Positions 1 to 64,000 of a DNA stretch of 64,000 nucleotides are shown piece after piece. The notes beneath the pieces are model-generated. The model saw only the letters and a program-made list of their open reading frames with translations, made no database searches and was not told the origin of the DNA. The first letter of the stretch is position 1. The number at the start of each line of letters is the position of its first letter. This DNA is from Luteibacter rhizovicinus. GTDB lineage: Bacteria; Pseudomonadota; Gammaproteobacteria; Xanthomonadales; Rhodanobacteraceae. The position numbers and the translations under genes are program-made. The stretch covers positions 744,001-808,000 of the forward strand of contig NZ_SMCS01000001.1 of NCBI RefSeq assembly GCF_004342265.1, in the 5' to 3' direction.

Positions 1-848
1 GGCACGATGCCGGTCAGTACCAGACATATCGCGAAGTAAAGCGCCATCGCGATACCCAGCGACAGCAGCACGGCTCGCGGCAGATCGCGCTGCGGATTCT
101 TCGCTTCCTCGGCGGCGGTGGTCAGCATGTCGTAGCCGAAGACCGCGAAGAACACCACGGCTGCGCCGGTGACCACGCCATGCATACCGAACGGCATGAA
201 CGGATGCCAGCGCTCCGGTTTTACATAGGCCACGCCGGCGATCACGATCAATGCGGCGGCGGCTATCTTGATCGCTACGATCAGGGTATTGAAGCGGGCA
301 CCCCATTGCATCCGCATCGCCAGCACGGCGGTGATTGCCAGCGAGATAACAACGGCGGGCAGATTGAACAGGCGTCCCGGTGCGCTGCCGTAGGCACCTT
401 GTGCCCATACCGGTAACGGTATGCCGGCGGCTTCGAGCAACGCCTGCACATAGCCGGACCAGCCCACCGCCACGACCGCGGCGATGAGCGCGTATTCCAG
501 CAACAGATCCCAGCCGATGATCCAGCCGACGAACTCGCCCAGCACGGCGTAGCCATAGGTGTAGGCACTACCGGAGACCGGGATCAATCCGGCGAACTCG
601 GCATAGCACAGCGCGGCGGCGGCACTGGCGATACCGGCGATGAGAAATGAAAGCACCACGGCGGGACCGGCCTGCGTGGCGGCCACGGTACCGGTGAGTA
701 CGAAGATACCGACACCGATGATTCCGCCCAGTCCGATCGCCGTGAGTTGCCATAGCCCCAGTATCCGGCGCAAACCACTGCGCTCGCCGACTTCGCGCTG
801 CATCGTCTCGACCGACTTGCGTCGCGTCATGTCCGCCATCAAACCCAT
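1..848 (-). CDS. APC-superfamily amino acid permease (3' part outside window)
   Basis: The frame opens with ATG at 848 behind a GGGGAGAG ribosome site and stays open to base 1, giving about 282 residues. After a short basic N-terminus the protein has a run of hydrophobic helices beginning GLGGIIGVGIFVLTG, the classic helix-1 motif of APC amino acid/cationic amino acid permeases (YfnA/CAT type). It starts 26 bases after the DUF885 peptidase gene, so it is probably the last gene of the hydroxyproline/peptidase operon. It could import proline, hydroxyproline or the amino acids released by the neighbouring peptidases. The family call is secure; the substrate is inference, and the C-terminal helices cannot be seen. 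Confidence 0.88.
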   Translation of the reverse strand, partial: MGLMADMTRRKSVETMQREVGERSGLRRILGLWQLTAIGLGGIIGVGIFVLTGTVAATQAGPAVVLSFLIAGIASAAAALCYAEFAGLIPVSGSAYTYGYAVLGEFVGWIIGWDLLLEYALIAAVVAVGWSGYVQALLEAAGIPLPVWAQGAYGSAPGRLFNLPAVVISLAITAVLAMRMQWGARFNTLIVAIKIAAAALIVIAGVAYVKPERWHPFMPFGMHGVVTGAAVVFFAVFGYDMLTTAAEEAKNPQRDLPRAVLLSLGIAMALYFAICLVLTGIV

Positions 849-874
849 CGTGTCTCTCCCCGGTGACTTGTTCT

Positions 875-2659
875 TTATGGCGCGGCTTGGCGTGGCGGAT
901 AAGGTGTCGCACCACCGTTGGCAATGAAGCGGTCGATACGCCGGTTGAGTACCGGCAGCGGCACCGAGCCTGTGGAAAGCACCGTGTCGTGGAAGGCGCG
1001 GATGTCGAATTTTTCGCCCAGCGCGCGTTCGGCGCGCGCACGGCCATCGCGGATGGCCAGCTCGCCGAGGTAATAGGAAAGCGCCTGACCGGGCCATGCG
1101 ATATAGCGATCCACCTCGGTCTCGATTTCGTGCTCGGCCAGCGCGGTGTTCTCGCGCAGATAGGTCTGCGCCTGCTCGCGTGTCCAGTGCAGATGATGCA
1201 GACCGGTATCGACCACCAGCCGCGCGGCGCGCCAGGCCTGATAACTGAGGTAACCGAAGCGTTCGTACGGTGTGTCGTACATGCCCATTTCGACGCCAAG
1301 GTATTCCGAGTACAGTGCCCAGCCTTCGCCATAGGCCGAGATATAGCTGTAACGACGGAAGTCCGGCAGACCGTCTATCTCGGCGGCGAGCGGCATCTGC
1401 AATGCGTGGCCCGGCGAGGATTCGTGCAAGGTCAGTGCCGGCAGCGAATACAGCGGGCGTGAGGGAAGGTCGTACGTGTTGACCAGGTAGATGCCGGGTC
1501 CGCCTCGACCGCCCGTGTAGACAGGCGCCAGATCCGCGGGTACCGGCTCGATGGCGAAGCGTCGACGCGGCAATCGACCGATGTAGTCGCCCACCTTGCC
1601 ATCGACCCGCTTGGCGATCCAGGCGGCATCCTTGAGCAGCTCGTCGGGAGTCTTTGCGTAGAAGCGCGGATCGCTGCGCAGGAACTGCAGAAACTCGGCG
1701 AAGCTTCCCTTGAATCCGGTCTGCGCGATGGTGTCGAGCATCTGCTGGTGGATGCCAGCCATTTCCTTCAGGCCCAGCGCATGAATCGCATCCGGGTCCA
1801 TGTCGAGCGTGGTGTATTCGCTTATCTGCGCACGATAGAACGCGTTTCCGTCAGGGAGATCGTCGGCGGCAAGCGTGTCGCGCGCCTGTTTCATGTACTC
1901 GTCGCGCATGAAGGACAGCAGCTTTGCATAGGCCGGAATCACGTCGTGGGCAATCGTCGCCAGCGCCTCGGCGCGCAAGCTGGCCTGCTTCGCCGCTGGA
2001 AGGGTCGGCGACATGTTCGCGAACGGTGTGTAGAACAGGTTCCGCTCGCCGGTTTGGGCAACGACATCGGCGATCGCCCGATCGCGGCCTTTCAGGACGA
2101 TTTTCGGCTGGCTGAATCCTCGCGCGAGTCCCAGCCGCATATTGGCGATCTGTTCGTCGAAATAGCGCGGCATGTCGCGCAGCTTGCCCAGGTAATCGCG
2201 ATAGCTTGCTTCGGTGGTGAAATGGCCACGGGCCGTGAATCCCAGATCGCTCCAGAACGCCGAGTCGCTGTTGAACGGCATCTGCCAGGTGCGGAAACGC
2301 TCGTTGGCCAGCAATACCCCGATCTGTTGTCTGTATACCTCGTAGTTGACCGGGTCCTCGCCGTCGAGCTGGTCCTCGCTGATCGTATCGAGTTCCTTGA
2401 GTACGTCGGTCCAGTAACGTTCGCGCGCCGCCTGGCTGGCGGCGTCGACCCTGGGCAAGTGATCGGCGGCGGGCCCCTGGCTGTCTTCGTCGTCGCCGCC
2501 TGCAAACTGCACCTGTCGCCACTGCCATTCACGGGAATACAGCTGATGGAAGCGTGCGGTGGCATCGGTCGCCGCCAGCGCCGATGAGCGGTCCGGTGCC
2601 AGACCGCCGAAGCAGAGAAGAACCAGGCAGAAGCCCTGGCGTAGCGGAATCGCTTTCAT
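875..2659 (-). CDS. DUF885 family secreted metallopeptidase-like protein
   Basis: A 594-residue protein with an N-terminal signal peptide (hydrophobic segment about residues 8-25, then an Ala-rich cleavage region). The C-terminal half carries the DUF885 signature: HESSPGH, then a YGEGWALYSEYLG block and an E-rich block (ENTALAEHEIETEVDRY), which in this family resemble a zinc HExxH-type site. DUF885 members are generally annotated as uncharacterised or putative peptidases. It lies 36 bases downstream of the M24 peptidase and 26 bases upstream of a permease in the hydroxyproline operon, which points to extracytoplasmic breakdown of peptides, perhaps Pro/Hyp-rich ones. The family is firmly recognised; the activity is inferred. 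Confidence 0.88.
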   Translation of the reverse strand: MKAIPLRQGFCLVLLCFGGLAPDRSSALAATDATARFHQLYSREWQWRQVQFAGGDDEDSQGPAADHLPRVDAASQAARERYWTDVLKELDTISEDQLDGEDPVNYEVYRQQIGVLLANERFRTWQMPFNSDSAFWSDLGFTARGHFTTEASYRDYLGKLRDMPRYFDEQIANMRLGLARGFSQPKIVLKGRDRAIADVVAQTGERNLFYTPFANMSPTLPAAKQASLRAEALATIAHDVIPAYAKLLSFMRDEYMKQARDTLAADDLPDGNAFYRAQISEYTTLDMDPDAIHALGLKEMAGIHQQMLDTIAQTGFKGSFAEFLQFLRSDPRFYAKTPDELLKDAAWIAKRVDGKVGDYIGRLPRRRFAIEPVPADLAPVYTGGRGGPGIYLVNTYDLPSRPLYSLPALTLHESSPGHALQMPLAAEIDGLPDFRRYSYISAYGEGWALYSEYLGVEMGMYDTPYERFGYLSYQAWRAARLVVDTGLHHLHWTREQAQTYLRENTALAEHEIETEVDRYIAWPGQALSYYLGELAIRDGRARAERALGEKFDIRAFHDTVLSTGSVPLPVLNRRIDRFIANGGATPYPPRQAAP

Positions 2660-2695
2660 TCGGGCATCCGTGTTGGCTGGGCAGGGGCGGCGTAC

Positions 2696-3910
2696 TCAGG
2701 CATGGATCGCGAATGGCTGGTCGATCGCGGGCGATGGCGGAGTGAACCAGGCGGCTCCTTCTTCGGTAACGTGGAAATGGTCTTCCAGACGGATACCGAA
2801 ACGCGTGGGCACGACGATCATCGGTTCGTCGCTGCAACACATACCCGGTTCCAACGGCGTGTTGTCGCCACGCACCAGATAAGGCGTTTCATGAATGCTC
2901 AGGCCACAGCCATGGCCCGTGCGATGGGGCAGGCCGGGCAATCGATAGTCGGGGCCGAGGCCACCCGCCTCGAGTACGCGACGCGCGGCGGCATCGACAT
3001 CGCCGCAAAGCACACCCGGTCGCACCGCGTCGAACGCGGCCTGTTGCGCTGCCTGCTCGAGATCCCAGATGCGCGCCTGCTCGGCGGTCGGTTTGCCGAA
3101 GATGTAGGTACGTGTGATATCCGACTGATAGCCGTGCACGCTGCAGCCGGTATCGATAAGCACCAGTTCGTTCTCGCCGAGGAACTGCTCGCCGGGAATG
3201 CCATGCGGATAGGCGGTGGCATGTCCGAACTGAACGATACAGAAGGTCGATCCGCCATCCGCGCCCAGGGCACGATGGGCCTGATCGATAAAGCGCTTGA
3301 TTTCGCCGGTACCGATCCCTTCGCGAATCAGGCCGGCGGCCAGACGATGGACTTGCAGGGTCATCGCGGTGGCTTGCCGCATCAGCGCCAGTTCGGCGGG
3401 TGATTTCCTCATGCGGCAGCCGTCGACAATTTCGCTCGCATCGACGATGGCGCGTTGCCCCAGTTGTTTGCGCAACCGTTCGTACACGAGGAACGATACG
3501 GCCGGGTCCAGCGCCAGTCGATGCGCGCCACGTTCCGCTAGCAGGTTCGCCACCAGCGCCTGGGGATCTTCGTGTTCCTCCCACATCCGCAACCGGGCGG
3601 GAATTTTCAGCTCATGGCTGAGCGATCCTTCTTCGAAGGCAGGGCAGATCAGCACGGGCTCCCCGTGCATGGTTACCAGCAGTGCCACCAGTCTTTCGCT
3701 GGCACCCCAGGGCACGCCTGCGAAGTAGCGAAGCGACGTGCCGGCCGTGATGAGCAGCGCATCGTCGCCCCGTTCGCGCATGAGCCGGCGCGCCCGATCC
3801 AGCCGCTGCTGGTATTCGTCGGCGCCGATGGCCGGCGCGCGAGCGGACCACGGACGCAACGCCGCCTGCGCGTCGACAGGACTGAGGCCACCAATTTGCG
3901 CGTTGCTCAT
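2696..3910 (-). CDS. M24 family metallopeptidase (Xaa-Pro aminopeptidase/prolidase type)
   Basis: A 404-residue pita-bread-fold peptidase. The ATG at 3910 is chosen because it overlaps the stop of the upstream aldehyde dehydrogenase (ATGA) and leaves a normal N-terminal creatinase-like domain. All five metal ligands of the family are visible: Asp in LIDTG (about residue 250) and in YQSDITRTY (about 262), His in RTGHGCGL (about 328), Glu in SDEPM (about 360) and Glu in RLEDHF (about 375). Such enzymes cleave X-Pro or Pro-X bonds in the cytoplasm. Placement inside a hydroxyproline operon suggests that it frees Pro/Hyp from imported di- or oligopeptides. Aminopeptidase versus dipeptidase specificity cannot be read from the sequence. 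Confidence 0.92.
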   Translation of the reverse strand: MSNAQIGGLSPVDAQAALRPWSARAPAIGADEYQQRLDRARRLMRERGDDALLITAGTSLRYFAGVPWGASERLVALLVTMHGEPVLICPAFEEGSLSHELKIPARLRMWEEHEDPQALVANLLAERGAHRLALDPAVSFLVYERLRKQLGQRAIVDASEIVDGCRMRKSPAELALMRQATAMTLQVHRLAAGLIREGIGTGEIKRFIDQAHRALGADGGSTFCIVQFGHATAYPHGIPGEQFLGENELVLIDTGCSVHGYQSDITRTYIFGKPTAEQARIWDLEQAAQQAAFDAVRPGVLCGDVDAAARRVLEAGGLGPDYRLPGLPHRTGHGCGLSIHETPYLVRGDNTPLEPGMCCSDEPMIVVPTRFGIRLEDHFHVTEEGAAWFTPPSPAIDQPFAIHA

Positions 3911-5502
3911 GCTTTGCCGCCGATGTCGTCCTGGCTCCAGCGGCCATCGATCAGCCGTTGCACATTGCCCGGGTTGCGATCGCGAAGTTCGATCGGCAAC
4001 AGCGCTTCGGGGACGCCGTCGTAGCTGTGCAACGCGGCAAAGCGATGGATCGACGCAGGCATACCCACGGCGGTGAATCCCGGATGGCCGGTGCTGGGAT
4101 AGGGCCCGCCATGGTTCATCGCCGCGCTTACCGCGACGCCGGTCGGCATTTTGTTGGCGATCAGCCTGCCGACTTTGTGACGCAACGCCAGGGCAATCGT
4201 TTGCCATGCCGCATCGTCGCTGCCGTCGGCGGCGCGATACAGGGTGCCGGTGAGGTTGCCTTCGAACGTCGTGGCAAGCGCTGCCATCGTTTGCGTATCG
4301 GCAGCCCGCACGATCAGGCTGACCGGCCCGAATGCCTCGGTCTGCAATGCGCCGGGCGAGGCTTTGAAGGTTTCCGCGTCGACGACGAGCAAGGTGGGTT
4401 CATGGAGATAGCCGTCGCCTTCGCCTGTTCCGCCGCCGGCCAGCACCGTCGCTCCCGCCTCGCGCAAATCGGCGACCGCACGGACCAGATTGTCCCGTAC
4501 GCCGCGCGAGAACAGCACCTTCGGTGCGGCAGCGGCGAACAGCGCGCGGGCGCTGGTCACGAAAGTATCGCCTCGCGGTCCTTCGGGCACGACGACGATG
4601 CCCGGGTTCGTACAGAACTGGCCACTGCCCATGACGCATGAAGCGAAGAATTCCTGCGCCAGCGCATCGCCTCGTTCGGCCAGTGCGCCGGGCAGAAGAA
4701 AGACCGGATTGACGCTCGACAACTCCGCATATATCGGCACGCCGCCGCGATCGGCGGCGGCCTTCAGTGCCAGTCCGCCTGTACGGCTTCCGGTAAAGCC
4801 GATCGCACCCAGCCGCGTATCGCCAGCGAGTCCGATGCCATGGGCATTGTCGAAGTGATACAGCAACTGCACCGCTGCGGCAGGCAAACCCGCTTCCGTG
4901 AGCGTGGTATGCGCCAACTGAGCAAGCCGCTGGCTGGTGGCGGGATGCGATGGATGCGCCTTGGCGATGACGGGATTGCGCGCGGCAATCGCCGAGGCGA
5001 AATCGCTGCCGGCGATCGCATTGAAGGCGTACGGAAAATTGTTGGGGCCGAAGATCAGCACCGGTTTGGCGAGCGGCGCCCGGTGGGCACGCAGACCCGC
5101 GACGGTGTCGATGGTCGGCTGGGTCCATGTGTAACCGCGTACCGCTTTCGCCGCCTGCCGCAGCTGGCCACTGGCGCGTGGCAGTTCCACCGTGCGCAGT
5201 CGCGGTTCGACGGGCAACGCGGTTTCGGCATGCGCCAGTGCAACCAGCGTGTCGACATCCGCGTCGATCGCATCGGCATAGCGATCGAGGAAATCGGCGA
5301 TGCGAGTGGCCGGCGTGGCTGCCAGTTCATCGGCCACCGCCACGGCGGCGCGCATCGCAGCTTCGAGGTCCGCCGGGCCACTGACCGGAAAATCCGGTCC
5401 GATGGCGGTCGCCCGGCTCGGGTCTTCGGCACGGAATCCGCCTTGCGGATCGAGCGGTGCGCGCCAGGCACCGCCTATCAGCACGGGCTCGAAAGCATTC
5501 AT
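3907..5502 (-). CDS. Alpha-ketoglutaric semialdehyde dehydrogenase (hydroxyproline pathway)
   Basis: A 531-residue NAD(P)+-dependent aldehyde dehydrogenase. It has the FGPNNFPYAFN substrate/cofactor segment (about residue 150), the general-base Glu in YAELSSVNP (about 259) and the catalytic Cys in GSGQFCTNPG (about 296). The ELSSVNP and GQFCTNPG motifs are typical of the 2,5-dioxovalerate (ketoglutarate semialdehyde) dehydrogenases that end hydroxyproline and pentose/hexarate pathways. Here it would oxidise the deaminase product to 2-oxoglutarate. It starts 1 base after the deaminase stop and overlaps the M24 start by 4 bases, so the genes are translationally linked. Confidence 0.93.
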   Translation of the reverse strand: MNAFEPVLIGGAWRAPLDPQGGFRAEDPSRATAIGPDFPVSGPADLEAAMRAAVAVADELAATPATRIADFLDRYADAIDADVDTLVALAHAETALPVEPRLRTVELPRASGQLRQAAKAVRGYTWTQPTIDTVAGLRAHRAPLAKPVLIFGPNNFPYAFNAIAGSDFASAIAARNPVIAKAHPSHPATSQRLAQLAHTTLTEAGLPAAAVQLLYHFDNAHGIGLAGDTRLGAIGFTGSRTGGLALKAAADRGGVPIYAELSSVNPVFLLPGALAERGDALAQEFFASCVMGSGQFCTNPGIVVVPEGPRGDTFVTSARALFAAAAPKVLFSRGVRDNLVRAVADLREAGATVLAGGGTGEGDGYLHEPTLLVVDAETFKASPGALQTEAFGPVSLIVRAADTQTMAALATTFEGNLTGTLYRAADGSDDAAWQTIALALRHKVGRLIANKMPTGVAVSAAMNHGGPYPSTGHPGFTAVGMPASIHRFAALHSYDGVPEALLPIELRDRNPGNVQRLIDGRWSQDDIGGKA

Positions 5503-5503
5503 C

Positions 5504-6409
5504 TCAATGTCCCGGGTAAGTAGCGATAGCGCGATCGATAACCTTCAGTGCGGCATCGCGCTCGACCCCGGCGACCGGCAGGCGCGGTGCGCGTACACGT
5601 TCGCTACCCATGCCGACTTTTTCCTGCACCAGTTTGATCAGCTGCACGAAGGTCGGCACGGTATCCAGGCGTAGCAAGGGCAGGAACCAGGCATACAGCG
5701 ACTCGGCGGCCTTGGGGCCACCATCGCGGGCCAGCTCGAACAGCTTTACCGATTCCTTCGGGTAGGCATTGACCAGTCCCGCGACCCAGCCCACCGCGCC
5801 CATGCTGACGCCTTCGACGATTGCATCGTCCATGCCCACCAGCAACTGCAGGCGATCGCCCAGCAGCGCGCGGATGCCAGCGAAACGACGCACGTCGCCG
5901 GAGGATTCCTTGACGGCCTGAAGATTCGGAAACTCGGCGGCCAGTTCGGCCATTTGCGCCGGGCTGAAATCGGTCTTGTAAGCGACCGGGTTGTTGTAAA
6001 GCATGCACGGCAGATCGGTGGCGCCGATCACGGCGCGCACATGGGCACCCATTTCACGCCAGTCGGTGGAATACACATAGGGCGGCAACACCATCAGGCC
6101 GCGACAGCCAATCGACTTGGCTTCTTTCGCCAGCTTCACCGCTTCGTCCGTGGACAGGGACGCGATGCCGGGAATTACCGGCGCGCGTCCGTCGAGCGCT
6201 TCGACCAGCGTGCGCAGGATCGCGAGCTTTTCATCGAAGCTCAGCGTCGCGGCTTCGCCCAGCGAACCCAGCGGCACGATACCCTTGCCGCCGGCATCGA
6301 TCATCTGGCGTGCGTGGCTTGCAAGGAAGGCGTGATCGACCTGGCCGTCGGCGGTGAAGGGTGTGGTGATGGCGGGCAGTACACCGTGCCATAGGGAAGC
6401 GTTGTTCAT
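5504..6409 (-). CDS. DapA-family Delta1-pyrroline-4-hydroxy-2-carboxylate deaminase
   Basis: A 301-residue (beta/alpha)8 protein of the dihydrodipicolinate synthase/N-acetylneuraminate lyase family. The Schiff-base Lys is in LQAVKESSGD (about residue 165), the conserved Tyr in LYNNP (about 137) and the phosphate-type loop GSLGEAATL near residue 48. In hydroxyproline operons this family member converts pyrroline-4-hydroxy-2-carboxylate to ketoglutarate semialdehyde and ammonia, exactly the step needed between the dehydrogenase and the aldehyde dehydrogenase here. ATG 6409 follows the previous stop by 4 bases; a longer upstream start would run through the neighbouring gene. Function is assigned by family plus gene context. 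Confidence 0.9.
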   Translation of the reverse strand: MNNASLWHGVLPAITTPFTADGQVDHAFLASHARQMIDAGGKGIVPLGSLGEAATLSFDEKLAILRTLVEALDGRAPVIPGIASLSTDEAVKLAKEAKSIGCRGLMVLPPYVYSTDWREMGAHVRAVIGATDLPCMLYNNPVAYKTDFSPAQMAELAAEFPNLQAVKESSGDVRRFAGIRALLGDRLQLLVGMDDAIVEGVSMGAVGWVAGLVNAYPKESVKLFELARDGGPKAAESLYAWFLPLLRLDTVPTFVQLIKLVQEKVGMGSERVRAPRLPVAGVERDAALKVIDRAIATYPGH

Positions 6410-6413
6410 GCAG

Positions 6414-7703
6414 TCATTCCTCGATCGTTGCAAGGGGAAAAAAGTCGGTATCGCCCAGCGTGGATAGCCGGGCTGGAAACAGCGGTGGGCGTTGCCCGCC
6501 GCCCGAAAATCGGCCAAGTTCGGCCAGCGCGGCGCCGCAGATACGGCCCTGGCACGCGCCCATGCCGCAACGTGTGGCGAGCTTAGCGCTGCGTGTATCC
6601 GTATAGCCGTCCATATCGGAAAGCGCGACGTCTTCGCAACGACAGATCAGCGTGTCCGGTGTGGCCAGTGCATATACGCGGGCGTCGAGTGCGAAGCGTG
6701 TACGCAGCGCCTCGGCGAAAGCGCGGGCATGGCGTCGACGGGGTTGCAAGGCCATGGCGGCGGATCGTGCGCCGGCGGCGGCATGTCCGGCGATCGCTCC
6801 TTCGACGCGTGCGCTGTCGCGACCGCCGATGCCACAGACTTCACCCGCCGCGTAGACGGTGTCGATGTTCGTTTGCTGCCAGATGTCGGTGGACACCTGG
6901 GGATGCGCGCCTTCCCATCGCAATTCGCAGCCCAGCAGTTGCGCCAGTTCCACATTGGGTAGCAGACCGTAGCCGATGGCTAACTGATCGCATGGAACCT
7001 GTTCGATTCCGTGCGGGCCTTCCAGTTCGACGGTGCGCAGGGTGCTGTCGCCAAGGGCACGACGCACCACGCTCCCGCAACGATACGGCACGCCAGCCAG
7101 CTGGCCGCGAAGCAGCGCCGCCTGGATCGCCTTGGCCGGCCAGCGCCAAAGGGAGCCGGCGAAACGACGCACCGCATCGGCACCGGCCTGTTCGTAAATA
7201 CCCAGTACGGTCGCGCCGTGGCGTTTTGCGGTGGCGGCGGCAGCCAGCAGTAACGGTCCGCTGCCGGCTATCAGTACGCGGCGACCGGCCAGCGGCCAGC
7301 CTTGTTTGGCCAGCGCCTGCAAGCCACCGGCGCCGGTGACGCCGGGCAGGGTCCAGCCGGGGAAGGGCAGCAACAATTCGCGCGCACCGGTCGCAAGAAC
7401 CAGTGCGCCATAGTCCAGCCGGCTGCCGCGCCGAGGATCTTCCACGAACAGGCTGCCGGTTTCCACGGCGACCACCTGCGTTCGCGCCAGCCAGTCCACG
7501 CGCGAATGCGTCAGCGCCCCCCCGATACTTCGGCGAGCCAACGACGGTGCGGCATGTCGCACATCGTGACGCCATACCTGGCCGCCAGCGGTGGCTTGCG
7601 CATCGATCAGTCCGACCCGTGCGCCATGGCTCGTGGCGGCCTGCGCGGCGGCCAGTCCCGCCGGACCGGCGCCGACGACCAGAACGTCGTAGTACTCATT
7701 CAT
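6414..7703 (-). CDS. D-hydroxyproline dehydrogenase, NAD(P)/FAD-binding alpha subunit
   Basis: A 429-residue pyridine-nucleotide-disulfide-type oxidoreductase. An FAD-binding VVGAGPAGLAAA motif lies at residues 8-19, a second dinucleotide motif (IAGSGPLLLAAA) near 145, and a C-terminal cysteine cluster (ICRCEDV near 352, then RCGMGACQGRIC near 380) is of the type that holds an extra Fe-S centre in sarcosine oxidase alpha/HcnB-like subunits. Together with the small ferredoxin subunit and the DAO-type subunit encoded just upstream it should form the heteromeric membrane-associated dehydrogenase that oxidises cis-4-hydroxy-D-proline. ATG 7703 overlaps the 2Fe-2S gene by 8 bases. Confidence 0.9.
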   Translation of the reverse strand: MNEYYDVLVVGAGPAGLAAAQAATSHGARVGLIDAQATAGGQVWRHDVRHAAPSLARRSIGGALTHSRVDWLARTQVVAVETGSLFVEDPRRGSRLDYGALVLATGARELLLPFPGWTLPGVTGAGGLQALAKQGWPLAGRRVLIAGSGPLLLAAAATAKRHGATVLGIYEQAGADAVRRFAGSLWRWPAKAIQAALLRGQLAGVPYRCGSVVRRALGDSTLRTVELEGPHGIEQVPCDQLAIGYGLLPNVELAQLLGCELRWEGAHPQVSTDIWQQTNIDTVYAAGEVCGIGGRDSARVEGAIAGHAAAGARSAAMALQPRRRHARAFAEALRTRFALDARVYALATPDTLICRCEDVALSDMDGYTDTRSAKLATRCGMGACQGRICGAALAELGRFSGGGQRPPLFPARLSTLGDTDFFPLATIEE

Positions 7704-7947
7704 GGGTGGATACCCGCATGCCGTCGTGTACCGGACACATGCAGGCGCGTTGTTGCGCGATGCCGTCGATGCGTACGCGGCATTCGAAACACACCCCCAT
7801 GCCACACAGCGGCGCACGCCATTGACCGCTTACCGAGCGGCGGAATGAAATGCCAAGCGTGGCGATGGCCGCCGCCACGCTCGCACCTGCCGGCACGTCG
7901 ACGGGTTGATCGTCGACGAACAGGCGGATAGACGAGATGGCGTTCAT
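7696..7947 (-). CDS. (2Fe-2S)-binding gamma subunit of D-hydroxyproline dehydrogenase
   Basis: An 83-residue protein matching the small HcnA-type ferredoxin subunit. Cysteines in APLCGMGVCFECRV (C48, C53, C56) and RACMC (C69 or C71) supply the 2Fe-2S ligands; the N-terminal half is a short beta-grasp segment with GASVAAAI. It overlaps both neighbours (ATGA with the FAD subunit upstream, 8 bases with the alpha subunit downstream), consistent with stoichiometric co-translation of a three-subunit enzyme. Its role would be electron transfer between the flavin subunits. Confidence 0.9.
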   Translation of the reverse strand: MNAISSIRLFVDDQPVDVPAGASVAAAIATLGISFRRSVSGQWRAPLCGMGVCFECRVRIDGIAQQRACMCPVHDGMRVSTHE

Positions 7948-9041
7948 GCCACGACCCGCGCGGGATCGTAAGGACTGGCGTCGATTGCGGTGGCGCGACC
8001 CAGTAGCTGGTCGACCACCAGTCGCGCGCTGCCCAGCGAGGTGGTGATGCCAAGACCTTCGTGTCCTGCGGCGACCCATAGCTGGTGCTCGTGCGGCACG
8101 CGGCCCAGATAGGGACGTCCGTCGGGACTGACCGGCCGGAAACCGGTCCAGATGCGTAGCGCGTCGAGCTGACGTAGCGCGGGAAGAAACCGGAAACTTC
8201 GCGCCAGCATGCGGCGCACCATCGGCAGCGATACCTCGGGCGTCGAACTGCCGAACTCGCGTGAGGAACCGATCAGGATCTGTCCGGTCGGGCGCGGCTG
8301 CACATTGAAGGCGACGCTGCTATCGGCATCGCCATGCGCACTGTCGGCATAGCCCAGTTCCAGCAATTGATGATGCACAAGGCCCGGATGGCGATCGGTA
8401 ATGACCAGATGACCTTTGCGCGCGCGTAGCGGCAACGTGGGCAGCAGTTGAGCGAGAGCACAGCCGGTAGCGATCAGTGCCGGACCTTGCAGGCGAGTGT
8501 CGTCGTCCAGCCGGACGCCGCCATATTCGATGTGTGCAACACGCCGCGAATACATCCGGGCGCCGCGCTCGACCGCGCGATCGACCAGGTGCCGGGCTAC
8601 CGCAGGGGGATAAACGACCGCTTCGCCAGGCACGCGCATGCCGCCGGCCAAGCCCGGCGCCAGCGCCGGTTCCAGCCGATACAGGGTGTCGCTGTCGATC
8701 GCTTCGGTTTCCACACCGGCGGCAGCCAGGCGTGCGCGCTTGGCCGGGATGCTCGCCAGTTCCCGTTCGTTGCTGGCCACCCACAATGTGCCGCAGCGGC
8801 TGAATTCGGCTTGCGGCAGGTTGCTCAGCGATTCCCACAGCTCGAGCGAGTAACGCGACAGCGCGAGTTCGGCCGGATCGTCGTCCATCGCCACCAGATG
8901 ACCCATGGCGGCGGCGGTGGCGCCACCACCGACCGGACCCGGCTCGACGATCGCCACGCGCAGGCCTTCGGCACTGGCGTAGTCCGCGCATGCCGCACCG
9001 ACGATGCCCGCGCCAACGACGATCAGGTCATAAGTCTTCAC
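7944..9041 (-). CDS. D-hydroxyproline dehydrogenase, FAD/DAO-type beta subunit
   Basis: A 365-residue D-amino-acid oxidase-family flavoprotein. The dinucleotide motif [13 protein letters not shown] is at residues 7-19, and the C-terminal [16 protein letters not shown] and [13 protein letters not shown] segments are the conserved FAD-contacting blocks of glycine/sarcosine/hydroxyproline oxidases. It is the catalytic subunit that would oxidise cis-4-hydroxy-D-proline to Delta1-pyrroline-4-hydroxy-2-carboxylate. Start ATG 9041 overlaps the epimerase stop (ATGA), and its own stop overlaps the ferredoxin start the same way. Confidence 0.92.
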
Positions 9042-9979
9042 GCCGCGCCGATACCCCAGGCCAGCGGGTCCGTATCGTCGATCCGCAACTGCCCCTGCGC
9101 CGTGATGTATGCGCTACCGGTAATCCGCGGCAGCACGCCGCGTGTGCCGGGGACGTACTGCGCTTCGAATACGTTGCCGAGAATCCCGCCCTGGCGCCAG
9201 ACCTGACCGGGCGCCAGCTTGCCGTCCGCCGCAAGGCAGGCCACCTTGGCGCTGGTGCCCGTACCGCACGGCGAGCGGTCGTAGGCCATGCCGGGGCAGA
9301 GCACGAAATTGCGCGCGTCGGCATCGTCCTGCCCAGGCGGGCCGTTGAGTTCGATATGGTCGATCTCCGCGCCATCGGCACCGGTAATGCCGGCTCGTTC
9401 GAGTGCGTTGCGGATCGCTTCGGTATAGGCGGTCAGCTCGCGTCGATGGGCCAGGGTCAAGGGCAGCGGGGCATCGTTGCTGATGAAAAACCAGTTGCCG
9501 CCCCAGGCGACGTCGCCGCGCACGTTGCCGTAGCCGGGCACATCGAGCACGGTGTTCGCGGCGTAGCGGTAGCTCTCGACATTGTCGATCGCCACCCGTC
9601 CGTCTTCGTACAGTTCCACGCCGACCGTGCCCACCGGCGTCTCCAGCAGATGACGTCCCGGTCCGATGCGGCCGAGGAAACGCAGCGTGCGGATCACGCC
9701 GATCGTGCCGTGTCCGCACATGCCGAGGTAGCCGACATTGTTGAAAAAAATCACCCCGGCGCAGGCATGCGGGTCCTGGGGCGGCACCAGCAGCGCACCG
9801 ACCATGGTGTCCGAACCACGGGGTTCGCAGGCGATGGCCTGGCGCCAGTGGTCGTGGCGGTCGCGACAAAGGCGTCGCCGTTCGGCCAGCGTGCCGGTGC
9901 CCAGATCGGGGAAGCCTGCGAGCACGACCCGGGTGGGTTCGCCGCCGGTGTGCGAGTCGATGAAGTCGATGGTGTGCAT
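9038..9979 (-). CDS. 4-hydroxyproline 2-epimerase (proline racemase family)
   Basis: A 313-residue member of the proline racemase/4-hydroxyproline epimerase/trans-3-hydroxyproline dehydratase family. Both catalytic cysteines are present: C88 in GMCGHGTIG and about C236 in [10 protein letters not shown]. This favours an epimerase rather than a dehydratase, which has Thr at the second position. It converts trans-4-hydroxy-L-proline to the cis-D form, the first pathway step. It is the first gene of the minus-strand operon, divergent from the PAS-AraC regulator, matching the hydroxyproline clusters described in Pseudomonas (lhp) and Xanthomonas. Confidence 0.94.
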
Positions 9980-10190
9980 GGCTTCATGCTCGCGTCACCG
10001 CCACCGGGCGTCTAGAAAGCCTTGCTGTCATTGAATGCGGAATTCGGCATAACGGCCGGAGCGGAGCAAAATCCCCGTTTTTGGGGTACCTACTTGCGCA
10101 AGCGGGTAAATTGCTGTTTATGATGCAGTGCACAAGCGCTTTGCAATGCCGAAAACGCCGTCGCCACCGGTCGGGGAGCACATAACACGT
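9980..10190. promoter_or_regulatory. Divergent control region, hydroxyproline operon / AraC regulator
   Basis: The 200-base gap between divergent genes must hold both promoters. A perfect 10-base palindrome CTTGCGCAAG lies at 10093-10102, preceded by a short hairpin-forming CCCC-GTTTTT-GGGG at about 10072-10086. Either could be an operator for the PAS-AraC regulator, but no repeat pair typical of AraC sites is obvious, and clear -35/-10 boxes were not identified. Confidence 0.45.
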
Positions 10191-10955
10191 ATGAAGATTT
10201 CAGCCGATGAACTGGAGCCGCTGTTCGATGCGCTGCCGGATGTGGTGTTCTTCGTAAAGGACGTCGCGGCGCGCTACACGCACGCCAATCTGACCCTGGT
10301 GCGCCGGCTGGGCCTGAAAGGGCGCAGCGAGGTGATCGGCAAGAGCGTCACCGAATTGTTTCCCACCACCATGGGCGGCTCGTATGCGGCGCAGGACAAG
10401 CGCGTACTGAGCGGCGAGGTGATCGAGAACCAGCTCGAAGTACACATCTTCACCAATCGGACACCGGGCTGGTGCCTGACCTGCAAGCGGCCGTTGCGAG
10501 TGCGTGGCGAGATACGCGGCGTGATCGGCATCTCGCGCGACCTGGGCCAACCGGACGGACGCCATCCCACCTATGATCGTCTGCGACGGGTGCTCAGCTA
10601 TATGCAGCAGCACTATGCAGAGGGCGTGCGCGTGCACACGCTCGCCGGGTTGGCCGATCTCTCGGTCGCTCAGCTGGAGCGGCACTTCCGGCGCGTATTC
10701 CAGCTCACGCCGCAACAGGTGCTGACCAAACTCCGGATCGAAGCGGGGATGAGGCTACTGGGAGGCAACGACACGGTCGCATCGATCGGACTGGCCTGCG
10801 GTTTCGTCGATCAGAGCGCGTTCGCCCGGCAGTTCAAGGCAACCGTAGGCATGACGCCGCGCGACTATCGCGCCGTGGCGGCGCAACGGGTCGAGCGAGG
10901 CGAAACGGGGCAGGGCGTTTCCGCTGTGTCGTCAGACGACTATATACGGCGCTGA
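10191..10955 (+). CDS. PAS-domain AraC family transcriptional regulator
   Basis: A PAS sensor domain (about residues 5-115, including DALPDVVFFVKDVAARYTH and IGISRDL) is followed by a C-terminal AraC/XylS DNA-binding domain with two helix-turn-helices (YAEGVRVHTLAGLADLSVA; SIGLACGFVDQSAFARQFK). It is divergent from the hydroxyproline operon and is probably its activator, sensing hydroxyproline or a pathway intermediate. ATG 10191 is chosen because GGGGAG lies 12 bases upstream and the PAS fold starts right after. In-frame ATG 10146 and GTG 10128 would add 15 or 21 residues and remain possible. Confidence 0.85.
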   Translation: MKISADELEPLFDALPDVVFFVKDVAARYTHANLTLVRRLGLKGRSEVIGKSVTELFPTTMGGSYAAQDKRVLSGEVIENQLEVHIFTNRTPGWCLTCKRPLRVRGEIRGVIGISRDLGQPDGRHPTYDRLRRVLSYMQQHYAEGVRVHTLAGLADLSVAQLERHFRRVFQLTPQQVLTKLRIEAGMRLLGGNDTVASIGLACGFVDQSAFARQFKATVGMTPRDYRAVAAQRVERGETGQGVSAVSSDDYIRR

Positions 10956-11064
10956 AGCGTGACGGTGCGAAGGGCGGGAGCACGTCCGTGCAAGAAATAT
11001 TTCCTGCCTGCGCGCATAGTCGGGCGATAATCACGCCTCGCTCCCAAGAGCAACGGAGAGTTTT

Positions 11065-11442
11065 ATGAACAGCTCCACGAATCATCCCCTGAGCGCTTCG
11101 TTCGTCGAAGCGCAGCGTCTGCGATTGATCGCCCTTCGTGCCCAGTTGATGGGGACGGGCGATGCGGCGGGTGCGGAGGAGCGATTGCTTCAGGACACCG
11201 CGGGCGGCGAGGCTGGCGAAAGCGAAGACGACGCCGAGAAAATGGCGATCCAGGAAAACGACGAAGCCGTGTTCCACCAGTCCGTCAAGCGGCTGGACGA
11301 TGTCAGGCGTGCGCTGGAAAAAATCGACGAAGGCACCTATGGCTTGTCGGACGATAGCGGCGACCCCATTTCCAAAGCACGACTCGAGGCAGTCCCCGAA
11401 GCCATCTACACCGTAGACGAAGAACGCGATCATGAGCGCTAA
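11065..11442 (+). CDS. Cysteine-free TraR/DksA-like protein
   Basis: A 125-residue protein with the DksA/TraR layout: a helical coiled-coil N-terminal part (about 10-90) with an acidic tip (SEDDAEK near 53-59), then [26 protein letters not shown] at 90-115, which lines up with the family's zinc-finger segment. The four zinc cysteines are all replaced (S95, S98, T116, E119), and the protein has no cysteine at all. It probably binds the RNA polymerase secondary channel like DksA but without metal or redox sensing. It has a good ACGGAGA ribosome site and overlaps msrB by 11 bases, linking it to oxidative-stress repair. The precise role is unknown. Confidence 0.8.
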
Positions 11443-11836
11443 CGAACATTTCGAAGTAACGCACACGGACGAGGAATGGCGCCGGTTGCTGACGCCGGAG
11501 CAGTACGCCGTCATGCGCGGTCACGGGACGGAACGCCCAGGAAGCTGCAGCCTGCTGCACGAAGAACGAACCGGCGCTTTCGCCTGTGCCGGCTGCGGCC
11601 AGAAGTTGTTCGTCTCTGGCACGAAATTCGAAAGCGGAACCGGCTGGCCCAGTTTCGACACGCCGGCTCCGGGTTCGACCGAAACCACCGTCGACAGCAG
11701 CTACGGCATGCAACGCACGGAAGTCCATTGCAGCCGCTGCGGCAGCCACCTGGGGCACGTATTCCCGGATGGACCGCCGCCTACCGGGTTGCGTTACTGC
11801 ATCAATGGTGTGGCGCTTAACTTCGTTCCGGATTGA
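11432..11836 (+). CDS. msrB: Peptide-methionine (R)-S-oxide reductase
   Basis: A 134-residue complete MsrB. Zinc is held by C52/C55 (CAGC) and C100/C103 (CSRC); the nucleophilic Cys is C123 in RYCINGVAL, and the substrate-binding SGTGWPSF motif is at 68-75. It reduces R-methionine sulfoxide in proteins using thioredoxin, in the cytoplasm (no signal peptide). Its start lies inside the upstream DksA-like gene, so the two are co-transcribed and coupled. It ends 22 bases before the convergent nagX-like gene. Confidence 0.96.
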
Positions 11837-11858
11837 ATCATCGGTTAGATCGGACATC

Positions 11859-12932
11859 TCAAAGCTTGATATAGATCCGCCTGCGATCCATCGCCCATAC
11901 GATGACCCACCAGATCGCGACAAAGACGATGGCGTAGGCTAGCGAGAAAAGTCGTGGATCGAGTTGCAGGCTGGTCGATGTGGTGCTCAGGAATGATTCG
12001 ATCCTGTTTTGCAGGCCGCTGGCGGGGATCAGTATCTGCATGATTTCGGCGCCGGCGTAGGCCGCCACGGCGTTGACGCCGAAGCGGCGGCCTAGTGGCA
12101 ACAGACGATGCTGGTCCACCAGGAAATGAAATAGCCAGACCGCCAGCATGGCCAGGCCGGCGCACCAGAGTGCGAAGGATGGCGTCCACAGGTTTTTACT
12201 GAATGGCAGCCAGTGCGACCATGCGATCGCGATGAGTGCCGAAACGATGCCGGCTACGACGAGATGTCGCGTTTGTCCTTTCCGTAGCCACTGGCCCGCG
12301 CATAGTCCGAGCAGGCTGGTGGCGAGCGAGGGCAGGGTGCCGAGCAGTCCTTCGGGATCGTGTCCGCGGCCGGTTGCGGCATCGATCTGATAGACCGTAT
12401 GGCCGAACACGGCGCTATCGGTGCGACTGACGATATTCACCCATGGCTCCAGCGAGCCGCTCGCGAGCAGCAACGCCCAGTAACCCAGTAGAAGAGTCGC
12501 GATGGCCGCCCACCAGATACGCGGTCGTGCGTAGATGGCGAACAGGCTGGTACCGGCGAAGCACAGGCCGATTCGTTGCAGCACACCGGGAATACGCAGG
12601 CGCTCGTCGGGCATAAGCAGCCATGCGAGCACGTTGATCGCCAGCCCCAGCAGCACGATCCGCAGTGCGCGTTTCAGAGCGGTGCGCGCGAGCGATGCCT
12701 GAGGTGCGCCCTGTTCGAGACGAGGCCCGAACGCGAGCGCGGTGGAAACGCCGACGATGAAAAGGAAGAACGGAAAGATCAGGTCCGTTGGCGTGCAGCC
12801 GTACCAGGTGGCGTGCTCGAGTGGTGCATAGACATGTGCTTCGAGCCCCGGGTCGTTGACCAGCAGCATCGCCGCGACGGTACATCCGCGCAGCGCGTCG
12901 ATAGACGACAGACGTGTGTTTACTGTGTTCAT
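11859..12932 (-). CDS. NagX-like membrane acyltransferase (DUF5009/HGSNAT type)
   Basis: A 357-residue polytopic membrane protein opening with RLSSIDALRGCTVAAMLLVN and then HATWYGCTPTDLIFPFFLFIVG, the hallmark N-terminus of the heparan-alpha-glucosaminide N-acetyltransferase/DUF5009 family; about ten hydrophobic segments follow. NagX homologues sit in N-acetylglucosamine loci of Xanthomonadales and related bacteria, where they may acetylate or transport amino sugars at the inner membrane. ATG 12932 overlaps the GH20 stop (ATGA), which fixes the start. Confidence 0.85.
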   Translation of the reverse strand: MNTVNTRLSSIDALRGCTVAAMLLVNDPGLEAHVYAPLEHATWYGCTPTDLIFPFFLFIVGVSTALAFGPRLEQGAPQASLARTALKRALRIVLLGLAINVLAWLLMPDERLRIPGVLQRIGLCFAGTSLFAIYARPRIWWAAIATLLLGYWALLLASGSLEPWVNIVSRTDSAVFGHTVYQIDAATGRGHDPEGLLGTLPSLATSLLGLCAGQWLRKGQTRHLVVAGIVSALIAIAWSHWLPFSKNLWTPSFALWCAGLAMLAVWLFHFLVDQHRLLPLGRRFGVNAVAAYAGAEIMQILIPASGLQNRIESFLSTTSTSLQLDPRLFSLAYAIVFVAIWWVIVWAMDRRRIYIKL

Positions 12933-15241
12933 GGTTGTTCCGTCGTCTGCTGCAGTCGAAGCGTGGTAACGCCGTAGTAGGGATCTTCCGGCGATGCGGT
13001 CAGGAGAAGGCATAACGTATGAGCACCACGTAGCGGCGGTAAGGCCGCCGTAAGTTCAAAGCGACGAGGCGAGCTTTTCGGGTCCGGCAGATTCGTTACC
13101 GATACTTCCGGGCCGTCGCAGCGATCCACGCGAATCTCCAGCTCGCCATGTACCGATGACGCATGGCGGCGGACGATCAGCCGGGCATCGTGCGCGAGAG
13201 CGACATTGCGTGGCAGACGCGCAATGTCGACCACGACGGCGCGAATAGGATCGAGCGGTAGAGGTGGCGTGCGTCGGCAACTGTCGAATACGTTGACGTT
13301 GTAGACGGGCGATAGCGAGGTCGCATCTGGTGTCGGCTGCGCGCGCATTTCATCGATGTGTTCCGACGGACAGGCGGTCAGTTCGTTTCCGGCGATGGTG
13401 CGTAGCTGGGGAACATCCAGAATGCGCTCACGCGCATCGGCCAGCACGGTGCCGGATGGCGTCAGCGTTGCTGCCTTTACGGTCGTCGGGAGCGTCACCG
13501 TAAACGGCGCCGCATAGACGGGCGAACCCGAAACCGGGGGCGTGCCATCCAGGGTGTAGTGAATCGTTCCGCTTCCGACCTGATTGGACAATGTGACGAG
13601 TGCTTTGCCGCTGGTCAGGGCTTGTACTCGATCCACATCAATGGTTACCGCGAAGGCGCTGTCGGCATAACCGATGCCTTGCTGACGATATCGGGTGAGC
13701 TGTGCGGGGAGGCGCGCCAGGAAACCGCTCCAGCTCCTTTTTTCGGCGGGCGTCCATACCATCTCGGCCAGTGCGTCCAGTCGCGGGAATATCGCGTGCT
13801 GAAGATGCGCGGCGCTTGGCATGTGCTCGCTCCACACGTTGGCCTGCGCGCCGAGAATGCGTTTTGCCTGCCCGGGTGCCAGTCCTTGAGGCACGACCTC
13901 GAAGGCATAGACGTTTTGCAGGGTTTGCATCGGCAGACGGCCGGCGGTTTCGTCGGCGCGCGTGCTCTGCACGTAGTCGAAGTACAGGAATGGGTCGGGC
14001 GCCACGACGACATCGTGTCCCGCCTGGATCGCTTTCTGGATGCCGCTGGTGCCGCGCCACGACATGACGGCGGCATCGCCGGGAACGCCACCCTCGAGAA
14101 TTTCATCCCAGCCGATCAGGCGCCGTCCGTGGTTCTGCAGGTACTGGCCCAAGCGTCCCATCAACCAGCTTTGCATCTGCTCGGGATGTTCGAGGCCAAG
14201 CGCATGCATTTTTGCCTGCACATCGGCAGACGCCTCCCACTGGTCCTTGATCGCCTCGTCTCCACCGAGATGGATGTAACGCGACGGGAACAACGCCATC
14301 ACTTCGTCGAGCACGCCTTCCAGAAAATGGACGGTTGGCTCGTCGACGTTGTACAGATACGGATTGACTCCCCAGTCGACCGACACCGAGGGGCGCCTGC
14401 CGGTGACGCCGAATTGCGGATACGCCGCCACGGCAGCCTGCGCATGGCCGGGCATGTCCAGCTCCGGCACGATCGTGATGTGACGTGCGGAGGCATAGGC
14501 GACGACCTGACGAATCTGCTCCTGCGTGTAGAAGCCGCCGTAACGCGTCGGCGTACCTTCCTTGCCTGCTTCGGGCGGCGTACGCCATGCACCGGTGCGG
14601 GTCAGCTCCGGATAGCGTTTGATCTCGATGCGCCAGCCCTGGTCGTCGGTGAGGTGCCAGTGCAGTGTGTTGAGCTTGTGCAGGGCCATCTGATCGACCA
14701 TCCGCTCGATGTCGGCCACGCTCTGCATATGCCTGGCGGAGTCGATCATCAAACCGCGCCAGCCGAAGCGGGGCCAGTCGTCGATGCGCACGGCGGGCAC
14801 GGTCGCGGTCGTGCCGGACGCATGGGCGGTAAACAACTGCCACAGGCTGACCGCGCCGTAATAGAGCCCGCTTTCGTCGCGGGCGACGATGCTCGCTTCC
14901 TTTGACGTCACATCCAGGGTGTAGCCCTCGGCCTGGGTAACCGCCGCATCCGTGCGGCGGCGAATGACGATGGCAGGATCGTCATTCGCCGCCGGCTCCG
15001 TCACCACCGCCAGTGTCGGGCCGCCGGAATGTGCCAGCAGATCGGACAGCGCATGCGCCACCCGAAGTGCCGCCGCGTCGGAGGGGACGACGCGGATAAC
15101 GGTGCCCGGACCGATGGTCAGCTGTCCTGCCTGCGGTACCGCCTGCACGGGCAGGGGAATCAACGGCAGCTCGCCGTCGCCGGCAAACGCCTGACAGGAG
15201 AAACACAACAACACGCTCAGGAAAATCGTGCGGATCTTCAT
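12929..15241 (-). CDS. GH20 beta-N-acetylhexosaminidase, exported
   Basis: A 770-residue enzyme starting at ATG 15241 with a clear signal peptide (MKIRTIFLSVLLCFSCQAFA). A GH20b domain with IPLPVQAVP precedes the catalytic TIM barrel: GWRGLMIDSARH, HWHLTDDQGWRIEIK, and the Asp-Glu catalytic pair in HLGGDEAIKDQW (about residues 325-326). A C-terminal Fn3-like chitobiase domain and a further beta domain follow. It would release GlcNAc from chitobiose or peptidoglycan/glycan fragments in the periplasm. It lies 77 bases after the TonB receptor and is coupled to nagX. Confidence 0.94.
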   Translation of the reverse strand: MKIRTIFLSVLLCFSCQAFAGDGELPLIPLPVQAVPQAGQLTIGPGTVIRVVPSDAAALRVAHALSDLLAHSGGPTLAVVTEPAANDDPAIVIRRRTDAAVTQAEGYTLDVTSKEASIVARDESGLYYGAVSLWQLFTAHASGTTATVPAVRIDDWPRFGWRGLMIDSARHMQSVADIERMVDQMALHKLNTLHWHLTDDQGWRIEIKRYPELTRTGAWRTPPEAGKEGTPTRYGGFYTQEQIRQVVAYASARHITIVPELDMPGHAQAAVAAYPQFGVTGRRPSVSVDWGVNPYLYNVDEPTVHFLEGVLDEVMALFPSRYIHLGGDEAIKDQWEASADVQAKMHALGLEHPEQMQSWLMGRLGQYLQNHGRRLIGWDEILEGGVPGDAAVMSWRGTSGIQKAIQAGHDVVVAPDPFLYFDYVQSTRADETAGRLPMQTLQNVYAFEVVPQGLAPGQAKRILGAQANVWSEHMPSAAHLQHAIFPRLDALAEMVWTPAEKRSWSGFLARLPAQLTRYRQQGIGYADSAFAVTIDVDRVQALTSGKALVTLSNQVGSGTIHYTLDGTPPVSGSPVYAAPFTVTLPTTVKAATLTPSGTVLADARERILDVPQLRTIAGNELTACPSEHIDEMRAQPTPDATSLSPVYNVNVFDSCRRTPPLPLDPIRAVVVDIARLPRNVALAHDARLIVRRHASSVHGELEIRVDRCDGPEVSVTNLPDPKSSPRRFELTAALPPLRGAHTLCLLLTASPEDPYYGVTTLRLQQTTEQP

Positions 15242-15290
15242 AGACGATAGCGACACCGGTTGATCGACGAGTCCCATCATCGGTCATACC

Positions 15291-15318
15291 GGGATGGGGT
15301 GTGTAGTGTTGCCATCCC
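15291..15318 (-). other. Intercistronic hairpin between TonB receptor and GH20
   Basis: GGGATGG (15291-15297) and CCATCCC (15312-15318) form a 7-base-pair stem overlapping the receptor's stop codon. No U-tract follows on the minus strand, so it looks like an mRNA-stability or processing element that could keep receptor expression above that of the downstream enzyme rather than a full terminator. Confidence 0.4.
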
Positions 15319-18068
15319 TAAAACTTGAAATGAAGGTTCGCCATGTAGCGCCGGCCGGTGGTGTACGTGTTCAGCGGTTCGCGCTTGGTGTCCTGATACT
15401 GGAAATACTTCTCGTCGAGCAGGTTCATCGCATCCAGCGTGACCGAGACGTTGGGATTGAAGGTCCAGCCGAAGCTCGCGTCGAACTCGGTGTAGGCATC
15501 CACGGTGGCCGGCGCCGCGCCGGCGATGAAGCCTCCCGCGAGATACTTGCTGCGCCAGCCATATATTAGACGGGCGGTGAGCGGACCTTTCTCGTAGTAA
15601 GGGCTGAAATTGACTGCGTTGTCCGAGCTATAGGGCAACGCTTCTCCCGCGGTGTTGCGAGCGTGCGTATAGGTATAGTTGGCCGACACGCCAAAGCCAC
15701 TTTCACCGAACGGCTGCTGATAGTTCAGGGTGAAGCCGCGAATTTTTCCCGCGCCCGAGTTGTACGGACGGATGACGGTGTAATCGCAGAATCCGTTTAC
15801 ATCGCAATTGCCCAGCTGGCCATCGACGTACTTGGACACGAAGTTGGCGTGGTCGGTGTCGTTCAATCCGTTGTACTGGCGCTCGGTCTTGGCTACCTGA
15901 TCGAGGTAGTTGAGAACGTGCTTGTAGAACACGGAAGCGGCCAGTACCGACTGCGCGCCGAAATACCATTCGGCCGAGGCATTGAAGTTGTACGACTTGT
16001 ACGGCTTGAGTCCGCCGTTGCCGCCTGTCCCGTTGAGCACGTCGTCATTGAGGAACGTGTTGGGCACGAGCTGGTTGTAAGGCGCCCACGAAATGACCTT
16101 CGCGGCCGAGAAACGCAGCACGACGTCGTGCTGGGTGTCATAGACCAGGTTGAACGCCGGGAGCCAGTCGTTATAGGTGGCTTTCGACGTCTTGCGCCAT
16201 GCATCCGGCACGGGATAGATAGGCGTGCCGTCGGCAAGGATGTAGTTGCCGTCGATCTTGGTATGCACGTAGCGGACACCGAAATTGCCGTGCAGCGAAT
16301 CGGTGGCGAAATTGGCCTGCGCGTACAGGCCTTCCGCTTCCTGTCGCACCTTCCAGGTGCCGTTGATGTAGTTCGCGGCGCTGACATCGTTCCAGTTGAT
16401 CGGGCTGTTGTCGATCCATGCGCGCTCGGCGCCGTCGGTGGTCTGGACATGCCGACGCTGGTCGGCCGAGAAGCCGGAGAAAGCGCTGCTGTCGAGTATG
16501 TCGGTATAGCTGATGCCGCCGGCATCGGCCAGCGACCCGGCGTTGATGCCATCGGCATAGCTGCGGTAGTCGGAGCCTTCGTTGTGCCGGGTGTAGCGCG
16601 CGCCGATCAACAGCTGATTTATCGGGCCGTTGAAGTCCTTGCTGAAATCGAGCTGACCATAGAAATCGCGCGAGGTCAGCGGATTGCGAAGCAGGCTGTT
16701 GGAGCCGTTGGGCTCGACCCAGTTGGTGGGATCGCGCGCGGCGCTCGGGTCGTCGAAAGTGACGCCGCGATGGATGTCCCAACCATAGCCGCCACCGTAG
16801 ACGGCACCGAGGTAGTATTCCTGCAGCGTGTTGTTGGCCTTGCTTCCGCCGATCTGTCCGTTGAGTTCCCAGCCATCGCCGCGATAGCTTCCCTTGAAGT
16901 CCAGCCCTTTGGTGGTGACCACCGATTTGCGTGCGAACGAATCGAGGTAGACGGCGGCCGGCCCGCAGCCTGCCGTTTCGACGCCGCAGGCATGACCCGA
17001 GCCGATCACGCCCTGCGATGCGGCTCCGAGGCTGTCGATATTCTGATTGCCTCCCTGGAAATACAGCGACTGTTCGAAGTTGCTGAAATCTTCGCGCACG
17101 TACAGGGCACTGGCCGAGAGCTCCACACGATCGGTAGGCTTGTACTGGACGGTGCCTGTAAACGTGTCGCGCTTTCGATGCTGCTGGAACCACGCGGCGT
17201 TAAGCGAGTCGGGCATGATGTCCGTGCCCGCCAGCTTGCCGCTGGCAACGAGACCGGCCACCGTGGGATTCACGGATGCGACGTCGCTCATTGCCTGATA
17301 GTTGAATATCTCGCTGCCCTGGCGATCGGTCTGTTCCTCGTAGTGCGAAACCGAGACCAATGCGCCGAGCGTGGATTCCGGGTTCTTCCAGCTGTACAGC
17401 ACGGAAGCATTGGGACGGGTCTTGTCGGCCTGGTCGCCGTAGTTGACGCCGACGGTGCCGGTGAGGGTGTTCGCCTTCAGGTCGAGCGGCTGCCGCGTGT
17501 ACATGATCACGGTGCCGCCGATACTGCCTTCGGGCAAACGCGCTTCCGGCGACTTGTAGATTTCCAGGCGGCCGAGCACTTCAGGCGCCAGCAGCGTGTA
17601 GTCGAAGCCGCGGTTGGGCTGTTCTCCGACGAGCCATGGCGTTTGCGCTACCGGATGCCCGTCGAGGAAAGTGAGGTTCAGGCTCGGATCGGTGCCGTCG
17701 ATGCTGACGCGTTCGCCCTGGCCGAAACGCCGGTCGATCGTGACGCCGGGAATCTGCGCCATGGCTTCGGCGACGTTCGTACTCGGGAATTTGCCGATGT
17801 CTTCTGCCGTGATGGCGTCGACGATGGCATCGGCGTTGCGCTTGGTGTCCAGCGATCTGGCCATGCTGCTGCGAATGCCCGTGACCATGATGGCCGAGAG
17901 ATCCTTGGCGTTCTTCGCATCGGCGGGCGTCGCCGTCGTTTGAGCGGGTGCGGATTTCGCACCGGTACTCGCCTCTGGCGGCGGCGCGTTCTGCGCATGC
18001 GACATCCCTGTCGTACAACACAATCCGGCGACAATAGCGGCTGCCAGTACAGACATTCGGTGCTGCAT
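15318..18068 (-). CDS. TonB-dependent receptor for amino sugars/chito-oligosaccharides
   Basis: A 916-residue outer-membrane receptor. ATG 18068 follows GAGGATCC and starts a signal peptide ending near SHA-Q (residue 26). The plug domain (about 57-165) includes SLDTKRNADAIVDAITAED and DIGKFPSTNVAEAMAQIPGV, typical of the oligosaccharide-specific TonB receptors of Xanthomonas and Caulobacter. The barrel ends in NLHFKF with the terminal Phe required for outer-membrane assembly. It lies in the same operon as the GH20, ROK kinase and permease, so its cargo is probably GlcNAc oligomers. The substrate is inferred from context. Confidence 0.93.
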   Translation of the reverse strand: MQHRMSVLAAAIVAGLCCTTGMSHAQNAPPPEASTGAKSAPAQTTATPADAKNAKDLSAIMVTGIRSSMARSLDTKRNADAIVDAITAEDIGKFPSTNVAEAMAQIPGVTIDRRFGQGERVSIDGTDPSLNLTFLDGHPVAQTPWLVGEQPNRGFDYTLLAPEVLGRLEIYKSPEARLPEGSIGGTVIMYTRQPLDLKANTLTGTVGVNYGDQADKTRPNASVLYSWKNPESTLGALVSVSHYEEQTDRQGSEIFNYQAMSDVASVNPTVAGLVASGKLAGTDIMPDSLNAAWFQQHRKRDTFTGTVQYKPTDRVELSASALYVREDFSNFEQSLYFQGGNQNIDSLGAASQGVIGSGHACGVETAGCGPAAVYLDSFARKSVVTTKGLDFKGSYRGDGWELNGQIGGSKANNTLQEYYLGAVYGGGYGWDIHRGVTFDDPSAARDPTNWVEPNGSNSLLRNPLTSRDFYGQLDFSKDFNGPINQLLIGARYTRHNEGSDYRSYADGINAGSLADAGGISYTDILDSSAFSGFSADQRRHVQTTDGAERAWIDNSPINWNDVSAANYINGTWKVRQEAEGLYAQANFATDSLHGNFGVRYVHTKIDGNYILADGTPIYPVPDAWRKTSKATYNDWLPAFNLVYDTQHDVVLRFSAAKVISWAPYNQLVPNTFLNDDVLNGTGGNGGLKPYKSYNFNASAEWYFGAQSVLAASVFYKHVLNYLDQVAKTERQYNGLNDTDHANFVSKYVDGQLGNCDVNGFCDYTVIRPYNSGAGKIRGFTLNYQQPFGESGFGVSANYTYTHARNTAGEALPYSSDNAVNFSPYYEKGPLTARLIYGWRSKYLAGGFIAGAAPATVDAYTEFDASFGWTFNPNVSVTLDAMNLLDEKYFQYQDTKREPLNTYTTGRRYMANLHFKF

Positions 18069-18157
18069 AGTGGATCCTCCCCTCCAGTGCGGTTGTTCAA
18101 CCCATGGCCCGTGACCGCAAGCGCGACTCCCCATCGCTGCTTGCCAGACCTTGCTCG

Positions 18158-19153
18158 TTACGGAAACGGCGACGCTTTGTGTCGTTTCCCGGTACCTGTT
18201 GCTGTATCGAATATCGAATCCGGCAGCGCCGGCAGGCCCGCGGCACGGCGCGCCAGTTCCAGCGCGCCCCATAGCGGCGCATCGTCGGTAAACCGTGCGC
18301 TGACCAGCGCAGGCGGAAACGGCACCAGTCGCTGAAGCAGCTGCGCCAGATTCTGTTCAAGCACGGGGTATTGCCGGTTGACGCCGCCGCCGATGGCGAT
18401 CCGCTCCACGTCGAGCGCAATGGACAGATTCACCAGCTGCGCAGCGAGCGCGTTGAGTCGCCGTTGCAGTTCCTGTTTCACGTGTGACTGATCGCTGTGG
18501 AACAGGTCCTTCGCACGTTGGCCGGAACCCAGGGTTTCGCGCGCAAGTTCGTCCAGCGAAGCTCCGGAGAACAACGCTTCCATAGGAGCGACACCGTCGC
18601 GCCAGCCGCGCCATTGAGACGGCTCGACCTCGTCGAGGAAGGGCGTCAACTGATAACCGATCTCGAGCGCCGCGCCATTGCGTCCGCGATACACCTCGCC
18701 ATTGATGATCGCGGCGGCGGCAAGTCCGGTGCCGATATTCAGGTAAAGCGCATGATCGGTGCCGCGCAGTCCGCCCCACGTATGTTCGGCGAGGCCTCCG
18801 GCTTTTACATCGTTGTCCAGCGTGATCGCCGTACTGCCGAACGCGGCCGCAAGTTCCCCGAAGAGGTCCATGCCTTCCAGCCCGGGTGTGTTGGGCGCCA
18901 TCAGCAGATGATTCTCGCGTACGACGCCGGGAAAGACGGCGGCGACCCCCAGAAGACGCCGGTCGTCATCGAGCTGCGCGCAGTGTTTCGCCGCGTCGAT
19001 GAGCCGATGCAAAGCCGGACCGCCAGTCAGTCCGGGAGCGTGCGTATCCAGACGGGAGCGACGCAGTGCCCCGGTCGCTGTGTCGTAGCTGGCCACTTGA
19101 GTCTTGGTGCCGCCGACATCGATGGCTATAAGCATGTTCGGAGACATCTTCAT
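18158..19153 (-). CDS. ROK-family sugar kinase (probable N-acetylglucosamine kinase)
   Basis: A 331-residue ASKHA-fold kinase with the phosphate-1 motif IAIDVGGTKT near residues 7-16, ALDND with the catalytic Asp (TLDNDVKAGG), and LNIGTGLAAAAI. Unlike many ROK kinases and the ROK repressor across the operator, it lacks the CxCGxxGC zinc motif; the equivalent segment reads GYQLTPFLDEVEPSQW. ATG 19153 overlaps the permease stop (ATGA), fixing the start. In this locus the likely reaction is ATP-dependent phosphorylation of GlcNAc or glucosamine in the cytoplasm; glucokinase is an alternative. Confidence 0.85.
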   Translation of the reverse strand: MKMSPNMLIAIDVGGTKTQVASYDTATGALRRSRLDTHAPGLTGGPALHRLIDAAKHCAQLDDDRRLLGVAAVFPGVVRENHLLMAPNTPGLEGMDLFGELAAAFGSTAITLDNDVKAGGLAEHTWGGLRGTDHALYLNIGTGLAAAAIINGEVYRGRNGAALEIGYQLTPFLDEVEPSQWRGWRDGVAPMEALFSGASLDELARETLGSGQRAKDLFHSDQSHVKQELQRRLNALAAQLVNLSIALDVERIAIGGGVNRQYPVLEQNLAQLLQRLVPFPPALVSARFTDDAPLWGALELARRAAGLPALPDSIFDTATGTGKRHKASPFP

Positions 19154-20553
19154 GCGTGTCTGGCCCGCAGGTTGTGCACGCGCGACCAGCACAGATAGGC
19201 GATCGATCCCAGCAGCAGCCATGCCAGCGACCACTGGATCGGATAGGCGCCCGGCGCGTTCTTGTTCGACGACACGTAGATATAAATCCAGCCGAGCAGG
19301 GCGATCAGTGCGGGCACGGGATACAGCCACATCTTGTATGGCCGTTCCATCTCCGGACGTTTGCGTCGCAGCGTGAACAGCGCGGCGATCTGAGCGACCG
19401 ACTGCACCAGGATCATGACGGTGGTCAGCAACTGGATCAGCGTGGCCAATGAGGTGAGGCGACCGATAGCGAAGCCGAGCGAGGTCAGTACGCCCATCGA
19501 CAGCAGCCCCCAGGTGGGAAAACCAAGGCGCGGATGAATCTGCGAAAACGCCCTGAAGAAGACGCCATCGCGCGCCGCCTCGTAAGGCACGCGCGAACCG
19601 CCGAGCAACCCGGCGAATACCGATGCGGCAGCCGTGATCAGAATCAGTACAGTCACCACGCCCGCGGCGGTCGATCCCCAGGATTCATTCAGCACAACGG
19701 AGGCCACGGCACTGAATGCCATCGAATCCGGGTCGAGCATGCGATGCCAGTCGACCACGCCCAGGACCCCGATCTGCATCGTGAAATACACCACGAACAT
19801 GCCGAGGATCGACAGCACGATGGATGCGGGAATGACCTTGCCCGGCTGCTTTATTTCGGCGGCCAGATACGCGGACGTGTTGTAACCCAGATAATCGTAC
19901 GTGCCGATCGTCAGGCTGCCCGCGAGTCCGAACCAGAATGCGCTGCTACCCAGATCGAAGGCGCCCGCCGGGAAGCTGAAAGCGCGCGCGACGTCGAAGT
20001 GCGACAGCGACGCGGCGATCAGGCAGACGGTGCTTATCAGCATGACGATCCACAGCGCGATGCCGAGGCGGCCGATCGATCGCGTGGTTCGCCACAGCAG
20101 ACCGATCGTGATCCAGATCAGAACCAGGCCGACCAGATTTCCCTGCAACGCGGTCATATGCGGAAGGAACCAGCCCAGGTACTGGACAAAGCCCATCACG
20201 CCGGTAGCCATGGTCAGCGGGATAAAGAGCATGGCTGTCCAGACGAACAGAAAGGGCAGCAACGCGCCGGTGCGCTTGCCGAAAGCTTCCCGCAGATAGA
20301 TATAAGTGCCGCCGGAGCCGGGCAGGGCGGCGCCCAGTTCAGCCCATACGAGGCCGTCGCACAGGGCCAGCAACGCTCCCAACAGCCATCCGAGACACGC
20401 CTGCGGACCGCCCATCACCACGACCATCGCGGGAATGGTGATGAAGGGACCGGCGCCGCACATCTGGCTCATATTGAGCGCCACGGCGGAAGCCAGCCCC
20501 AGTCGTGGCTTCAGTTGCGGCGCCGTGGGTGCCTCGTGCGTCTCGTTTCGCAT
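19150..20553 (-). CDS. APC-superfamily permease of the amino-sugar locus
   Basis: A 467-residue inner-membrane protein of about 12 helices. It begins with GLASAVALNMSQMCGAGPFITIP, the helix-1 signature of APC amino acid transporters, and continues with GSGGTYIYLREAFG and a late ERPYKMWLYP motif. It is the first gene of the minus-strand operon and overlaps the ROK kinase. An amino acid-type permease at the place where a GlcNAc transporter (NagP or similar) is expected is unusual; it may carry an amino sugar such as glucosamine. The family call is strong, the substrate open. Confidence 0.88.
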   Translation of the reverse strand: MRNETHEAPTAPQLKPRLGLASAVALNMSQMCGAGPFITIPAMVVVMGGPQACLGWLLGALLALCDGLVWAELGAALPGSGGTYIYLREAFGKRTGALLPFLFVWTAMLFIPLTMATGVMGFVQYLGWFLPHMTALQGNLVGLVLIWITIGLLWRTTRSIGRLGIALWIVMLISTVCLIAASLSHFDVARAFSFPAGAFDLGSSAFWFGLAGSLTIGTYDYLGYNTSAYLAAEIKQPGKVIPASIVLSILGMFVVYFTMQIGVLGVVDWHRMLDPDSMAFSAVASVVLNESWGSTAAGVVTVLILITAAASVFAGLLGGSRVPYEAARDGVFFRAFSQIHPRLGFPTWGLLSMGVLTSLGFAIGRLTSLATLIQLLTTVMILVQSVAQIAALFTLRRKRPEMERPYKMWLYPVPALIALLGWIYIYVSSNKNAPGAYPIQWSLAWLLLGSIAYLCWSRVHNLRARHA

Positions 20554-20629
20554 GTTCTGGACGGTCTCCGGAAACGGCACGGTCGGGTTGACTGGGACTG
20601 GGTGGGCCCAAGAAAACCACAAGTTCTAT

Positions 20630-20658
20630 ATTAATTCAAGTTGAAGAAATTAATTAAT
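20630..20658. promoter_or_regulatory. AT-rich dyad operator upstream of the amino-sugar operon
   Basis: In the 202-base divergent gap, ATTAATT (20630-20636) is repeated inverted as AATTAAT (20648-20654, again 20652-20658), and an inner perfect palindrome TTCAAGTTGAA spans 20635-20645. This is a dense symmetric AT-rich block in an otherwise GC-rich genome, about 75 bases upstream of the permease start and 100 bases upstream of the repressor start. It is a strong candidate binding site for the adjacent ROK/NagC-type regulator. Confidence 0.6.
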
Positions 20659-20755
20659 CTGGCTGTAGTGTTGGTGCTGGGCGACTCAGCTGGCATGGTT
20701 CCGGCGCGAGGGCCACTCATGCCCGATCCTTCCCGAAGAGTGAAACCCGCTATCC

Positions 20756-21955
20756 ATGCAGACGCCATCGAAGTCGAACAAGCCAACGACGGGTACCAAT
20801 CTCGAGCACGCGCGCATGCACAATCGTCGCGTCGTACTGGAGGCCATCCGGCAGGCGGGACGTCTGACCCGCGCGGACCTGACGCGACTCACATCGCTTA
20901 CGGCGCAGACGATTTCCAACATCGTTGCCGAGCTGATCGGCGAAGCGAAGCTGTCGGCCCACGCGCCGGAAAAGACGGCCAGAGGACAGCCGCCCATTCC
21001 GTTGTCGATCAATCCCGATGGCGGGTTCTCGATCGGTTTCCATGTGGAACAGCATCAGATCGTCGCGGTACTGCTGGACCTGAAAGGCGTCACCCGGGGA
21101 CGGCAGGTCTTCGCCGTGAGTTATCCGACGTTCGCCGAAGCGTTGCCCTTGCTGCTGAGAAGCATTGAAGCGTTTCGCCGCGATGTAGCGGGGAAGCCCA
21201 TGCTCGGCATCGGTATCGCGCTGCCCGGTCCCTTTGGCGTCGAAGGCATGAGCGCGGTTGGCCCAACCAGCATGCCTGGCTGGGACGATGCGCAGAGCCT
21301 CGCCGTCTTAAGGCAGATGACGCAACTTCCCGTGTTGATGGAAAACGACGCCACGGCGGCCGCCATGGGCGAGCGGCTATACGGTGCCGCGGGTGGTCTC
21401 AGGGATTTCGCGTATCTGTTCATCGGACACGGACTGGGTGCCGGGTTCTATCTGGACAACCGGTTGTACTCGGGTCACTGGCGCAACGCCGGCGAAATCG
21501 GGCACGTCATCGTGATTCCGAATGGCAAGCCCTGTTACTGCGGCAAGCAGGGGTGTCTGGAACGCTATGTTTCGGGAGCGTCATTGCTGGAGCACCTGGG
21601 GGTCGGGGCGGACCAGGACCTGGCCGATCTGGACCTGACCGAGCGCAAGCACGCCGCAGGCATCGAGCGCTGGCTTGCCGAAGCGGTGCCGGCACTTCGT
21701 CAGGCGATCAGTTTGCTGGAATCGCTGCTGGACCCGGAAACCGTGCTTGTCGGAGGCACACTTTCCAACGACATCCTGGGACGTCTGGTCGAGGAATCGG
21801 CCCCGTTGTTTCCATCCGTGAGCGTCAGGGTGGAGCGCCAGCAAGAGCGAGTACAGCTATGTACCGCCGGACACGACTGCGTAGCGCTGGGCGCGGCCGC
21901 GCTGGTGGTTCTGGCCGAACTCAGTCCCGACTATCACGCATTGTTGAAAGACTGA
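20756..21955 (+). CDS. ROK-family (NagC/Mlc-type) transcriptional repressor
   Basis: A 399-residue regulator. A winged helix-turn-helix lies at about 20-70 (RRVVLEAIRQAGRLTRADLT, TSLTAQTISNIVAEL), followed by a ROK sugar-binding domain with NDATAAAMGE and the zinc motif CYCGKQGCLERY (about residue 260). It is transcribed divergently from the permease-kinase-receptor-hexosaminidase-NagX operon and most likely represses it, being released by an amino sugar or its phosphate. No other regulator lies nearby. Confidence 0.9.
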   Translation: MQTPSKSNKPTTGTNLEHARMHNRRVVLEAIRQAGRLTRADLTRLTSLTAQTISNIVAELIGEAKLSAHAPEKTARGQPPIPLSINPDGGFSIGFHVEQHQIVAVLLDLKGVTRGRQVFAVSYPTFAEALPLLLRSIEAFRRDVAGKPMLGIGIALPGPFGVEGMSAVGPTSMPGWDDAQSLAVLRQMTQLPVLMENDATAAAMGERLYGAAGGLRDFAYLFIGHGLGAGFYLDNRLYSGHWRNAGEIGHVIVIPNGKPCYCGKQGCLERYVSGASLLEHLGVGADQDLADLDLTERKHAAGIERWLAEAVPALRQAISLLESLLDPETVLVGGTLSNDILGRLVEESAPLFPSVSVRVERQQERVQLCTAGHDCVALGAAALVVLAELSPDYHALLKD

Positions 21956-21973
21956 GGCGGCATTCGCCTTTTC
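21954..21973 (+). terminator. Short intrinsic terminator after the ROK repressor
   Basis: AGGCG (21955-21959), loop GCATT, CGCCT (21965-21969) then TTT. The stem is short but sits exactly at the stop codon between two convergent genes. Confidence 0.45.
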
Positions 21974-22736
21974 AGGGCCTCAACGCATCCGCGACGGTTA
22001 ACCGGTTGCGTGTGTTCAACGATGAGGTAAGTCTGTCCAGATGCATCGGTGTGGCAATGAAGCTGCCCTGCGCGATGTCGGCTTTGAGCCGGCATGCGAG
22101 TTTCAGATCGTCTCCGGTCGATACGCCTTCGACAGTCACCTGGATACCGAGTTTGTGAAGCATCTCTATGAACGATTCGAGGATGACCGAGCCGCGTACG
22201 TCTCCTTTGTACTTCTCGAAAAGCGATTCGTCGATCCTGGCGCTGTCGATGGGCATATGCCTTAAATGCTCCGTGCCATGGATGACCGGTGCAAAGGCAT
22301 CGATCTCGACGGAAAGTCCGTATCGTTTGAGCTTCTGGAGATTTCTTGCCGTTTGCGAGGGGTCCGCAAGCTTAACGTCGTCGTCTATTCGCACGACGAT
22401 GTTGTAAGGCGGACTTCCCGATGCGTGCAGTGCCGATATCGCGTCCTCGACGTTATGTCTGTGACTCACCCAGTCCCACGAGACGTTGATGCACGTCGCG
22501 ATGTGCTGATGACCATTCTGCTTCAGCGCCTGAATGGCGCGGATGCAGGGCGCCACAATGCGCGCGGTAACTTCCCACGGCGGAGACCCGCCAGCGATGG
22601 ACATCCCAGCGTGCCTGAGCTGCAGAAACTCGCGCCCCGTGCGCCAATAGGGCGAAAGCACGTCCACCGCTACGATCCGCCGCGTCAGAAGATGCAGCTG
22701 TGGCTGGAACCAGTCTTCGGGATGCTTATCCTCCAT
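21972..22736 (-). CDS. Degenerate EAL-domain protein
   Basis: A 254-residue EAL-fold protein with eroded catalytic motifs: the EAL triplet reads DVL (RRIVAVDVLSPYW), the DDFG-S/T-GY loop reads DAFAPVIHG, the EIT-E segment reads RIDDD, and the K-I-D motif reads ARIDES. NVSWDW and the distal QG motif survive. It should not hydrolyse cyclic di-GMP but may bind it or a partner. It overlaps the catalytically intact-looking EAL gene by 11 bases, and the shared NVSWDW and HLRHMP/HLRYMP blocks suggest a tandem duplication. Confidence 0.82.
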   Translation of the reverse strand: MEDKHPEDWFQPQLHLLTRRIVAVDVLSPYWRTGREFLQLRHAGMSIAGGSPPWEVTARIVAPCIRAIQALKQNGHQHIATCINVSWDWVSHRHNVEDAISALHASGSPPYNIVVRIDDDVKLADPSQTARNLQKLKRYGLSVEIDAFAPVIHGTEHLRHMPIDSARIDESLFEKYKGDVRGSVILESFIEMLHKLGIQVTVEGVSTGDDLKLACRLKADIAQGSFIATPMHLDRLTSSLNTRNRLTVADALRP

Positions 22737-23580
22737 GGTTTCGCGCGTCCAGCCATGACAGCAGCCGATCGACAGGCATGGCGTGTGCGATGAAGTTTCC
22801 CTGCGCCGTATCGGCCCGCAAATGCGTTGCAAGGATCAGGTCGTCTTTTCGGGAGATGCCCTCGATCGTTACCTCGTGTCCAAGCATGTGAATCATCTCC
22901 ACCAGACACTGAAGGATCTGGCGTCCCCGTTCGTCTTCGCTGCTTCTATAGGCCAGCGACCTGTCGATCTTGATCTCGTCCAGAGGCATGTAGCGAAGGT
23001 GTTCGATGGCGTTGTAGCCCGATCCGAAGTCGTCGAGCGAGATCGTGAAGCCGCGATTTCTCAGGCGATCGAGGTTTCGTATGGCTTGCTCGTTTTTTAT
23101 CAGACGGGCGTTCTCGGTGATCTCGATGATGATTTTGTCCGGGCTGTGGCCTGCTTCGTAGACCAGGGAGATGGCCTCTTCGATATTTCCGTAGTCGACA
23201 ATCCAGTCCCATGAAACATTGATGGCCACGGCCATGTGTCCGTACCCCCTGTCCCTGAGTGTGTCCAGGCAACGGAAGCATTCGGACAGGACGCGGGTCG
23301 TAAATTCACGCATTTGTCCGCAGGCAACGATGGCCGGCAGGAAACGGTCGGGAGTCAGCAGGCCACGGCGCGGGTGGCGCCACCTGGCCAGGGCCTCCAC
23401 GGCGACCACGCGCCCGCTCGAAAGATGCAGTTGCGGCTGATAACACAGCTCCAGCCGGCCCTCCGGCATATCGGGGGGCGCGCCGACGTGGCTCGTCCGG
23501 GCTAGCGCCACCCCCGGCGTGCCTGCGGAGGGCTGCCGTACGTGTCTGTCGAGGATCAGGTCTTCGGGCATCGTGGGCAT
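22726..23580 (-). CDS. EAL-domain cyclic di-GMP phosphodiesterase
   Basis: A 284-residue stand-alone EAL protein. Catalytic motifs are largely present: VAVEALARWRHP, AINVSWDW, IIEITENARL, SLDDFGSGYNAIEHL, EIKIDRSL, TIEGIS and TAQGNF. The usual AEGVE appears as IEGIS, so the second acidic residue of that loop is changed. No sensor or transmembrane domain is visible in the short N-terminal tail. It is expected to cleave c-di-GMP to pGpG. The start is uncertain: ATG 23580 is used because longer frames rely on GTG/TTG codons inside the divergent promoter region. Confidence 0.85.
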   Translation of the reverse strand: MPTMPEDLILDRHVRQPSAGTPGVALARTSHVGAPPDMPEGRLELCYQPQLHLSSGRVVAVEALARWRHPRRGLLTPDRFLPAIVACGQMREFTTRVLSECFRCLDTLRDRGYGHMAVAINVSWDWIVDYGNIEEAISLVYEAGHSPDKIIIEITENARLIKNEQAIRNLDRLRNRGFTISLDDFGSGYNAIEHLRYMPLDEIKIDRSLAYRSSEDERGRQILQCLVEMIHMLGHEVTIEGISRKDDLILATHLRADTAQGNFIAHAMPVDRLLSWLDARNHGG

Positions 23581-23676
23581 CGACCGGTGTGAAGTTATTG
23601 GGTTGCCATACACCTTATGAATACGTTGAACATGGAAAAAAGCCGACAATGGTCACTTCAGACAGAGGGCGAGCGC

Positions 23677-24255
23677 ATGAATAGTCCAGCCACGGATATC
23701 GACGACGACCGGTTTCCTCTGCTGCTTCAGCGGATCGAATCGGGCGACGCCGCCGCACTGGGCGAGGCGTACACGGCCATCTATTCGGAAATGAAACGAA
23801 ACGCGCGCCGGCAACTTCGACGTGGGCGCGGCAGTTTCACGACGACGGCGCTGGTGAACGAAACCTACCTGCGCATCCATAACTCGAAAATTGCCGCCAA
23901 GGATCGCGGACACCTGCTGGGCATTACTGCCCATGTGATGCGTCAGATTCTGGTGGACCATGCCCGGCATGTCGGAAGCCAGAAGCGTGGCGGCGGCCTG
24001 GTTCACCTCACGCTCGATGTGTCGTCGATGCATATTGCCGACCCGGCCCATGAGGTCTTGTCGTTGCATGACGCCTTGTCCGAACTGGAGCAGATCGATC
24101 CGGTCCTGGCCAAGGTTGTCGAGTGGCGCTACTTCGGCGGGTACAGCGAACAGGAAATCGCGGAACATCTCGAGGTGACCGAGCGCACGGTGCAACGTTA
24201 CTGGCGGAAGGCGCGCGCGTTTCTGCTGGCGCAGTTGGCCGATGAGCGCCCGTAA
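23677..24255 (+). CDS. ECF-family RNA polymerase sigma factor (ECF43-like)
   Basis: A 192-residue sigma factor of the Sigma70_ECF type: region 2 around GEAYTAIYSEMKRNARRQL and TTALVNETYLRI, region 4 near RYFGGYSEQEIAEHLEVTERTVQRYWRKA. ATG 23677 has GAGGG 8 bases upstream; an earlier in-frame start at 23617 is less well placed. It is convergent with a Ser/Thr kinase gene 4 bases away. In Xanthomonas an ECF43 factor (EcfK) is activated by the partner kinase PknS, so this pair may signal by sigma phosphorylation rather than an anti-sigma. The target regulon is unknown. Confidence 0.87.
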   Translation: MNSPATDIDDDRFPLLLQRIESGDAAALGEAYTAIYSEMKRNARRQLRRGRGSFTTTALVNETYLRIHNSKIAAKDRGHLLGITAHVMRQILVDHARHVGSQKRGGGLVHLTLDVSSMHIADPAHEVLSLHDALSELEQIDPVLAKVVEWRYFGGYSEQEIAEHLEVTERTVQRYWRKARAFLLAQLADERP

Positions 24256-24259
24256 GGGC

Positions 24260-27094
24260 TTATGGCGGGACGGGCATGGAAGCGCACTCGCCGGACGGGG
24301 CAAGGTGCATCGCCTTCAATGACATGACGGGATGTTCGTTCAGCATCGCGCGCGTTATGGCGTGACAACGGCCGTAGCGGACCACGGCCGCTTCATGCGC
24401 GGTATCGAGCAGCTTTTTCCCTTCGGCATACTTCCCGGGCTGCGCCATAAGTGCGACGGCCACGGTTCTCTGCAAAAGCAGGCTCTGGGGCTCCGAGCGC
24501 GACCGCGTCCAGTCGTATGCATTCTCTTGAAGTTGATGCAGCGCCAGGCTTGCATTCTCGACGGCGCAATTGAACTCGTGCGACGCAAGACAGATGTCCG
24601 CTTTCAGTTGCGGCAAATCCTGATTGAGTTCGGCCGTATTTTCGTCCGCTGTCGAAAAGAGCTTCTTCATGGAAGTCACTTCATTCATGAGACTCCGGGC
24701 GTTATCGGTGTCGCCGCGCATCACGTCGTTTCTCGCGATAGCGATCAAGCTCGACGAATACAATATCCGGCTCTTGGTATCCGTTGCCCCGGATAGTTGA
24801 TTGCGCAGATCGCCAAGAATGCTGGTCGAACCGGTCAGGTCGCCGGTGTACTGCAAGGCCCTGGCCATGAGCAGCGACCGTATCTTCGTCCGGAATGCGT
24901 CCGGGACGGGGTGATCGGCTTGCAGGCTTGCTTCAATACCCGTGGCCTCGCGCATGGCGGCAACGGCGTCCTCGAACATGCCGCATCGCTCGAGCGCAAT
25001 GGCATATTCATGAAGGGCATAGGCCAGCTCGGGTGTCTTCGTACCTGTCTTCTTCCAGTCGGCGATGCGTTTCGCGTATGACATGCGCGCCAGATCGGGT
25101 TCGCCCATAAGCATGTAGATGATCGATAACAGGTCGCGCGCCTGAAATACGGAATCCGAATTGCCGAGGCCCGCTCGTTCGCTCTTGGCGATCAGCGCGT
25201 CCAGCATCGACCGCGCCTTTGGAATTTCGCCGCCGCGAATGTACGCGCCGCCGAGGGAGAGCCGTATCGCGCTCTCGTCCTCGATGGAGATATCGTCGAT
25301 GGTTTTCAGTAGCTGGCTGGCCTCGTCGGCCTGCTTAAGATACGTCGCCGGTTGAGACTCGTGCGTATAGGAGTTGATGTCGGCCAGCGTCGCAAGCAAT
25401 AGTGCGTTCAGCGTGCTGTTGATCGGTTGCGAGGGCAGGTCGTGCAGTATTTTCCCGGCCTGGTTCATAAGAGACGTCGCGTCGGCGTACTTCTCCTGAT
25501 TGCTCGCATTCCGCGAAAGGGCATACAACGCCAGTGCCTTGTCATAGCTACCGGGTGGCGCCCCCGAGACGGCCGACGTGAGCACCTGGTCCGCCTTGGC
25601 GAACATCCCGAGGCCGGCATAGATGCCGCCGATACTTCTGAGCATGCGATTCTTCAGTGCCGCGTCGAGGCTATTGTCTTTCTGGACGCGTTCAAGGCTT
25701 CGGTCCGCCGCTTCCTTGACGGTAAATGCCGGATCGCCATACACCCGCAATCCCTGCTGAGAGAAAATCGTGTTGAACAGTCCGAGCATCTTGTGCTCGT
25801 CCTCGCTGTTCTCTTGCGTCACACGCGCCTGCTGCCTTATGTGGGCCACGATACCCAGGGATATGAGCAGGATCATGGCAAGCGTTATGGCGGGCCAGCG
25901 ATGCCTGGCGAGGAAACGACCCGTCCGGTAGAGGCTGGTTTGAGCGCGAGCAAGCACCGGTCGCCCATCCAGCCAGGCCCCCAGGTCGCGCTTCAGTTCG
26001 CCGACGGCCGCATACCGATGGGCAGGGTCACGCTGAAGACAGCGCGCGACGATGGCATCGAGATCTCCACGTACCTGGTATGCCAGCGATCGTGGTGTCA
26101 GCGACCATGCGGAAGCTTCATCGCGGCTCAATCCTTGCGCGAAGCGCGACATCTGTCCGGTTTCGTACAACCTGGTGGAAGGGTTGAGATAGTCGCGCGC
26201 ATGCGGGGACTGGCCACCGGCATACCTTCCACAGAGGAGCAAATGAAGTAGCAAGCCAAGCGCATATATATCGATGCCGGTACTTGCCGGGCCGCGTGCC
26301 AGTTGTTCCGGCGCGGCGAAACGCGGCGTTACGAGTTGGGTATCCGCGTTCTGTTCCGTCATCAGGCGCTCGGCGATCAGGGCCGAAATGCCAAAGTCGA
26401 GCAGTTTGACTTTGCCTTCCGCCGTCACCAGAAGATTCGACGGCTTGATGTCTCTGTGGATGATCAACTGGCTGTGTGCATAGCGCACCGCATCGACGAC
26501 GCCGAGCATCAGTCGTATCCGTGCACGTACATCGAGTTTTTTCCTCGAACACCAGATGTCGATGGGCTCGCCATCGATCAGCTCCATGGCGAACCACGGG
26601 GTATGTTCTCCTTCGACGCCACCGTCGAGCAGGGAGGCGATGTTCGGATGGGTCAGGCGTGCGAGGAGCTGCCGTTCCTCCAGGAAACGGTCGCGCGCCC
26701 TGGCCTGATCCATGTCGATGCGAACCACCTTCAGCGCGCAGTCTTTTTCGAATTGTCCGTCGGCACGGCTGGCACGGTAGACCGCACCCATGCCGCCGTG
26801 GCCGATTACCTCTTCGATCCGCCACGCTCCCATGCGCTTGCCAAGCAGGTCGGACAATTCGGCGGCCTGGTCCTGGGATACGGTGAATTCGGGAATGCCC
26901 CTATCGAACCGGTCGTCGTCCGTCTGATCGGCCGCGATCAGCGCTTCGACCAGGCGTGCCGTGTCCGGCTCCTGGCGGCGCAGGCGTCTGAGCCAACGAG
27001 TCCTCCGGAATCCTTTCAGTTCCAGATAGTCGTCGAGCAGGTTCATGGCACGCAATTGAGCCGCAACGTTCGTGACGGACGTCTTCATGTGCAT
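24260..27094 (-). CDS. Transmembrane Ser/Thr protein kinase with TPR-like C-terminus
   Basis: A 944-residue Hanks-type kinase: glycine loop GHGGMGAVYR (98-107), invariant Lys near 122 (CALKVV), catalytic HRDIKPSN (about 215), DFG in KLLDFGIS, and FAAPEQ. A single membrane segment (WPAITLAMILLISLGIVAHI, about 396-416) separates the cytoplasmic kinase from a roughly 520-residue helical-repeat sensor region with TPR character. It is convergent with the ECF sigma gene, matching the PknS-EcfK arrangement of Xanthomonas. Probable role: sensing an envelope signal and phosphorylating the sigma factor. ATG 27094 or 27088 are equally possible starts. Confidence 0.9.
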   Translation of the reverse strand: MHMKTSVTNVAAQLRAMNLLDDYLELKGFRRTRWLRRLRRQEPDTARLVEALIAADQTDDDRFDRGIPEFTVSQDQAAELSDLLGKRMGAWRIEEVIGHGGMGAVYRASRADGQFEKDCALKVVRIDMDQARARDRFLEERQLLARLTHPNIASLLDGGVEGEHTPWFAMELIDGEPIDIWCSRKKLDVRARIRLMLGVVDAVRYAHSQLIIHRDIKPSNLLVTAEGKVKLLDFGISALIAERLMTEQNADTQLVTPRFAAPEQLARGPASTGIDIYALGLLLHLLLCGRYAGGQSPHARDYLNPSTRLYETGQMSRFAQGLSRDEASAWSLTPRSLAYQVRGDLDAIVARCLQRDPAHRYAAVGELKRDLGAWLDGRPVLARAQTSLYRTGRFLARHRWPAITLAMILLISLGIVAHIRQQARVTQENSEDEHKMLGLFNTIFSQQGLRVYGDPAFTVKEAADRSLERVQKDNSLDAALKNRMLRSIGGIYAGLGMFAKADQVLTSAVSGAPPGSYDKALALYALSRNASNQEKYADATSLMNQAGKILHDLPSQPINSTLNALLLATLADINSYTHESQPATYLKQADEASQLLKTIDDISIEDESAIRLSLGGAYIRGGEIPKARSMLDALIAKSERAGLGNSDSVFQARDLLSIIYMLMGEPDLARMSYAKRIADWKKTGTKTPELAYALHEYAIALERCGMFEDAVAAMREATGIEASLQADHPVPDAFRTKIRSLLMARALQYTGDLTGSTSILGDLRNQLSGATDTKSRILYSSSLIAIARNDVMRGDTDNARSLMNEVTSMKKLFSTADENTAELNQDLPQLKADICLASHEFNCAVENASLALHQLQENAYDWTRSRSEPQSLLLQRTVAVALMAQPGKYAEGKKLLDTAHEAAVVRYGRCHAITRAMLNEHPVMSLKAMHLAPSGECASMPVPP

Positions 27095-27295
27095 GGCCGA
27101 AGGTGGATGGGGTCAGTAAATCATCTCGACTGACTATAGATACGGGATGCGACTCGCAAAGCCGACAGGGCCGCACGAGTGTTGGCTCGTTGACCTTCTT
27201 CGCCACCAGCGTACGCCGGAATGCACCGGTGCGGGGAAGCTACGCCGGCCGTGCAGGGATAGATCGCGCATCGAATATGAAATGGCGTGTCGGGT

Positions 27296-27324
27296 TTGAC
27301 CGGGATTTCTCGTTTTCCTGTATC
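27296..27324 (+). promoter_or_regulatory. Candidate sigma70 promoter for the structured RNA
   Basis: TTGACC at 27296-27301 and TGTATC at 27319-27324 are spaced by 17 bases. The -35 box is near consensus, the -10 box weak. A start near 27331 would coincide with the first closing stem of the structured region downstream. Confidence 0.4.
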
Positions 27325-27330
27325 GAGAAC

Positions 27331-27548
27331 GTTGATGTCTCCCGTATCGCAAGGGCCGGGGAGCCGTTGCGATGACGCAACGTTTATTGCCTCCGGCAGG
27401 ACGCTGGTGGCGCGGTGTGGTTGCCATGCCCGTACCCCCCTTGATGGCAACCCGGCCAGCTTTATGGATGAGCTGGAAATAACAGCACTGTCGAGAGACA
27501 ACGCAATCCCGCGGGGAGGTCACTCTTTTGCCTCCCCGCCATTTTTTT
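27331..27548 (+). ncRNA. Candidate structured RNA or leader of unknown class
   Basis: A gene-free 218-base stretch with unusually dense complementarity. The outer stem GTTG/TCTC (27331-27341) pairs with GAGA/CAAC (27493-27502). Inside are two mutually exclusive hairpins sharing one strand: A, ATCGCAA (27346-27352) with TTGCGAT (27367-27373); and B, CGTTGCG (27365-27371) with CGCAACG (27376-27382). Further stems are GGTTGCCAT/ATGGCAACC (27419-27452) and CCAGCT/AGCTGG (27456-27476). It ends in an intrinsic terminator. It lies upstream of and in the same direction as the YadA-type adhesin, so it could be a riboswitch-like leader or an independent sRNA. I could not match it to a known class. Confidence 0.45.
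27511..27548 (+). terminator. Intrinsic terminator ahead of the adhesin gene
   Basis: GCGGGGAGG (27511-27519), an 11-base loop, CCTCCCCGC (27531-27539), then a run of seven T (27542-27548). It is a strong plus-strand rho-independent terminator with no protein-coding gene upstream on that strand, which implies a transcript starting within the preceding few hundred bases. Confidence 0.75.
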
Positions 27549-27800
27549 CAGGAAAGGGCGGCGACACGAACGTGCCGTGTCGGGTTCTGAGTCCGTTTCC
27601 CGTATTCAACGTGGAGGGAGTGCGAAATCTCGGTGCGATCACGGAACGTGATTCCCGTCATTTCGTTACGGATGCAAATCCTCGGGTCGTCAGATTGCGC
27701 ACCTGGTTATAGCTGATGACGTTCGGGGCATATCGCCCCGTGCTGTCACCTATGTCTGTGCATCAACCATTTCATTGCCATCTTCTGTGTGAGATTTAGT
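27549..27800. other. Gene-free spacer upstream of the adhesin
   Basis: This is the remaining part of the 706-base gap between the kinase and adhesin genes. It contains a hairpin CGGGGC-ATATC-GCCCCG at 27724-27740 without a T-run. I see no convincing coding frame; the open frames here lack ribosome sites and run through the structured RNA. The minus-strand kinase promoter should lie between 27095 and 27330. Confidence 0.4.
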
Positions 27801-29084
27801 ATGAATAGCGTTTCTAGTAAATTTTGGAGCACGTCGCGGTGGCAGCCCATTTCCGCAGCGATTCTGATGACCGTCAGTATGGTCGCGTCCGGCACGGCGC
27901 ACGCCCAGGTCAGTGGTAGCGGCAATATAGTTAATGCCTCAGAGGGAGTCGCACCGGGAATTGACGCCAACGCGGGTGTGAATGACTCGATAGCGTTCGG
28001 TACAAATGCCATCGCCGCGAGTATTGGCGCCAATGCCATCGGATATGAAGCTAAAGCCGACAGCTCTGGTGATACGGCCTTCGGTAGCTACTCCCACGCC
28101 GATGGGAGAATCCAAACCAAAGAAATAGCCGATTTTTCGAGCGCTTCGGGTACCCCATTTCCTGCGGCAACTGCCGTTGGACAGAGTGCAGCCGCTGTGG
28201 GCGCAGGTGCCTCCGCGTTTGGATCTGGGGCACAGGCATCGGGGGACGCCACTATTGCGATTGGCTCCGAGGCCAATTCTTCTGGGATTGGCGGGGTGGC
28301 AATGGGTACCGGTTCCAAAGCACTGGGAGCTGGTTCCCTGGCAATTGGTTCATTCGCGCAGGCCAACAATCCGGGTGACGTGGCGTTAGGTGGAGGGTCC
28401 AGTACCGCCGCAGCACATACGGGTGTCACCGGACTTTATGGCGTCGACGTGGCAGGCATTCCCGTTGCGAATGTCGGCGTGGTGTCGGTAGGCTCGGTCG
28501 GTACTGAGCGGCAGATACAGAACCTGGCCCCGGGTGTGATTTCGGCCACCAGCACGGACGCGGTCAATGGTTCGCAGTTGAATTCGGTGGCGAATGGTAT
28601 CTACAACCTCAATGCGGGAATGGGCGGACCGTTGCAGCAGACAGATAGCGTGGGTAATCGACTTACGCTGGTGGCGCGCGGAAGAAGGGGCGGAGATCCC
28701 GGCGTGGCCCAGCAGTTGTCCAATGTGGCCGATGGCGTCGCTCCAACGGACGCGATCAATGTGAGGCAGCTCAATGCGGCGAAGGACTGGTCCAGGAGCT
28801 ATACCGACCAGCAGTTCCGGGTGGTGGACCGACGCCTGAACGCAATCCGCAATCGTGCCGATGCCGGTATCGCCTCGGCTATTGCGATGGCGAGCTTGCC
28901 TCAGGCTTATCAGCCCAATCAGAGCTCAGCCGCCGTGGCGCTGGGTACCTTCAACGGGCAGACCGGCGCGGCGGTCGGGGTGTCGACCATCTCCGAGAGT
29001 GGGCGCTGGATATACCGGCTGAACGGCACGGCCAATACCCGGGGAGATACCGGCGTGGGCGTGGGTGCGGCAATGACCTGGTAA
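27801..29084 (+). CDS. YadA-type trimeric autotransporter adhesin
   Basis: A 427-residue surface protein. A signal peptide ends near AHA-Q (residue 35), followed by a YadA-like head of about 14-residue left-handed repeats (AIGSEANSSGIGGVAMGTGSK-type), two neck motifs (ISATSTDAVNGSQLNSV and VAPTDAINVRQLNAA), a very short coiled-coil stalk and a C-terminal four-strand membrane anchor ending in Trp. It would trimerise in the outer membrane and mediate attachment. It is short for the family. ATG 27801 is preferred over GTG 27789. It follows the candidate structured RNA and terminator, so its expression may be conditionally attenuated. Confidence 0.9.
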   Translation: MNSVSSKFWSTSRWQPISAAILMTVSMVASGTAHAQVSGSGNIVNASEGVAPGIDANAGVNDSIAFGTNAIAASIGANAIGYEAKADSSGDTAFGSYSHADGRIQTKEIADFSSASGTPFPAATAVGQSAAAVGAGASAFGSGAQASGDATIAIGSEANSSGIGGVAMGTGSKALGAGSLAIGSFAQANNPGDVALGGGSSTAAAHTGVTGLYGVDVAGIPVANVGVVSVGSVGTERQIQNLAPGVISATSTDAVNGSQLNSVANGIYNLNAGMGGPLQQTDSVGNRLTLVARGRRGGDPGVAQQLSNVADGVAPTDAINVRQLNAAKDWSRSYTDQQFRVVDRRLNAIRNRADAGIASAIAMASLPQAYQPNQSSAAVALGTFNGQTGAAVGVSTISESGRWIYRLNGTANTRGDTGVGVGAAMTW

Positions 29085-29101
29085 TTCGCTTCCGGCCGGC
29101 G

Positions 29102-29458
29102 TTATCGGCGATCGAGCATGGTCAGTCCCGAAATCACCAGGCCGGTAAGGATAAGCGGCAGCAGTGGCACCAACAGGGCCATGCCCGAAATATGGTCGGG
29201 TGTCGCATGGACGAGTTGGCTGACGGTGTCGCGAAAATCGGGCGCGCACAGCGTGAAGATCGTTCCGCCGGCGATCGCTCCCACGTACGGAGCGATCGAC
29301 CACCGGGAACGGTGGATACGGCGGGCGGGCAGGTGGCTGACGACGCGATCGGTAAAGCCCTCGTCCGCCGATACGTTCAACTCGTCCGCCAATGCTTTAC
29401 GCAGAAGGACGTCCAGGGCGTCGTCGGGCGACGCATGGGATTCCATCGGGTTTTTCAT
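29102..29458 (-). CDS. Putative membrane anti-sigma factor
   Basis: A 118-residue protein with a soluble N-terminal half (about 1-50, ADELNVSADEGFTDRVVSHLP) and two hydrophobic segments (about 57-72 and 92-114). It overlaps the upstream ECF sigma gene (ATGA), the usual arrangement of a sigma/anti-sigma pair. No zinc HxxxCxxC motif is present and I cannot place it in a named family, so the role rests on position and topology. Confidence 0.6.
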   Translation of the reverse strand: MKNPMESHASPDDALDVLLRKALADELNVSADEGFTDRVVSHLPARRIHRSRWSIAPYVGAIAGGTIFTLCAPDFRDTVSQLVHATPDHISGMALLVPLLPLILTGLVISGLTMLDRR

Positions 29459-30009
29459 GGTGTGTCCTCTGTTGCCCAGGCTGCAAGCGACTGGCGGAGT
29501 TTTGCCTTGGCTCGCAGAACGCGCGATTTGATCGTGCCGACGGCGCTTTCGAGCACCTCGGCGGCTTCGCTATGGCTTCGCTCGAAGTAATAGCACTGCT
29601 CGATGGCGCTGTATTCGTCGGCCGAAAGTTCGGCCAGAGCGCGCCGGACGTCGTTGACGGCTGCAAGATTCTCCCTCACCGGCGCTTCGATCAATTCGAA
29701 GGGCTCCGCGAAGGCCATCGTCGCCGGTCCGTTTTTCCTGCGCTGCATCAGGAACTGCCGGTAGGCGATGCTATGCAGCCACGTGGAGAACGACGCTTCA
29801 CCGCGATAACTGTCCAGCTTGCGGTAGGCCAGCAGAAATGTTTCCTGTGCCAGGTCGTCGGCGGTGGCTTCATCGCCGGATAGCAGTCGACGTAGCCAGG
29901 CGCGCAAAGGCCCTTGATGCTTGCGCACCAGGGTGGCGAACGCATGCTGGTCGCTGGCGAAGCGCACACGGGCAACGAGTGCGCGATCGTCCAGCGGATC
30001 GACTGGCAC
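29455..30009 (-). CDS. ECF sigma factor
   Basis: A 184-residue protein with sigma region 2 (QHAFATLVRKHQGPLRAWLRR, DDLAQETFLLAYRKL, FSTWLHSIAYRQF) and region 4 (IEQCYYFERSHSEAAEVLESAVGTIKSRVLRAK). It starts 4 bases after a DUF6249-like membrane protein and overlaps the putative anti-sigma. It likely directs an envelope or stress response; targets are unknown. Confidence 0.92.
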   Translation of the reverse strand: MPVDPLDDRALVARVRFASDQHAFATLVRKHQGPLRAWLRRLLSGDEATADDLAQETFLLAYRKLDSYRGEASFSTWLHSIAYRQFLMQRRKNGPATMAFAEPFELIEAPVRENLAAVNDVRRALAELSADEYSAIEQCYYFERSHSEAAEVLESAVGTIKSRVLRAKAKLRQSLAAWATEDTP

Positions 30010-30013
30010 CGGT

Positions 30014-30397
30014 TTAGTCCGTCCTCACGATATCTGTCTTCTTGCCCTGGCTGTTGCGTCGCACGTAGAACGTAAGCAGAAAGCCCAGCCCGATCAGCAA
30101 TGGAATGAACGCGCCCGCCAGAAAGTCCTTGTCGGCCTCGACAGCCCCTACCGCGAGCAGGGCAACGCCCAGCGCGGACAGGATCGCGCCCCAGCGGAAA
30201 TCGCTCCAGTCGTCCTTCCTGTCGAGCAGCTCCAGGTCAGGGGTATGGCCTTGTTCCAGCATGCGAATCGCGAACTCCTGCCGGGAACGCTGCTTGCGCA
30301 ACTTAAACCGCAGTACCAGTCCGACTACAAATACTGGCCCGCCCAAGGCCAATATGATGACGAGTAGCCCGGTTAACGAATCCAACATGTCGCTCAT
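30014..30397 (-). CDS. DUF6249-like inner-membrane protein
   Basis: A 127-residue protein with an N-terminal transmembrane helix (about 8-28), a basic KLRKQRSRQEFAIRMLEQGHTPD linker and two more helices in the second half. The helix-basic-linker-helix pattern and the RxxxIRMLExGHTPD-like segment fit DUF6249. It is first in a three-gene operon with an ECF sigma factor and a putative anti-sigma, so it may be part of that sensing module. Function unknown. Confidence 0.75.
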   Translation of the reverse strand: MSDMLDSLTGLLVIILALGGPVFVVGLVLRFKLRKQRSRQEFAIRMLEQGHTPDLELLDRKDDWSDFRWGAILSALGVALLAVGAVEADKDFLAGAFIPLLIGLGFLLTFYVRRNSQGKKTDIVRTD

Positions 30398-30523
30398 GGT
30401 GCCTGCCTTCCTTTAAGTCTGCGAGTGGGTGTGTCGAAGCTTAGATGCAGTGGGAGGGGCGATTGGATGCATGCGGGAAACCGTGCCGGTCCCCGCCAAC
30501 GATAACCCGGGCGTCCGGGCAGG

Positions 30524-31507
30524 CTACACCAGGCCGCCGATGCCATGGGCGACGTACGGCGCGGGCGTATAAGTCGCCTTTGCAATGCCGTTGAACCAGC
30601 GCAATTTGAAATAGGCGGGCAGTCCGAGAACCAGCGTCTTGCTACTTACCGGGTGGAGATCGTTCTTTGCCGTGTGCAGCAACGCATCGTGATCGTAGTC
30701 GCCGGTGGCTTCAGGACCCTTCTTCATCCAGCTCACCCGGCTCCGCATTAAGCCGCTGCGCTCACGCTTCGCCCGAATGGCCTCTTCGTAAGGAAATGCC
30801 ACATCGCGACCGTATTCGCGAAAGAGTCTTTCCTGCCAGACGAATAGCGATTGCAGCTGTGGGTGATGGCTGAAATGAGGCACGATGCGCAACGGGCGCA
30901 GCAGTGACGCCAGGGTCAGATCCGCGGCCGTGAACTGAGTACCCGCCAGAAAGCCATCGCGCCCTAGCTTCTCTGCTATGGGTGTCAGAAGCGCTTCGAG
31001 CTTTTCGTAGATACGATCATGCCGGTTGCGATGAAAGTGAAAGCGCAATATCAGCATCGTGCCAAGCACCGGCGAAGCGACCGTGCGCCACCCGCGACGC
31101 GCGAACAGGCCGCCCAGAACATCCGGCACGAACAACTGAGCGAGGATCTGCGGGCATTCCATGATCAGCTGCGTGTAGCCGAGCCGTCGCGCATATAAAC
31201 CAAGCGTGGAATCGAGGCGAAGCATCCATTGCCAAACCTGGTCGCGTTCGACCGGATCGCTCGGGAACAGGGGATGTTCCGGATAGGTTTCGTCAAGATA
31301 ACGAATGATCGGCGACGAGTCGCTTATGGCTATACCGGTCTCCGTATCGTTAATCAGCGGTACGGTCTGAGGACAGTCGAAATGGCGCATCTCTTTTTTG
31401 GTAAACGCGACGATGTCGATGCCGCGCCACGGCAGTTTCTTGAAGTCCAGCGCCCACCGAACCTTTTCGACGTAATGCGACCAGTGCAGTTTGTACAGAT
31501 CGATCAT
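30524..31507 (-). CDS. Glutathione S-transferase family protein
   Basis: A 327-residue protein. A thioredoxin-fold N-terminal domain (LYKLHWSHYVEKVRWALDFK; TVPLINDTETGIAISDSSPIIRYLDE, the cis-Pro and ESS-like glutathione site) is followed by an all-helical GST C-domain (FLAGTQFTAADLTLASLLRPL). It is about 100 residues longer than typical bacterial GSTs, with an extra C-terminal segment. The N-terminal HYVEK in place of a canonical Ser/Cys-Pro motif leaves the catalytic residue unclear. Probable cytoplasmic detoxification or redox role; substrate unknown. Confidence 0.87.
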   Translation of the reverse strand: MIDLYKLHWSHYVEKVRWALDFKKLPWRGIDIVAFTKKEMRHFDCPQTVPLINDTETGIAISDSSPIIRYLDETYPEHPLFPSDPVERDQVWQWMLRLDSTLGLYARRLGYTQLIMECPQILAQLFVPDVLGGLFARRGWRTVASPVLGTMLILRFHFHRNRHDRIYEKLEALLTPIAEKLGRDGFLAGTQFTAADLTLASLLRPLRIVPHFSHHPQLQSLFVWQERLFREYGRDVAFPYEEAIRAKRERSGLMRSRVSWMKKGPEATGDYDHDALLHTAKNDLHPVSSKTLVLGLPAYFKLRWFNGIAKATYTPAPYVAHGIGGLV

Positions 31508-31593
31508 GCCCGTCCCCTTGTGCGTTCCCTTCGGATGGGGGCATTTCGTCAATCTTGCAAGCTGCGTAGGGTTTCGGGGAGGTGCCAGTTCTT

Positions 31594-32343
31594 TCAGACG
31601 AAGGCGCGCGCGACGTTGTTCAGTCCAAGGCCCAGTACGGCCAGCGCCGCCAGCCAGGTCATGGCGCGTGCCGGTACGCGCCGGGCGAAGGCGGCGCCGA
31701 ACGGTGCGGCGAGCATCCCGCCGACGATCAGCCCGCCGACCGAAGCAAGGTGCGGCGCGCCCACGTGGAACAGGAAGCTGACGCTTGCCGCCGCGCTCAC
31801 GATGCATTTGGCCACGTGCACGGTGCCGACGACGATGCGTGGCGTGGCACCACGCGCGATGAGCGCCGTGACGTTGATCGCGCTCCAGCCGCCGCCACCG
31901 ATCGTGTCCGCGAGTCCCGCGAGGAAACCCAGCCACTTCGGACTGCGCGGATCGTCGTTCGTGACGCGTGCGGCGCGCACGCCTCGGGCGATCAGGAACA
32001 CACCGACACCGAGCAGATAGGGCGTTAGCGCGAGTTTCATCCAGGTGGCCGGTACATGGGTGACCACATAGGCGCCGATCGTCGCACCGATGAGGCCGGG
32101 CACGGCGAGGGTCCAGAGCAGGCGCTTGCGCACGTTGCCCGCCAGGTAGTGGCTCAGGCCGGATGCGCCGCAAGTGAAGGTCTCCGCGTAGTGCACGCTG
32201 GCGCTGGCCAGGGCCGGCGGCAGACCCAGAGCCAGCAGGATACCGGCCGAGACGACACCGAATGCCATGCCCAGCGCACCGTCGACCAGCTGGGCGAGCA
32301 CGCCGGCGGCGACAAAGGTAAGGAATTCGGAAAGCGGAGGCAT
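31594..32343 (-). CDS. TauE/SafE-family anion permease
   Basis: A 249-residue membrane protein with about eight hydrophobic segments and the two TauE/SafE repeats: GALAQLVDGALGMAFGV-like N-terminal block (AQLVDGALGMAFGVVSAGIL) and its counterpart GLADTIGGGGWSAINVTALI. The family exports or imports sulfite, sulfonates or other anions. It is divergent from cysJ with a shared dyad between them, which supports a role in sulfur traffic. ATG 32343 has GGAGG-like purines just upstream on the minus strand. Confidence 0.88.
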   Translation of the reverse strand: MPPLSEFLTFVAAGVLAQLVDGALGMAFGVVSAGILLALGLPPALASASVHYAETFTCGASGLSHYLAGNVRKRLLWTLAVPGLIGATIGAYVVTHVPATWMKLALTPYLLGVGVFLIARGVRAARVTNDDPRSPKWLGFLAGLADTIGGGGWSAINVTALIARGATPRIVVGTVHVAKCIVSAAASVSFLFHVGAPHLASVGGLIVGGMLAAPFGAAFARRVPARAMTWLAALAVLGLGLNNVARAFV

Positions 32344-32404
32344 GGTCGTCCGGCGGTGTGGCAAGGCCAGAGTATTCGCGTTCGCCTTCCGGCGCGTGAA
32401 GTAA

Positions 32405-32431
32405 GCATTCGCTATATGGATATACGAATGC
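32405..32431. promoter_or_regulatory. 27-base near-perfect dyad between tauE-like gene and cysJ
   Basis: GCATTCG-C-TATAT-GG-ATATA-CGAATGC: arms of 7 and 5 bases are symmetric around GG with one unpaired C. Located 72 bases before cysJ and 62 before the permease, it is a likely operator for a regulator of the sulfur genes, with the nearby CysB-like protein the obvious candidate. Confidence 0.6.
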
Positions 32432-32502
32432 ATCCTTTCCGTCGCGCTTAGCTTGTTCTTAACCTTTGGACGTCCAGAAGCCCAAACGTCCCGAGGTTTA
32501 TC

Positions 32503-34290
32503 GTGAATGCCGTCGTCTCCACCGACCTTGAAGCCTTGCCGCTCGATGCGGCGACACGGGCGCAGCTCGCTCGCGTGGCCGAGGGGCTGAAACCGGCCGA
32601 GCTGTACTGGGCCGCGGCATGGCTGGCGGCACGGGCGGCGCCGCCGATCCATGACGCGCCCGCGCGGTCGGGTAGCGACACGCTGACCGTGATCTATGGC
32701 AGTCAGACCGGCAATGCCAGGCGGGCTGCCGAAGCGCTGGTTCGTAGCGCGGAATCCGGTGGCTTGCGCGCCCGGCTGGTTCGCGCGGATGCGTATCCGG
32801 TCAGGGAGCTGGCAAAAGAGCGTTTCCTGGCGATCGTGGCCAGCACGCAAGGCGACGGCGACCCTTCGGACGATGCCAAAGCCTTTATCGAGTTCCTCGA
32901 GAGCCGGCGCGCCCCCCGGTTGCCGGACCTTCGTTACGCCGTACTGGCTCTTGGCGATTCGAGCTATCCGCGGTACTGCGAGATCGGGCGGCGTCTCGAT
33001 ACGCGTCTGGCCGAGCTGGGGGCGGAGCGCTTTGTCCTGCTGGGCGAGGCGGACGTCGATGTGGAAACGGTGTCGGCGCCATGGACCGCGGAGGCCATCG
33101 ATGGCGTCCGTCCGCTGCTGACCTCCACGAACGTCCTTAATTTTGCTCCGGCACGCGAGACGGCCGTGTCGCCCCGATACTCCCGGGAGCAGCCTTTCGA
33201 AGCGGCCGTGCTTGCCAATCAGCGCATCGTGTCCCGCGACTGCGAGCGCGATGTCCGGCACATCGAGATATCCCTCGAGGGTTCGGGTTTGCGCTATGCG
33301 CCGGGCGATTCGCTGGGCGTGTGGCCGCGCAATCCGCCGGCACTGGTTGCCGATCTGCTTGCCGCCGCCGATCTGGCGGCCGATGTATCGATCGCCGTCG
33401 CGGGACGCAGCCGCACGCTTGCCGAATGGCTGACCGACGCGAAGGAGATCACACGGTTGTCCAGGCCGTTCGTCGCCGCGCTCGCGGAGCGAAGCGGCCG
33501 GGACGAGCTGCGTGCCGTGCTGGACCCGGTGCAGGCTCCGGCATTGCGGGCGCTGTTGGACTCGCACCAGCCGCTCGACCTGCTGCGGCGGTATCCCGCG
33601 ACATGGACGGCCGACGCTTTGCTGGCCGCACTGCGCCCGCTTTTGCCACGGCTGTATTCCATCGCATCGAGCGCCACCGCGGTCGGTGAGGAGGCGCATC
33701 TCACCGTCGCCGTGGTCGATTACGAGGCCCATGGTCATCGTCACGTCGGCGCGGCGACCAACCATCTCGCGCTGGCCGGCGACGAGGCGAGCCTGCGCGT
33801 GTTCATCGAAACCAACGATCGTTTCCGTCTGCCTGCCGATCCCGCGACCGACATCGTGATGATCGGTCCCGGCACGGGCGTCGCACCGTTTCGCGCCTTC
33901 ATTCAGGAGCGCCAGGCCACGGGGGCGCGGGGCCGGTCGTGGCTGTTGTTCGGCAACCGGCACGCACGCCGCGATTTCCTCTATCAAGCCGAATGGCAGG
34001 CCGCCCTCAAGATGGGCGCACTGACCCGGTTCGATCTTGCCTTCTCGCGCGATCGGGGTGGCAAGGTCTACGTGCAACAGCGCCTGCGCGAGAACGGCGC
34101 CGAACTTTATGCATGGCTTGCAGGCGGTGCGCACCTTTACGTCTGCGGCGATGCCCAGGCCATGGCGCCGGACGTCCATGCCGCCCTCATCGATATCGTC
34201 GTCGAGCACGGCGGGCGCGATCGCGCCGAGGCGGCGGCATGGCTCGACGAACTGCTTCAGCAAGGGCGTTATGCCCGGGATGTGTACTGA
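32503..34290 (+). CDS. cysJ: NADPH-sulfite reductase flavoprotein alpha subunit
   Basis: A 595-residue diflavin reductase, the normal length for CysJ. The flavodoxin domain carries [17 protein letters not shown] (about 64-80) and [14 protein letters not shown]; the FAD domain carries [10 protein letters not shown], and the NADPH domain [17 protein letters not shown] and [13 protein letters not shown]. It passes electrons from NADPH via FAD and FMN to CysI in the cytoplasm. GTG 32503 has GAGG 6 bases upstream. cysI follows after one base, forming the cysJ-cysI-cysH-sat/cysC operon. Confidence 0.97.
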
Positions 34291-34291
34291 G

Positions 34292-35983
34292 ATGAGCGAA
34301 AAGCTTTCCGACTTCGAGCGGGTGAAGGCAAGCAGCCGCCAACTGCGCGGTAGCCTGCGTGAAGCGCTGGCCGATCCGGCGACCGGAGGCATCGGCGACG
34401 ACGATAACAAGATCCTTAAATTCCACGGCAGCTATCTGCAGGACGATCGCGACCTGCGCGACGAACGCCGCCGACAGAAACTCGAACCCGCGTTTGCTTT
34501 CATGCTCCGTGCGCGATTGCCCGGTGGCGTGGTTACGCCAGCGCAGTGGCTGGTCTTCGATGTACTGGCGCGCGAGCACGCCAACGGCACGCTACGCATT
34601 ACCACGCGGCAGACCTTCCAGTGGCACGGCATTCTGAAGGGTGACCTCAAGCCCACCATCGCCACGATTCACGACGCGTTGGCGACCACCATCGCCGCTT
34701 GCGGCGACGTGGTGCGTAACGTGGTGAGTACCGCCAATCCCGTGGAAAGCGAAGGCCACGCCGAGGCCTATGCGTGGGCAGCGCGCCTGTCGGACGAACT
34801 GGCGCCGCGTACGCGCGCTTACCACGAGATATGGCTCGACGGCGAACCGTTGATCGGCGAACCCGAGCCGGAGCCGCTCTACGGAAAGACCTATCTGCCG
34901 CGCAAGTTCAAGATCGGGCTGGCCATTCCTCCGCTCAACGACGTCGATGTATTTGCGCAGGACCTGGGCATCATCGCTGTCGTCGAACAGGGGCGTCTCG
35001 CAGGATTCGACATCGCCATCGGCGGCGGTATGGGTGCGACGCAGGGCGATCCGTCCACGTATCCCCGACTGGGCAGCATCGTGGGCTTCGTCGCGCCGGA
35101 GCGATTGCCCGCGATCGCCGAAGCGATCGTGGCCGTACAGCGCGACTGGGGCAACCGCGTGGAGCGCAAGCACGCGAGGCTGAAGTACACGCTGGATCAT
35201 CGCGGCCTCGATGCCTTCGTCCGCGAAGTAGAGGCACGCGCCGGATTCGCTTTCGAGCCGGCGCGACCGTACCGGTTCGACCACAACGGCGATCGCTACG
35301 GCTGGATCGAAGGGCACGACGGGCGATGGCACCTCACGCTGCATATCGAGTCGGGACGCCTGGCCGATATCGGTGCGCGGCGCTGGCTGACCGGTTTGCG
35401 CGAAATCGCGGCGATCCACGACGGCGATTTTCGTCTTACCTGCAACCAGAACGTGATCGTCGCCAGCGTGGCGGCGAAGGATCGGGCGCGCATCGATGCG
35501 CTCGTCGCCGCCCATGGCCTGGATGTTTATCGCGAACAGAGCGGCATCCGCCGTCATGCCGTCGCCTGCGTGGCCTTGCCGACCTGCGGCCTGGCCATGG
35601 CGGAAGCGGAGCGCTACCTGCCGGATATCACGACGCGTCTGGAAGCCTTGCTCGACACGCACGGCCTCATCGACGCGCCCATTTTGCTGCGTCTTTCCGG
35701 CTGCCCTAACGGCTGCTCGCGGCCTTACCTGGGCGAGATCGCGCTGATCGGTCGCGCACCGGGGCGTTACGACTTGCGGCTGGGTGCGGACTTTCGTGGG
35801 CAACGCCTCAACCGCGTCTATCGCGAGAATGTCGATGAGTCAGCCATCCTCGCCGCGCTCGATCCGCTGTTCGGTGCGTATGCGGTGGAACGCCAGGAGG
35901 CCGAAGGTTTCGGCGACTGGTTGCTGCGCAGCGGCGCGCTGGATACGGAGAATCGTTCGATTCCCGTGGCGACCGTCGCATGA
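34292..35983 (+). CDS. cysI: NADPH-sulfite reductase hemoprotein beta subunit
   Basis: A 563-residue siroheme/4Fe-4S protein. The four cluster cysteines are visible in [20 protein letters not shown] (about 426, 432) and [16 protein letters not shown] (about 470, 474), along with the N-terminal [12 protein letters not shown] and [13 protein letters not shown] siroheme-binding segments. It reduces sulfite to sulfide with six electrons from CysJ. Start ATG 34292 is one base after the cysJ stop; the stop overlaps cysH (ATGA). Confidence 0.97.
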
Positions 35984-36666
35984 ACGAGGTCGACGCCATT
36001 AACGAGCATCTGGCCGATCTCGATGCGCAGGGGCGTGTCGCCTGGGCGCTTGAGAACCTGCCGGGCGAACATGTTCTGTCGTCTAGCTTCGGTGCTCAGG
36101 CAGCCGTGTCGCTGCATCTGGCCACGTCGATCCGGCCGGACCTGCCAGTCGTGGTCATCGACACGGGCTATCTGTTCGAACAGACCTATCGGTTCATCGA
36201 CACGTTGTCCACAAAGCTCCGTCTCAATCTGAAGGTCTATGCATCGCCATTGAGTCCCGCATGCCACGAAGCGTCGCGTGGCCGGTTGTGGGAACAGGGT
36301 GCCGAAGGGCTCGCGGAATACAACCGTGTGCGCAAGGTCGAGCCCATGCAGCGCGCGCTGGCCGAGCTCGGCGCGGGCACCTGGTTCGCCGGGCTGCGCC
36401 GCGGCCAGTCGCGAAGCCGCGCCTCGACTCCCTTCGCGCGGTTTCGCGATGGCCGCTGGAAAGTCCACCCGATCGCCGACTGGAGCGATCGCGATGTCGG
36501 GCGCTATCTCAGCGCGCACGGCCTGCCATATCACCCGCTATGGGACGAGGGATACGTCTCCATCGGAGACACCCACACCACCCGCCGTCTTGAATCGGGC
36601 ATGGACCCGGAAGACACGCGTTTCTTTGGATGGAAACGCGAGTGCGGCCTGCACGATCCCGCCTGA
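35980..36666 (+). CDS. cysH: Phosphoadenosine phosphosulfate reductase
   Basis: A 228-residue thioredoxin-dependent PAPS reductase. It has [13 protein letters not shown] (modified PP-loop), [24 protein letters not shown] and the catalytic Cys in KRECGLH near the C-terminus (about 222). The paired CC motifs that bind the 4Fe-4S cluster of APS reductases are absent, so PAPS is the predicted substrate, which agrees with the APS kinase domain encoded just downstream. Confidence 0.96.
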
Positions 36667-36690
36667 ACTATCCCGAGCAAAGACAAAAAC

Positions 36691-38448
36691 ATGAATCTGC
36701 CAGCTCTCGCCACTCCCGCCACGGATGACTTCCGTCCTTTCCATCCCGTCGTGCCGCACGGCGGCGTCCTTCGCGATCTTGCCGCACCGCATGCGGAAGC
36801 GGAGCTTCTGCGCCGTCGCAGCGCCTCGCTGCCTGGCGTCGTACTCGACGCCCAGCAGTTGTGCGATCTCGAACTGCTGATCAATGGTGCGTTTTCGCCG
36901 CTGGAAGGATTCCTCGGTCGCGCCGATTACGACAGCGTGGTGGAGCGCCTGCGCCTCGCCGACGGCACGTTGTGGCCGATCCCCATCACGCTTGGCGTGG
37001 ACGAGGTAGCCGCGGCGAGGTTGTCGGTCGGCGACGAAATAGCGTTGCGCGATGCACAGGGCGTGCCGTTGGCCATCCTCGAGGTGAGCGATATCTGGCG
37101 TCCGGATCGCGAGCGCGAAGCACGCGAGGTATTCGGAACCGTCGATCGTCTGCATCCCGGCGTGGCCCGGCTTCTCGATGGGACCGCGCCAGTGGCGCTG
37201 GGCGGCAAGATCCGTGGGATTGGCCGTATCGCCCATTTCGATTTCGCGGAATTACGCGATACGCCGCGCGCACTGCGCGACTGGTTCGCGGCCAATGGAT
37301 GGGACCGGATCGTCGCTTTCCAGACGCGCAACCCGATGCATCGCGCTCATCGCGAACTGACCTTGCGCGCTGCGGAAAAGGTCGGAGCGAAGCTGCTTAT
37401 CCAGCCGGTCGTGGGCCTGACCAAGCCGGACGATGTCGATCATTACACGCGCGTTCGCTGCTACCGTGCGTTGTTGCCGCAATACCCCGCGGACAGCGTG
37501 AAGCTCTCGCTCCTGCCGTTGGCGATGCGCATGGGCGGTCCGCGCGAGGCGTTGTGGCACGCGATTATCCGCAAGAACTACGGTGCCACGCACTTCATCG
37601 TCGGCCGCGATCACGCAGGCCCGGGAAACGGTGCGGACGGCAAGCCCTTCTACGATCCGTTCGCCGCCCAGGCTTTGCTGCAGGAACACGAGAAGGAACT
37701 GGGCATTGCCATCGTGCCGTTTCCTGCAATGGTCTATGCGGCCAATCGGGATAGCTATCTTCCCAGCACCGAAGTCGTCGAGGATGACGATGTGCGAGAC
37801 ATCTCCGGTACGCAGTTACGGAAGCATCTGCGTGACGGTACCGAGATCCCGAGTTGGTTCAGCTTCCCCGAAGTCGTGGACATCCTGCGCGAGAGGCATC
37901 CAGCGCGTGCGGCGCGCGGTTTCGCGTTGTTCTTCACGGGGTTGTCCGGCGCCGGCAAGTCGACGATCGCGCAGGCCGTGCTTGCCCTGCTGCTTGAGCG
38001 CACGGCCCGCCCGGTCACGGTGCTGGATGGGGACGAGGTTCGCCGTCATGTTTCGCGTGGACTGGGTTTCTCACGCGAGGATCGCGCGGCCAATGTCACG
38101 CGGATCGGTTACATCGCCAGCGAAGTCGTACGCCATGGCGGTATTGCAATCTGCGCCCCCATCGCGCCGTTCGCCGATGCGCGTGCGGAGGCGCGGGCAC
38201 TGGTCGAGGCGCACGGCGGGTTCGTCGAGATTCACGTGACCACGGACATTGGCGTATGCGAAGCGCGCGACCGTAAAGGGCTGTATGCACAGGCCCGCGC
38301 GGGAAAGATCGCCAACTTCACCGGCGTGAACGATCCTTATGAAGTACCCGAGCAGCCGGAACTCAGGCTGGACGGCGACGCTGCCAGTCCCGAAGTTCTG
38401 GCGGCGCGGGTACTCGAGTTGCTACGCAAACGAGAGCTTATCGATTAA
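36691..38448 (+). CDS. Bifunctional sulfate adenylyltransferase / adenylylsulfate kinase
   Basis: A 585-residue fusion. Residues about 1-400 are a homo-oligomeric Sat-type ATP sulfurylase: PUA-like N-domain, FQTRNPMHRAHRELT (the QxRN and HxxH motifs, about 210-223) and GRDHAGPG. Residues about 408-585 are an APS kinase with P-loop GLSGAGKST and FTGVNDPYEVPEQPEL. It turns sulfate into APS and then PAPS for CysH. Most enterobacteria use CysDN plus CysC instead. Its stop overlaps the convergent cysB-like stop by 4 bases. Confidence 0.95.
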   Translation: MNLPALATPATDDFRPFHPVVPHGGVLRDLAAPHAEAELLRRRSASLPGVVLDAQQLCDLELLINGAFSPLEGFLGRADYDSVVERLRLADGTLWPIPITLGVDEVAAARLSVGDEIALRDAQGVPLAILEVSDIWRPDREREAREVFGTVDRLHPGVARLLDGTAPVALGGKIRGIGRIAHFDFAELRDTPRALRDWFAANGWDRIVAFQTRNPMHRAHRELTLRAAEKVGAKLLIQPVVGLTKPDDVDHYTRVRCYRALLPQYPADSVKLSLLPLAMRMGGPREALWHAIIRKNYGATHFIVGRDHAGPGNGADGKPFYDPFAAQALLQEHEKELGIAIVPFPAMVYAANRDSYLPSTEVVEDDDVRDISGTQLRKHLRDGTEIPSWFSFPEVVDILRERHPARAARGFALFFTGLSGAGKSTIAQAVLALLLERTARPVTVLDGDEVRRHVSRGLGFSREDRAANVTRIGYIASEVVRHGGIAICAPIAPFADARAEARALVEAHGGFVEIHVTTDIGVCEARDRKGLYAQARAGKIANFTGVNDPYEVPEQPELRLDGDAASPEVLAARVLELLRKRELID

Positions 38449-39425
38449 GCGGCGTGCTCGCCGCGCTGCCGCCAGTGCGGCGCGGCGGGCCACGCGCTGG
38501 TCGAATCGCCCGCGACGGCGCGACGTATATCGCGAGGATCGAGGTGCGGGGCGAATCCGCGGATGAAGTCGAGCAGGAAATCTCGCGGAACCAGTCCATC
38601 GCGCAGCACGATCCACGTCGTGCACTGGTCGAACAGGTGGTCGGCAGGCAGGGTAACCAGGTCGCGGTCGCCCGGTGTCACGGCCATTTCCGCCAGAATG
38701 CCTACGCCGAGACCTTCGCGCACATAGGTGCGGATCAGATCGCCGTCGCCTGCCGTCATGGCGATACGCGGATGAAGACCCGCCGCGACGAAGGTTCGCT
38801 GCAGCGACGAGTCGGACTGCATCGACGACTCGTAACCGACCAGGGGCTGTGCGGCGAGTTCCTGCAACGAGGGCGGCCGCGTGTAACGCGCGAAGGGGTG
38901 GTCCTTCGGCACCACGAGCATGCGATTCCAACGGTATGCGGGTAGCGCGATACCCGCCGGCGGTGGGCCGCCGCTACCGCTGACCACGGCGATGTCGACA
39001 TGGCCCGCGCTCAGTTGCGGCAGCACGCCGGCCTCGCGGCCGGGATTCAGGTGCACGCTCACTTCAGGGTGGCGACGGGTAAATGCACCGACGATATCGG
39101 GCAGGGCGAAGCGGGCCTGCGTATGCGTGGTGGCGATGCGCAGGCTGCCATGTGCCTCGTTACGCAGGTTGGCGGCAAGGGCGAGGACGTTGCCGGCCTC
39201 CGCAAGGATCGTGCGTGCGCGTTCGAGCACGCTTTCACCGGCAGCGGTAACGCCGTGCAGGCTTTTGCCGCGACGATGGAAGAGCTTGAAGCCCAGCTCG
39301 TCCTCGAGCTGACGCAACTGCTTGGAGAGACCGGGTTGCGTGGCGTGCACGCGCTCGGCGGCAAGCGTGATGTTAAGACCCGCGTCGGCGATGGCGACGA
39401 GGTAGCGGAGCTGGACGAGCGTCAT
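38445..39425 (-). CDS. cysB: CysB-like LysR-family regulator of sulfur assimilation
   Basis: A 326-residue LysR regulator whose N-terminus (TLVQLRYLVAIADAGLNITLAAERVHATQPGLSKQLRQLEDELG) closely follows CysB, including the QPG-SKQ-R-LEDELG helix-turn-helix. The C-terminal domain is the periplasmic-binding-type inducer domain (ATTHTQARFALP; GLGVGILAEMAV). CysB activates sulfate assimilation genes with N-acetylserine as co-inducer. It lies between the sulfate operon and cysG and is divergent from cysG. ATG 39425 aligns with the family start. Confidence 0.9.
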   Translation of the reverse strand: MTLVQLRYLVAIADAGLNITLAAERVHATQPGLSKQLRQLEDELGFKLFHRRGKSLHGVTAAGESVLERARTILAEAGNVLALAANLRNEAHGSLRIATTHTQARFALPDIVGAFTRRHPEVSVHLNPGREAGVLPQLSAGHVDIAVVSGSGGPPPAGIALPAYRWNRMLVVPKDHPFARYTRPPSLQELAAQPLVGYESSMQSDSSLQRTFVAAGLHPRIAMTAGDGDLIRTYVREGLGVGILAEMAVTPGDRDLVTLPADHLFDQCTTWIVLRDGLVPRDFLLDFIRGFAPHLDPRDIRRAVAGDSTSAWPAAPHWRQRGEHAA

Positions 39426-39684
39426 GGCTTGGAATCCACGGAAGGCCTGGGTCGATGATGAGAATCGCGCACAGGGCATGGATACATCGCGCGGGATGCC
39501 GGAGCAGGGTGGGCTTCGAGGCGGCGATGGCGTATGACATATCAGACGTCTATACGGCCATTTATTGAATATGTCAAGTTTTCGTTACGTATAACGCTGC
39601 GGCATATGCTCGTGCCGACAAATCATTTGGGCAGGGGCGGGGGTGCTTCTATGGTCGAGGCCCCATCGTCGCGGTCCGTCTGCC
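39426..39684. promoter_or_regulatory. cysB-like / cysG divergent control region
   Basis: A 259-base gap, AT-rich between 39530 and 39610. It holds an AGACGTCT palindrome (39544-39551) inside an inverted pair CGTAT (39531-39535) / ATACG (39552-39556), and a TTACGTATAACG block downstream. These are possible CysB contact sites. I could not assign -35/-10 boxes with confidence. Confidence 0.4.
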
Positions 39685-41139
39685 ATGTCGCTGTACCCCA
39701 TATTCGCGGAGATTTCCGGCCTTTCTGTGCTTGTCGTCGGCGGCGGCGCCGTCGCCGAACGCAAGGTGTCCCGCCTGGTCGAGGCGGGCGCGTCGGTTAG
39801 CTTGGTCGCGCCGGTGTTGACGTCTTCATTGCGCGCGTTGAGCGACGAAGGCCGGATCGTGCTCCGGGGCGCCGGGTTCGAGGATCGTCTGCTCGACGAT
39901 GTGTGGCTGGTGATCGCCGCGACATCCGAGCGCGCGGTAAACGCACGGGTTGCCGCGGCGGCGCGTGCGCGACGGCTCTGGGTGAACGTGGTCGACGATG
40001 CGGCGTTGTCGACGTTCCATGTGCCGGCGGTGATCGACCGGTCGCCGGTCAGCATCGCGATTTCCACCGGTGGGGAAGCTCCGATGTTCGCCCGGCTCCT
40101 GCGCGAGCGGCTGGAAGCGCTGATCGACGATTCGGTCGGGCCGTTGGCGAGGCTGGCGGGAAGCCTGCGCGCAAAGATACGGGAACGCTTCCCCGCGCCG
40201 GCTTCGCGCCGTGCTTTCTATGAATCGCTTTTCCACGGCCGGGTGGCCGCGCTGCTTCGCGCGGGCCGACCCGGTCAGGCGGCCGTTGCCGCCGACGAGG
40301 CGCTAGAAAACGCCAGTGACGCACGGCTGGGCTCGGTCGTGCTGGTGGGCGCCGGTCCCGGCGATCCGGGATTGCTTACCTTGCGTGGCCTGCGTGCACT
40401 GAACGAGGCGGACGTGATCCTGCACGACCGGCTGGTCAGCGCGGAGGTGCTGTCACTGGCACGGCGGGACGCCGAACTCGTCGAAGCCGGCAAGGAGGCG
40501 GGCAACCATCACGTTAGTCAGGAGCGTATCCATCAGCTGATGATCGCGCACGCGAAAGCCGGGAGACGGGTAGTGCGCCTGAAAGGGGGCGACCCGTTCG
40601 TCTTCGGTCGCGGCGGCGAGGAGCTTGAAGCCTTGCATGCGGCCGGCGTGCTGTTCGAGGTGGTACCCGGCATCACCGCAGCGCTGGCGTGCGCGGCATA
40701 CGCAGGCATTCCGCTGACGCATCGCGACCATGCGCAGTCGTTAGTCCTGGGTACGGCCCACTGTCGCGGCACGAACGAGGGCCTGGACTGGCGCCGATGG
40801 GCCGGGAAAGGGCAGACCCTCGTGCTGTACATGGGCGTAGGGGAGTTGGAGGCGATCCGCGCCAATCTGATAGCTCACGGTCGCGCACCGTCGACGCCGG
40901 TCGCTTTGATCGAGAACGGATCGCGCATAGAGCAGCGCGTTGTCGTGGGTCGCCTTGCCGATCTTCCGGAGGCAGCGCGAGAGCATGGCGTGCGCTCGCC
41001 GGCACTGCTTATCGTCGGTGAGGTCGCTTCGCTGGCTACGAAGCTTGCGTGGTTCGGCGAACCGGTTCTCGATGGATTTCGTCGCGATGGGGAAAGGCCC
41101 CGTGTGGAAGCCGGGATGAAGGATGGCGCACTGGTCTGA
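39685..41139 (+). CDS. cysG: Siroheme synthase (trifunctional)
   Basis: A 484-residue protein. The N-terminal CysGB domain (about 1-205) has the NAD-binding [17 protein letters not shown] and [18 protein letters not shown] segments for precorrin-2 oxidation and ferrochelation. The C-terminal uroporphyrinogen-III methyltransferase domain (about 213-465) has [37 protein letters not shown] and [23 protein letters not shown]. It makes the siroheme needed by CysI. ATG 39685 begins the conserved YPIFAEI segment. Confidence 0.97.
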
Positions 41140-41144
41140 CCATA

Positions 41145-41165
41145 GGGCGTGACGCCCACTTTTCC
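41145..41165 (+). terminator. Weak intrinsic terminator after cysG
   Basis: GGGCG (41145-41149), TGA loop, CGCCC (41153-41157), then ACTTTTCCC. The stem is short and the T-run is four bases, but it sits directly after the cysG stop. Confidence 0.4.
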
Positions 41166-41188
41166 CTTATCAGCCCCTGTATTCAATC

Positions 41189-41231
41189 GCAAGAACTTGC
41201 TTATTGACGGTATGTATTCGCGCAGTAAATG
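41189..41231 (+). promoter_or_regulatory. Candidate promoter and dyad for the RHS gene
   Basis: TTGACG (41204-41209) and TAAATG (41226-41231) are 16 bases apart, close to a sigma70 promoter. Just upstream is a 12-base dyad GCAAG-AA-CTTGC (41189-41200) overlapping the -35 position, a plausible operator. The start codon is about 155 bases downstream. Confidence 0.45.
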
Positions 41232-41386
41232 ATCCGTCGACCGCCGATCTCACATCGCGGTCAGCCACGGGGAATTCACTAGCGCTGGTTGCCGCCATTC
41301 TTGGATGGCGTGTGGTTGTGTGCGTGATTCCTTCCAGATGGATGTATGGGAAGGCTCGCGCGACACGGTCGCGCTCAGGGGACAAT

Positions 41387-44300
41387 ATGAGTTTGCGGGA
41401 TAAGGGCAGGTGCGTTCGCGCGACGGCTGGAATCCTTGGCATCTTGTTGGCCGGGTTGTGTTTCGCCCAGTCATCCCCCGTCACCCCCGAGAGTGAGTTT
41501 CAGAAGAAGATCAAGATATCCCAGGATATCGAGCCGCTGGGCGAACATCCATTCGGCGAGAACATCAGTCTCTACAACGGCGCGCTTTCCTTCGATCAGG
41601 TGGATGTCACGGCAGCCGGCACCGGACCGCTGATCCAGATAGCGCGTAGTTTCCGCACACCCGACCAGCCGCCCGCCGGTGTGTACTACGACTTCATCGA
41701 TAACGCATTCGTCGACTGGGCGTTGGAAACGCCGCGTATCGAAACGCTTTCCGCAGCTAGCGGCACGGGCAACCTCACTCCGCCCGACACGGCATCGTGG
41801 TTTTTCATCAGCGACACGCAGCGTTGCACCAATGCCGATACTGCTCCCGATGAATACGTAACATTCAAAGGCACGGTCATCACGTATTCGACCGACCAGT
41901 GGTGGCACGGATATCAGCTGATCATGCCGGGCAGCGGTGGTCAGGAACTGCTGAAGCGCGACGTCAACAACGCGCAAGTACCGAGCATGACCAATAGCGG
42001 CGGTGCGACGATCAATTTCCCGCTCGTAACCAAGGATCGCTGGGCAATCGGTTGTCTCGCGCAGACGTCCAATGGGAAGCCTGGCGAAGGTTTCCTGGCG
42101 GTATCGCCAGATGGCACGCGCTATTACCTGGACGTCTTGCTGTACAAGACGACCGATTCGATGATCTTCGGCGGGGGCGGCGCGCTTCACCGTCGTATCG
42201 CCAGCATGGCGGTGTCTTCGGCGGTGGACCGCTTCGGCAATACCGTCAACTATACCTACGATGCCAATGGCAACCTGACCAACGTCAGCGCCAGCGATGG
42301 ACGCCAGGTCCAGATCAATTACGAGACCTGGCAGAATCCTGCCAAGGATGGTTCCGGCAACTATTACGATCCGCCGGGCTACCGTGTGCATTCGGTGGTC
42401 TTGCAACCTGCTGCGGCCCACCCGCGGACCTGGACGTATACCTACAATTCCGATCCGACCGTACCTCGCCTGACTGGCGTGACCTTGCCCGATGCTTCTG
42501 CCTGGTCGTTCAATCTCGGCGGCATTGCTCCGATACCGGGCGATGGCTACCTGATCAGCAACTCGGGCTGCGATTACACCTTGCGACCGCAGGATGCGGT
42601 CAGCTCTACGGCGTCGATCACGCATCCGTCTGGGTTGACGGGTACCTTCTATTTGCAGAGCACGATCCGCGGTCGGTCGGCAGTTCCTTATGTCTGCCTG
42701 AACAATGGCGGCAGCTATTCTCCGCGTTTCCCCGCGGTGTACAAGCAAACATCGCTGGTGAAGCGCGTGCTGTCGGGTCCGGGTCTGGCGACCCAGACAT
42801 GGACCTATAGCTCCTCATCGCCGAACGATAGCTGGTCCACCTGTACGACCTGCGCTACGACGGTGACGACCGATATGGTCGATCCCGATCTGCGCACGAC
42901 GCGCTATACGTTCAGCAATAAATTCGATGCATCCGAAAGCATGCTGTTACGCACGGATCAATACAACGGCGACAGCACCACGGCAGTGCTTCGTTCGCAT
43001 ACCACAGCCTATGCATTGCCGCCGACAAGTGGTGCGTGGCCGTGGCCATGGCCGCAGACGTTGGGACGTTCTCCCGTACTTGCGGTGAATTCGAGTCAGA
43101 TGGGTAGCCTGACTCCGGTGAGCCAGTCGGTAACAACGGACAGCGGAAACAATTTCACGCGCCAGGTGAACTCTTTCGATGCGTTTGCAAACCCTGCATC
43201 TGTGACACGCGGAAGCGACGTCGCAGGCCAGACGTCGATCACGGAAACGACGACCTATCTCAATGACCTGCCGCATTGGGTGCTTGGTTTGCCGCAGCAG
43301 GTGGTAAACAACAACACTGGCGAGACGGAGAGTCTCAGTACCTACAATCTGGGTAACGTCACCTTGCAGTCGCGTGCACGATTCGGTCAGACCTTGATGA
43401 GTTATGTTTTCGACGGGTCGGGTCAACTATCGAGTTTCACCGATCCGAACAATCACACGACCCATCTGAGCAATTACAAGCACGGCATTCCGCAGACGAT
43501 CGCTTTCCCGGATAGCACGTCGGAAACGCTGGCCGTCGATGACCTCGGACAGATCAGCTCGATCACCAACCAGGCCGGTAATGCCACGAGCTATGGCTAT
43601 GACACGGTTGGTCGCATCCAGGACATTACATACCCGTCCGGCTGGTCGCCGAAGCACTTTGCCTATAACACCGAAGGTGCGTCACGAGGCATCGCCGCGG
43701 GTCACTGGCTGCGCAAATCGAGCCAGGGCAGTTCGGTCTGGACGACTTACTTCGACGCGATGATGCGGCCAATCCTCGAATTCGATTACCGTGCAGGCGA
43801 TGGCGCACTGCAGATCAGTACACGCACCGATTACGACTGGCGCGGCAATAAGACGTTCCAGTCCTACCCGGTCAATGGTGGCCCGGACATCTCGGCGATT
43901 ACCTCCGGGGTAAGCACGTACTACGACGGCCTCGGGCGTGTGGTTCAGAGCGTTCAGCCCTCGGAATTGGGTACGCTGACCACCTCGATGGCATATCTGT
44001 CCGGCGCGCGTAAGCAGGTTACGGATCCGAAGGGCTACGCGACCACTACCAGCTATCAGGTGTTCGACGAGCCGTCCTACAACAGCGTCATCCAGGTACG
44101 GGCGCCGGAAAGCGTAGTACAGACCATCACTCGCGATATCTACGGCAATCCGCTGTCGATCGCCCAGGGCGGGGCGGGCTCCTCGGTCACCAAGACGATG
44201 ACTTACGACAATTATTACCGTCTGTGCCGGACCACGGAGCCAGAATCGGGCAGCGAGGTCATGTCTTACGATGCCGCCAACAATCTGGCCTGGAGTGCTT

Positions 44301-47206
44301 CGGGTCTGGCCATCACGGGAACCGGCTGCGGCCAGGAGCAGGTCGCTACCGCGGCACAGACGACTCGTGCATACGACGCGATGAATCGCGTGACTGGCAT
44401 CGTCTATCCGGCTGGCACCGCGGCCTCGGCGATGACCTATACCGCCACTGGCAAGCCGTTAACGGCGACGTCCGGTTCGGTCATGTGGACCTATGGCTAC
44501 AACAACCTCGATCTGATCAACGGGCAGACGCTTTCTGTCGATGGTTATAACTGGGCGTTTGGCTTCGGGTACGACGGCAATGGCGTGCTGGCGAGCACGG
44601 TCTATCCGGATGGCAAGGCTGTGACTTATCAGCCCGACGCACATGGCCGACCCACGTCGGCCAGTAGCTACGCCGCCAACGCTACCTATTATCCCGATGG
44701 CGACCTGGCTTCGTTTACCTTCGGTAGCGGCGCGGCCTATAGCGCCAGCAAGAACAGTCGCAATCTGCTGTCGAACTTCTCTTATGGCTCCGGATCGACC
44801 GTGGCGGTCAGCGAGGATATGACCTATGACGCGAACGCCAACATCACCCAGATCACCGACCTGACAAACAGCGGACAGCGTACCAAGGTGCTTGGCTACG
44901 ACACGCTCAACCGGTTGACCTCGGCGACGGCGAGCAATCTGTGGGGCACGGAAAGCTACACCTACGATACCCTCAACAATATCCGCTCGCTGACTACCGG
45001 TGGCACCACAAATACTTATAACTACGACACCACCAACCGACTGGCATCGATAACCAGCGGTGCCACTACGGTCAACAGTTTTGGCTACGACAGTCGGGGC
45101 AACGTGACCAGTAAGAACAACATGCCGCTTGTGTTCGACCAGGCCAATCGCCTCACGCAGATAACCGGCTACGACACCTACCTGTACGACGCCGAAGGGC
45201 GTCGGGTGAAGAAGACGCCAGCGTCCGGTACACCAACGTATTACGCCTATAGCCAGGCCGGGCAGTTGCTGTGGCAGTACGACCCCTCGACGACCAATGC
45301 CACCGACTATATTTACCTTGGCAAGAAAATGGTCGCGTCCGCGCTTGTCGATACTTCCGCACTGACACCGTCCCAGGTTAACGTGACGCTGACCCTTCTC
45401 GGGCCACCCACGCTGTCGGCCGACGGTACGACTATCAGTGTCACGGTGGACATCGCGAACCACGGCACGGCAAAACTGACTTCCGCTGGAAGGGACCCCG
45501 TCCATATGGGCGCGCGCATCTTCACAACGGGCGGACAGGACGCCGTGGTTTCGATCCCGCGCACGAATATTCCCGACATTCTTCCGGGTGGCCACGCCGC
45601 GGTAACCTCGACCATTCCCGCGAGCACGGTGATCGGCACAGGCAACGTCATTCGCCTGGTGCCAGTGCAGGAAGGCATTGCCTGGTTCGATACCTGGGGG
45701 ACGGTGCCGATCGAGGTGGGGCCGTTCTCTGCATGCGCGCAGACATCTGTCTATCTGTGCAACACCGAGTACGCGCTACGGGGTTCTGAAGTCAGTGTGG
45801 CGTTGACCATGGTTGCCGGTCCGGTGCTCTCGGCGGATGGCCAGAACTTGCTCACCACCGTGGATGTACAGAACAACGGCATCATCAATATCAGTGGCCA
45901 GGGTACGCACCCGGTTAACCTTGGCAATCACTTTGCCGATGCCGCGGGCAACACACTTACGTGGGACATCGTCCGGGCGGGGTTGCCCGTGATCGCGCCG
46001 GCAAGCCATGCACAGGTGTCAATTGCAACGCCGGTCAGCGGGGGCGTGGGCAGTGGCAACCGTATTCAGTTCGAGCTTGTTCAGGAAGGGACTCACTGGT
46101 TCCGCGACTACGGATTCGGTCCGATCGCAACCTCGACGTATGGCGATCTGACCGTGCCTGGTTCCTCGACATCCGGTGCTTACACGGTGCAGTGGACTGC
46201 GGTGCCCGGTGCGACCAGCTATCGACTGGACGAGCAGGTCAATGGCGGTGCGTGGACGACCGTGCAAACGGCGAATAGTTTGAGCTGGTCGACATCCGGG
46301 CGAACCCCGGCCAGCTACGGCTATCGCATGGCACCTTGCGGATCGTCTGGGTGCGGTGCCGCCGGTGCGACACATGCCATCGGCGTTTCGCTTATACCGC
46401 CTGCGCCGGCAGCGATCAGTGTGCCGGCAACCAGCACAGGCACTATCGCTATAGGCTGGTCGACGGCAAGCTATGCCACAAGCTACATACTCGAGCAGAG
46501 CTTTAACGGCGGTGGCTTCGCACAGATATATAGCGGAGCAAACAATTCGTACGCGTACACGGTCGGAGCCACCGGAACGTACACATATCGCGTCAAGGCA
46601 TGTGATGCGGTGGGCTGCAGTGGCTACAGTCCGACCGGTAGTTCGTCGATCACTTTGCCACCTTCGGCCGCACCCTCCATCTCTGTGCCGGGAAGTAGCA
46701 ACAACGGTTGCTATACCGTGAACTGGGGCGGCGTGGCGGGAGCGACAAGCTACACCATGCAAGAGCAGGTCAACGGCGGCAGCTTCTCGACTATCGGTAA
46801 CGACGGGTCGGGCACGCTCAATATCTGCGGCAAGACCAATGCGACCTACGGTTACCGCGTGCAGGGTTGCAACGCCAGTGGTTGCGGACCGTTTAGCGGC
46901 ACGGCTTCGGTCACCGTTGCCCTGATTCCTGCGGTTCCCACGGGATTGTCGGTTTCGCAGTCCGGACCGGCCACCAAGAAAACGATTCATCTCGTCTGGA
47001 ACGCTGCGTCGCTGGCGACGAGCTATCAGCTCGAAGAAACGCAAAGCCCGGGTACACCGACGATCGTTTACAGCGGTACTGCGATGACCTACCTAACACT
47101 GCTTCAGATCACCGCGACCGTGCAGTACAGGGTCCAGGCTTGCAACGCGAGTGGGTGTTCGGCGTTTAGCGGGTATGTGACTACGCAAATCGTAAACGGC
47201 AATTGA
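41387..47206 (+). CDS. Giant secreted RHS/YD-repeat protein with beta-sandwich and Fn3-like tail
   Basis: A 1939-residue protein starting at ATG 41387 (AGGGGA upstream) with a Sec signal peptide (about 1-27, ending FAQ). Residues about 30-280 are an N-terminal beta domain; about 280-1320 are dozens of YD/RHS repeats (NYTYDANGNLTNVSASDGR, YGYDTVGRIQDITYPSG, LYDAEGRRVKK). The frame then departs from the usual RHS core after DYIYLGKKMV: two tandem related beta-sandwich domains of about 135 residues (near 1323-1450 and 1463-1585, each with LSADG and VQEG) and several Fn3-like domains to the end. No toxin tip is present; the missing core piece is in the next gene. Confidence 0.88.
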   Translation: MSLRDKGRCVRATAGILGILLAGLCFAQSSPVTPESEFQKKIKISQDIEPLGEHPFGENISLYNGALSFDQVDVTAAGTGPLIQIARSFRTPDQPPAGVYYDFIDNAFVDWALETPRIETLSAASGTGNLTPPDTASWFFISDTQRCTNADTAPDEYVTFKGTVITYSTDQWWHGYQLIMPGSGGQELLKRDVNNAQVPSMTNSGGATINFPLVTKDRWAIGCLAQTSNGKPGEGFLAVSPDGTRYYLDVLLYKTTDSMIFGGGGALHRRIASMAVSSAVDRFGNTVNYTYDANGNLTNVSASDGRQVQINYETWQNPAKDGSGNYYDPPGYRVHSVVLQPAAAHPRTWTYTYNSDPTVPRLTGVTLPDASAWSFNLGGIAPIPGDGYLISNSGCDYTLRPQDAVSSTASITHPSGLTGTFYLQSTIRGRSAVPYVCLNNGGSYSPRFPAVYKQTSLVKRVLSGPGLATQTWTYSSSSPNDSWSTCTTCATTVTTDMVDPDLRTTRYTFSNKFDASESMLLRTDQYNGDSTTAVLRSHTTAYALPPTSGAWPWPWPQTLGRSPVLAVNSSQMGSLTPVSQSVTTDSGNNFTRQVNSFDAFANPASVTRGSDVAGQTSITETTTYLNDLPHWVLGLPQQVVNNNTGETESLSTYNLGNVTLQSRARFGQTLMSYVFDGSGQLSSFTDPNNHTTHLSNYKHGIPQTIAFPDSTSETLAVDDLGQISSITNQAGNATSYGYDTVGRIQDITYPSGWSPKHFAYNTEGASRGIAAGHWLRKSSQGSSVWTTYFDAMMRPILEFDYRAGDGALQISTRTDYDWRGNKTFQSYPVNGGPDISAITSGVSTYYDGLGRVVQSVQPSELGTLTTSMAYLSGARKQVTDPKGYATTTSYQVFDEPSYNSVIQVRAPESVVQTITRDIYGNPLSIAQGGAGSSVTKTMTYDNYYRLCRTTEPESGSEVMSYDAANNLAWSASGLAITGTGCGQEQVATAAQTTRAYDAMNRVTGIVYPAGTAASAMTYTATGKPLTATSGSVMWTYGYNNLDLINGQTLSVDGYNWAFGFGYDGNGVLASTVYPDGKAVTYQPDAHGRPTSASSYAANATYYPDGDLASFTFGSGAAYSASKNSRNLLSNFSYGSGSTVAVSEDMTYDANANITQITDLTNSGQRTKVLGYDTLNRLTSATASNLWGTESYTYDTLNNIRSLTTGGTTNTYNYDTTNRLASITSGATTVNSFGYDSRGNVTSKNNMPLVFDQANRLTQITGYDTYLYDAEGRRVKKTPASGTPTYYAYSQAGQLLWQYDPSTTNATDYIYLGKKMVASALVDTSALTPSQVNVTLTLLGPPTLSADGTTISVTVDIANHGTAKLTSAGRDPVHMGARIFTTGGQDAVVSIPRTNIPDILPGGHAAVTSTIPASTVIGTGNVIRLVPVQEGIAWFDTWGTVPIEVGPFSACAQTSVYLCNTEYALRGSEVSVALTMVAGPVLSADGQNLLTTVDVQNNGIINISGQGTHPVNLGNHFADAAGNTLTWDIVRAGLPVIAPASHAQVSIATPVSGGVGSGNRIQFELVQEGTHWFRDYGFGPIATSTYGDLTVPGSSTSGAYTVQWTAVPGATSYRLDEQVNGGAWTTVQTANSLSWSTSGRTPASYGYRMAPCGSSGCGAAGATHAIGVSLIPPAPAAISVPATSTGTIAIGWSTASYATSYILEQSFNGGGFAQIYSGANNSYAYTVGATGTYTYRVKACDAVGCSGYSPTGSSSITLPPSAAPSISVPGSSNNGCYTVNWGGVAGATSYTMQEQVNGGSFSTIGNDGSGTLNICGKTNATYGYRVQGCNASGCGPFSGTASVTVALIPAVPTGLSVSQSGPATKKTIHLVWNAASLATSYQLEETQSPGTPTIVYSGTAMTYLTLLQITATVQYRVQACNASGCSAFSGYVTTQIVNGN

Positions 47207-47229
47207 AAAGTCTGTGGATGGTTACGCGA

Positions 47230-47265
47230 ATGGCGTATAGGCGTTATTTCCACAACCTACGCCAT
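47230..47265. repeat. Inverted repeat between the two RHS genes
   Basis: ATGGCGTATAGG (47230-47241) pairs with CCTACGCCAT (47256-47265) with a two-base bulge. No T-run follows, so it is a hairpin or protein site rather than a clear terminator. Confidence 0.4.
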
Positions 47266-47326
47266 CGCTCCATATGACTGACGTTTCGTGCAGTACGACC
47301 GGGTAATTATCGCAGGTGATCGAGAC

Positions 47327-48277
47327 ATGGGGACAGCGATGAAACGAGTGGCCGAGCTCATGCGCACGTTACGTCCATGGGTACGATTGATGCTCATGTT
47401 TGCAAGTTCTCTCTGCGCAACGGGAGCCGCGCAAGCGGCTGAGACAGTCACCTACTACTACACAAACCAGCAAGGCACGGTCCTGGCAATGGCCGACTCG
47501 CAGGGGAGCGGCATATCGACTGCGGATTACCGACCTTACGGAGCTCAGTCGCTCGGAACCGTAGCAGCTGGTCCGGGATATACTGGGCATGTCAACGATA
47601 TGGATACTGGTTTCGTCTACATGCAAGCACGCTACTACGATTCGAGCGTGGGGCGATTTTTAAGTACTGACTTAGTCACGCCCGCGGCAGGCGATGCATT
47701 CAACTTCAATCGCTACAGCTACGCCAGCAATAGTCCGGTGGTCAACATCGATCCGGACGGCATGCAGGATTGTGCGGCAGGGCAGGGTGATCAGAAGCAG
47801 GTTCCTTGCCCCCCGTCTCCACCGTCTAAGCCACCGCCGAAGCCAGATCCTAATCAAGCTCCGGTTTTATCTGAGGTGATTGTTACAGCAACTACCACCA
47901 GTGTTGGAACTGGAGTTGCAGATGGCTTGATAATTCGAAGTCCAGCTTTCCCGAGGTGGCTGGTGGCAGCTCCCAACCCTTGGGTAGTATTAGTAGTCGG
48001 ATTGGGCTACCCGGGAAACATGGCGGCTTGCCAAGAAGTTTCATGTATGCCTACGCTGGTTTTTAATCTACCCCCCGGCTTTTGGCCGGCTGATAAGGGT
48101 GCAGAAGAGTGGGGCCGCCGTAACGGTGTTGATCCCGCAAAGGCGCGCAAAAAGTTCCACGATATCAAACAATCTGATACTACGAACAAGGGAGGTAAAC
48201 GAGAGTGGGGGGGCAATCCGGAGACCGGCGAGGTTAGAGATCCCGGCGGTGAAATCCATGGCGAACTTTCTAAATAA
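47327..48277 (+). CDS. Secreted RHS core fragment with variable C-terminal (toxin-like) tip
   Basis: A 316-residue protein with its own signal peptide (basic start, MLMFASSLCATGAAQA). It resumes the RHS core just where the large gene leaves it: TYYYTNQQGTVLAMADSQG, then GYTGHVNDMDTGFVYMQARY and the hyper-conserved GRFLSTD and NSPVVNIDPDG (about 85-145). After a Pro-rich linker (PPSPPSKPPPKPDPN) comes a unique, lower-GC tail with a hydrophobic stretch and WGRRNGVDPAKARKKFHDIK...NPETGEVRDPGGEIHGELSK. Variable tails after this core are normally polymorphic toxins; this one I cannot name. ATG 47327 has AGGTGAT upstream; 47339 is an alternative. A DUF4279 gene follows. Confidence 0.82.
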   Translation: MGTAMKRVAELMRTLRPWVRLMLMFASSLCATGAAQAAETVTYYYTNQQGTVLAMADSQGSGISTADYRPYGAQSLGTVAAGPGYTGHVNDMDTGFVYMQARYYDSSVGRFLSTDLVTPAAGDAFNFNRYSYASNSPVVNIDPDGMQDCAAGQGDQKQVPCPPSPPSKPPPKPDPNQAPVLSEVIVTATTTSVGTGVADGLIIRSPAFPRWLVAAPNPWVVLVVGLGYPGNMAACQEVSCMPTLVFNLPPGFWPADKGAEEWGRRNGVDPAKARKKFHDIKQSDTTNKGGKREWGGNPETGEVRDPGGEIHGELSK

Positions 48278-48301
48278 ACTTTCTGAATAAGACCTGTTGT
48301 C

Positions 48302-48724
48302 ATGACAAAATCCTTCGCGAGCGCTTCACTCTATGTGATAGGCGATCACCTGTTGCCCGATGACGTTACAGCGATGTTGGGGTTGGCGCCGACTAACGTC
48401 TACAAAAAAGGCGCGTTAAAGGTGCCTGGTCGAAGTGACTCCGCTAAGTACCCAACAACTATGTGGATCCGATCTGAAAGCTCGGAAACATCCTCTGCTT
48501 CCGTGCTCTTCGAGGACATCCTGAGGTCGATTCCTCATGGTATATGTATCCGCGACATCGATGGCGTAGATGATGCATTCGTGGATGTTTTCTTTGCGCA
48601 GGCAGTGCCGGAGACTGATCTCAATCGAGCGATCGATTTTGAGATTGAATTTCATAAGGCGAAGCTACTGGCAGCGCTTGGTTTGTCGACGAAGATTTCC
48701 TTTTGCAATGTAAGCGATCAATGA
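48302..48724 (+). CDS. DUF4279-like protein, putative immunity partner
   Basis: A 140-residue protein with the DUF4279 pattern: SASLYVIGDHLLPDDVTAMLGLAPTNVYKKG at the N-terminus, PTTMWIRSES and a C-terminal acidic helical half. DUF4279 proteins commonly sit next to polymorphic toxin genes. It begins 25 bases after the RHS tip gene on the same strand and shares its lower GC, so it is most likely the cognate cytoplasmic immunity protein. No signal peptide. Confidence 0.75.
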   Translation: MTKSFASASLYVIGDHLLPDDVTAMLGLAPTNVYKKGALKVPGRSDSAKYPTTMWIRSESSETSSASVLFEDILRSIPHGICIRDIDGVDDAFVDVFFAQAVPETDLNRAIDFEIEFHKAKLLAALGLSTKISFCNVSDQ

Positions 48725-48836
48725 AGTTTGCGGGACGCAACGGTCGCGGATTGCAGGATTCCAATGATTTGATGGTGCAGTTCCGGCCATCGCTGCCGGT
48801 CAACTGAGCGGCATCTGGAGGATAGGTGTCCGATGA

Positions 48837-49011
48837 CTTTACAAAGCCGAGGATGTAATTAGTCCAGATGGTGTAGAGGTCGGCAACCTTGGGGATGAGT
48901 ATTGAAATGTCCGAAGGCAAGTTGAGTATTACTGCATCGGTGTACCTTATTGTGTTTTTTCCCTTAACCAAACGGCATTGGCCAGTCTGTCTGCGTTGGG
49001 GCTCCCCTTGA
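48837..49011 (+). pseudogene. Remnant of a second toxin-tail/immunity cassette
   Basis: A short frame ends YKAEDVISPDGVEVGNLGDEY-stop (stop 48903-48905), similar in style to the PGGEIHGELSK end of the RHS tip upstream. One base later ATG 48907 opens a 34-residue frame starting MSEGKLSITASVYLIV, which resembles the MTKSFASASLYVIG start of the intact DUF4279 protein and then diverges and stops at 49011. The order tail then immunity matches the intact pair. This looks like a decayed orphan cassette, but the matches are short. Confidence 0.4.
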
Positions 49012-49187
49012 AATTTACGACGGATGTGGTCACTGATTGAGGAGTAAACCTCAAACTATACGTGCAACACCTCGCCGCGTCTGACAGCCTGCTGCTATAG
49101 GTAGGTAATTACCTGGCTGTCACGAGGCATCAGTGAGATGCACTATCGCGCTCTCCCATTCAGACCTGATGGACTCGGATAGTACCT
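49012..49187. other. Non-coding stretch in the degenerate RHS-distal region
   Basis: This lies in the 859-base gap between the DUF4279 gene and the secreted-protein gene, which holds only fragments. Base composition is more AT-rich than in the flanking operons. I see no supported feature in this piece. Confidence 0.4.
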
Positions 49188-49373
49188 TTGCAAATCAAAA
49201 TCGCAGCTTTCCTTTCCATCGCTTCATCGGTCGCAGCTTCCGCATCTGGAGCCGAATCCCAGTGTGCAGAGCCAGCCAACGAGCAGCATCTTGCCGCGAT
49301 GAGCGCTTATCAGTATCGCTGGCATACCTTGGTCCAGGATGTCGACTGTAGACACGTCCGACGAAAAGAATAG
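49188..49373 (+). CDS. Small ORF with signal-peptide-like start, doubtful
   Basis: A 61-residue frame from TTG 49188 that reads IKIAAFLSIASSVAASASGAES, like a Sec signal peptide, then about 35 residues without recognisable features. The ribosome site is weak and the only start is TTG. It may be the head of a truncated exported protein within a decaying region. Confidence 0.25.
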   Translation: MQIKIAAFLSIASSVAASASGAESQCAEPANEQHLAAMSAYQYRWHTLVQDVDCRHVRRKE

Positions 49374-49376
49374 TGA

Positions 49377-49478
49377 CGAGAAGCTCCGCAAGCGCAGCTC
49401 GTAGGCGAAATAGTGCGTTATAAAGACGCGTATCGGCTCTGCTACATCCGCGGGCCTGAAGGGCTTCTCATCGACTAG
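49377..49478 (+). pseudogene. C-terminal fragment of a VOC/glyoxalase-family gene
   Basis: The frame 49377-49478 reads AQLVGEIVRYKDAYRLCYIRGPEGLLID-stop in two consecutive pieces (AQLVGEIVRYKDAY; RLCYIRGPEGLLID). The YRLCYxRGPEG segment is the characteristic last strand of many glyoxalase/bleomycin-resistance (VOC) proteins. An in-frame TGA immediately upstream and the absence of the rest of the gene show that it is a truncated relic. Confidence 0.55.
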
Positions 49479-49565
49479 CTCAGGAGATCAGCTGAGCTCC
49501 TGAGCCACGCACGTAGTGCCCCAGCATTCGACTCTCTGGCATTTGACGCCTTGGAATTCAAGGCG
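49478..49565. repeat. Two adjacent hairpins downstream of the VOC fragment
   Basis: GCTCAGGAG (49478-49486) pairs with CTCCTGAGC (49497-49505), and CGCCTTG (49547-49553) pairs with CAAGGCG (49559-49565). Neither has a T-run. The second lies just beyond the stop of the minus-strand secreted protein gene and may protect its mRNA end. Confidence 0.4.
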
Positions 49566-49583
49566 GCGGGTTGCGCGATCCTG

Positions 49584-49952
49584 TTAGGCACCGCGCGACG
49601 TCAGGCGCATGCTGTGATACCGGCACACATCGACGGCAGGGAATACCTGACTATGTCCGTCCCGGAACGTCGCCCGGACGTCTCGTAGACAACCACCGGC
49701 AGGCACGTGGACCGTGGTTGATGTCAAGCCGCCTTGCAATGGCTCGCCAAGGACGATGTTTTCGAAGGCATTACTTTTGGCAGGTGCGATGGCGAGTGCG
49801 GTCACACTGTCGAAGGTGACGTTCACCAGGGTAAAGAGCTGCGCCGGCTTGCTAAAGATGGCCGGTTGCGTGGCGTCCGCGGAGAGGGCGGTAACCGGGA
49901 ACGTGGCGGCGGCGATGAGCATGGCGACGATAACGGCACGGGGCGAATGCAT
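49584..49952 (-). CDS. Small secreted protein of unknown function
   Basis: A 122-residue protein with a clear signal peptide (MHSPRAVIVAMLIAAATFPVTALSA) and GGAGA 5 bases before ATG 49952. The mature part is beta-rich, with two cysteines (GGCLRDVRATF and VDVCRYHS) that could form a disulfide, and TSTTVHVPAGGCLRDVRATFRDGH-like strands. No family is recognised. It is divergent from the LytTR two-component genes across a region with a candidate LytTR site, so it may be a target of that system. Confidence 0.7.
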   Translation of the reverse strand: MHSPRAVIVAMLIAAATFPVTALSADATQPAIFSKPAQLFTLVNVTFDSVTALAIAPAKSNAFENIVLGEPLQGGLTSTTVHVPAGGCLRDVRATFRDGHSQVFPAVDVCRYHSMRLTSRGA

Positions 49953-50028
49953 GGGACTCTCCGGGTAGGCGGGTGGGTGACGTGCCTATCGGGCCGGATT
50001 GAAGGTGCTCCATGCAACGCATTCGGGA

Positions 50029-50058
50029 CGAATCGTATCGGCGCGGGGGCGAATCGTA
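50029..50058. promoter_or_regulatory. Candidate LytTR-type direct-repeat binding site
   Basis: CGAATCGTA occurs at 50029-50037 and again at 50050-50058: 9-base direct repeats separated by 12 bases, i.e. 21-base period. Read on the other strand, TACGATTCG matches 7 of 9 positions of the LytTR consensus [TA][AC][CA]GTTN[AG][TG]. The spacing is the one known for LytTR regulators. It lies about 80 bases before the kinase gene and between divergent promoters. Confidence 0.6.
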
Positions 50059-50134
50059 GTGCCGGAAAGGAATGGCTTCTCTGCGCCGAACGCTCCGCCT
50101 AAGATGGGCCGACTATCCATTTAGGCACTCTGCA

Positions 50135-51256
50135 ATGAAGGTTCGCCTCGGCACGACGGAAATCGGTCTGTCCCGCTACATTGGCCTGTGGACGCTGGTG
50201 GTCGTGGTGTTTGCGATTCAGCGTTATCAGCGCGACCTGCTTGGCGGGCCGACATGGTCGTCGCTCGACTACCTCCGCTGGTCGATGATTCAGTGGTACA
50301 CGTGGGCCGCATTGGCACCGCTGGTATTCCGGCTGGCCTCGAGGTATCCGATCCAGGGTGCGGTGCGCCTGCGCAGTCTGGTCAGGCCGTTGGCAGTGAG
50401 CGTGGGTGTGACACTGCTGTCGCTGCTGATCGGAGCATTGATCTCCACATTCTTCGAGCCCAGTTCGTTCGAGGAGCAGGTCAAGCAGTTCCTGGGCCAG
50501 CATTTCGCCACCGGTCTGCTCACGTACTGGTCGCTGTTCGCCATCCAGCAGGCCCAACAGTTCCACGCCGAAAAAATCCACCGGGAGGTAGAGGCGAGCC
50601 GGATGGCGTCGGAGCTTGCGCAGTCGCGTCTGCAGGCGTTGAAGTCGCAGCTTCAGCCCCACTTCCTGTTCAATACCTTGCATGCCATCGCTACTCTGCT
50701 GAAGGAGGATGCGATGTCTGCCGAGGACATGCTGCTTCGCCTGAGCGATTTGCTGCGAGCGTTTCTCGAGGACTACGACGGTCAGGAAATCAGTCTGCGA
50801 CGCGAACTGGTGCTGCTGGATCTCTATCTCGGTATCCAGCAAATGCGTTTCAAGGACCGCCTGTCGACGCGAATCTATATTGCCCCGGATACGTTGGACT
50901 GCGCGGTGCCGAGTCTGATCCTCCAACCGATCGTGGAAAATGCCATCGCTCACGGAATCGGCGAACGCGTGGGTGCGGATTGCATCGAGATCGAGAGTCG
51001 CCGCGAAGGCGACAGCCTCTGCATCGAAGTCCGAAACCGAAACAGTACGCTGGAGGCAGGAGCCACCGCCGCGAATCAGAGGGCAGGGCATGGCGTCGGC
51101 TTGTCGAACACCAAGCTTCGCCTGCGCGAACTCTACGGCGATGCCGGACAGGTGAGGTTGGACACGATCTGGCCAGAGGGCGTGGTATGCCGCATTCGTC
51201 TGCCTTTCCGCGAGGTGGAAGATCTCGATGACGCTCCCGAGATCATGACCGTATGA
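50135..51256 (+). CDS. LytS/YehU-type membrane sensor histidine kinase
   Basis: A 373-residue kinase with about four N-terminal membrane helices (residues 10-145), a short coiled coil (HAEKIHREVEASRMASELAQ), the His_kinase domain with the phospho-acceptor in LQPHFLFNTLHAI (about residue 175), then a HATPase with LQPIVENAIAHGIGE and GVGLSNTKLRLRELYG. It would phosphorylate the LytTR regulator encoded next, whose start overlaps its stop (ATGA). ATG 50135 is used; an earlier in-frame start at 50072 runs through the control region. The signal is unknown. Confidence 0.92.
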   Translation: MKVRLGTTEIGLSRYIGLWTLVVVVFAIQRYQRDLLGGPTWSSLDYLRWSMIQWYTWAALAPLVFRLASRYPIQGAVRLRSLVRPLAVSVGVTLLSLLIGALISTFFEPSSFEEQVKQFLGQHFATGLLTYWSLFAIQQAQQFHAEKIHREVEASRMASELAQSRLQALKSQLQPHFLFNTLHAIATLLKEDAMSAEDMLLRLSDLLRAFLEDYDGQEISLRRELVLLDLYLGIQQMRFKDRLSTRIYIAPDTLDCAVPSLILQPIVENAIAHGIGERVGADCIEIESRREGDSLCIEVRNRNSTLEAGATAANQRAGHGVGLSNTKLRLRELYGDAGQVRLDTIWPEGVVCRIRLPFREVEDLDDAPEIMTV

Positions 51257-52023
51257 GCATCGCCGTTATTGTCGTGGACGACGAGCCGATCGCACGCCAC
51301 GCGATCGTACGCCTGCTGCGCGACGATCCCGACATTGAACTGGTGGGCGAGTGCGGCGATGGCGTCTCGGCGGTACAGGCGATACGCAACCAATCGCCCG
51401 ACCTGGTGTTCCTCGACATCCAGATGCCTGCGATCAATGGCATGGATGTCGTGGCAACCATTGGCGCCGCGCGCATGCCGGCAACGGTATTCGTCACCGC
51501 CTTCGAACAATATGCCGTGCGCGCATTCGAGGCGAATGCCGTCGACTACCTGGTGAAACCGTTCAGTCGCGATCGCTTCGCGCAGACGCTGCAGCGCGCG
51601 AAGACGAGACTGTCCGCGGCGGACACCGGCACACGGGGTGCCGAGTCGATCCAGCAGGTGCTCGACGCTCTGCGTCGTCGCGAGGGTTACCTCGAGCGCG
51701 TTCCCGTGCGCGTGGATGAGAAAATCACTTTCGTCGACGTCGACGAAATCGTTTGGATCAAGGCCAGCCGCAATACCGTCGAAATCCATCTGGCGGATCG
51801 CGTACACGAGCTGCGGGAAACCATGACCGCGCTGGGCGAACGCCTGGATCCGAGACGTTTCGCACGTGTCCATCGCTCCGTAATCATCAACGTTCGCCGG
51901 GTGCAGGCCATCCAGCCATGGTTCAACGGTTATCACGTCGTCACCATGGATACCGGCCAGAAATTGCGCATGAGCCGTTACCAGCATGAGACGTTCTTAC
52001 GGCTGGTTTCGATGAAGGAGTAA
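51253..52023 (+). CDS. LytTR-family response regulator
   Basis: A 256-residue protein with a receiver domain (acidic pocket VDDEP at 9-13, phospho-acceptor D55 in VFLDIQMP, YLVKPF near 105) and a C-terminal LytTR DNA-binding domain (about 150-254: RVDEKITFVDVDEIVWIKAS, FARVHRSVIINVRRV). It binds direct-repeat sites, one of which is likely upstream of its own operon. Possible targets include the divergent secreted protein gene. Confidence 0.94.
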   Translation: MSIAVIVVDDEPIARHAIVRLLRDDPDIELVGECGDGVSAVQAIRNQSPDLVFLDIQMPAINGMDVVATIGAARMPATVFVTAFEQYAVRAFEANAVDYLVKPFSRDRFAQTLQRAKTRLSAADTGTRGAESIQQVLDALRRREGYLERVPVRVDEKITFVDVDEIVWIKASRNTVEIHLADRVHELRETMTALGERLDPRRFARVHRSVIINVRRVQAIQPWFNGYHVVTMDTGQKLRMSRYQHETFLRLVSMKE

Positions 52024-52046
52024 GTGGGTCGGCGTGCCTATCCGCA

Positions 52047-52805
52047 CTAGCTCAGCAGCATCACCGCGCCTACCTCCACGAAATCGCTGACGCCGTGAGC
52101 GATCATGGGACCCACCAGACTGCGCGAACGTTCCATCAGCCATACATAGATCAATCCCCAGACAAAGGCATATATCTGCTGTGCGATGGCCTGGTACAAC
52201 GGATCGCTGAAGAAGCTGTTGTAATGGGCGGCGCCAAACAACAGCCCCACGATGACGCCCGAAACCGGTATGTCGAACCGCCCGGCACGGACCCTGCCGG
52301 GTACGAGCACGGTCAACATGCCGACCAGGACACCGCGAAAAATTATCTCTTCGTTCGGGCCTGCAAGAAGCATCACGGTAAGCCAGCCCGGAATGCCGAC
52401 TGGCGTCATCTCATAGGTATTCGGCAATGCCGTGTGGCTGAGCAACTGCGGCCAATAGTCGGCGACCAGCATGACCACGGCCATGAACACACCGATTGCC
52501 AGAGCCAGGCCAAGATTGCGGCGACTGGCTCCCCAGCGAAGATGCGGGTCGGCTTGCGGTAGCAGCGACCGCATAATCAGGACGGCCAGGAGTCCTGCGA
52601 CGATCTGGAACACCTCCGCGAGGCCGACGAAGGCCCAGACCTGATGGTGAAACCAGTTGCCGTAGTGCCTGAACAGCCAGCGCGCCGCTTCGCGTGCTGG
52701 CCATAACATGGCCTGCATCAGCACGGCGGCCAGAATAATCGGCCAGAGGCGGAACCTGAGTCCGGTGACTGCGAAGAACGGGCGATGCAATGTCGAGTCG
52801 GTCAT
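52047..52805 (-). CDS. CPBP family intramembrane glutamic endopeptidase
   Basis: A 252-residue membrane protein with about eight helices. All three CPBP/Abi motifs are present: NEEIIFRG (E152, E153, R157), FGAAHYN (His near 194) and AHGVSDF near the C-terminus. The family includes Rce1-type prenyl proteases and bacteriocin self-immunity proteins. Substrate unknown. It is convergent with the response regulator gene. Confidence 0.9.
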   Translation of the reverse strand: MTDSTLHRPFFAVTGLRFRLWPIILAAVLMQAMLWPAREAARWLFRHYGNWFHHQVWAFVGLAEVFQIVAGLLAVLIMRSLLPQADPHLRWGASRRNLGLALAIGVFMAVVMLVADYWPQLLSHTALPNTYEMTPVGIPGWLTVMLLAGPNEEIIFRGVLVGMLTVLVPGRVRAGRFDIPVSGVIVGLLFGAAHYNSFFSDPLYQAIAQQIYAFVWGLIYVWLMERSRSLVGPMIAHGVSDFVEVGAVMLLS

Positions 52806-52820
52806 GGGCCGACGATGGTG

Positions 52821-53594
52821 TCATTCACGACCCAGGTCTTGAACGAAGGTTGCAGGCCGGCGTTTACGCCAGGCGCCGGGTGCTCGTCCGGTAAACGCTT
52901 TGATGTCGCGGGTCATATGGGCCTGATCGGCATAGCCTGCCCATGCCGCGATGTCGGCGAGATCGTCGGTGCCCTCGACGATCATCCTCCATGTCCGCCG
53001 TGCCCGGGCTTCGATGCGGTAGCGAGTCGGTGCAACGCCATAGGCGGATTGGAACCAACGGAATGCCGTTTCCCGCGAAACACCCTGTTGCCGCGACCAG
53101 GCCTGCACGCCCATGGCGTCCGGGTCCGACAGCGCCTGGGCCAGAAGGTCCGGTGCATCGAGCAGTTTCGACCTGGCCGGTTGCCAGTTCAGCATTAGGG
53201 CCGCCGTAGCTTCAAGCGGGTCGCGCTCCGCCAGACGAACAAGCAGGTCCATGTCGTCGACCTTACCGCATGTCGATTGACGCACCGAATCGGGGATCGT
53301 CAGATTGAGCAACCGGGCGCCGCGCGCTGCTGTCTGGTTCGCGTGCGTGGAAAAGGGGGCATGGAACAGAACGTCGCCGGCCTGTACGTGCCAGCGTCCG
53401 CATTCGCCCGCCTCCTCGTAACCGCCCTCCAGCACCAGGGTGGCATAGGCGTGTACGTGCACGTGCCAGGGCAAGTTGGCGCCTGGGCTGAGTACGGATT
53501 GGGGCGTGTGGGGAATACGGGGCATGGCTGCCTGGGCTACCCGAAATGCCATTCGTCGTGACAGTTTGCGGTAGCTCGGCGCGATCGACAACAT
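52821..53594 (-). CDS. AraC family transcriptional regulator
   Basis: A 257-residue regulator. A cupin-like sensor (LPWHVHVHAYATLVLEGGYEEAG; WHVQAGDVLFHAPFSTHANQT) is followed by an AraC DNA-binding domain (GVQAWSRQQGVSRETAFRWFQSAYGVAPTRYR; DLADIAAWAGYADQAHMTRDIKAFTGRAPGAWR). Target and effector are unknown. The start is uncertain: ATG 53594 sits close to AGGGG, and in-frame ATG 53552 and 53525 would still include the whole cupin. Confidence 0.85.
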   Translation of the reverse strand: MLSIAPSYRKLSRRMAFRVAQAAMPRIPHTPQSVLSPGANLPWHVHVHAYATLVLEGGYEEAGECGRWHVQAGDVLFHAPFSTHANQTAARGARLLNLTIPDSVRQSTCGKVDDMDLLVRLAERDPLEATAALMLNWQPARSKLLDAPDLLAQALSDPDAMGVQAWSRQQGVSRETAFRWFQSAYGVAPTRYRIEARARRTWRMIVEGTDDLADIAAWAGYADQAHMTRDIKAFTGRAPGAWRKRRPATFVQDLGRE

Positions 53595-53609
53595 CGCCCC
53601 TGACTCGAC

Positions 53610-53963
53610 TCAGTCGTGAAGGAAATTCTCCCAGTTGACCGGTACCTTCCCGTCGGGGCCGGGCACGGGTTGGCCTGGAGGATGGGCATGTGGAGGAAGG
53701 AGCGGCGGGCTGTCAAAGAATTCTCCGGTTCGATAGTCGTAGAACCAGTCTTCGCCCGGTTCGAAGCTGGTCAGCACCGGATGGCCGGTTGCTTCGAAAT
53801 GCTTCGTGGCATGCTGGTTCGGCGACGTGTCGCAACAGCCGATGTGGCCGCACTCGGCACAGCGGCGCAGGTGCAGCCACCATGCGCCCGTACTCAGACA
53901 TTCGACGCAACCCGTGCCGCTGGGTTTGGAGTTCCGGGCGATCCCGTCGTAATCGTTCGTCAT
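53610..53963 (-). CDS. UBP-type zinc-finger protein
   Basis: A 117-residue protein with a ZnF-UBP domain: CVECLSTGAWWLHLRRCAECGHIGCCDTSPNQHATKHFEATGHPV supplies the Cys/His ligands (C19, C22, C35, C38, C43 and following His). The C-terminal Pro-rich tail has no known domain. Bacterial UBP-finger proteins of this size are uncharacterised; some accompany redox or stress genes. It lies 35 bases downstream of the alpha/beta hydrolase on the same strand. Confidence 0.88.
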   Translation of the reverse strand: MTNDYDGIARNSKPSGTGCVECLSTGAWWLHLRRCAECGHIGCCDTSPNQHATKHFEATGHPVLTSFEPGEDWFYDYRTGEFFDSPPLLPPHAHPPGQPVPGPDGKVPVNWENFLHD

Positions 53964-53998
53964 GATTGCTTCCCTTTAGCTATCGACGATGCCGATCG

Positions 53999-54700
53999 CT
54001 ACTTGATTTTCACAGCTTCGATGGCTGCCTCGTCAATGAGCGCCGCGACTTCCACGGGTTTCGACGCTAGCGAGGCATGACTCGCCTTCAATGTAATGAC
54101 CTTCTTCGGATTCATGCGCGCGGACATGCTCTTCTGATTCTCGGGATTGATCATGCGATCGTCGCTGGATATCTGATACCAGACAGGCTTCTTTTTCCAT
54201 GCAGGTGCGGTGATCGCATCACCAAACGTGGAGGCGAGTGGGGCTTTCTGAGCAACCGCCATCACCAAACCTTCGTCCTCGGAGAGGTCCTGCGCAAAGC
54301 TTTCGTGGAATTTCTCATACTTGATCCAGAGGTATCCATCGCTGTCGGGAGCCAGATTCGCGAAGGCTGCCGGTGCGTGAGCCTGACTGATGCCCCCTGG
54401 GCTCTCGCCCGCATCGGGCGCGAAGGCCGCAATGTAGACAAGGCCAATCACATTCGGCATATCTCCCATTTCCGTAATGACGGCGCCTCCATACGAGTGT
54501 CCGACGAGAATCACCTGACCGGCTTGTTGCGCCACCATCTTCCGTGCGCGTTCCGCATCCAGCGCCAACGAGGTTAGCGGAAGTTCGACGGCCCGAAGGG
54601 AGTCGTATCCCTTGCGCGACAGTTCGAGGATGACTTTGTTCCAGTGAGCCGCGCCTCCCCAGAAACCGTGGACCAGAACAATAGTGGGCTTGTCGCTCAT
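53999..54700 (-). CDS. Alpha/beta-hydrolase fold esterase-like protein
   Basis: A 233-residue protein with the oxyanion motif VLVHGFWGGAAHW, the nucleophile elbow LVGHSYGGAV (Ser near 87), an acid in ISSDDRMINPENQ and a C-terminal catalytic His in KASHASLASKP. This pattern is that of the small EstC/salicylate-esterase-like hydrolases. Cytoplasmic, substrate unknown. It is probably co-transcribed with the UBP zinc-finger gene and divergent from the DyP-encapsulin operon. Confidence 0.88.
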   Translation of the reverse strand: MSDKPTIVLVHGFWGGAAHWNKVILELSRKGYDSLRAVELPLTSLALDAERARKMVAQQAGQVILVGHSYGGAVITEMGDMPNVIGLVYIAAFAPDAGESPGGISQAHAPAAFANLAPDSDGYLWIKYEKFHESFAQDLSEDEGLVMAVAQKAPLASTFGDAITAPAWKKKPVWYQISSDDRMINPENQKSMSARMNPKKVITLKASHASLASKPVEVAALIDEAAIEAVKIK

Positions 54701-54909
54701 GGCACTTTCCTTATCTGGCGCGGGCTAAAGGTCTTGGATGATGCGCCTTATGAAATCAAGGGGACGAGAAATTGAATTGAGTCGAACAGCCATGCTGGAT
54801 TCTTTTCAGGAAACCGTGGCCGGGGCATCGGGGATGGAAGGGCTTCGGGGTGAACGAAATCATTATCGAGGTGGATTGATTGTTGACCCGCGCGGGCGCC
54901 TTATGGCGC

Positions 54910-54947
54910 TATAACATGTGTCGAAACCCCAATCAAAGGAGTGGATA
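54910..54947 (+). promoter_or_regulatory. Ribosome site and possible -10 box deciding the DyP start
   Basis: AAAGGAG (54935-54941) lies 6 bases before GTG 54948, a near-ideal ribosome site. TATAAC at 54910-54915 could be a -10 element; a TTGACC at 54883 is 21 bases away, too far for a standard promoter, so the -35 assignment is open. Confidence 0.5.
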
Positions 54948-56000
54948 GTGCCTTCCGTTATTACGCAGCCGGTTGCCGCCAGACTTACGCACGCCGCCAT
55001 TTTTCTGGTGGTGACCTTAAAGCCGAATACGCAATGTAACGAACCCGTGCGAGCGCTTTGCGGCGATCTGGCATCTCTCTTGCGTGCCATCGGGTTTCGT
55101 AACCCGGACAGGCGCCTGTCGTGCGTCATGGGCGTCGGGTCGGTGGCCTGGGACCGACTTTTCGGAAGGCCAAGGCCAGCCGATCTGCATCCCTTTCGGG
55201 AAATCAAAGGCGAACACCACGCCGTCTCCACACCGGGAGACATACTCTTCCATATTCGTGCCACGCACATGGACCTGTGCTTTGAGCTGGCAACCCAGAT
55301 CATGTCCCGTATAGGCGATGTTGTTACCACGGTGGATGAAGTGCATGGCTTCAAGTACTTCGACGAGCGCGACCTGCTGGGCTTTGTCGACGGCACCGAG
55401 AATCCGGTGGATCAGGATGCCCTCGATGCCACGATCATTGGCGACGAGGATCCCACCTTCGCAGGCGGGAGTTACGTCATCGTGCAGAAGTATCTCCACG
55501 ACCTGAAGGCCTGGAACGCCGTGCCCGTCGAGCAACAGGAGGGGATCATCGGACGGAAGAAGCTTTCGGATATCGAACTGGACGATGCCGCCAAACCCGC
55601 TTACGCACACAACGTCCTCACCACCATTGAAGAAAGCGGCGAGCAGTTGGAAATCGTGCGCGACAACATGCCTTTCGGCGAGGTGGGCAAGGGCGAGTTC
55701 GGAACCTTCTTCATCGGCTACGCGCGATCCCCGGCCCGGATCGAACAGATGCTCGTCAACATGTTCGTCGGACGACCGCCAGGCAACTACGACCGCCTGC
55801 TCGACTTCAGTAAGGCGGTAACGGGTACGTTGTTCTTTGTGCCGTCCGCGACGTTCCTCGCCAATGTGCCTGCCGCTCCTTCACCCGATAGTTCACCCGT
55901 TGCCGAGGGCGAGACGGCCGGTGTCCCTGAATCCTATCGGCCGTCGTCCGACGGTTCGCTCGGTATCGGTTCGCTCAAAGGAGAATCGGCAAATGAATAA
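54948..56000 (+). CDS. DyP-type peroxidase, encapsulin cargo
   Basis: A 350-residue dye-decolorizing peroxidase. It carries GFVDGTENP (about 144-152, with the catalytic Asp), the distal Arg region and RSPARIEQMLVNMFVG. The C-terminal extension after a Pro/Ser-rich linker ends DGSLGIGSLKG, the conserved encapsulin-loading peptide. The protein would be packed inside the shell encoded by the next gene and oxidise substrates with H2O2. GTG 54948 is fixed by the strong AAAGGAG; the stop overlaps the encapsulin start by 8 bases. Confidence 0.95.
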   Translation: MPSVITQPVAARLTHAAIFLVVTLKPNTQCNEPVRALCGDLASLLRAIGFRNPDRRLSCVMGVGSVAWDRLFGRPRPADLHPFREIKGEHHAVSTPGDILFHIRATHMDLCFELATQIMSRIGDVVTTVDEVHGFKYFDERDLLGFVDGTENPVDQDALDATIIGDEDPTFAGGSYVIVQKYLHDLKAWNAVPVEQQEGIIGRKKLSDIELDDAAKPAYAHNVLTTIEESGEQLEIVRDNMPFGEVGKGEFGTFFIGYARSPARIEQMLVNMFVGRPPGNYDRLLDFSKAVTGTLFFVPSATFLANVPAAPSPDSSPVAEGETAGVPESYRPSSDGSLGIGSLKGESANE

Positions 56001-56799
56001 TCTTCATCGCGATCTCGCACCCATTTCCGGTAAGGCATGGGAGCAGATCGAGCAGGAAGCGGCGCGGACCCTGAAGCGCTACCTGGCGGCGCGACGTGTC
56101 GTGGATGTCGTGGGCCCGAAAGGCTCCGATTTCTCGGGTGTGGGCACCGGTCACATGGAGAAGATCCAGTCGCCCGATAACGGCATCGAGGCTTCGTTGC
56201 GTGAAGTGATGGCTCTTGTGGAACTACGTGTTCCGTTCGAGCTGTCGCGTCAGTCCATCGATTCGGTGGAGCGCGGCGCGAACGATCCGGACTTGCAGCC
56301 GCTGAAGGATGCCGCGCGAAAGATCGCTTTCGCCGAAGATCGTGCGGTCTTCGAAGGCTACGAATCCGCCGGCATCCAAGGCATTCGCCACGGAACCAGC
56401 AATGCGGCAATCGCTCTCCCTTCGGATGTGGATAGCTATCCCGTCGCGGTGGCGAAGGCGGTAAGCCAGTTACGCGAAGTGGGCGTCAATGGTCCCTACA
56501 CACTACTGCTGGGCGAGCAGCCCTATACCGCTGTCAGTGGGGCCACGGAAGAAGGCTATCCCGTGGTCAAAGACATCCGGAACCTCGTGGATGGCGAGAT
56601 TATCTGGGCACCGGCTATTAAAGGCGGCGTTGTGCTCAGCACGCGGGGTGGCGACTTCGAACTTCACCTTGGTCAGGACACCTCCATCGGGTACCTGAGC
56701 CATACCGAGAGTTCCATTCGCTTGTACTTGCAGGAGTCGTTCACGTTCCTGCAATTGACCGCGGAAGCCGCCGTGGTGCTTGCACCTGGCGATAAGTGA
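55993..56799 (+). CDS. Family 1 encapsulin shell protein
   Basis: A 268-residue HK97-fold protein with the family 1 encapsulin sequence: MNNLHRDLAPISGKAWEQIE at the N-terminus, RRVVDVVGPKGSDFSGVGTGH, GANDPDLQPLKDAARKIAFAED and the C-terminal YLQESFTFLQLT. It assembles into an icosahedral compartment whose inner surface binds the DyP targeting peptide. ATG 55993 lies inside the end of the DyP gene, coupling shell and cargo translation. Confidence 0.95.
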   Translation: MNNLHRDLAPISGKAWEQIEQEAARTLKRYLAARRVVDVVGPKGSDFSGVGTGHMEKIQSPDNGIEASLREVMALVELRVPFELSRQSIDSVERGANDPDLQPLKDAARKIAFAEDRAVFEGYESAGIQGIRHGTSNAAIALPSDVDSYPVAVAKAVSQLREVGVNGPYTLLLGEQPYTAVSGATEEGYPVVKDIRNLVDGEIIWAPAIKGGVVLSTRGGDFELHLGQDTSIGYLSHTESSIRLYLQESFTFLQLTAEAAVVLAPGDK

Positions 56800-56813
56800 G
56801 AGAGGTGCCGCTC

Positions 56814-57011
56814 ATGCAGGAATTCGATCTCTATATCAACCCGAAGAAACCGACACTTGGCCTGTACGTGCGAAAGGGCGCAGGTCTTCCCGATCTCATA
56901 GACGCAGACCAATGGCAACTTGAGGGACACACCTGGGCGAACCAGTTGCCGCCTTCGATACTGCAGGGGCTGGAGGCCGATGGGCACGCATTCCAGGAGC
57001 TGGGAAGCTAA
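56814..57011 (+). CDS. Small protein of unknown function in the encapsulin operon
   Basis: A 65-residue protein starting at ATG 56814 with GAGAGG 8 bases upstream. It reads EFDLYINPKKPTLGLYVRKG, then DLIDADQWQLEGHTWANQLP and ends QELGS. It contains no cysteine, signal peptide or membrane segment. It begins 14 bases after the encapsulin stop, so it is surely co-transcribed. It might be a second cargo, a shell accessory or unrelated; no targeting peptide like that of DyP is visible. Confidence 0.65.
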   Translation: MQEFDLYINPKKPTLGLYVRKGAGLPDLIDADQWQLEGHTWANQLPPSILQGLEADGHAFQELGS

Positions 57012-57040
57012 GACATGACTTAAATCGCGAGGAGAGGACG

Positions 57041-57316
57041 ATGCTGAAGGGTGATTTGAAAGTTGCTGTGCCCATGCCTCCGCCGAAGGGCAATAACGAC
57101 CTGGCAGATTGGGACCTGCCCGATTCCACGCCATGTGGCGTTGAAATCCAGGGTTCCGAGTTCAAGCCAGTGCCGGGCAGTCCCCATGTTTTCGTCGCCT
57201 CAGCGCCGGAGCAATTCAAGCTGACGGTTACCGCTACGTTGCTTCCCGGCGGTGCTGTCGAACTCGCCTATTCGCGTTACGTCGACGAGTCCGAAAACCA
57301 TCTGATTTCCGCATGA
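57041..57316 (+). CDS. Hypothetical protein at the end of the encapsulin operon
   Basis: A 91-residue protein with GAGGAG-type purines (GCGAGGAGAGG) before ATG 57041. The N-terminus is Pro-rich (VPMPPPKGNNDLADWDLPD) and the C-terminal half is a beta-rich segment (EQFKLTVTATLLPGGAVELAYSRY). One cysteine. No family recognised. Spacing of 29 bases and a strong hairpin just after it mark it as the last gene of the DyP-encapsulin unit. Confidence 0.65.
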   Translation: MLKGDLKVAVPMPPPKGNNDLADWDLPDSTPCGVEIQGSEFKPVPGSPHVFVASAPEQFKLTVTATLLPGGAVELAYSRYVDESENHLISA

Positions 57317-57347
57317 CGAGTCATGGTGTTTTGCAGACCGAAGATAG

Positions 57348-57378
57348 GGGAGGGCGCTCGAATGCAGAGCGCCCTCCC
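57348..57378. terminator. Strong bidirectional hairpin between convergent genes
   Basis: GGGAGGGCGCTC (57348-57359), 7-base loop, GAGCGCCCTCCC (57367-57378): 12 perfect base pairs. It has no T-run on either side but sits between the encapsulin operon and the convergent SDR gene, so it likely ends or protects both transcripts. Confidence 0.55.
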
Positions 57379-57386
57379 GTCGAACA

Positions 57387-58283
57387 TCAGGGATGCGCGT
57401 AGTAGCCCGGCTGGTCGATGTCGGCCAGAAGGTCCGGGCCGGTTGGCGTCCAGTCCAGCGTGGCGCGGGTTTGTACGCTTGAGGTTGGCAGGTTCGCGCT
57501 GGCGAACAGGGTGAACCAGCCGAAATGCTCTGTCGCCTCGTCGCCGGATTTGGCGACGACGGGTATACCGAGCCGGCGACCAATCACTTCGGCGATGGCC
57601 TTGAACGGCACGCCTTCCTCGGCGATTGCGTGATACGGGCCATCCACGGCGCCGCGTTCCAGTGCGAGCCGGAAGGCGCGTGCAGCATCGAGGCGATGCA
57701 CGGCGGGCCACCGGTTCAGGCCGTCGCCCACATAGGCCGATACACCTTTTTCGCGCGCAAGGCGGATGAGGATGGGGACAAATCCGTGATCGCCCTCACC
57801 ATGGACCGACGGCGGCAAGCGAACGGCGGTCGCTCGCACACCGCGTGAGGCAACGCTCTCGGCAGCCGCCTCCGATGCGCGAGGATAGGCGCCGCCCGGA
57901 GGAGGAGGACGATCCGCTTCCGTGGCAGTGCGGCCGCTGGCCAGGAATGCCGTGCCGGACGTGACGAGCAACGGGCGCTCGCTGCCTTCGAGCACGCTGC
58001 CGAGCACCTCGATAGCCTGCCTGTCGTCCTGCGCATTCTGCGCAAACCGGGAGAAATCGTGATTGAAAGCGGTGTGAATTACCCCATCGGCCGCTGCCGC
58101 GCCCCGGCGCAGACTGTCGAGGTCGCCGAGCGATCCATGGATCGCCTCGGCGCCAGCTGTGGCGAGCGCGGCCGCTCCCTCGTTCGAGCGGGCGAGGCCC
58201 AGAACCCGATGACCGTTCGCGAGCAGTTCGCGGACAACAGCAGAACCAACGAAGCCGGTGGCTCCCGTGACGAAGACGCGCAT
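57387..58283 (-). CDS. NAD-dependent epimerase/SDR-family oxidoreductase
   Basis: A 298-residue extended/atypical SDR: Rossmann motif [17 protein letters not shown] (residues 5-21), [17 protein letters not shown]-like substrate loop ([13 protein letters not shown]) and a sugar-epimerase-type [11 protein letters not shown] segment in which the usual YxxxK is changed. Such proteins are often annotated NAD(P)-binding putative reductases. It is divergent from an XRE regulator with shared operators and is likely its target. Substrate unknown. Confidence 0.88.
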
Positions 58284-58321
58284 GTGTTGTTCTCCAATGG
58301 ATGGAGGGCAACGTATCGTTT

Positions 58322-58372
58322 AGGATCATCCTGTTAAAGTAGTGACGTTATCCCGGTATATCTTCTAACAGG
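58322..58372. promoter_or_regulatory. Paired operators between SDR and XRE genes
   Basis: A perfect palindrome AGGAT-C-ATCCT (58322-58332) overlaps CCTGTTA (58330-58336), which is repeated inverted as TAACAGG (58366-58372) 29 bases on, immediately before the regulator's ATG. This is probably the binding region of the divergent XRE regulator, giving control of both genes. Confidence 0.55.
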
Positions 58373-58378
58373 TTGTGC

Positions 58379-59224
58379 ATGACTCACGCGAACGACAGCC
58401 GGCTCGGCGACTATCTGAAGAACAGGCGCACGAAGCTGGATCCTGCGTCTTTCGGTTTCTCCGGTGGCCGGCGGCGGACAGCCGGGCTTCGCCGGGAAGA
58501 AGTGGCGCAGCTCGCCAACATCAGCACGACCTGGTACACGTGGCTGGAGCAGGGCCGCGGCGGCAACCCGTCAGCGGACGTGCTGGACCGCATCGCGAAA
58601 GCGCTGACGCTGACCGAGGTGGAGCGCGAACACCTGTTTCTGCTCGGACTCGGCCGTTCGCCCGAAGTCCGCTATCGCGGCGGCGACGCGATCACGCCGC
58701 GTCTGCAGCGCTTGCTCGATGCACTTGCCTACAGTCCCGCGATCGTCAGGACGGCGACATGGGACGTGGTCGCCTGGAACAGCGCGGCCGCGGCCGTGCT
58801 CACCGACTACGGCTCCCTGCCACCCGAACAGCGCAACGTCCTGCGCATGATCTTCTGCGATCCCCGCGTTCGCGCCGCGCAGTTCGATTGGGAAAGCGTG
58901 GCCCGCTTCGTGGTGGGCGCCTTCCGGATCGATGCCGCGCGCGCCGGCGCGGCAGCCGAGGTGCAACCGCTCGTCGACGAATTGTGTCGTTCGAGTCCGG
59001 AGTTCGCTGCCATGTGGCGTGACAATGACGTGCGAACCTACGGCGAAGGGGTGAAGCACTTGCGCCATCCCGTGCTCGGCAAAATCGCTCTCGAATATTC
59101 GGCTTTCGCGGTCGACGGGCGCCCGGATCTTCAGATGATCGTGTACAACCCGGCGACACCGGTCGATCAGGAGCGAATCAGGTCTTTGATCGAGGGTATG
59201 GGTGCGGCCTGTATTGGAAAGTAA
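58379..59224 (+). CDS. XRE-family regulator with MmyB-like ligand domain
   Basis: A 281-residue regulator. The N-terminal helix-turn-helix is RTAGLRREEVAQLANISTTWYTWLEQGRG (about 35-63), the distinctive RRTxGLRREEVA motif of the MmyB family; the C-terminal PAS-like ligand domain has VVAWNSAAAAVLTDYG and KHLRHPVLGKIALEYSAFAVDG. In MmyB this domain binds a fatty acid-type ligand. It is divergent from the SDR gene. ATG 58379 follows directly on the operator repeat. Confidence 0.92.
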   Translation: MTHANDSRLGDYLKNRRTKLDPASFGFSGGRRRTAGLRREEVAQLANISTTWYTWLEQGRGGNPSADVLDRIAKALTLTEVEREHLFLLGLGRSPEVRYRGGDAITPRLQRLLDALAYSPAIVRTATWDVVAWNSAAAAVLTDYGSLPPEQRNVLRMIFCDPRVRAAQFDWESVARFVVGAFRIDAARAGAAAEVQPLVDELCRSSPEFAAMWRDNDVRTYGEGVKHLRHPVLGKIALEYSAFAVDGRPDLQMIVYNPATPVDQERIRSLIEGMGAACIGK

Positions 59225-59439
59225 TCAATTATTCGCTATCTATAATGCGGATAAAATATCTATGTTTCATATGGATATGGGGATTACTTCGTAGGTCTCG
59301 CCTAGAGCGGCCGTCACTGCGTATGCCTTGTTTTATAATAAATCCCAATCTCGAGTTCGAGGATATCGGGTGGCACAAAACCGTGATACGGTAAGCGTGC
59401 CGCTATGTCGCGGTATGTCTACCTTATGGGAGTGCGTTC
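59225..59439 (+). promoter_or_regulatory. AT-rich leader of the candidate RiPP cluster
   Basis: A 215-base gap with markedly lower GC than its neighbours. TATAAT occurs at 59241-59246 and 59334-59339; the latter, about 100 bases before the peptide gene, is the better -10 candidate, but no matching -35 box is clear at 16-18 bases. GGAG (59429-59432) lies 7 bases before the peptide's ATG. Confidence 0.45.
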
Positions 59440-59613
59440 ATGGATCAACTAAACGTTGTGATGCACGAAAAGACAGAGAATACGATTAATCCTTTCGGCA
59501 TCCTCATGGAAGGGCCGTTGCAGATTCAGATGGCGGCAGGAAAGCGTGCTCCCAAAACGATAGACCCAACGGATGTCGGCGGTTTCGGTGGCCGTGGCGG
59601 CGGTGATGGCTAA
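59440..59613 (+). CDS. 57-residue Gly-rich precursor-like peptide
   Basis: A small gene with GGGAG 7 bases before ATG 59440. The first 40 or so residues look like a leader (MDQLNVVMHEKTENTINPFG, then ILMEGPLQIQMAAGKRAPKT), and the end is IDPTDVGGFGGRGGGDG, 8 glycines in the last 11 residues with single F, R and D. There is no Cys, so no lanthipeptide or thiazole chemistry from Cys. An intrinsic terminator and an asparagine-synthetase/lasso-cyclase-like gene follow, the layout of a RiPP precursor and its maturation enzyme. The leader has a Pro-hydrophobic-Gly pattern loosely like lasso leaders, but the core is not a standard lasso sequence. Confidence 0.65.
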   Translation: MDQLNVVMHEKTENTINPFGILMEGPLQIQMAAGKRAPKTIDPTDVGGFGGRGGGDG

Positions 59614-59658
59614 CCGGATTTGAATGCCATATCTTGAAGTCACTCATAAATGATGTAA

Positions 59659-59690
59659 AGCCGCCTCCTAACCGGGAGGCGGCTTTTTTT
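59659..59690 (+). terminator. Strong intrinsic terminator between peptide and enzyme genes
   Basis: AGCCGCCTCC (59659-59668), 6-base loop, GGAGGCGGCT (59675-59684) and seven T (59684-59690). It is placed to make a short abundant transcript of the peptide with limited read-through into the enzyme, a common arrangement in RiPP operons. Confidence 0.9.
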
Positions 59691-59706
59691 ATGGATAGAA
59701 ATCATC

Positions 59707-61272
59707 ATGCTCAAGGCCGATATTACTTTGTCCGACCTTTCGCTTAGTGCGGAGTGGAGAGATGGCTCCATCGCATTAGGAACAAGCCGGATCATTCCCT
59801 ATGCGCACCCTATGCTCGAAACGGCGCTGGTGCGGACGGAGGGGCAGTGGTTCGTAACAGTGAGGGAGCGCCTTGCCCCGGTGCCATCCGACAAAGTCCC
59901 TGCATGCAGAGATGTGGATGCCGAGGAATTTCAAAGGCTTTACCAAGAGTGCATTCTGTGGCCGCTCGATTATGTACTGATCGAGGTTGCCCAGGCGGGA
60001 TGCCGAATGAGAGTGCGAACCGGCGTGCTCGGCTCCGTACCGGTTTATTGCCGGGCCGCCAACGACAAAGTAACCATTTCCTGGGATTTCGCGGATTTCG
60101 CCAATGAGCCCCTGGCGATCGATGCAGAGATCGCAAGTCATCGGCTTGCTCTGAGTACGATCTATTCGGCGCGGCAGCTATGTGTCGGCGTCACGCTGCT
60201 TACGGAGCGTGCCTCATTCCATGTGGAACCGGGCAAAGCGAATTATCGATACCCCGTGCCGATGGAAGAAACCTCTCCGTCACCCTTGCCGGAAGGTCAG
60301 GATGCGTTGAGGGTGTTCAGCGAACTTTTGCAGCGCGTCGTATCGGCTCGGCCGATAGCGATGGATCGGGTATCGATCGAACTGAGCGGTGGCATGGACT
60401 CGGCCACCGTGGCCTGCGCTGTAGCGGCATTTCATGGACGAATGGCGAGCAAGGGAATTTTACTGGATGGCGATGTTCGCCAACCTCAGATTCAACGGCG
60501 TCAATGGATAACCAGCCGGCTCGATCTGTCCGACGAAACCGTGGAAATCGCGGCGTTTCCGCCAAATCTGGATCTGCAAGAGCACCAGGCAAGAGGACTG
60601 TACTGGGAGTACTACCTGGAAGCGTGCACGGCCTTATGGGAATCGGCGCGAGTCCAGGGGCACGATATGCTTTTCACGGGCATTGGCGGAGATGAGTTAT
60701 TTCCAGGCTATGCCAACGAAAAGCAGGAAGAGGGCGGGGGGAAACCGGGGAAGGAAAATGAGGCCACGCACTACGCGGAGCGGCTTATGACGCCCCGTGC
60801 ATTGAGCGCAGCCCGCAGCATGCGGTGTTTCGATGCACCAGCCAGTCCCGTACCGGCGACTGCGTTACTGGCTCATGCGTGCCGTGCGCCCGATCTGCTG
60901 CGACATGGCTTGTGGCCAGTCAATCCACTGAGCGATCCCGGTCTCGTAGCCTTCTGCCACCGGCTTCCCCGGGACAGTCGGCAGGGCCGGGAGGTCATGC
61001 GGCAATACTTGCATGCGCGCCTGGGTAGCGAAGTGTTCCCTCGTAGCTACATCAAGGAAACTTTTGCGCGGGTACTTCCCGATCTGATTTCCCGGCAGGC
61101 CGCAACGATTGCCTCGCAGTTGCGTGATTGTGCTCTGGCCGATCTTGGTCTGGTCGATCAGAGAGCCGCTCTCGCGCTGTTGGATACCGTGGCCGCTACG
61201 CGGGCGCAGGCGCCCACCGCGGCGCTGGCTTCGTTTCTCTGGATGGAGCGATGCGTTCGGCAGATACGCTGA
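59707..61272 (+). CDS. Asparagine synthetase / lasso-cyclase-like ATP-dependent enzyme
   Basis: A 521-residue protein. The C-terminal half is an Asn_synthase domain with the ATP pyrophosphatase loop ELSGGMDSATVAC (about 225-237) and TGIGGDELFPGY (about 322-333). The N-terminal half resembles a degenerate class II glutaminase domain: it starts MLKAD, so the nucleophilic Cys2 of true glutamine-dependent synthetases is missing, as in lasso cyclases (McjC). It likely adenylates a carboxylate of the peptide encoded just upstream for amide or macrolactam formation. No McjB-type protease or transporter gene is present in the window. Confidence 0.85.
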   Translation: MLKADITLSDLSLSAEWRDGSIALGTSRIIPYAHPMLETALVRTEGQWFVTVRERLAPVPSDKVPACRDVDAEEFQRLYQECILWPLDYVLIEVAQAGCRMRVRTGVLGSVPVYCRAANDKVTISWDFADFANEPLAIDAEIASHRLALSTIYSARQLCVGVTLLTERASFHVEPGKANYRYPVPMEETSPSPLPEGQDALRVFSELLQRVVSARPIAMDRVSIELSGGMDSATVACAVAAFHGRMASKGILLDGDVRQPQIQRRQWITSRLDLSDETVEIAAFPPNLDLQEHQARGLYWEYYLEACTALWESARVQGHDMLFTGIGGDELFPGYANEKQEEGGGKPGKENEATHYAERLMTPRALSAARSMRCFDAPASPVPATALLAHACRAPDLLRHGLWPVNPLSDPGLVAFCHRLPRDSRQGREVMRQYLHARLGSEVFPRSYIKETFARVLPDLISRQAATIASQLRDCALADLGLVDQRAALALLDTVAATRAQAPTAALASFLWMERCVRQIR

Positions 61273-61402
61273 TTTGTCGGCAGGCTTCGAGCTTTCCATC
61301 GACCGCGTTGACGAGTCCTTGCGGCTACGCATCGTCCTGTCGTCATTGTTGCGATGCAGCTTGAGTCGTATTTGAAATTGTCCAAGTATGCGACAGGGGT
61401 GT

Positions 61403-61417
61403 ATTTGTACGACAAAT
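61403..61417. promoter_or_regulatory. 15-base palindrome upstream of the alpha-galactosidase
   Basis: ATTTGT-ACG-ACAAAT is perfectly symmetric and lies about 115 bases before the start codon in an AT-rich stretch of a 258-base gap. It is a possible operator for a LacI- or similar-type regulator located elsewhere. No -35/-10 boxes were assigned. Confidence 0.45.
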
Positions 61418-61530
61418 GAATTTCCTTGGGGGTTGCAAGGTCTTGCTCCTTGTTTTAGCCATCCATCGAAGGGAATTTCGTATCTGAATCATCATTGGAA
61501 TCCATACGAGTGAACGGCTTAGTACTCGCA

Positions 61531-62700
61531 ATGTTCCGGACAGTGCTGCTTTCTGTTCTTGTCTTCTCAGTAGCGGCGAATGCGGCGGAGCCAGCGGCGG
61601 GTCCGCCGCAGATGGGATTCAATAACTGGAATTCCACACACTGCCGCGACGAGTTCAACGAAGCCATGATTCGCGGGATTGCGGACAAGTTCGTCGACCT
61701 CGGCTTGCGTGACGCTGGCTACCGCTACGTCAACATCGACGATTGCTGGGCGAACTGGCAGCGCGATAAGGACGGTAATCTGCAGGCGAATCCCGAACGC
61801 TTTCCGGGCGGCATCAAGGCGCTGGCCGACTATATACACGCGCGCGGCCTCAAATTTGGCCTTTATTCGAGTGCCGGCTTGTCGACGTGCGAGCCCAACG
61901 AGAAAAATCGCGGTTTTCCGGGCGGGCTTGGTCACGAAAAGCAGGACGCTGCATTGTTTGCCTCTTTCGGTGTGGATTATCTGAAATACGATAACTGCCA
62001 CAACGAAAATGTAGACGCCAAACAGCGTTACCAGGCGATGGGCGATGCACTGCGGGCGACCGCGCGGCCTATCTTCTACAGTGTTTGCGAGTGGGGCGAA
62101 AACAAGCCCTGGCTCTGGGCAGGCGACCGAAAGGTCGGAGCGAGCTCATGGCGCACCACAGGGGACATCACCGACAAGTACTCATCGATGGTGGATATCT
62201 TCAAGAAGAACGTCGTGCTCGATGGTTATGCCAGTCCCGGACACTGGAACGATCCGGACATGCTTGAAGTAGGCAACGGCGGCATGACCGACGTGGAATA
62301 CCGCAGCCACTTCAGCCTGTGGGCAATCATGGCAGCGCCGCTTTTGATAGGCACGGATCTGCGCAAGATCAAACCCGACGCTCTTGAAATTCTCCTGAAC
62401 AAGGAAGTGATTGCTGTCGATCAGGACCCTCTCGGTGTGCAAGGCAAACGCATACGCGAGAAGGGCGGTATCCATGTGATCGTCAAGCCGCTTAAGGACG
62501 GCAGTCGCGCTATCGCGTTATTCAACGAAACCGATGTCGAACACGACGTTGCAATTGGCGCCGAAGAAATGGGCCTGAAGACATCGCCCAGTTATCTGGT
62601 GCGCGACCTCTGGCAACACAGTCAGGTACAAGGCGACGGATCAATCAAGGCTCGCCTGCCTGCGCATGCGACGGCCATGTATCGCATTAGCGCTCTGTAA
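61531..62700 (+). CDS. GH27 alpha-galactosidase, exported
   Basis: A 389-residue glycoside hydrolase family 27 enzyme with a signal peptide (MFRTVLLSVLVFSVAANAA). The TIM barrel has MGFNNWNSTHC, VNIDDCWANWQRD, the nucleophile Asp in YLKYDNC (about 153) and the acid/base Asp in HWNDPDMLEVGN (about 241); a C-terminal beta domain ends the protein. It releases terminal alpha-galactose from oligosaccharides or galactomannan in the periplasm or outside. ATG 61531 gives the cleanest signal peptide; GTG 61510 is possible. Confidence 0.9.
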   Translation: MFRTVLLSVLVFSVAANAAEPAAGPPQMGFNNWNSTHCRDEFNEAMIRGIADKFVDLGLRDAGYRYVNIDDCWANWQRDKDGNLQANPERFPGGIKALADYIHARGLKFGLYSSAGLSTCEPNEKNRGFPGGLGHEKQDAALFASFGVDYLKYDNCHNENVDAKQRYQAMGDALRATARPIFYSVCEWGENKPWLWAGDRKVGASSWRTTGDITDKYSSMVDIFKKNVVLDGYASPGHWNDPDMLEVGNGGMTDVEYRSHFSLWAIMAAPLLIGTDLRKIKPDALEILLNKEVIAVDQDPLGVQGKRIREKGGIHVIVKPLKDGSRAIALFNETDVEHDVAIGAEEMGLKTSPSYLVRDLWQHSQVQGDGSIKARLPAHATAMYRISAL

Positions 62701-62715
62701 TCCCAGCGACGATCA

Positions 62716-64000
62716 TCATGTGCTCTTCGACTGCAAGGTTCGCACGATCAACAAAGCCAGAAGCGGTATCGCGATCGCATAGGCGTATTGCGTAAGCGTT
62801 ACGCCGATGCCAAACGGAAACCAGATGGTCGGGACGCCGATCGAGCCTAGCTCGCCTGCAAATTGCGCCACCAGGATAAAGGCCATCGTGGCGAGCGCCA
62901 CGATACGCATCGGGCCACCGCGAACCATCCGCACGGCAATCAGCGCGAGCAACACGAGTAATCCGAGCCGAAAGACATGAGTCATCGCCGTGACCTGCAT
63001 CGCGCCACCCACGATGCCTACCAAGGTAAGTAGCAGGGTGGCTCCATCGATTGCGCGCGAGGAGCGCGTGTTCCAGCGGTTCCAGGTATGCGTCCAGGCG
63101 GCAACGCTAAGGGGCATCCAGAGTACTTTTGATAACCAGGCGTAGGTGGGCAGACTCATCAGATCGGTCCACGAGACAATCGCGTTGTCGAGACGCTTCA
63201 CTGCCGAAAGCGCGAGCGCGATGCAGGCAAACGCGATGAAGCTCGGGTGGCTGCTGCGCGGTCGAACCGCAAGCGCCAAACCGATGAGCGCAAACATGGC
63301 AAGGGGCTCGATCACTTCGACGATGTAGCCGGCGATCGTACGCCACCATTGCACGTGGTATAGCGCATGGCTTTCTGGACGCGGTGCCAGCGTCGGTGCG
63401 ACGTGTATACCGCCGCCATCGGCGCTGGCGTCGTTGCCCGGTTGCATGAACGCGCGGATAGCGAGCACCGCATGGGTGCCGGCCGCATCGGCGGGAAGCG
63501 CGAAAATCATCGGTCGCGTGCCGACGACTCTGGGGGATGCGCCAAGTCGCCCCGATCCGCCCAGTCGCACGCCGTTCCAATACAACTCGTAACCATCGTC
63601 GACGGCGGTAGGCCCCAGGACATCCCATGCACGGTTTCCTGCTGGTACCGTCACCGTGCGTCGATACCAGGCATATCCCTGATAACCGGGGTGGCCGTGC
63701 GCCATCCATCCCCCGACATAGTTCGGCAGACCGACATCGCCATCATGGCTGCTTGCCGGTGCGCTCAGGTCCATCGTTTCCCAGTCGCTGTCGTCAACGT
63801 CCGCATCGGCCCAGTGCGGATCGTCGCCGATGTGGAAGCGCCATGCGCCATCCAGCAATGGGGCGGCGGCTCGTAATGCGGATGGATCGGGGCGACCACC
63901 GATCGCCAGGACAGCAATCACGCCGCCTAGCGCAACCAAGGTAACAAGGACGATCCAGATCACGAAAATGCGGCGTGGCGAATCGAGCGCCTCTCCAGTA
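62716..64000 (-). CDS. Membrane protein with extracytoplasmic jelly-roll domain (5' end outside window)
   Basis: The frame is open to the window edge; beyond the possible GTG at 63963 it continues upstream as TGEALDSPRRIFVIWIVLV, so the true start is probably outside. A first membrane helix is followed by a galactose-binding/jelly-roll domain (LLDGAWRFHIGDDPHWADADVDD; YAWYRRTVTVPAG; DDGYELYWNGVRLGG), then about seven membrane helices to the C-terminus. This is the layout of 7TMR-DISM-type sensors, but no kinase, GGDEF or other output domain follows before the stop. It lies convergent to the alpha-galactosidase; a role in sugar sensing is speculative. Confidence 0.75.
   Translation of the reverse strand, partial: TGEALDSPRRIFVIWIVLVTLVALGGVIAVLAIGGRPDPSALRAAAPLLDGAWRFHIGDDPHWADADVDDSDWETMDLSAPASSHDGDVGLPNYVGGWMAHGHPGYQGYAWYRRTVTVPAGNRAWDVLGPTAVDDGYELYWNGVRLGGSGRLGASPRVVGTRPMIFALPADAAGTHAVLAIRAFMQPGNDASADGGGIHVAPTLAPRPESHALYHVQWWRTIAGYIVEVIEPLAMFALIGLALAVRPRSSHPSFIAFACIALALSAVKRLDNAIVSWTDLMSLPTYAWLSKVLWMPLSVAAWTHTWNRWNTRSSRAIDGATLLLTLVGIVGGAMQVTAMTHVFRLGLLVLLALIAVRMVRGGPMRIVALATMAFILVAQFAGELGSIGVPTIWFPFGIGVTLTQYAYAIAIPLLALLIVRTLQSKST

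Follow-up and report, generated by a model that had tools for sequence, protein, structure and literature searches.

A conserved peptide gene and a Cys2-less asparagine-synthetase-like enzyme in Luteibacter: a candidate Lys-Asp lactam RiPP system

Results

Organization of the locus

We analyzed a 64,000-nucleotide stretch of DNA from Luteibacter rhizovicinus (the window) and found a short peptide gene followed by an intrinsic terminator and a gene for an asparagine-synthetase-like enzyme, all on the + strand. The peptide gene (59440..59613, +) encodes 57 amino acids and was defined by its open reading frame, by alignment of homologues and by selection at the codon level. Its ribosome binding site, GGGAG (59428..59432, +), was read in the sequence and lies seven bases ahead of the ATG. 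The terminator (59657..59693, +) consists of a stem (59657-59686) and then a T run; its fold had a z-score of -5.0, and none of 200 shuffled sequences was equally stable. The enzyme gene (59707..61272, +) encodes 521 amino acids. These features were called correctly in the original prediction, which had described a good ribosome site, a strong terminator and an Asn_synthase-family enzyme without Cys2. We looked for a sigma-70-type promoter in 59200-61500 and recognized none.

The peptide had no Pfam or NCBIfam match at E 1, and four representative precursors had none at E 0.01. Residues 17-28, NPFGILMEGPLQ (59488..59523, +), make up a leader motif of the form NPFG...EGPLQ that we propose is recognized by the enzyme; F19 in this motif is 20 residues N-terminal to K39. 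In an alignment of 18 precursors, N17, F19, P26, K39 and D45 were all invariant. K39 (codon at 59554..59556, +), the proposed nucleophile, and D45 (codon at 59572..59574, +), the proposed adenylated acid, delimit the segment KTIDPTD (residues 39-45), the putative ring. The C-terminal Gly-rich tail, VGGFGGRGGGDG, follows with 12 residues (59575..59610, +).

The original prediction had overlooked the invariant K39-D45 pair because it began the core at G47 and counted only D56 as an acid. We rejected the Gly-rich stretch from G47 onward as the core. The C-terminal GGxGG/DG(WG) sequence is variable, and the terminal Asp is missing in some relatives, for example locus L003, whose precursor ends GTIHGGG. 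Across the family, precursor C-termini are diverse and include Gly, Asp, Leu, Met, Tyr, Arg, Thr and Val, among others.

The enzyme is related to lasso-type cyclases and branches apart from those compared

The enzyme matched Pfam Asn_synthase (E 7e-12; PF00733, 46.1 bits, cut-off 21) and has both the PP-loop SGGxDS and the synthetase domain of this superfamily. The PP-loop is SGGMDS (residues 227-232), and a second motif, TGIGGDE, is at residues 324-330. G229, D231 and S232 of the PP-loop were invariant in two alignments, of 27 and 32 sequences. The protein starts MLKA and thus lacks Cys2, the general glutaminase residue. The same is true of the family: with start codons that were picked manually, the Cys2 column held Cys in 0 of 38 aligned enzymes (Leu in 25, Ile in 7, Phe in 5 and a gap in 1).

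Compared to NF033561, a lasso cyclase family with a cut-off of 300 bits, the enzyme scored 37.7 bits; that is, it is homologous and falls below the lasso cyclase cut-offs. In a tree that was rooted only at its midpoint, the 38 family enzymes made up one side of a branch with support of 100/99, apart from 27 lasso-type cyclases. The two groups have different residues at columns 261, 264, 265 and 451, and Q261 and E451 were each found in 38 of 38 family enzymes. At column 450 of this divergent alignment, Lys was found in all 27 lasso-type cyclases but in only 23 of the 38 family enzymes. Based on this difference, the active site differs from that of lasso-type cyclases, and the chemistry may differ too. 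The nearest solved structure was a beta-lactam synthetase (E 7e-11), although the structure-profile alignment was partial (positions 93-331 for 1jgt and 94-252 for the carbapenam synthetase 1q15). An NCBIfam 'linaridin-like RiPP' match within the enzyme was below cut-off and was taken as noise. No match to the enzyme was found in phages.

The peptide and the enzyme are a conserved unit

The pairing of peptide and enzyme that was originally proposed recurs in the homologues. We found 17 full-length loci in 61 genomes (including the window's own), and in 17 of 17 the peptide gene was adjacent to and just upstream of the enzyme gene. The peptide frame is also conserved at the codon level, as predicted: pN/pS was 0.15-0.46 across 28 pairs of Luteibacter-type peptide genes, a set that omits the unequal-length pairs L001/L046, L003/L095 and L004/L006, and this is indicative of purifying selection. 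Based on the linkage and the pN/pS values, the peptide and the enzyme are a real conserved unit and not a chance arrangement. Terminator-like hairpins with a perfect stem were present in 27 of 61 scored loci, and all 27 were proteobacterial.

Little else is conserved around the pair. Apart from a cluster of opposite-strand open reading frames within or directly upstream of the peptide gene in 6 loci, every gene family was limited to 4 or fewer of the 17 neighborhoods. A separate family search covered 116 of the 132 listed neighbors and 7 window proteins; 25 of its 171 families are listed, and absence from that list is not proof. We also looked for an empty site in eight members of the genus, and the window's two flanks were never found side by side in them. 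Relatives of the enzyme are also in rhizobia and Streptomyces, plus one metagenome-assembled genome (MAG) each in Flavobacteriaceae and Saccharibacteria. The two-gene form is not universal, since some rhizobial versions have added genes (kinase, acetyltransferase, ABC transporter). On rhizobial plasmids, natural examples lie next to nif genes and to a gene for an AHL synthase.

Precursors share Lys and Asp at a fixed spacing

We scanned all same-strand open reading frames ending between -160 and +15 of 71 distinct enzyme copies, with no filter, for every residue-pair and spacing type. Lys-x5-Asp ranked first of 6000 types and was found at 58 of the 71 copies, some of which are partial and some of which are related to each other and not independent. 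Clustering of the copies at 70% identity gave 46 clusters, 37 of which had the pair, and at 60% the pair was in 26 of 31. Among 200 shuffles, the corresponding values for Lys-x5-Asp (copies, 70% clusters, 60% clusters) had means of 12.5, 8.5 and 5.9 and maxima of 19, 17 and 12, and no pair of any type exceeded 42, 28 and 19. The window's peptide has this pair as K39-D45.

Of the 13 copies missed by the scan, 12 had Lys-x6-Asp or a displaced precursor. Some precursors are duplicated or downstream of the enzyme; displaced precursors were further upstream in L073, L092, L103 and L057 and downstream in L056, L059 and L069. At L076 the start had been mis-set, and at L128 upstream Ns made the precursor unreadable. 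After displaced precursors were added, there were 61 copies with Lys-x5-Asp, 9 with Lys-x6-Asp and 1 of 71 that was unreadable, although this tally of 70 of 71 includes 8 loci that were placed by a motif-guided search, and the unguided count is only 58 of 71. The tally script scored the first Lys-x5-Asp that it met, which is K35-D41 instead of K39-D45 in several Luteibacter precursors. It also scored a leader pair rather than the C-terminal pair in L070, L073 and L091, and a later Lys-x6-Asp in L056; the counts were unaffected by these.

The pair persists in precursors that are otherwise dissimilar. For example, a 31-amino-acid Rhizobium peptide contains KFLVRGD, and its enzyme shares ~25% identity with the enzyme of L088, also a Rhizobium member. 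The Lys-Asp pair is not always unique, because Lys-x5-Asp occurs twice, in overlapping positions, in several Luteibacter precursors (K35-D41 and K39-D45), and the Rhizobium sequence KGGKPGD has two lysines.

We compared these loci to control loci with lasso-type cyclases, of which 26 of 30 were scorable, and which were assigned as lasso-type by the cyclase family NF033561 alone, with only some over its cut-off. Lys-x5-Asp was found in 1 of 26 controls versus 58 of 71 in the family. In contrast, three marks of lasso precursors were more common in the controls: Gly-x7-Asp was at 19 of the 26 control loci and 18 of the 71 family copies, Pro-x-Leu at 19 and 22, and Gly-x5-Thr at 18 and 22, respectively.

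Discussion

A proposed Lys-Asp lactam synthetase

The locus has the parts of a RiPP system: a genetically encoded precursor, in which a leader-like and a core-like region can be told apart, and an adjoining candidate modifying enzyme. Nearly all of the peptides hold a Lys and an Asp at a fixed distance, and based on this we infer that the enzyme probably staples the two side chains together. That is, we think it likely that the pair is a minimal RiPP system that works without a protease, and that its enzyme joins the side chains of Lys39 and Asp45 into a lactam. The enzyme would bind the precursor via the conserved leader motif; the contact is probably made by the enzyme's N-terminal domain, which is glutaminase-like and inactive. 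At the PP-loop site, Asp45 would then be adenylated on its side-chain carboxylate and attacked there by the side-chain amine of Lys39. The predicted product is a ring that spans residues 39-45, closed by an isopeptide (lactam) bond with the loss of water. The Lys amine would substitute for the freshly cut N-terminus of lasso peptides. Since lysine would supply the amine, the system would need neither a protease dedicated to the leader nor an RRE protein, which would explain the two-gene layout. The terminator would let the precursor outnumber the enzyme. It is also conceivable that the conserved Lys could serve recognition instead.

Alternatives to the lactam

Lasso systems (McjB/McjC; NF033561 and NF033535 cyclases) likewise have a short precursor, a terminator, an asparagine-synthetase-like cyclase and Asp as the acid, and their cyclases are distantly related to the enzyme. 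If an unlinked protease cut before residue 37 (APKTIDPTD), the new N-terminus and Asp45 could close a nine-residue ring, and Lys39 would matter in some other way. We consider this unlikely. The cassette has no adjoining protease or RRE and usually no transporter, in agreement with the original prediction that it is not a standard lasso cluster. That prediction had also raised a distant McjB-like gene. The window's genome has one PF13471 match, in a 511-amino-acid frame on a separate contig and barely over the cut-off (28.9 bits, cut-off 26), and the single-contig genome of another carrier (G005) has none. A search for an RRE (PqqD-like, PF05402, E 0.001) gave no match in the window's genome or in 12 of the 16 carriers; in the remaining four carriers no match adjoined the cassette. 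A very divergent RRE could escape this search. Among the 16 carriers tested, a set that excludes rhizobial and actinobacterial carriers, no PF13471 or PqqD match was near the cassette (the nearest was ~87 kb away, in G003). Lasso leaders carry a motif comparable to the P-x-I-x-x-x-G stretch that is present in the aligned Luteibacter precursors, and the position nine residues from the Asp is often Ala, Glu, Leu, Met or Tyr. Residue 37 is variable, and the family does not follow the lasso core pattern of an N-terminal nucleophile, Asp or Glu at 7-9 and a leader Thr at -2 (the last read in the window only, where K35-R36 precede A37). In addition, lasso rings require no Lys, which is near-universal here, and the three marks typical of the control loci are less common in the family.

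The original prediction had the enzyme either amidate the Asp or crosslink it. Crosslinking in a protease-free system is the part that probably stands; Asp amidation is less likely because Cys2 is missing in 38 of 38 enzymes and Lys is nearly universal at a fixed spacing. Amides and nitriles are established outcomes for asparagine-synthetase-like RiPP enzymes: TsrC, ScdTA and PesC are described as amidases or a nitrile synthetase that put ammonia onto the C-terminal carboxylate of a ribosomal peptide, with glutamine or ammonia shown as the source for PesC (excerpt of PMC13060819). The family here likewise would act on a carboxylate of a ribosomal peptide, but without the active glutaminase half and with a conserved Lys in its substrate. 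Amidation or nitrile formation, at the Asp side chain or at the C-terminus, would leave that Lys unexplained and fits poorly with C-termini that vary freely; we regard it as quite improbable. External amines can capture adenylates of the asparagine synthetase type, and an AHL synthase gene precedes the pair in two Rhizobium records, so the Asp might be joined to an outside amine (a metabolite or the Lys of another peptide), yielding polymers or conjugates for which the peptide acts as a carrier. A spacing fixed at 5 or 6 residues is demanded by an intramolecular bond and not by an external amine, and this makes such a role very improbable. Tight linkage and the intervening terminator in proteobacterial loci would suit a peptide that is a regulatory subunit of the enzyme or a leader open reading frame, rather than a substrate. 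Yet some precursors are duplicated or downstream of the enzyme, selection is at the amino-acid level, and distant precursors share the Lys and the Asp; we think there is very little chance that this is correct.

Relation to known systems

By our arithmetic, done by hand, a Lys-x5-Asp lactam has a ring of 26 atoms and a Lys-x6-Asp lactam one of 29 atoms. These are the sizes of the Glu-closed lasso rings Gly1-Glu8 and Gly1-Glu9. Most precursor tails have 6-15 residues. With rings of lasso size and such tails, some products of Lys-Asp closure may be threaded into lasso-like knots in which neither end of the chain is tied up.

The nearest structures are consistent with lactam formation. In beta-lactam synthetase, a lactam is closed by attack of an internal amine on an adenylated carboxylate, although beta-lactam and carbapenam synthetases have small-molecule substrates and make a four-membered ring. 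Graspetides (including microviridins) likewise have side chain-to-side chain linkages, the lactam type joining Lys to Asp or Glu. Their makers are ATP-grasp ligases, whereas the enzyme here is a PP-loop relative of asparagine synthetase. Graspetides are described as a RiPP class (excerpt of PMC13097080). Both macrolactams and macrolactones formed through side chains belong to it.

In the open-licence literature searched, we found no description of the gene pair and no report of Lys-Asp side-chain ring closure by this enzyme family. A 2026 preprint that surveys PF00733 gives ~3,800 RiPP-linked candidates, of which ~3,500 are lasso and ~300 are uncharacterised (excerpt of PMC13060819). Known asparagine-synthetase-like RiPP enzymes either close a lasso on the N-terminus or add ammonia to give an amide or a nitrile. 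If true, Lys-Asp closure by an enzyme of this fold would add a new reaction to these and would demonstrate how a cyclase can do without a protease partner; peptides could then be stapled at Lys-x5-Asp sites with a single enzyme. The proposal offers a concrete candidate activity for the entire enzyme branch. From the comparative analysis, we lean toward the view that these loci represent a new RiPP class in Pseudomonadota and Actinomycetota, and on single MAG contigs from Flavobacteriaceae and Saccharibacteria, with an asparagine-synthetase-like enzyme, a Lys-Asp lactam, an uncut precursor and perhaps some threaded products. The core of the Luteibacter precursors is near-invariant, which tentatively points to a signal or a self-directed function and away from an arms-race toxin.

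A conserved peptide-enzyme gene pair

We found that the originally predicted layout is present at 59440-61272. An ORF for a 57-aa peptide with a good ribosome site (59440-59613) is followed by a terminator, with a 13-pair stem (59657-59686) and a T run, and then by a gene for a 521-aa asparagine-synthetase-like enzyme (59707-61272). At the locus, we recognised no promoter of the sigma-70 type. The enzyme matched Pfam Asn_synthase (46.1 bits; cut-off 21) and was far below the cut-offs of all the NCBIfam superfamily members that it matched, of which the best was the albusnodin/ikarugamycin macrolactam cyclases (37.7 bits against 300 needed). The peptide matched no family in Pfam or NCBIfam. Elsewhere in the window (54918-56799), the gene for a DyP-type peroxidase and, after it, that for an encapsulin shell (Linocin_M18) form an ordinary encapsulated peroxidase pair.

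Enzyme matches were present in 18 of 61 genomes (relatives and the window's own). Two of these matches were weak (G027 and G059); the other 16 genomes are real carriers, which together have 17 full-length copies. The peptide gene was directly upstream at all 17 full-length loci, one of which (L005) had two peptide copies. When neighbours of the 17 loci were clustered, the enzyme was the sole family common to all. The second-largest cluster (6/17 loci) comprised opposite-strand ORFs located inside the peptide gene or immediately upstream of it; each remaining family occurred at no more than four loci. The peptide was also conserved at the codon level: pairwise pN/pS ranged over 0.15-0.46 in 28 Luteibacter-type pairs, the L019/L065 pair gave 0.23, and comparisons of the window gene with two relatives gave 0.50 and 0.53. 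Thus neither of the two outcomes set out originally as refuting the pair, homologous enzymes with no conserved peptide gene upstream or a peptide frame with no codon-level conservation, was observed. It is very likely that the two genes encode a precursor and its enzyme.

The window enzyme is 79% identical to that of Dyella tabacisoli but 57-63% identical to those of its own genus. This similarity and the turnover of neighbouring genes suggest movement of the cassette among strains. Copy number varied at some loci: two precursors precede one enzyme at L057 (-2327 to -447 of the enzyme), a duplication like that at L005, and L095 has two enzymes, each with its own precursor. The Luteibacter-type precursors of L008, L009 and L011-L015 are nearly identical in their 25 C-terminal residues, yet their genes differ at ~30-70% of synonymous sites.

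A family of enzymes without Cys2

We compared 38 family enzymes with 27 lasso-type cyclases and Escherichia coli AsnB in a maximum-likelihood tree (midpoint root only). The family formed one side of a branch with 100/99 support, with several long branches flagged; support for the lasso-type group was 85/54. None of the 38 had Cys at position 2, so the lack of Cys2 first noticed in the window enzyme holds across the family members compared. PP-loop residues G229, D231 and S232 were retained. At other columns the two groups differed systematically. Column 261 was Q in 38/38 family enzymes, in contrast to Asp in 26/27 lasso-type cyclases, and column 451 was E in 38/38 but Gly in 20/27. R264 and R265 were present in 37/38, whereas the lasso-type cyclases had Ala at 265 (27/27). 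Lys at column 450, found in 27/27 lasso-type cyclases, was present in just 23/38 family enzymes. The closest solved chains were beta-lactam synthetase (E 7e-11), a hydroxyamidotransferase (2e-6) and the carbapenam synthetase CarA (2e-5).

A lysine-aspartate pair in the precursors

For 71 distinct copies of the enzyme, partial in some cases, we listed, with no motif filter, every same-strand ORF of at least 30 codons ending -160 to +15 of the enzyme start and counted residue-pair and spacing types (20 x 20 x 15) in the last 45 residues of each ORF. Lys-x5-Asp ranked first, in 58/71 copies, and was found in 37/46 clusters at 70% identity and 26/31 at 60%. In shuffles, its means were 12.5, 8.5 and 5.9 and its maxima 19, 17 and 12 (all copies, 70% and 60%, respectively); no pair of any type exceeded 42, 28 and 19.

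As a control, 30 lasso/ikarugamycin-type cyclase loci from the Streptomyces order, 26 of them scorable, were put through a nearly identical pipeline, here with ORFs of 25 codons or more that ended -200 to +45 of the assumed start. Lys-x5-Asp was found in 1/26. The lasso marks Gly-x7-Asp (19/26), Pro-x-Leu (19/26) and Gly-x5-Thr (18/26) dominated there; in the Cys2-less family they occurred in 18/71, 22/71 and 22/71, respectively.

A motif-guided search of the 13 loci missed by the unfiltered scan found Lys-x5-Asp precursors beyond the original bounds at L073, L092 and L076, and Lys-x6-Asp precursors downstream of the enzyme at L056, L059 and L069 and upstream at L057, L103, L058, L060, L062 and L104. 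The motif-guided tally was thus 61 Lys-x5-Asp and 9 Lys-x6-Asp, with L128 unreadable. Examples are KTIDPTD (window), KIDDVGD (Luteibacter), KVRLPGD (Mesorhizobium), KNRFPGD (Cupriavidus), KGGKPGD (Rhizobium), KESGSSD (Actinomycetota), KAPGPED (Saccharopolyspora), KGSGTRD (Flavobacteriaceae), KRTSSVD (Sphingobium) and KPSQGYD (Saccharibacteria). Outside the 71 are two more rhizobial enzymes, whose identity to the Rhizobium enzyme of L088 is 23-25%; their 31-aa precursors contain KFLVRGD and KFQLSGD. In an alignment of 18 Xanthomonadales-type precursors, M1, N17, F19, P26, K39, D45 and G54 were invariant. The precursors of L008, L009 and L011-L015 have two overlapping pairs, K35-D41 and K39-D45 (window numbering).

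A possible lactam

An enzyme without Cys2 cannot supply itself with ammonia from glutamine, and an internal amine would therefore be the natural nucleophile. The amine common to nearly all substrates is the lysine at a fixed distance from Asp. We propose that the enzyme adenylates Asp45 and that the Lys39 amine would then attack it, closing a lactam; formation of a Lys-Asp bond by the enzyme is probable. By hand count, a Lys-x5-Asp ring has 26 atoms (5 from the Lys side chain, 2 from Lys CA and C, 15 from five residues, 2 from Asp N and CA, and 2 from CB and CG) and a Lys-x6-Asp ring has 29, the same sizes as the lasso rings Gly1-Glu8 and Gly1-Glu9 (26 and 29 atoms). Because these counts match, a lasso-cyclase-like site could close such a ring with the leader still attached, making the B protease unnecessary.

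Among the RiPP reactions of the superfamily, a 2026 preprint names lasso cyclisation, C-terminal amidation (by TsrC and ScdTA) and nitrile formation (by PesC); about 300 of the RiPP-linked members stay uncharacterised in it (PMC13060819). According to a 2026 review of interlocked peptides, the N-terminus attacks an adenylated Asp or Glu in lasso closure, and one lasso peptide, lariocidin, has a second isopeptide bond (PMC13352647). Our searches of open-licence papers found no description of the pair, so there is a fair chance that it merits a class of its own.

Distribution and neighbouring genes

A species-level genome collection, scanned once, yielded 43 loci, in Dyella, Luteibacter, Luteimonas, Pinirhizobacter, Rhodanobacter, Frateuria, Xanthomonas, Mesorhizobium, Cupriavidus, Frankia, Streptomyces, Kitasatospora, Sphingobium and others; Flavobacteriaceae and Saccharibacteria were represented by one MAG contig each. 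The enzyme was found in 31/233 genomes of the window's family and, counting in the genome on which each search was centred, in 2/397 of the Mesorhizobium order and 13/394 of the Streptomyces class. In two further groups (1/244 and 1/295) the sole match was the search-centre genome itself. Among 72,556 plasmid records there were 43 to 54 matches, varying with the query, chiefly in Rhizobium and Bradyrhizobium; a search of phages found none.

The enzyme matched in pieces or only in part in plasmid records H27, H28, H40-H43 and H45-H51. In six records, R. johnstonii 3841 among them, the match was split into two or three pieces, and seven records, mostly from clover, covered only 34% of the enzyme. 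Judging by these fragments, some lineages seem to be losing the system.

Generally conserved partner genes are absent. We searched the 16 carriers among relatives for PF13471, the lasso protease family, and for PqqD. PF13471 had no match in the single-contig genome of carrier G005; in the window's own genome (G000) it had one, barely above threshold (28.9 bits; cut-off 26), on another contig and within a 511-aa frame. PqqD (RRE) matched nothing in G000 or in 12 of the 16 carriers, and in the other four was on another contig or far from the cassette.

Some rhizobial and actinobacterial carriers have additional genes beside the pair. An ABC protein gene is downstream of the enzyme in two Streptomyces plasmids, and a methyltransferase gene in a third. 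On three plasmids, two of Rhizobium and one of Mesorhizobium (L142:3818-8662, L143:5971-8857 and L089:6843-9986), a 31- or 54-aa precursor, the enzyme, an APH-type kinase and a GNAT acetyltransferase are encoded in that order by overlapping or abutting genes; both Rhizobium plasmids also have an ABC transporter nearby. The extra genes possibly serve in tailoring or self-immunity. In two Rhizobium plasmid records (L088:5866-8599 and L141:6859-9553), the pair is right behind an acyl-homoserine-lactone synthase gene, before nifHDK and near rhiA, and it seems likely that the peptide is under quorum control there.
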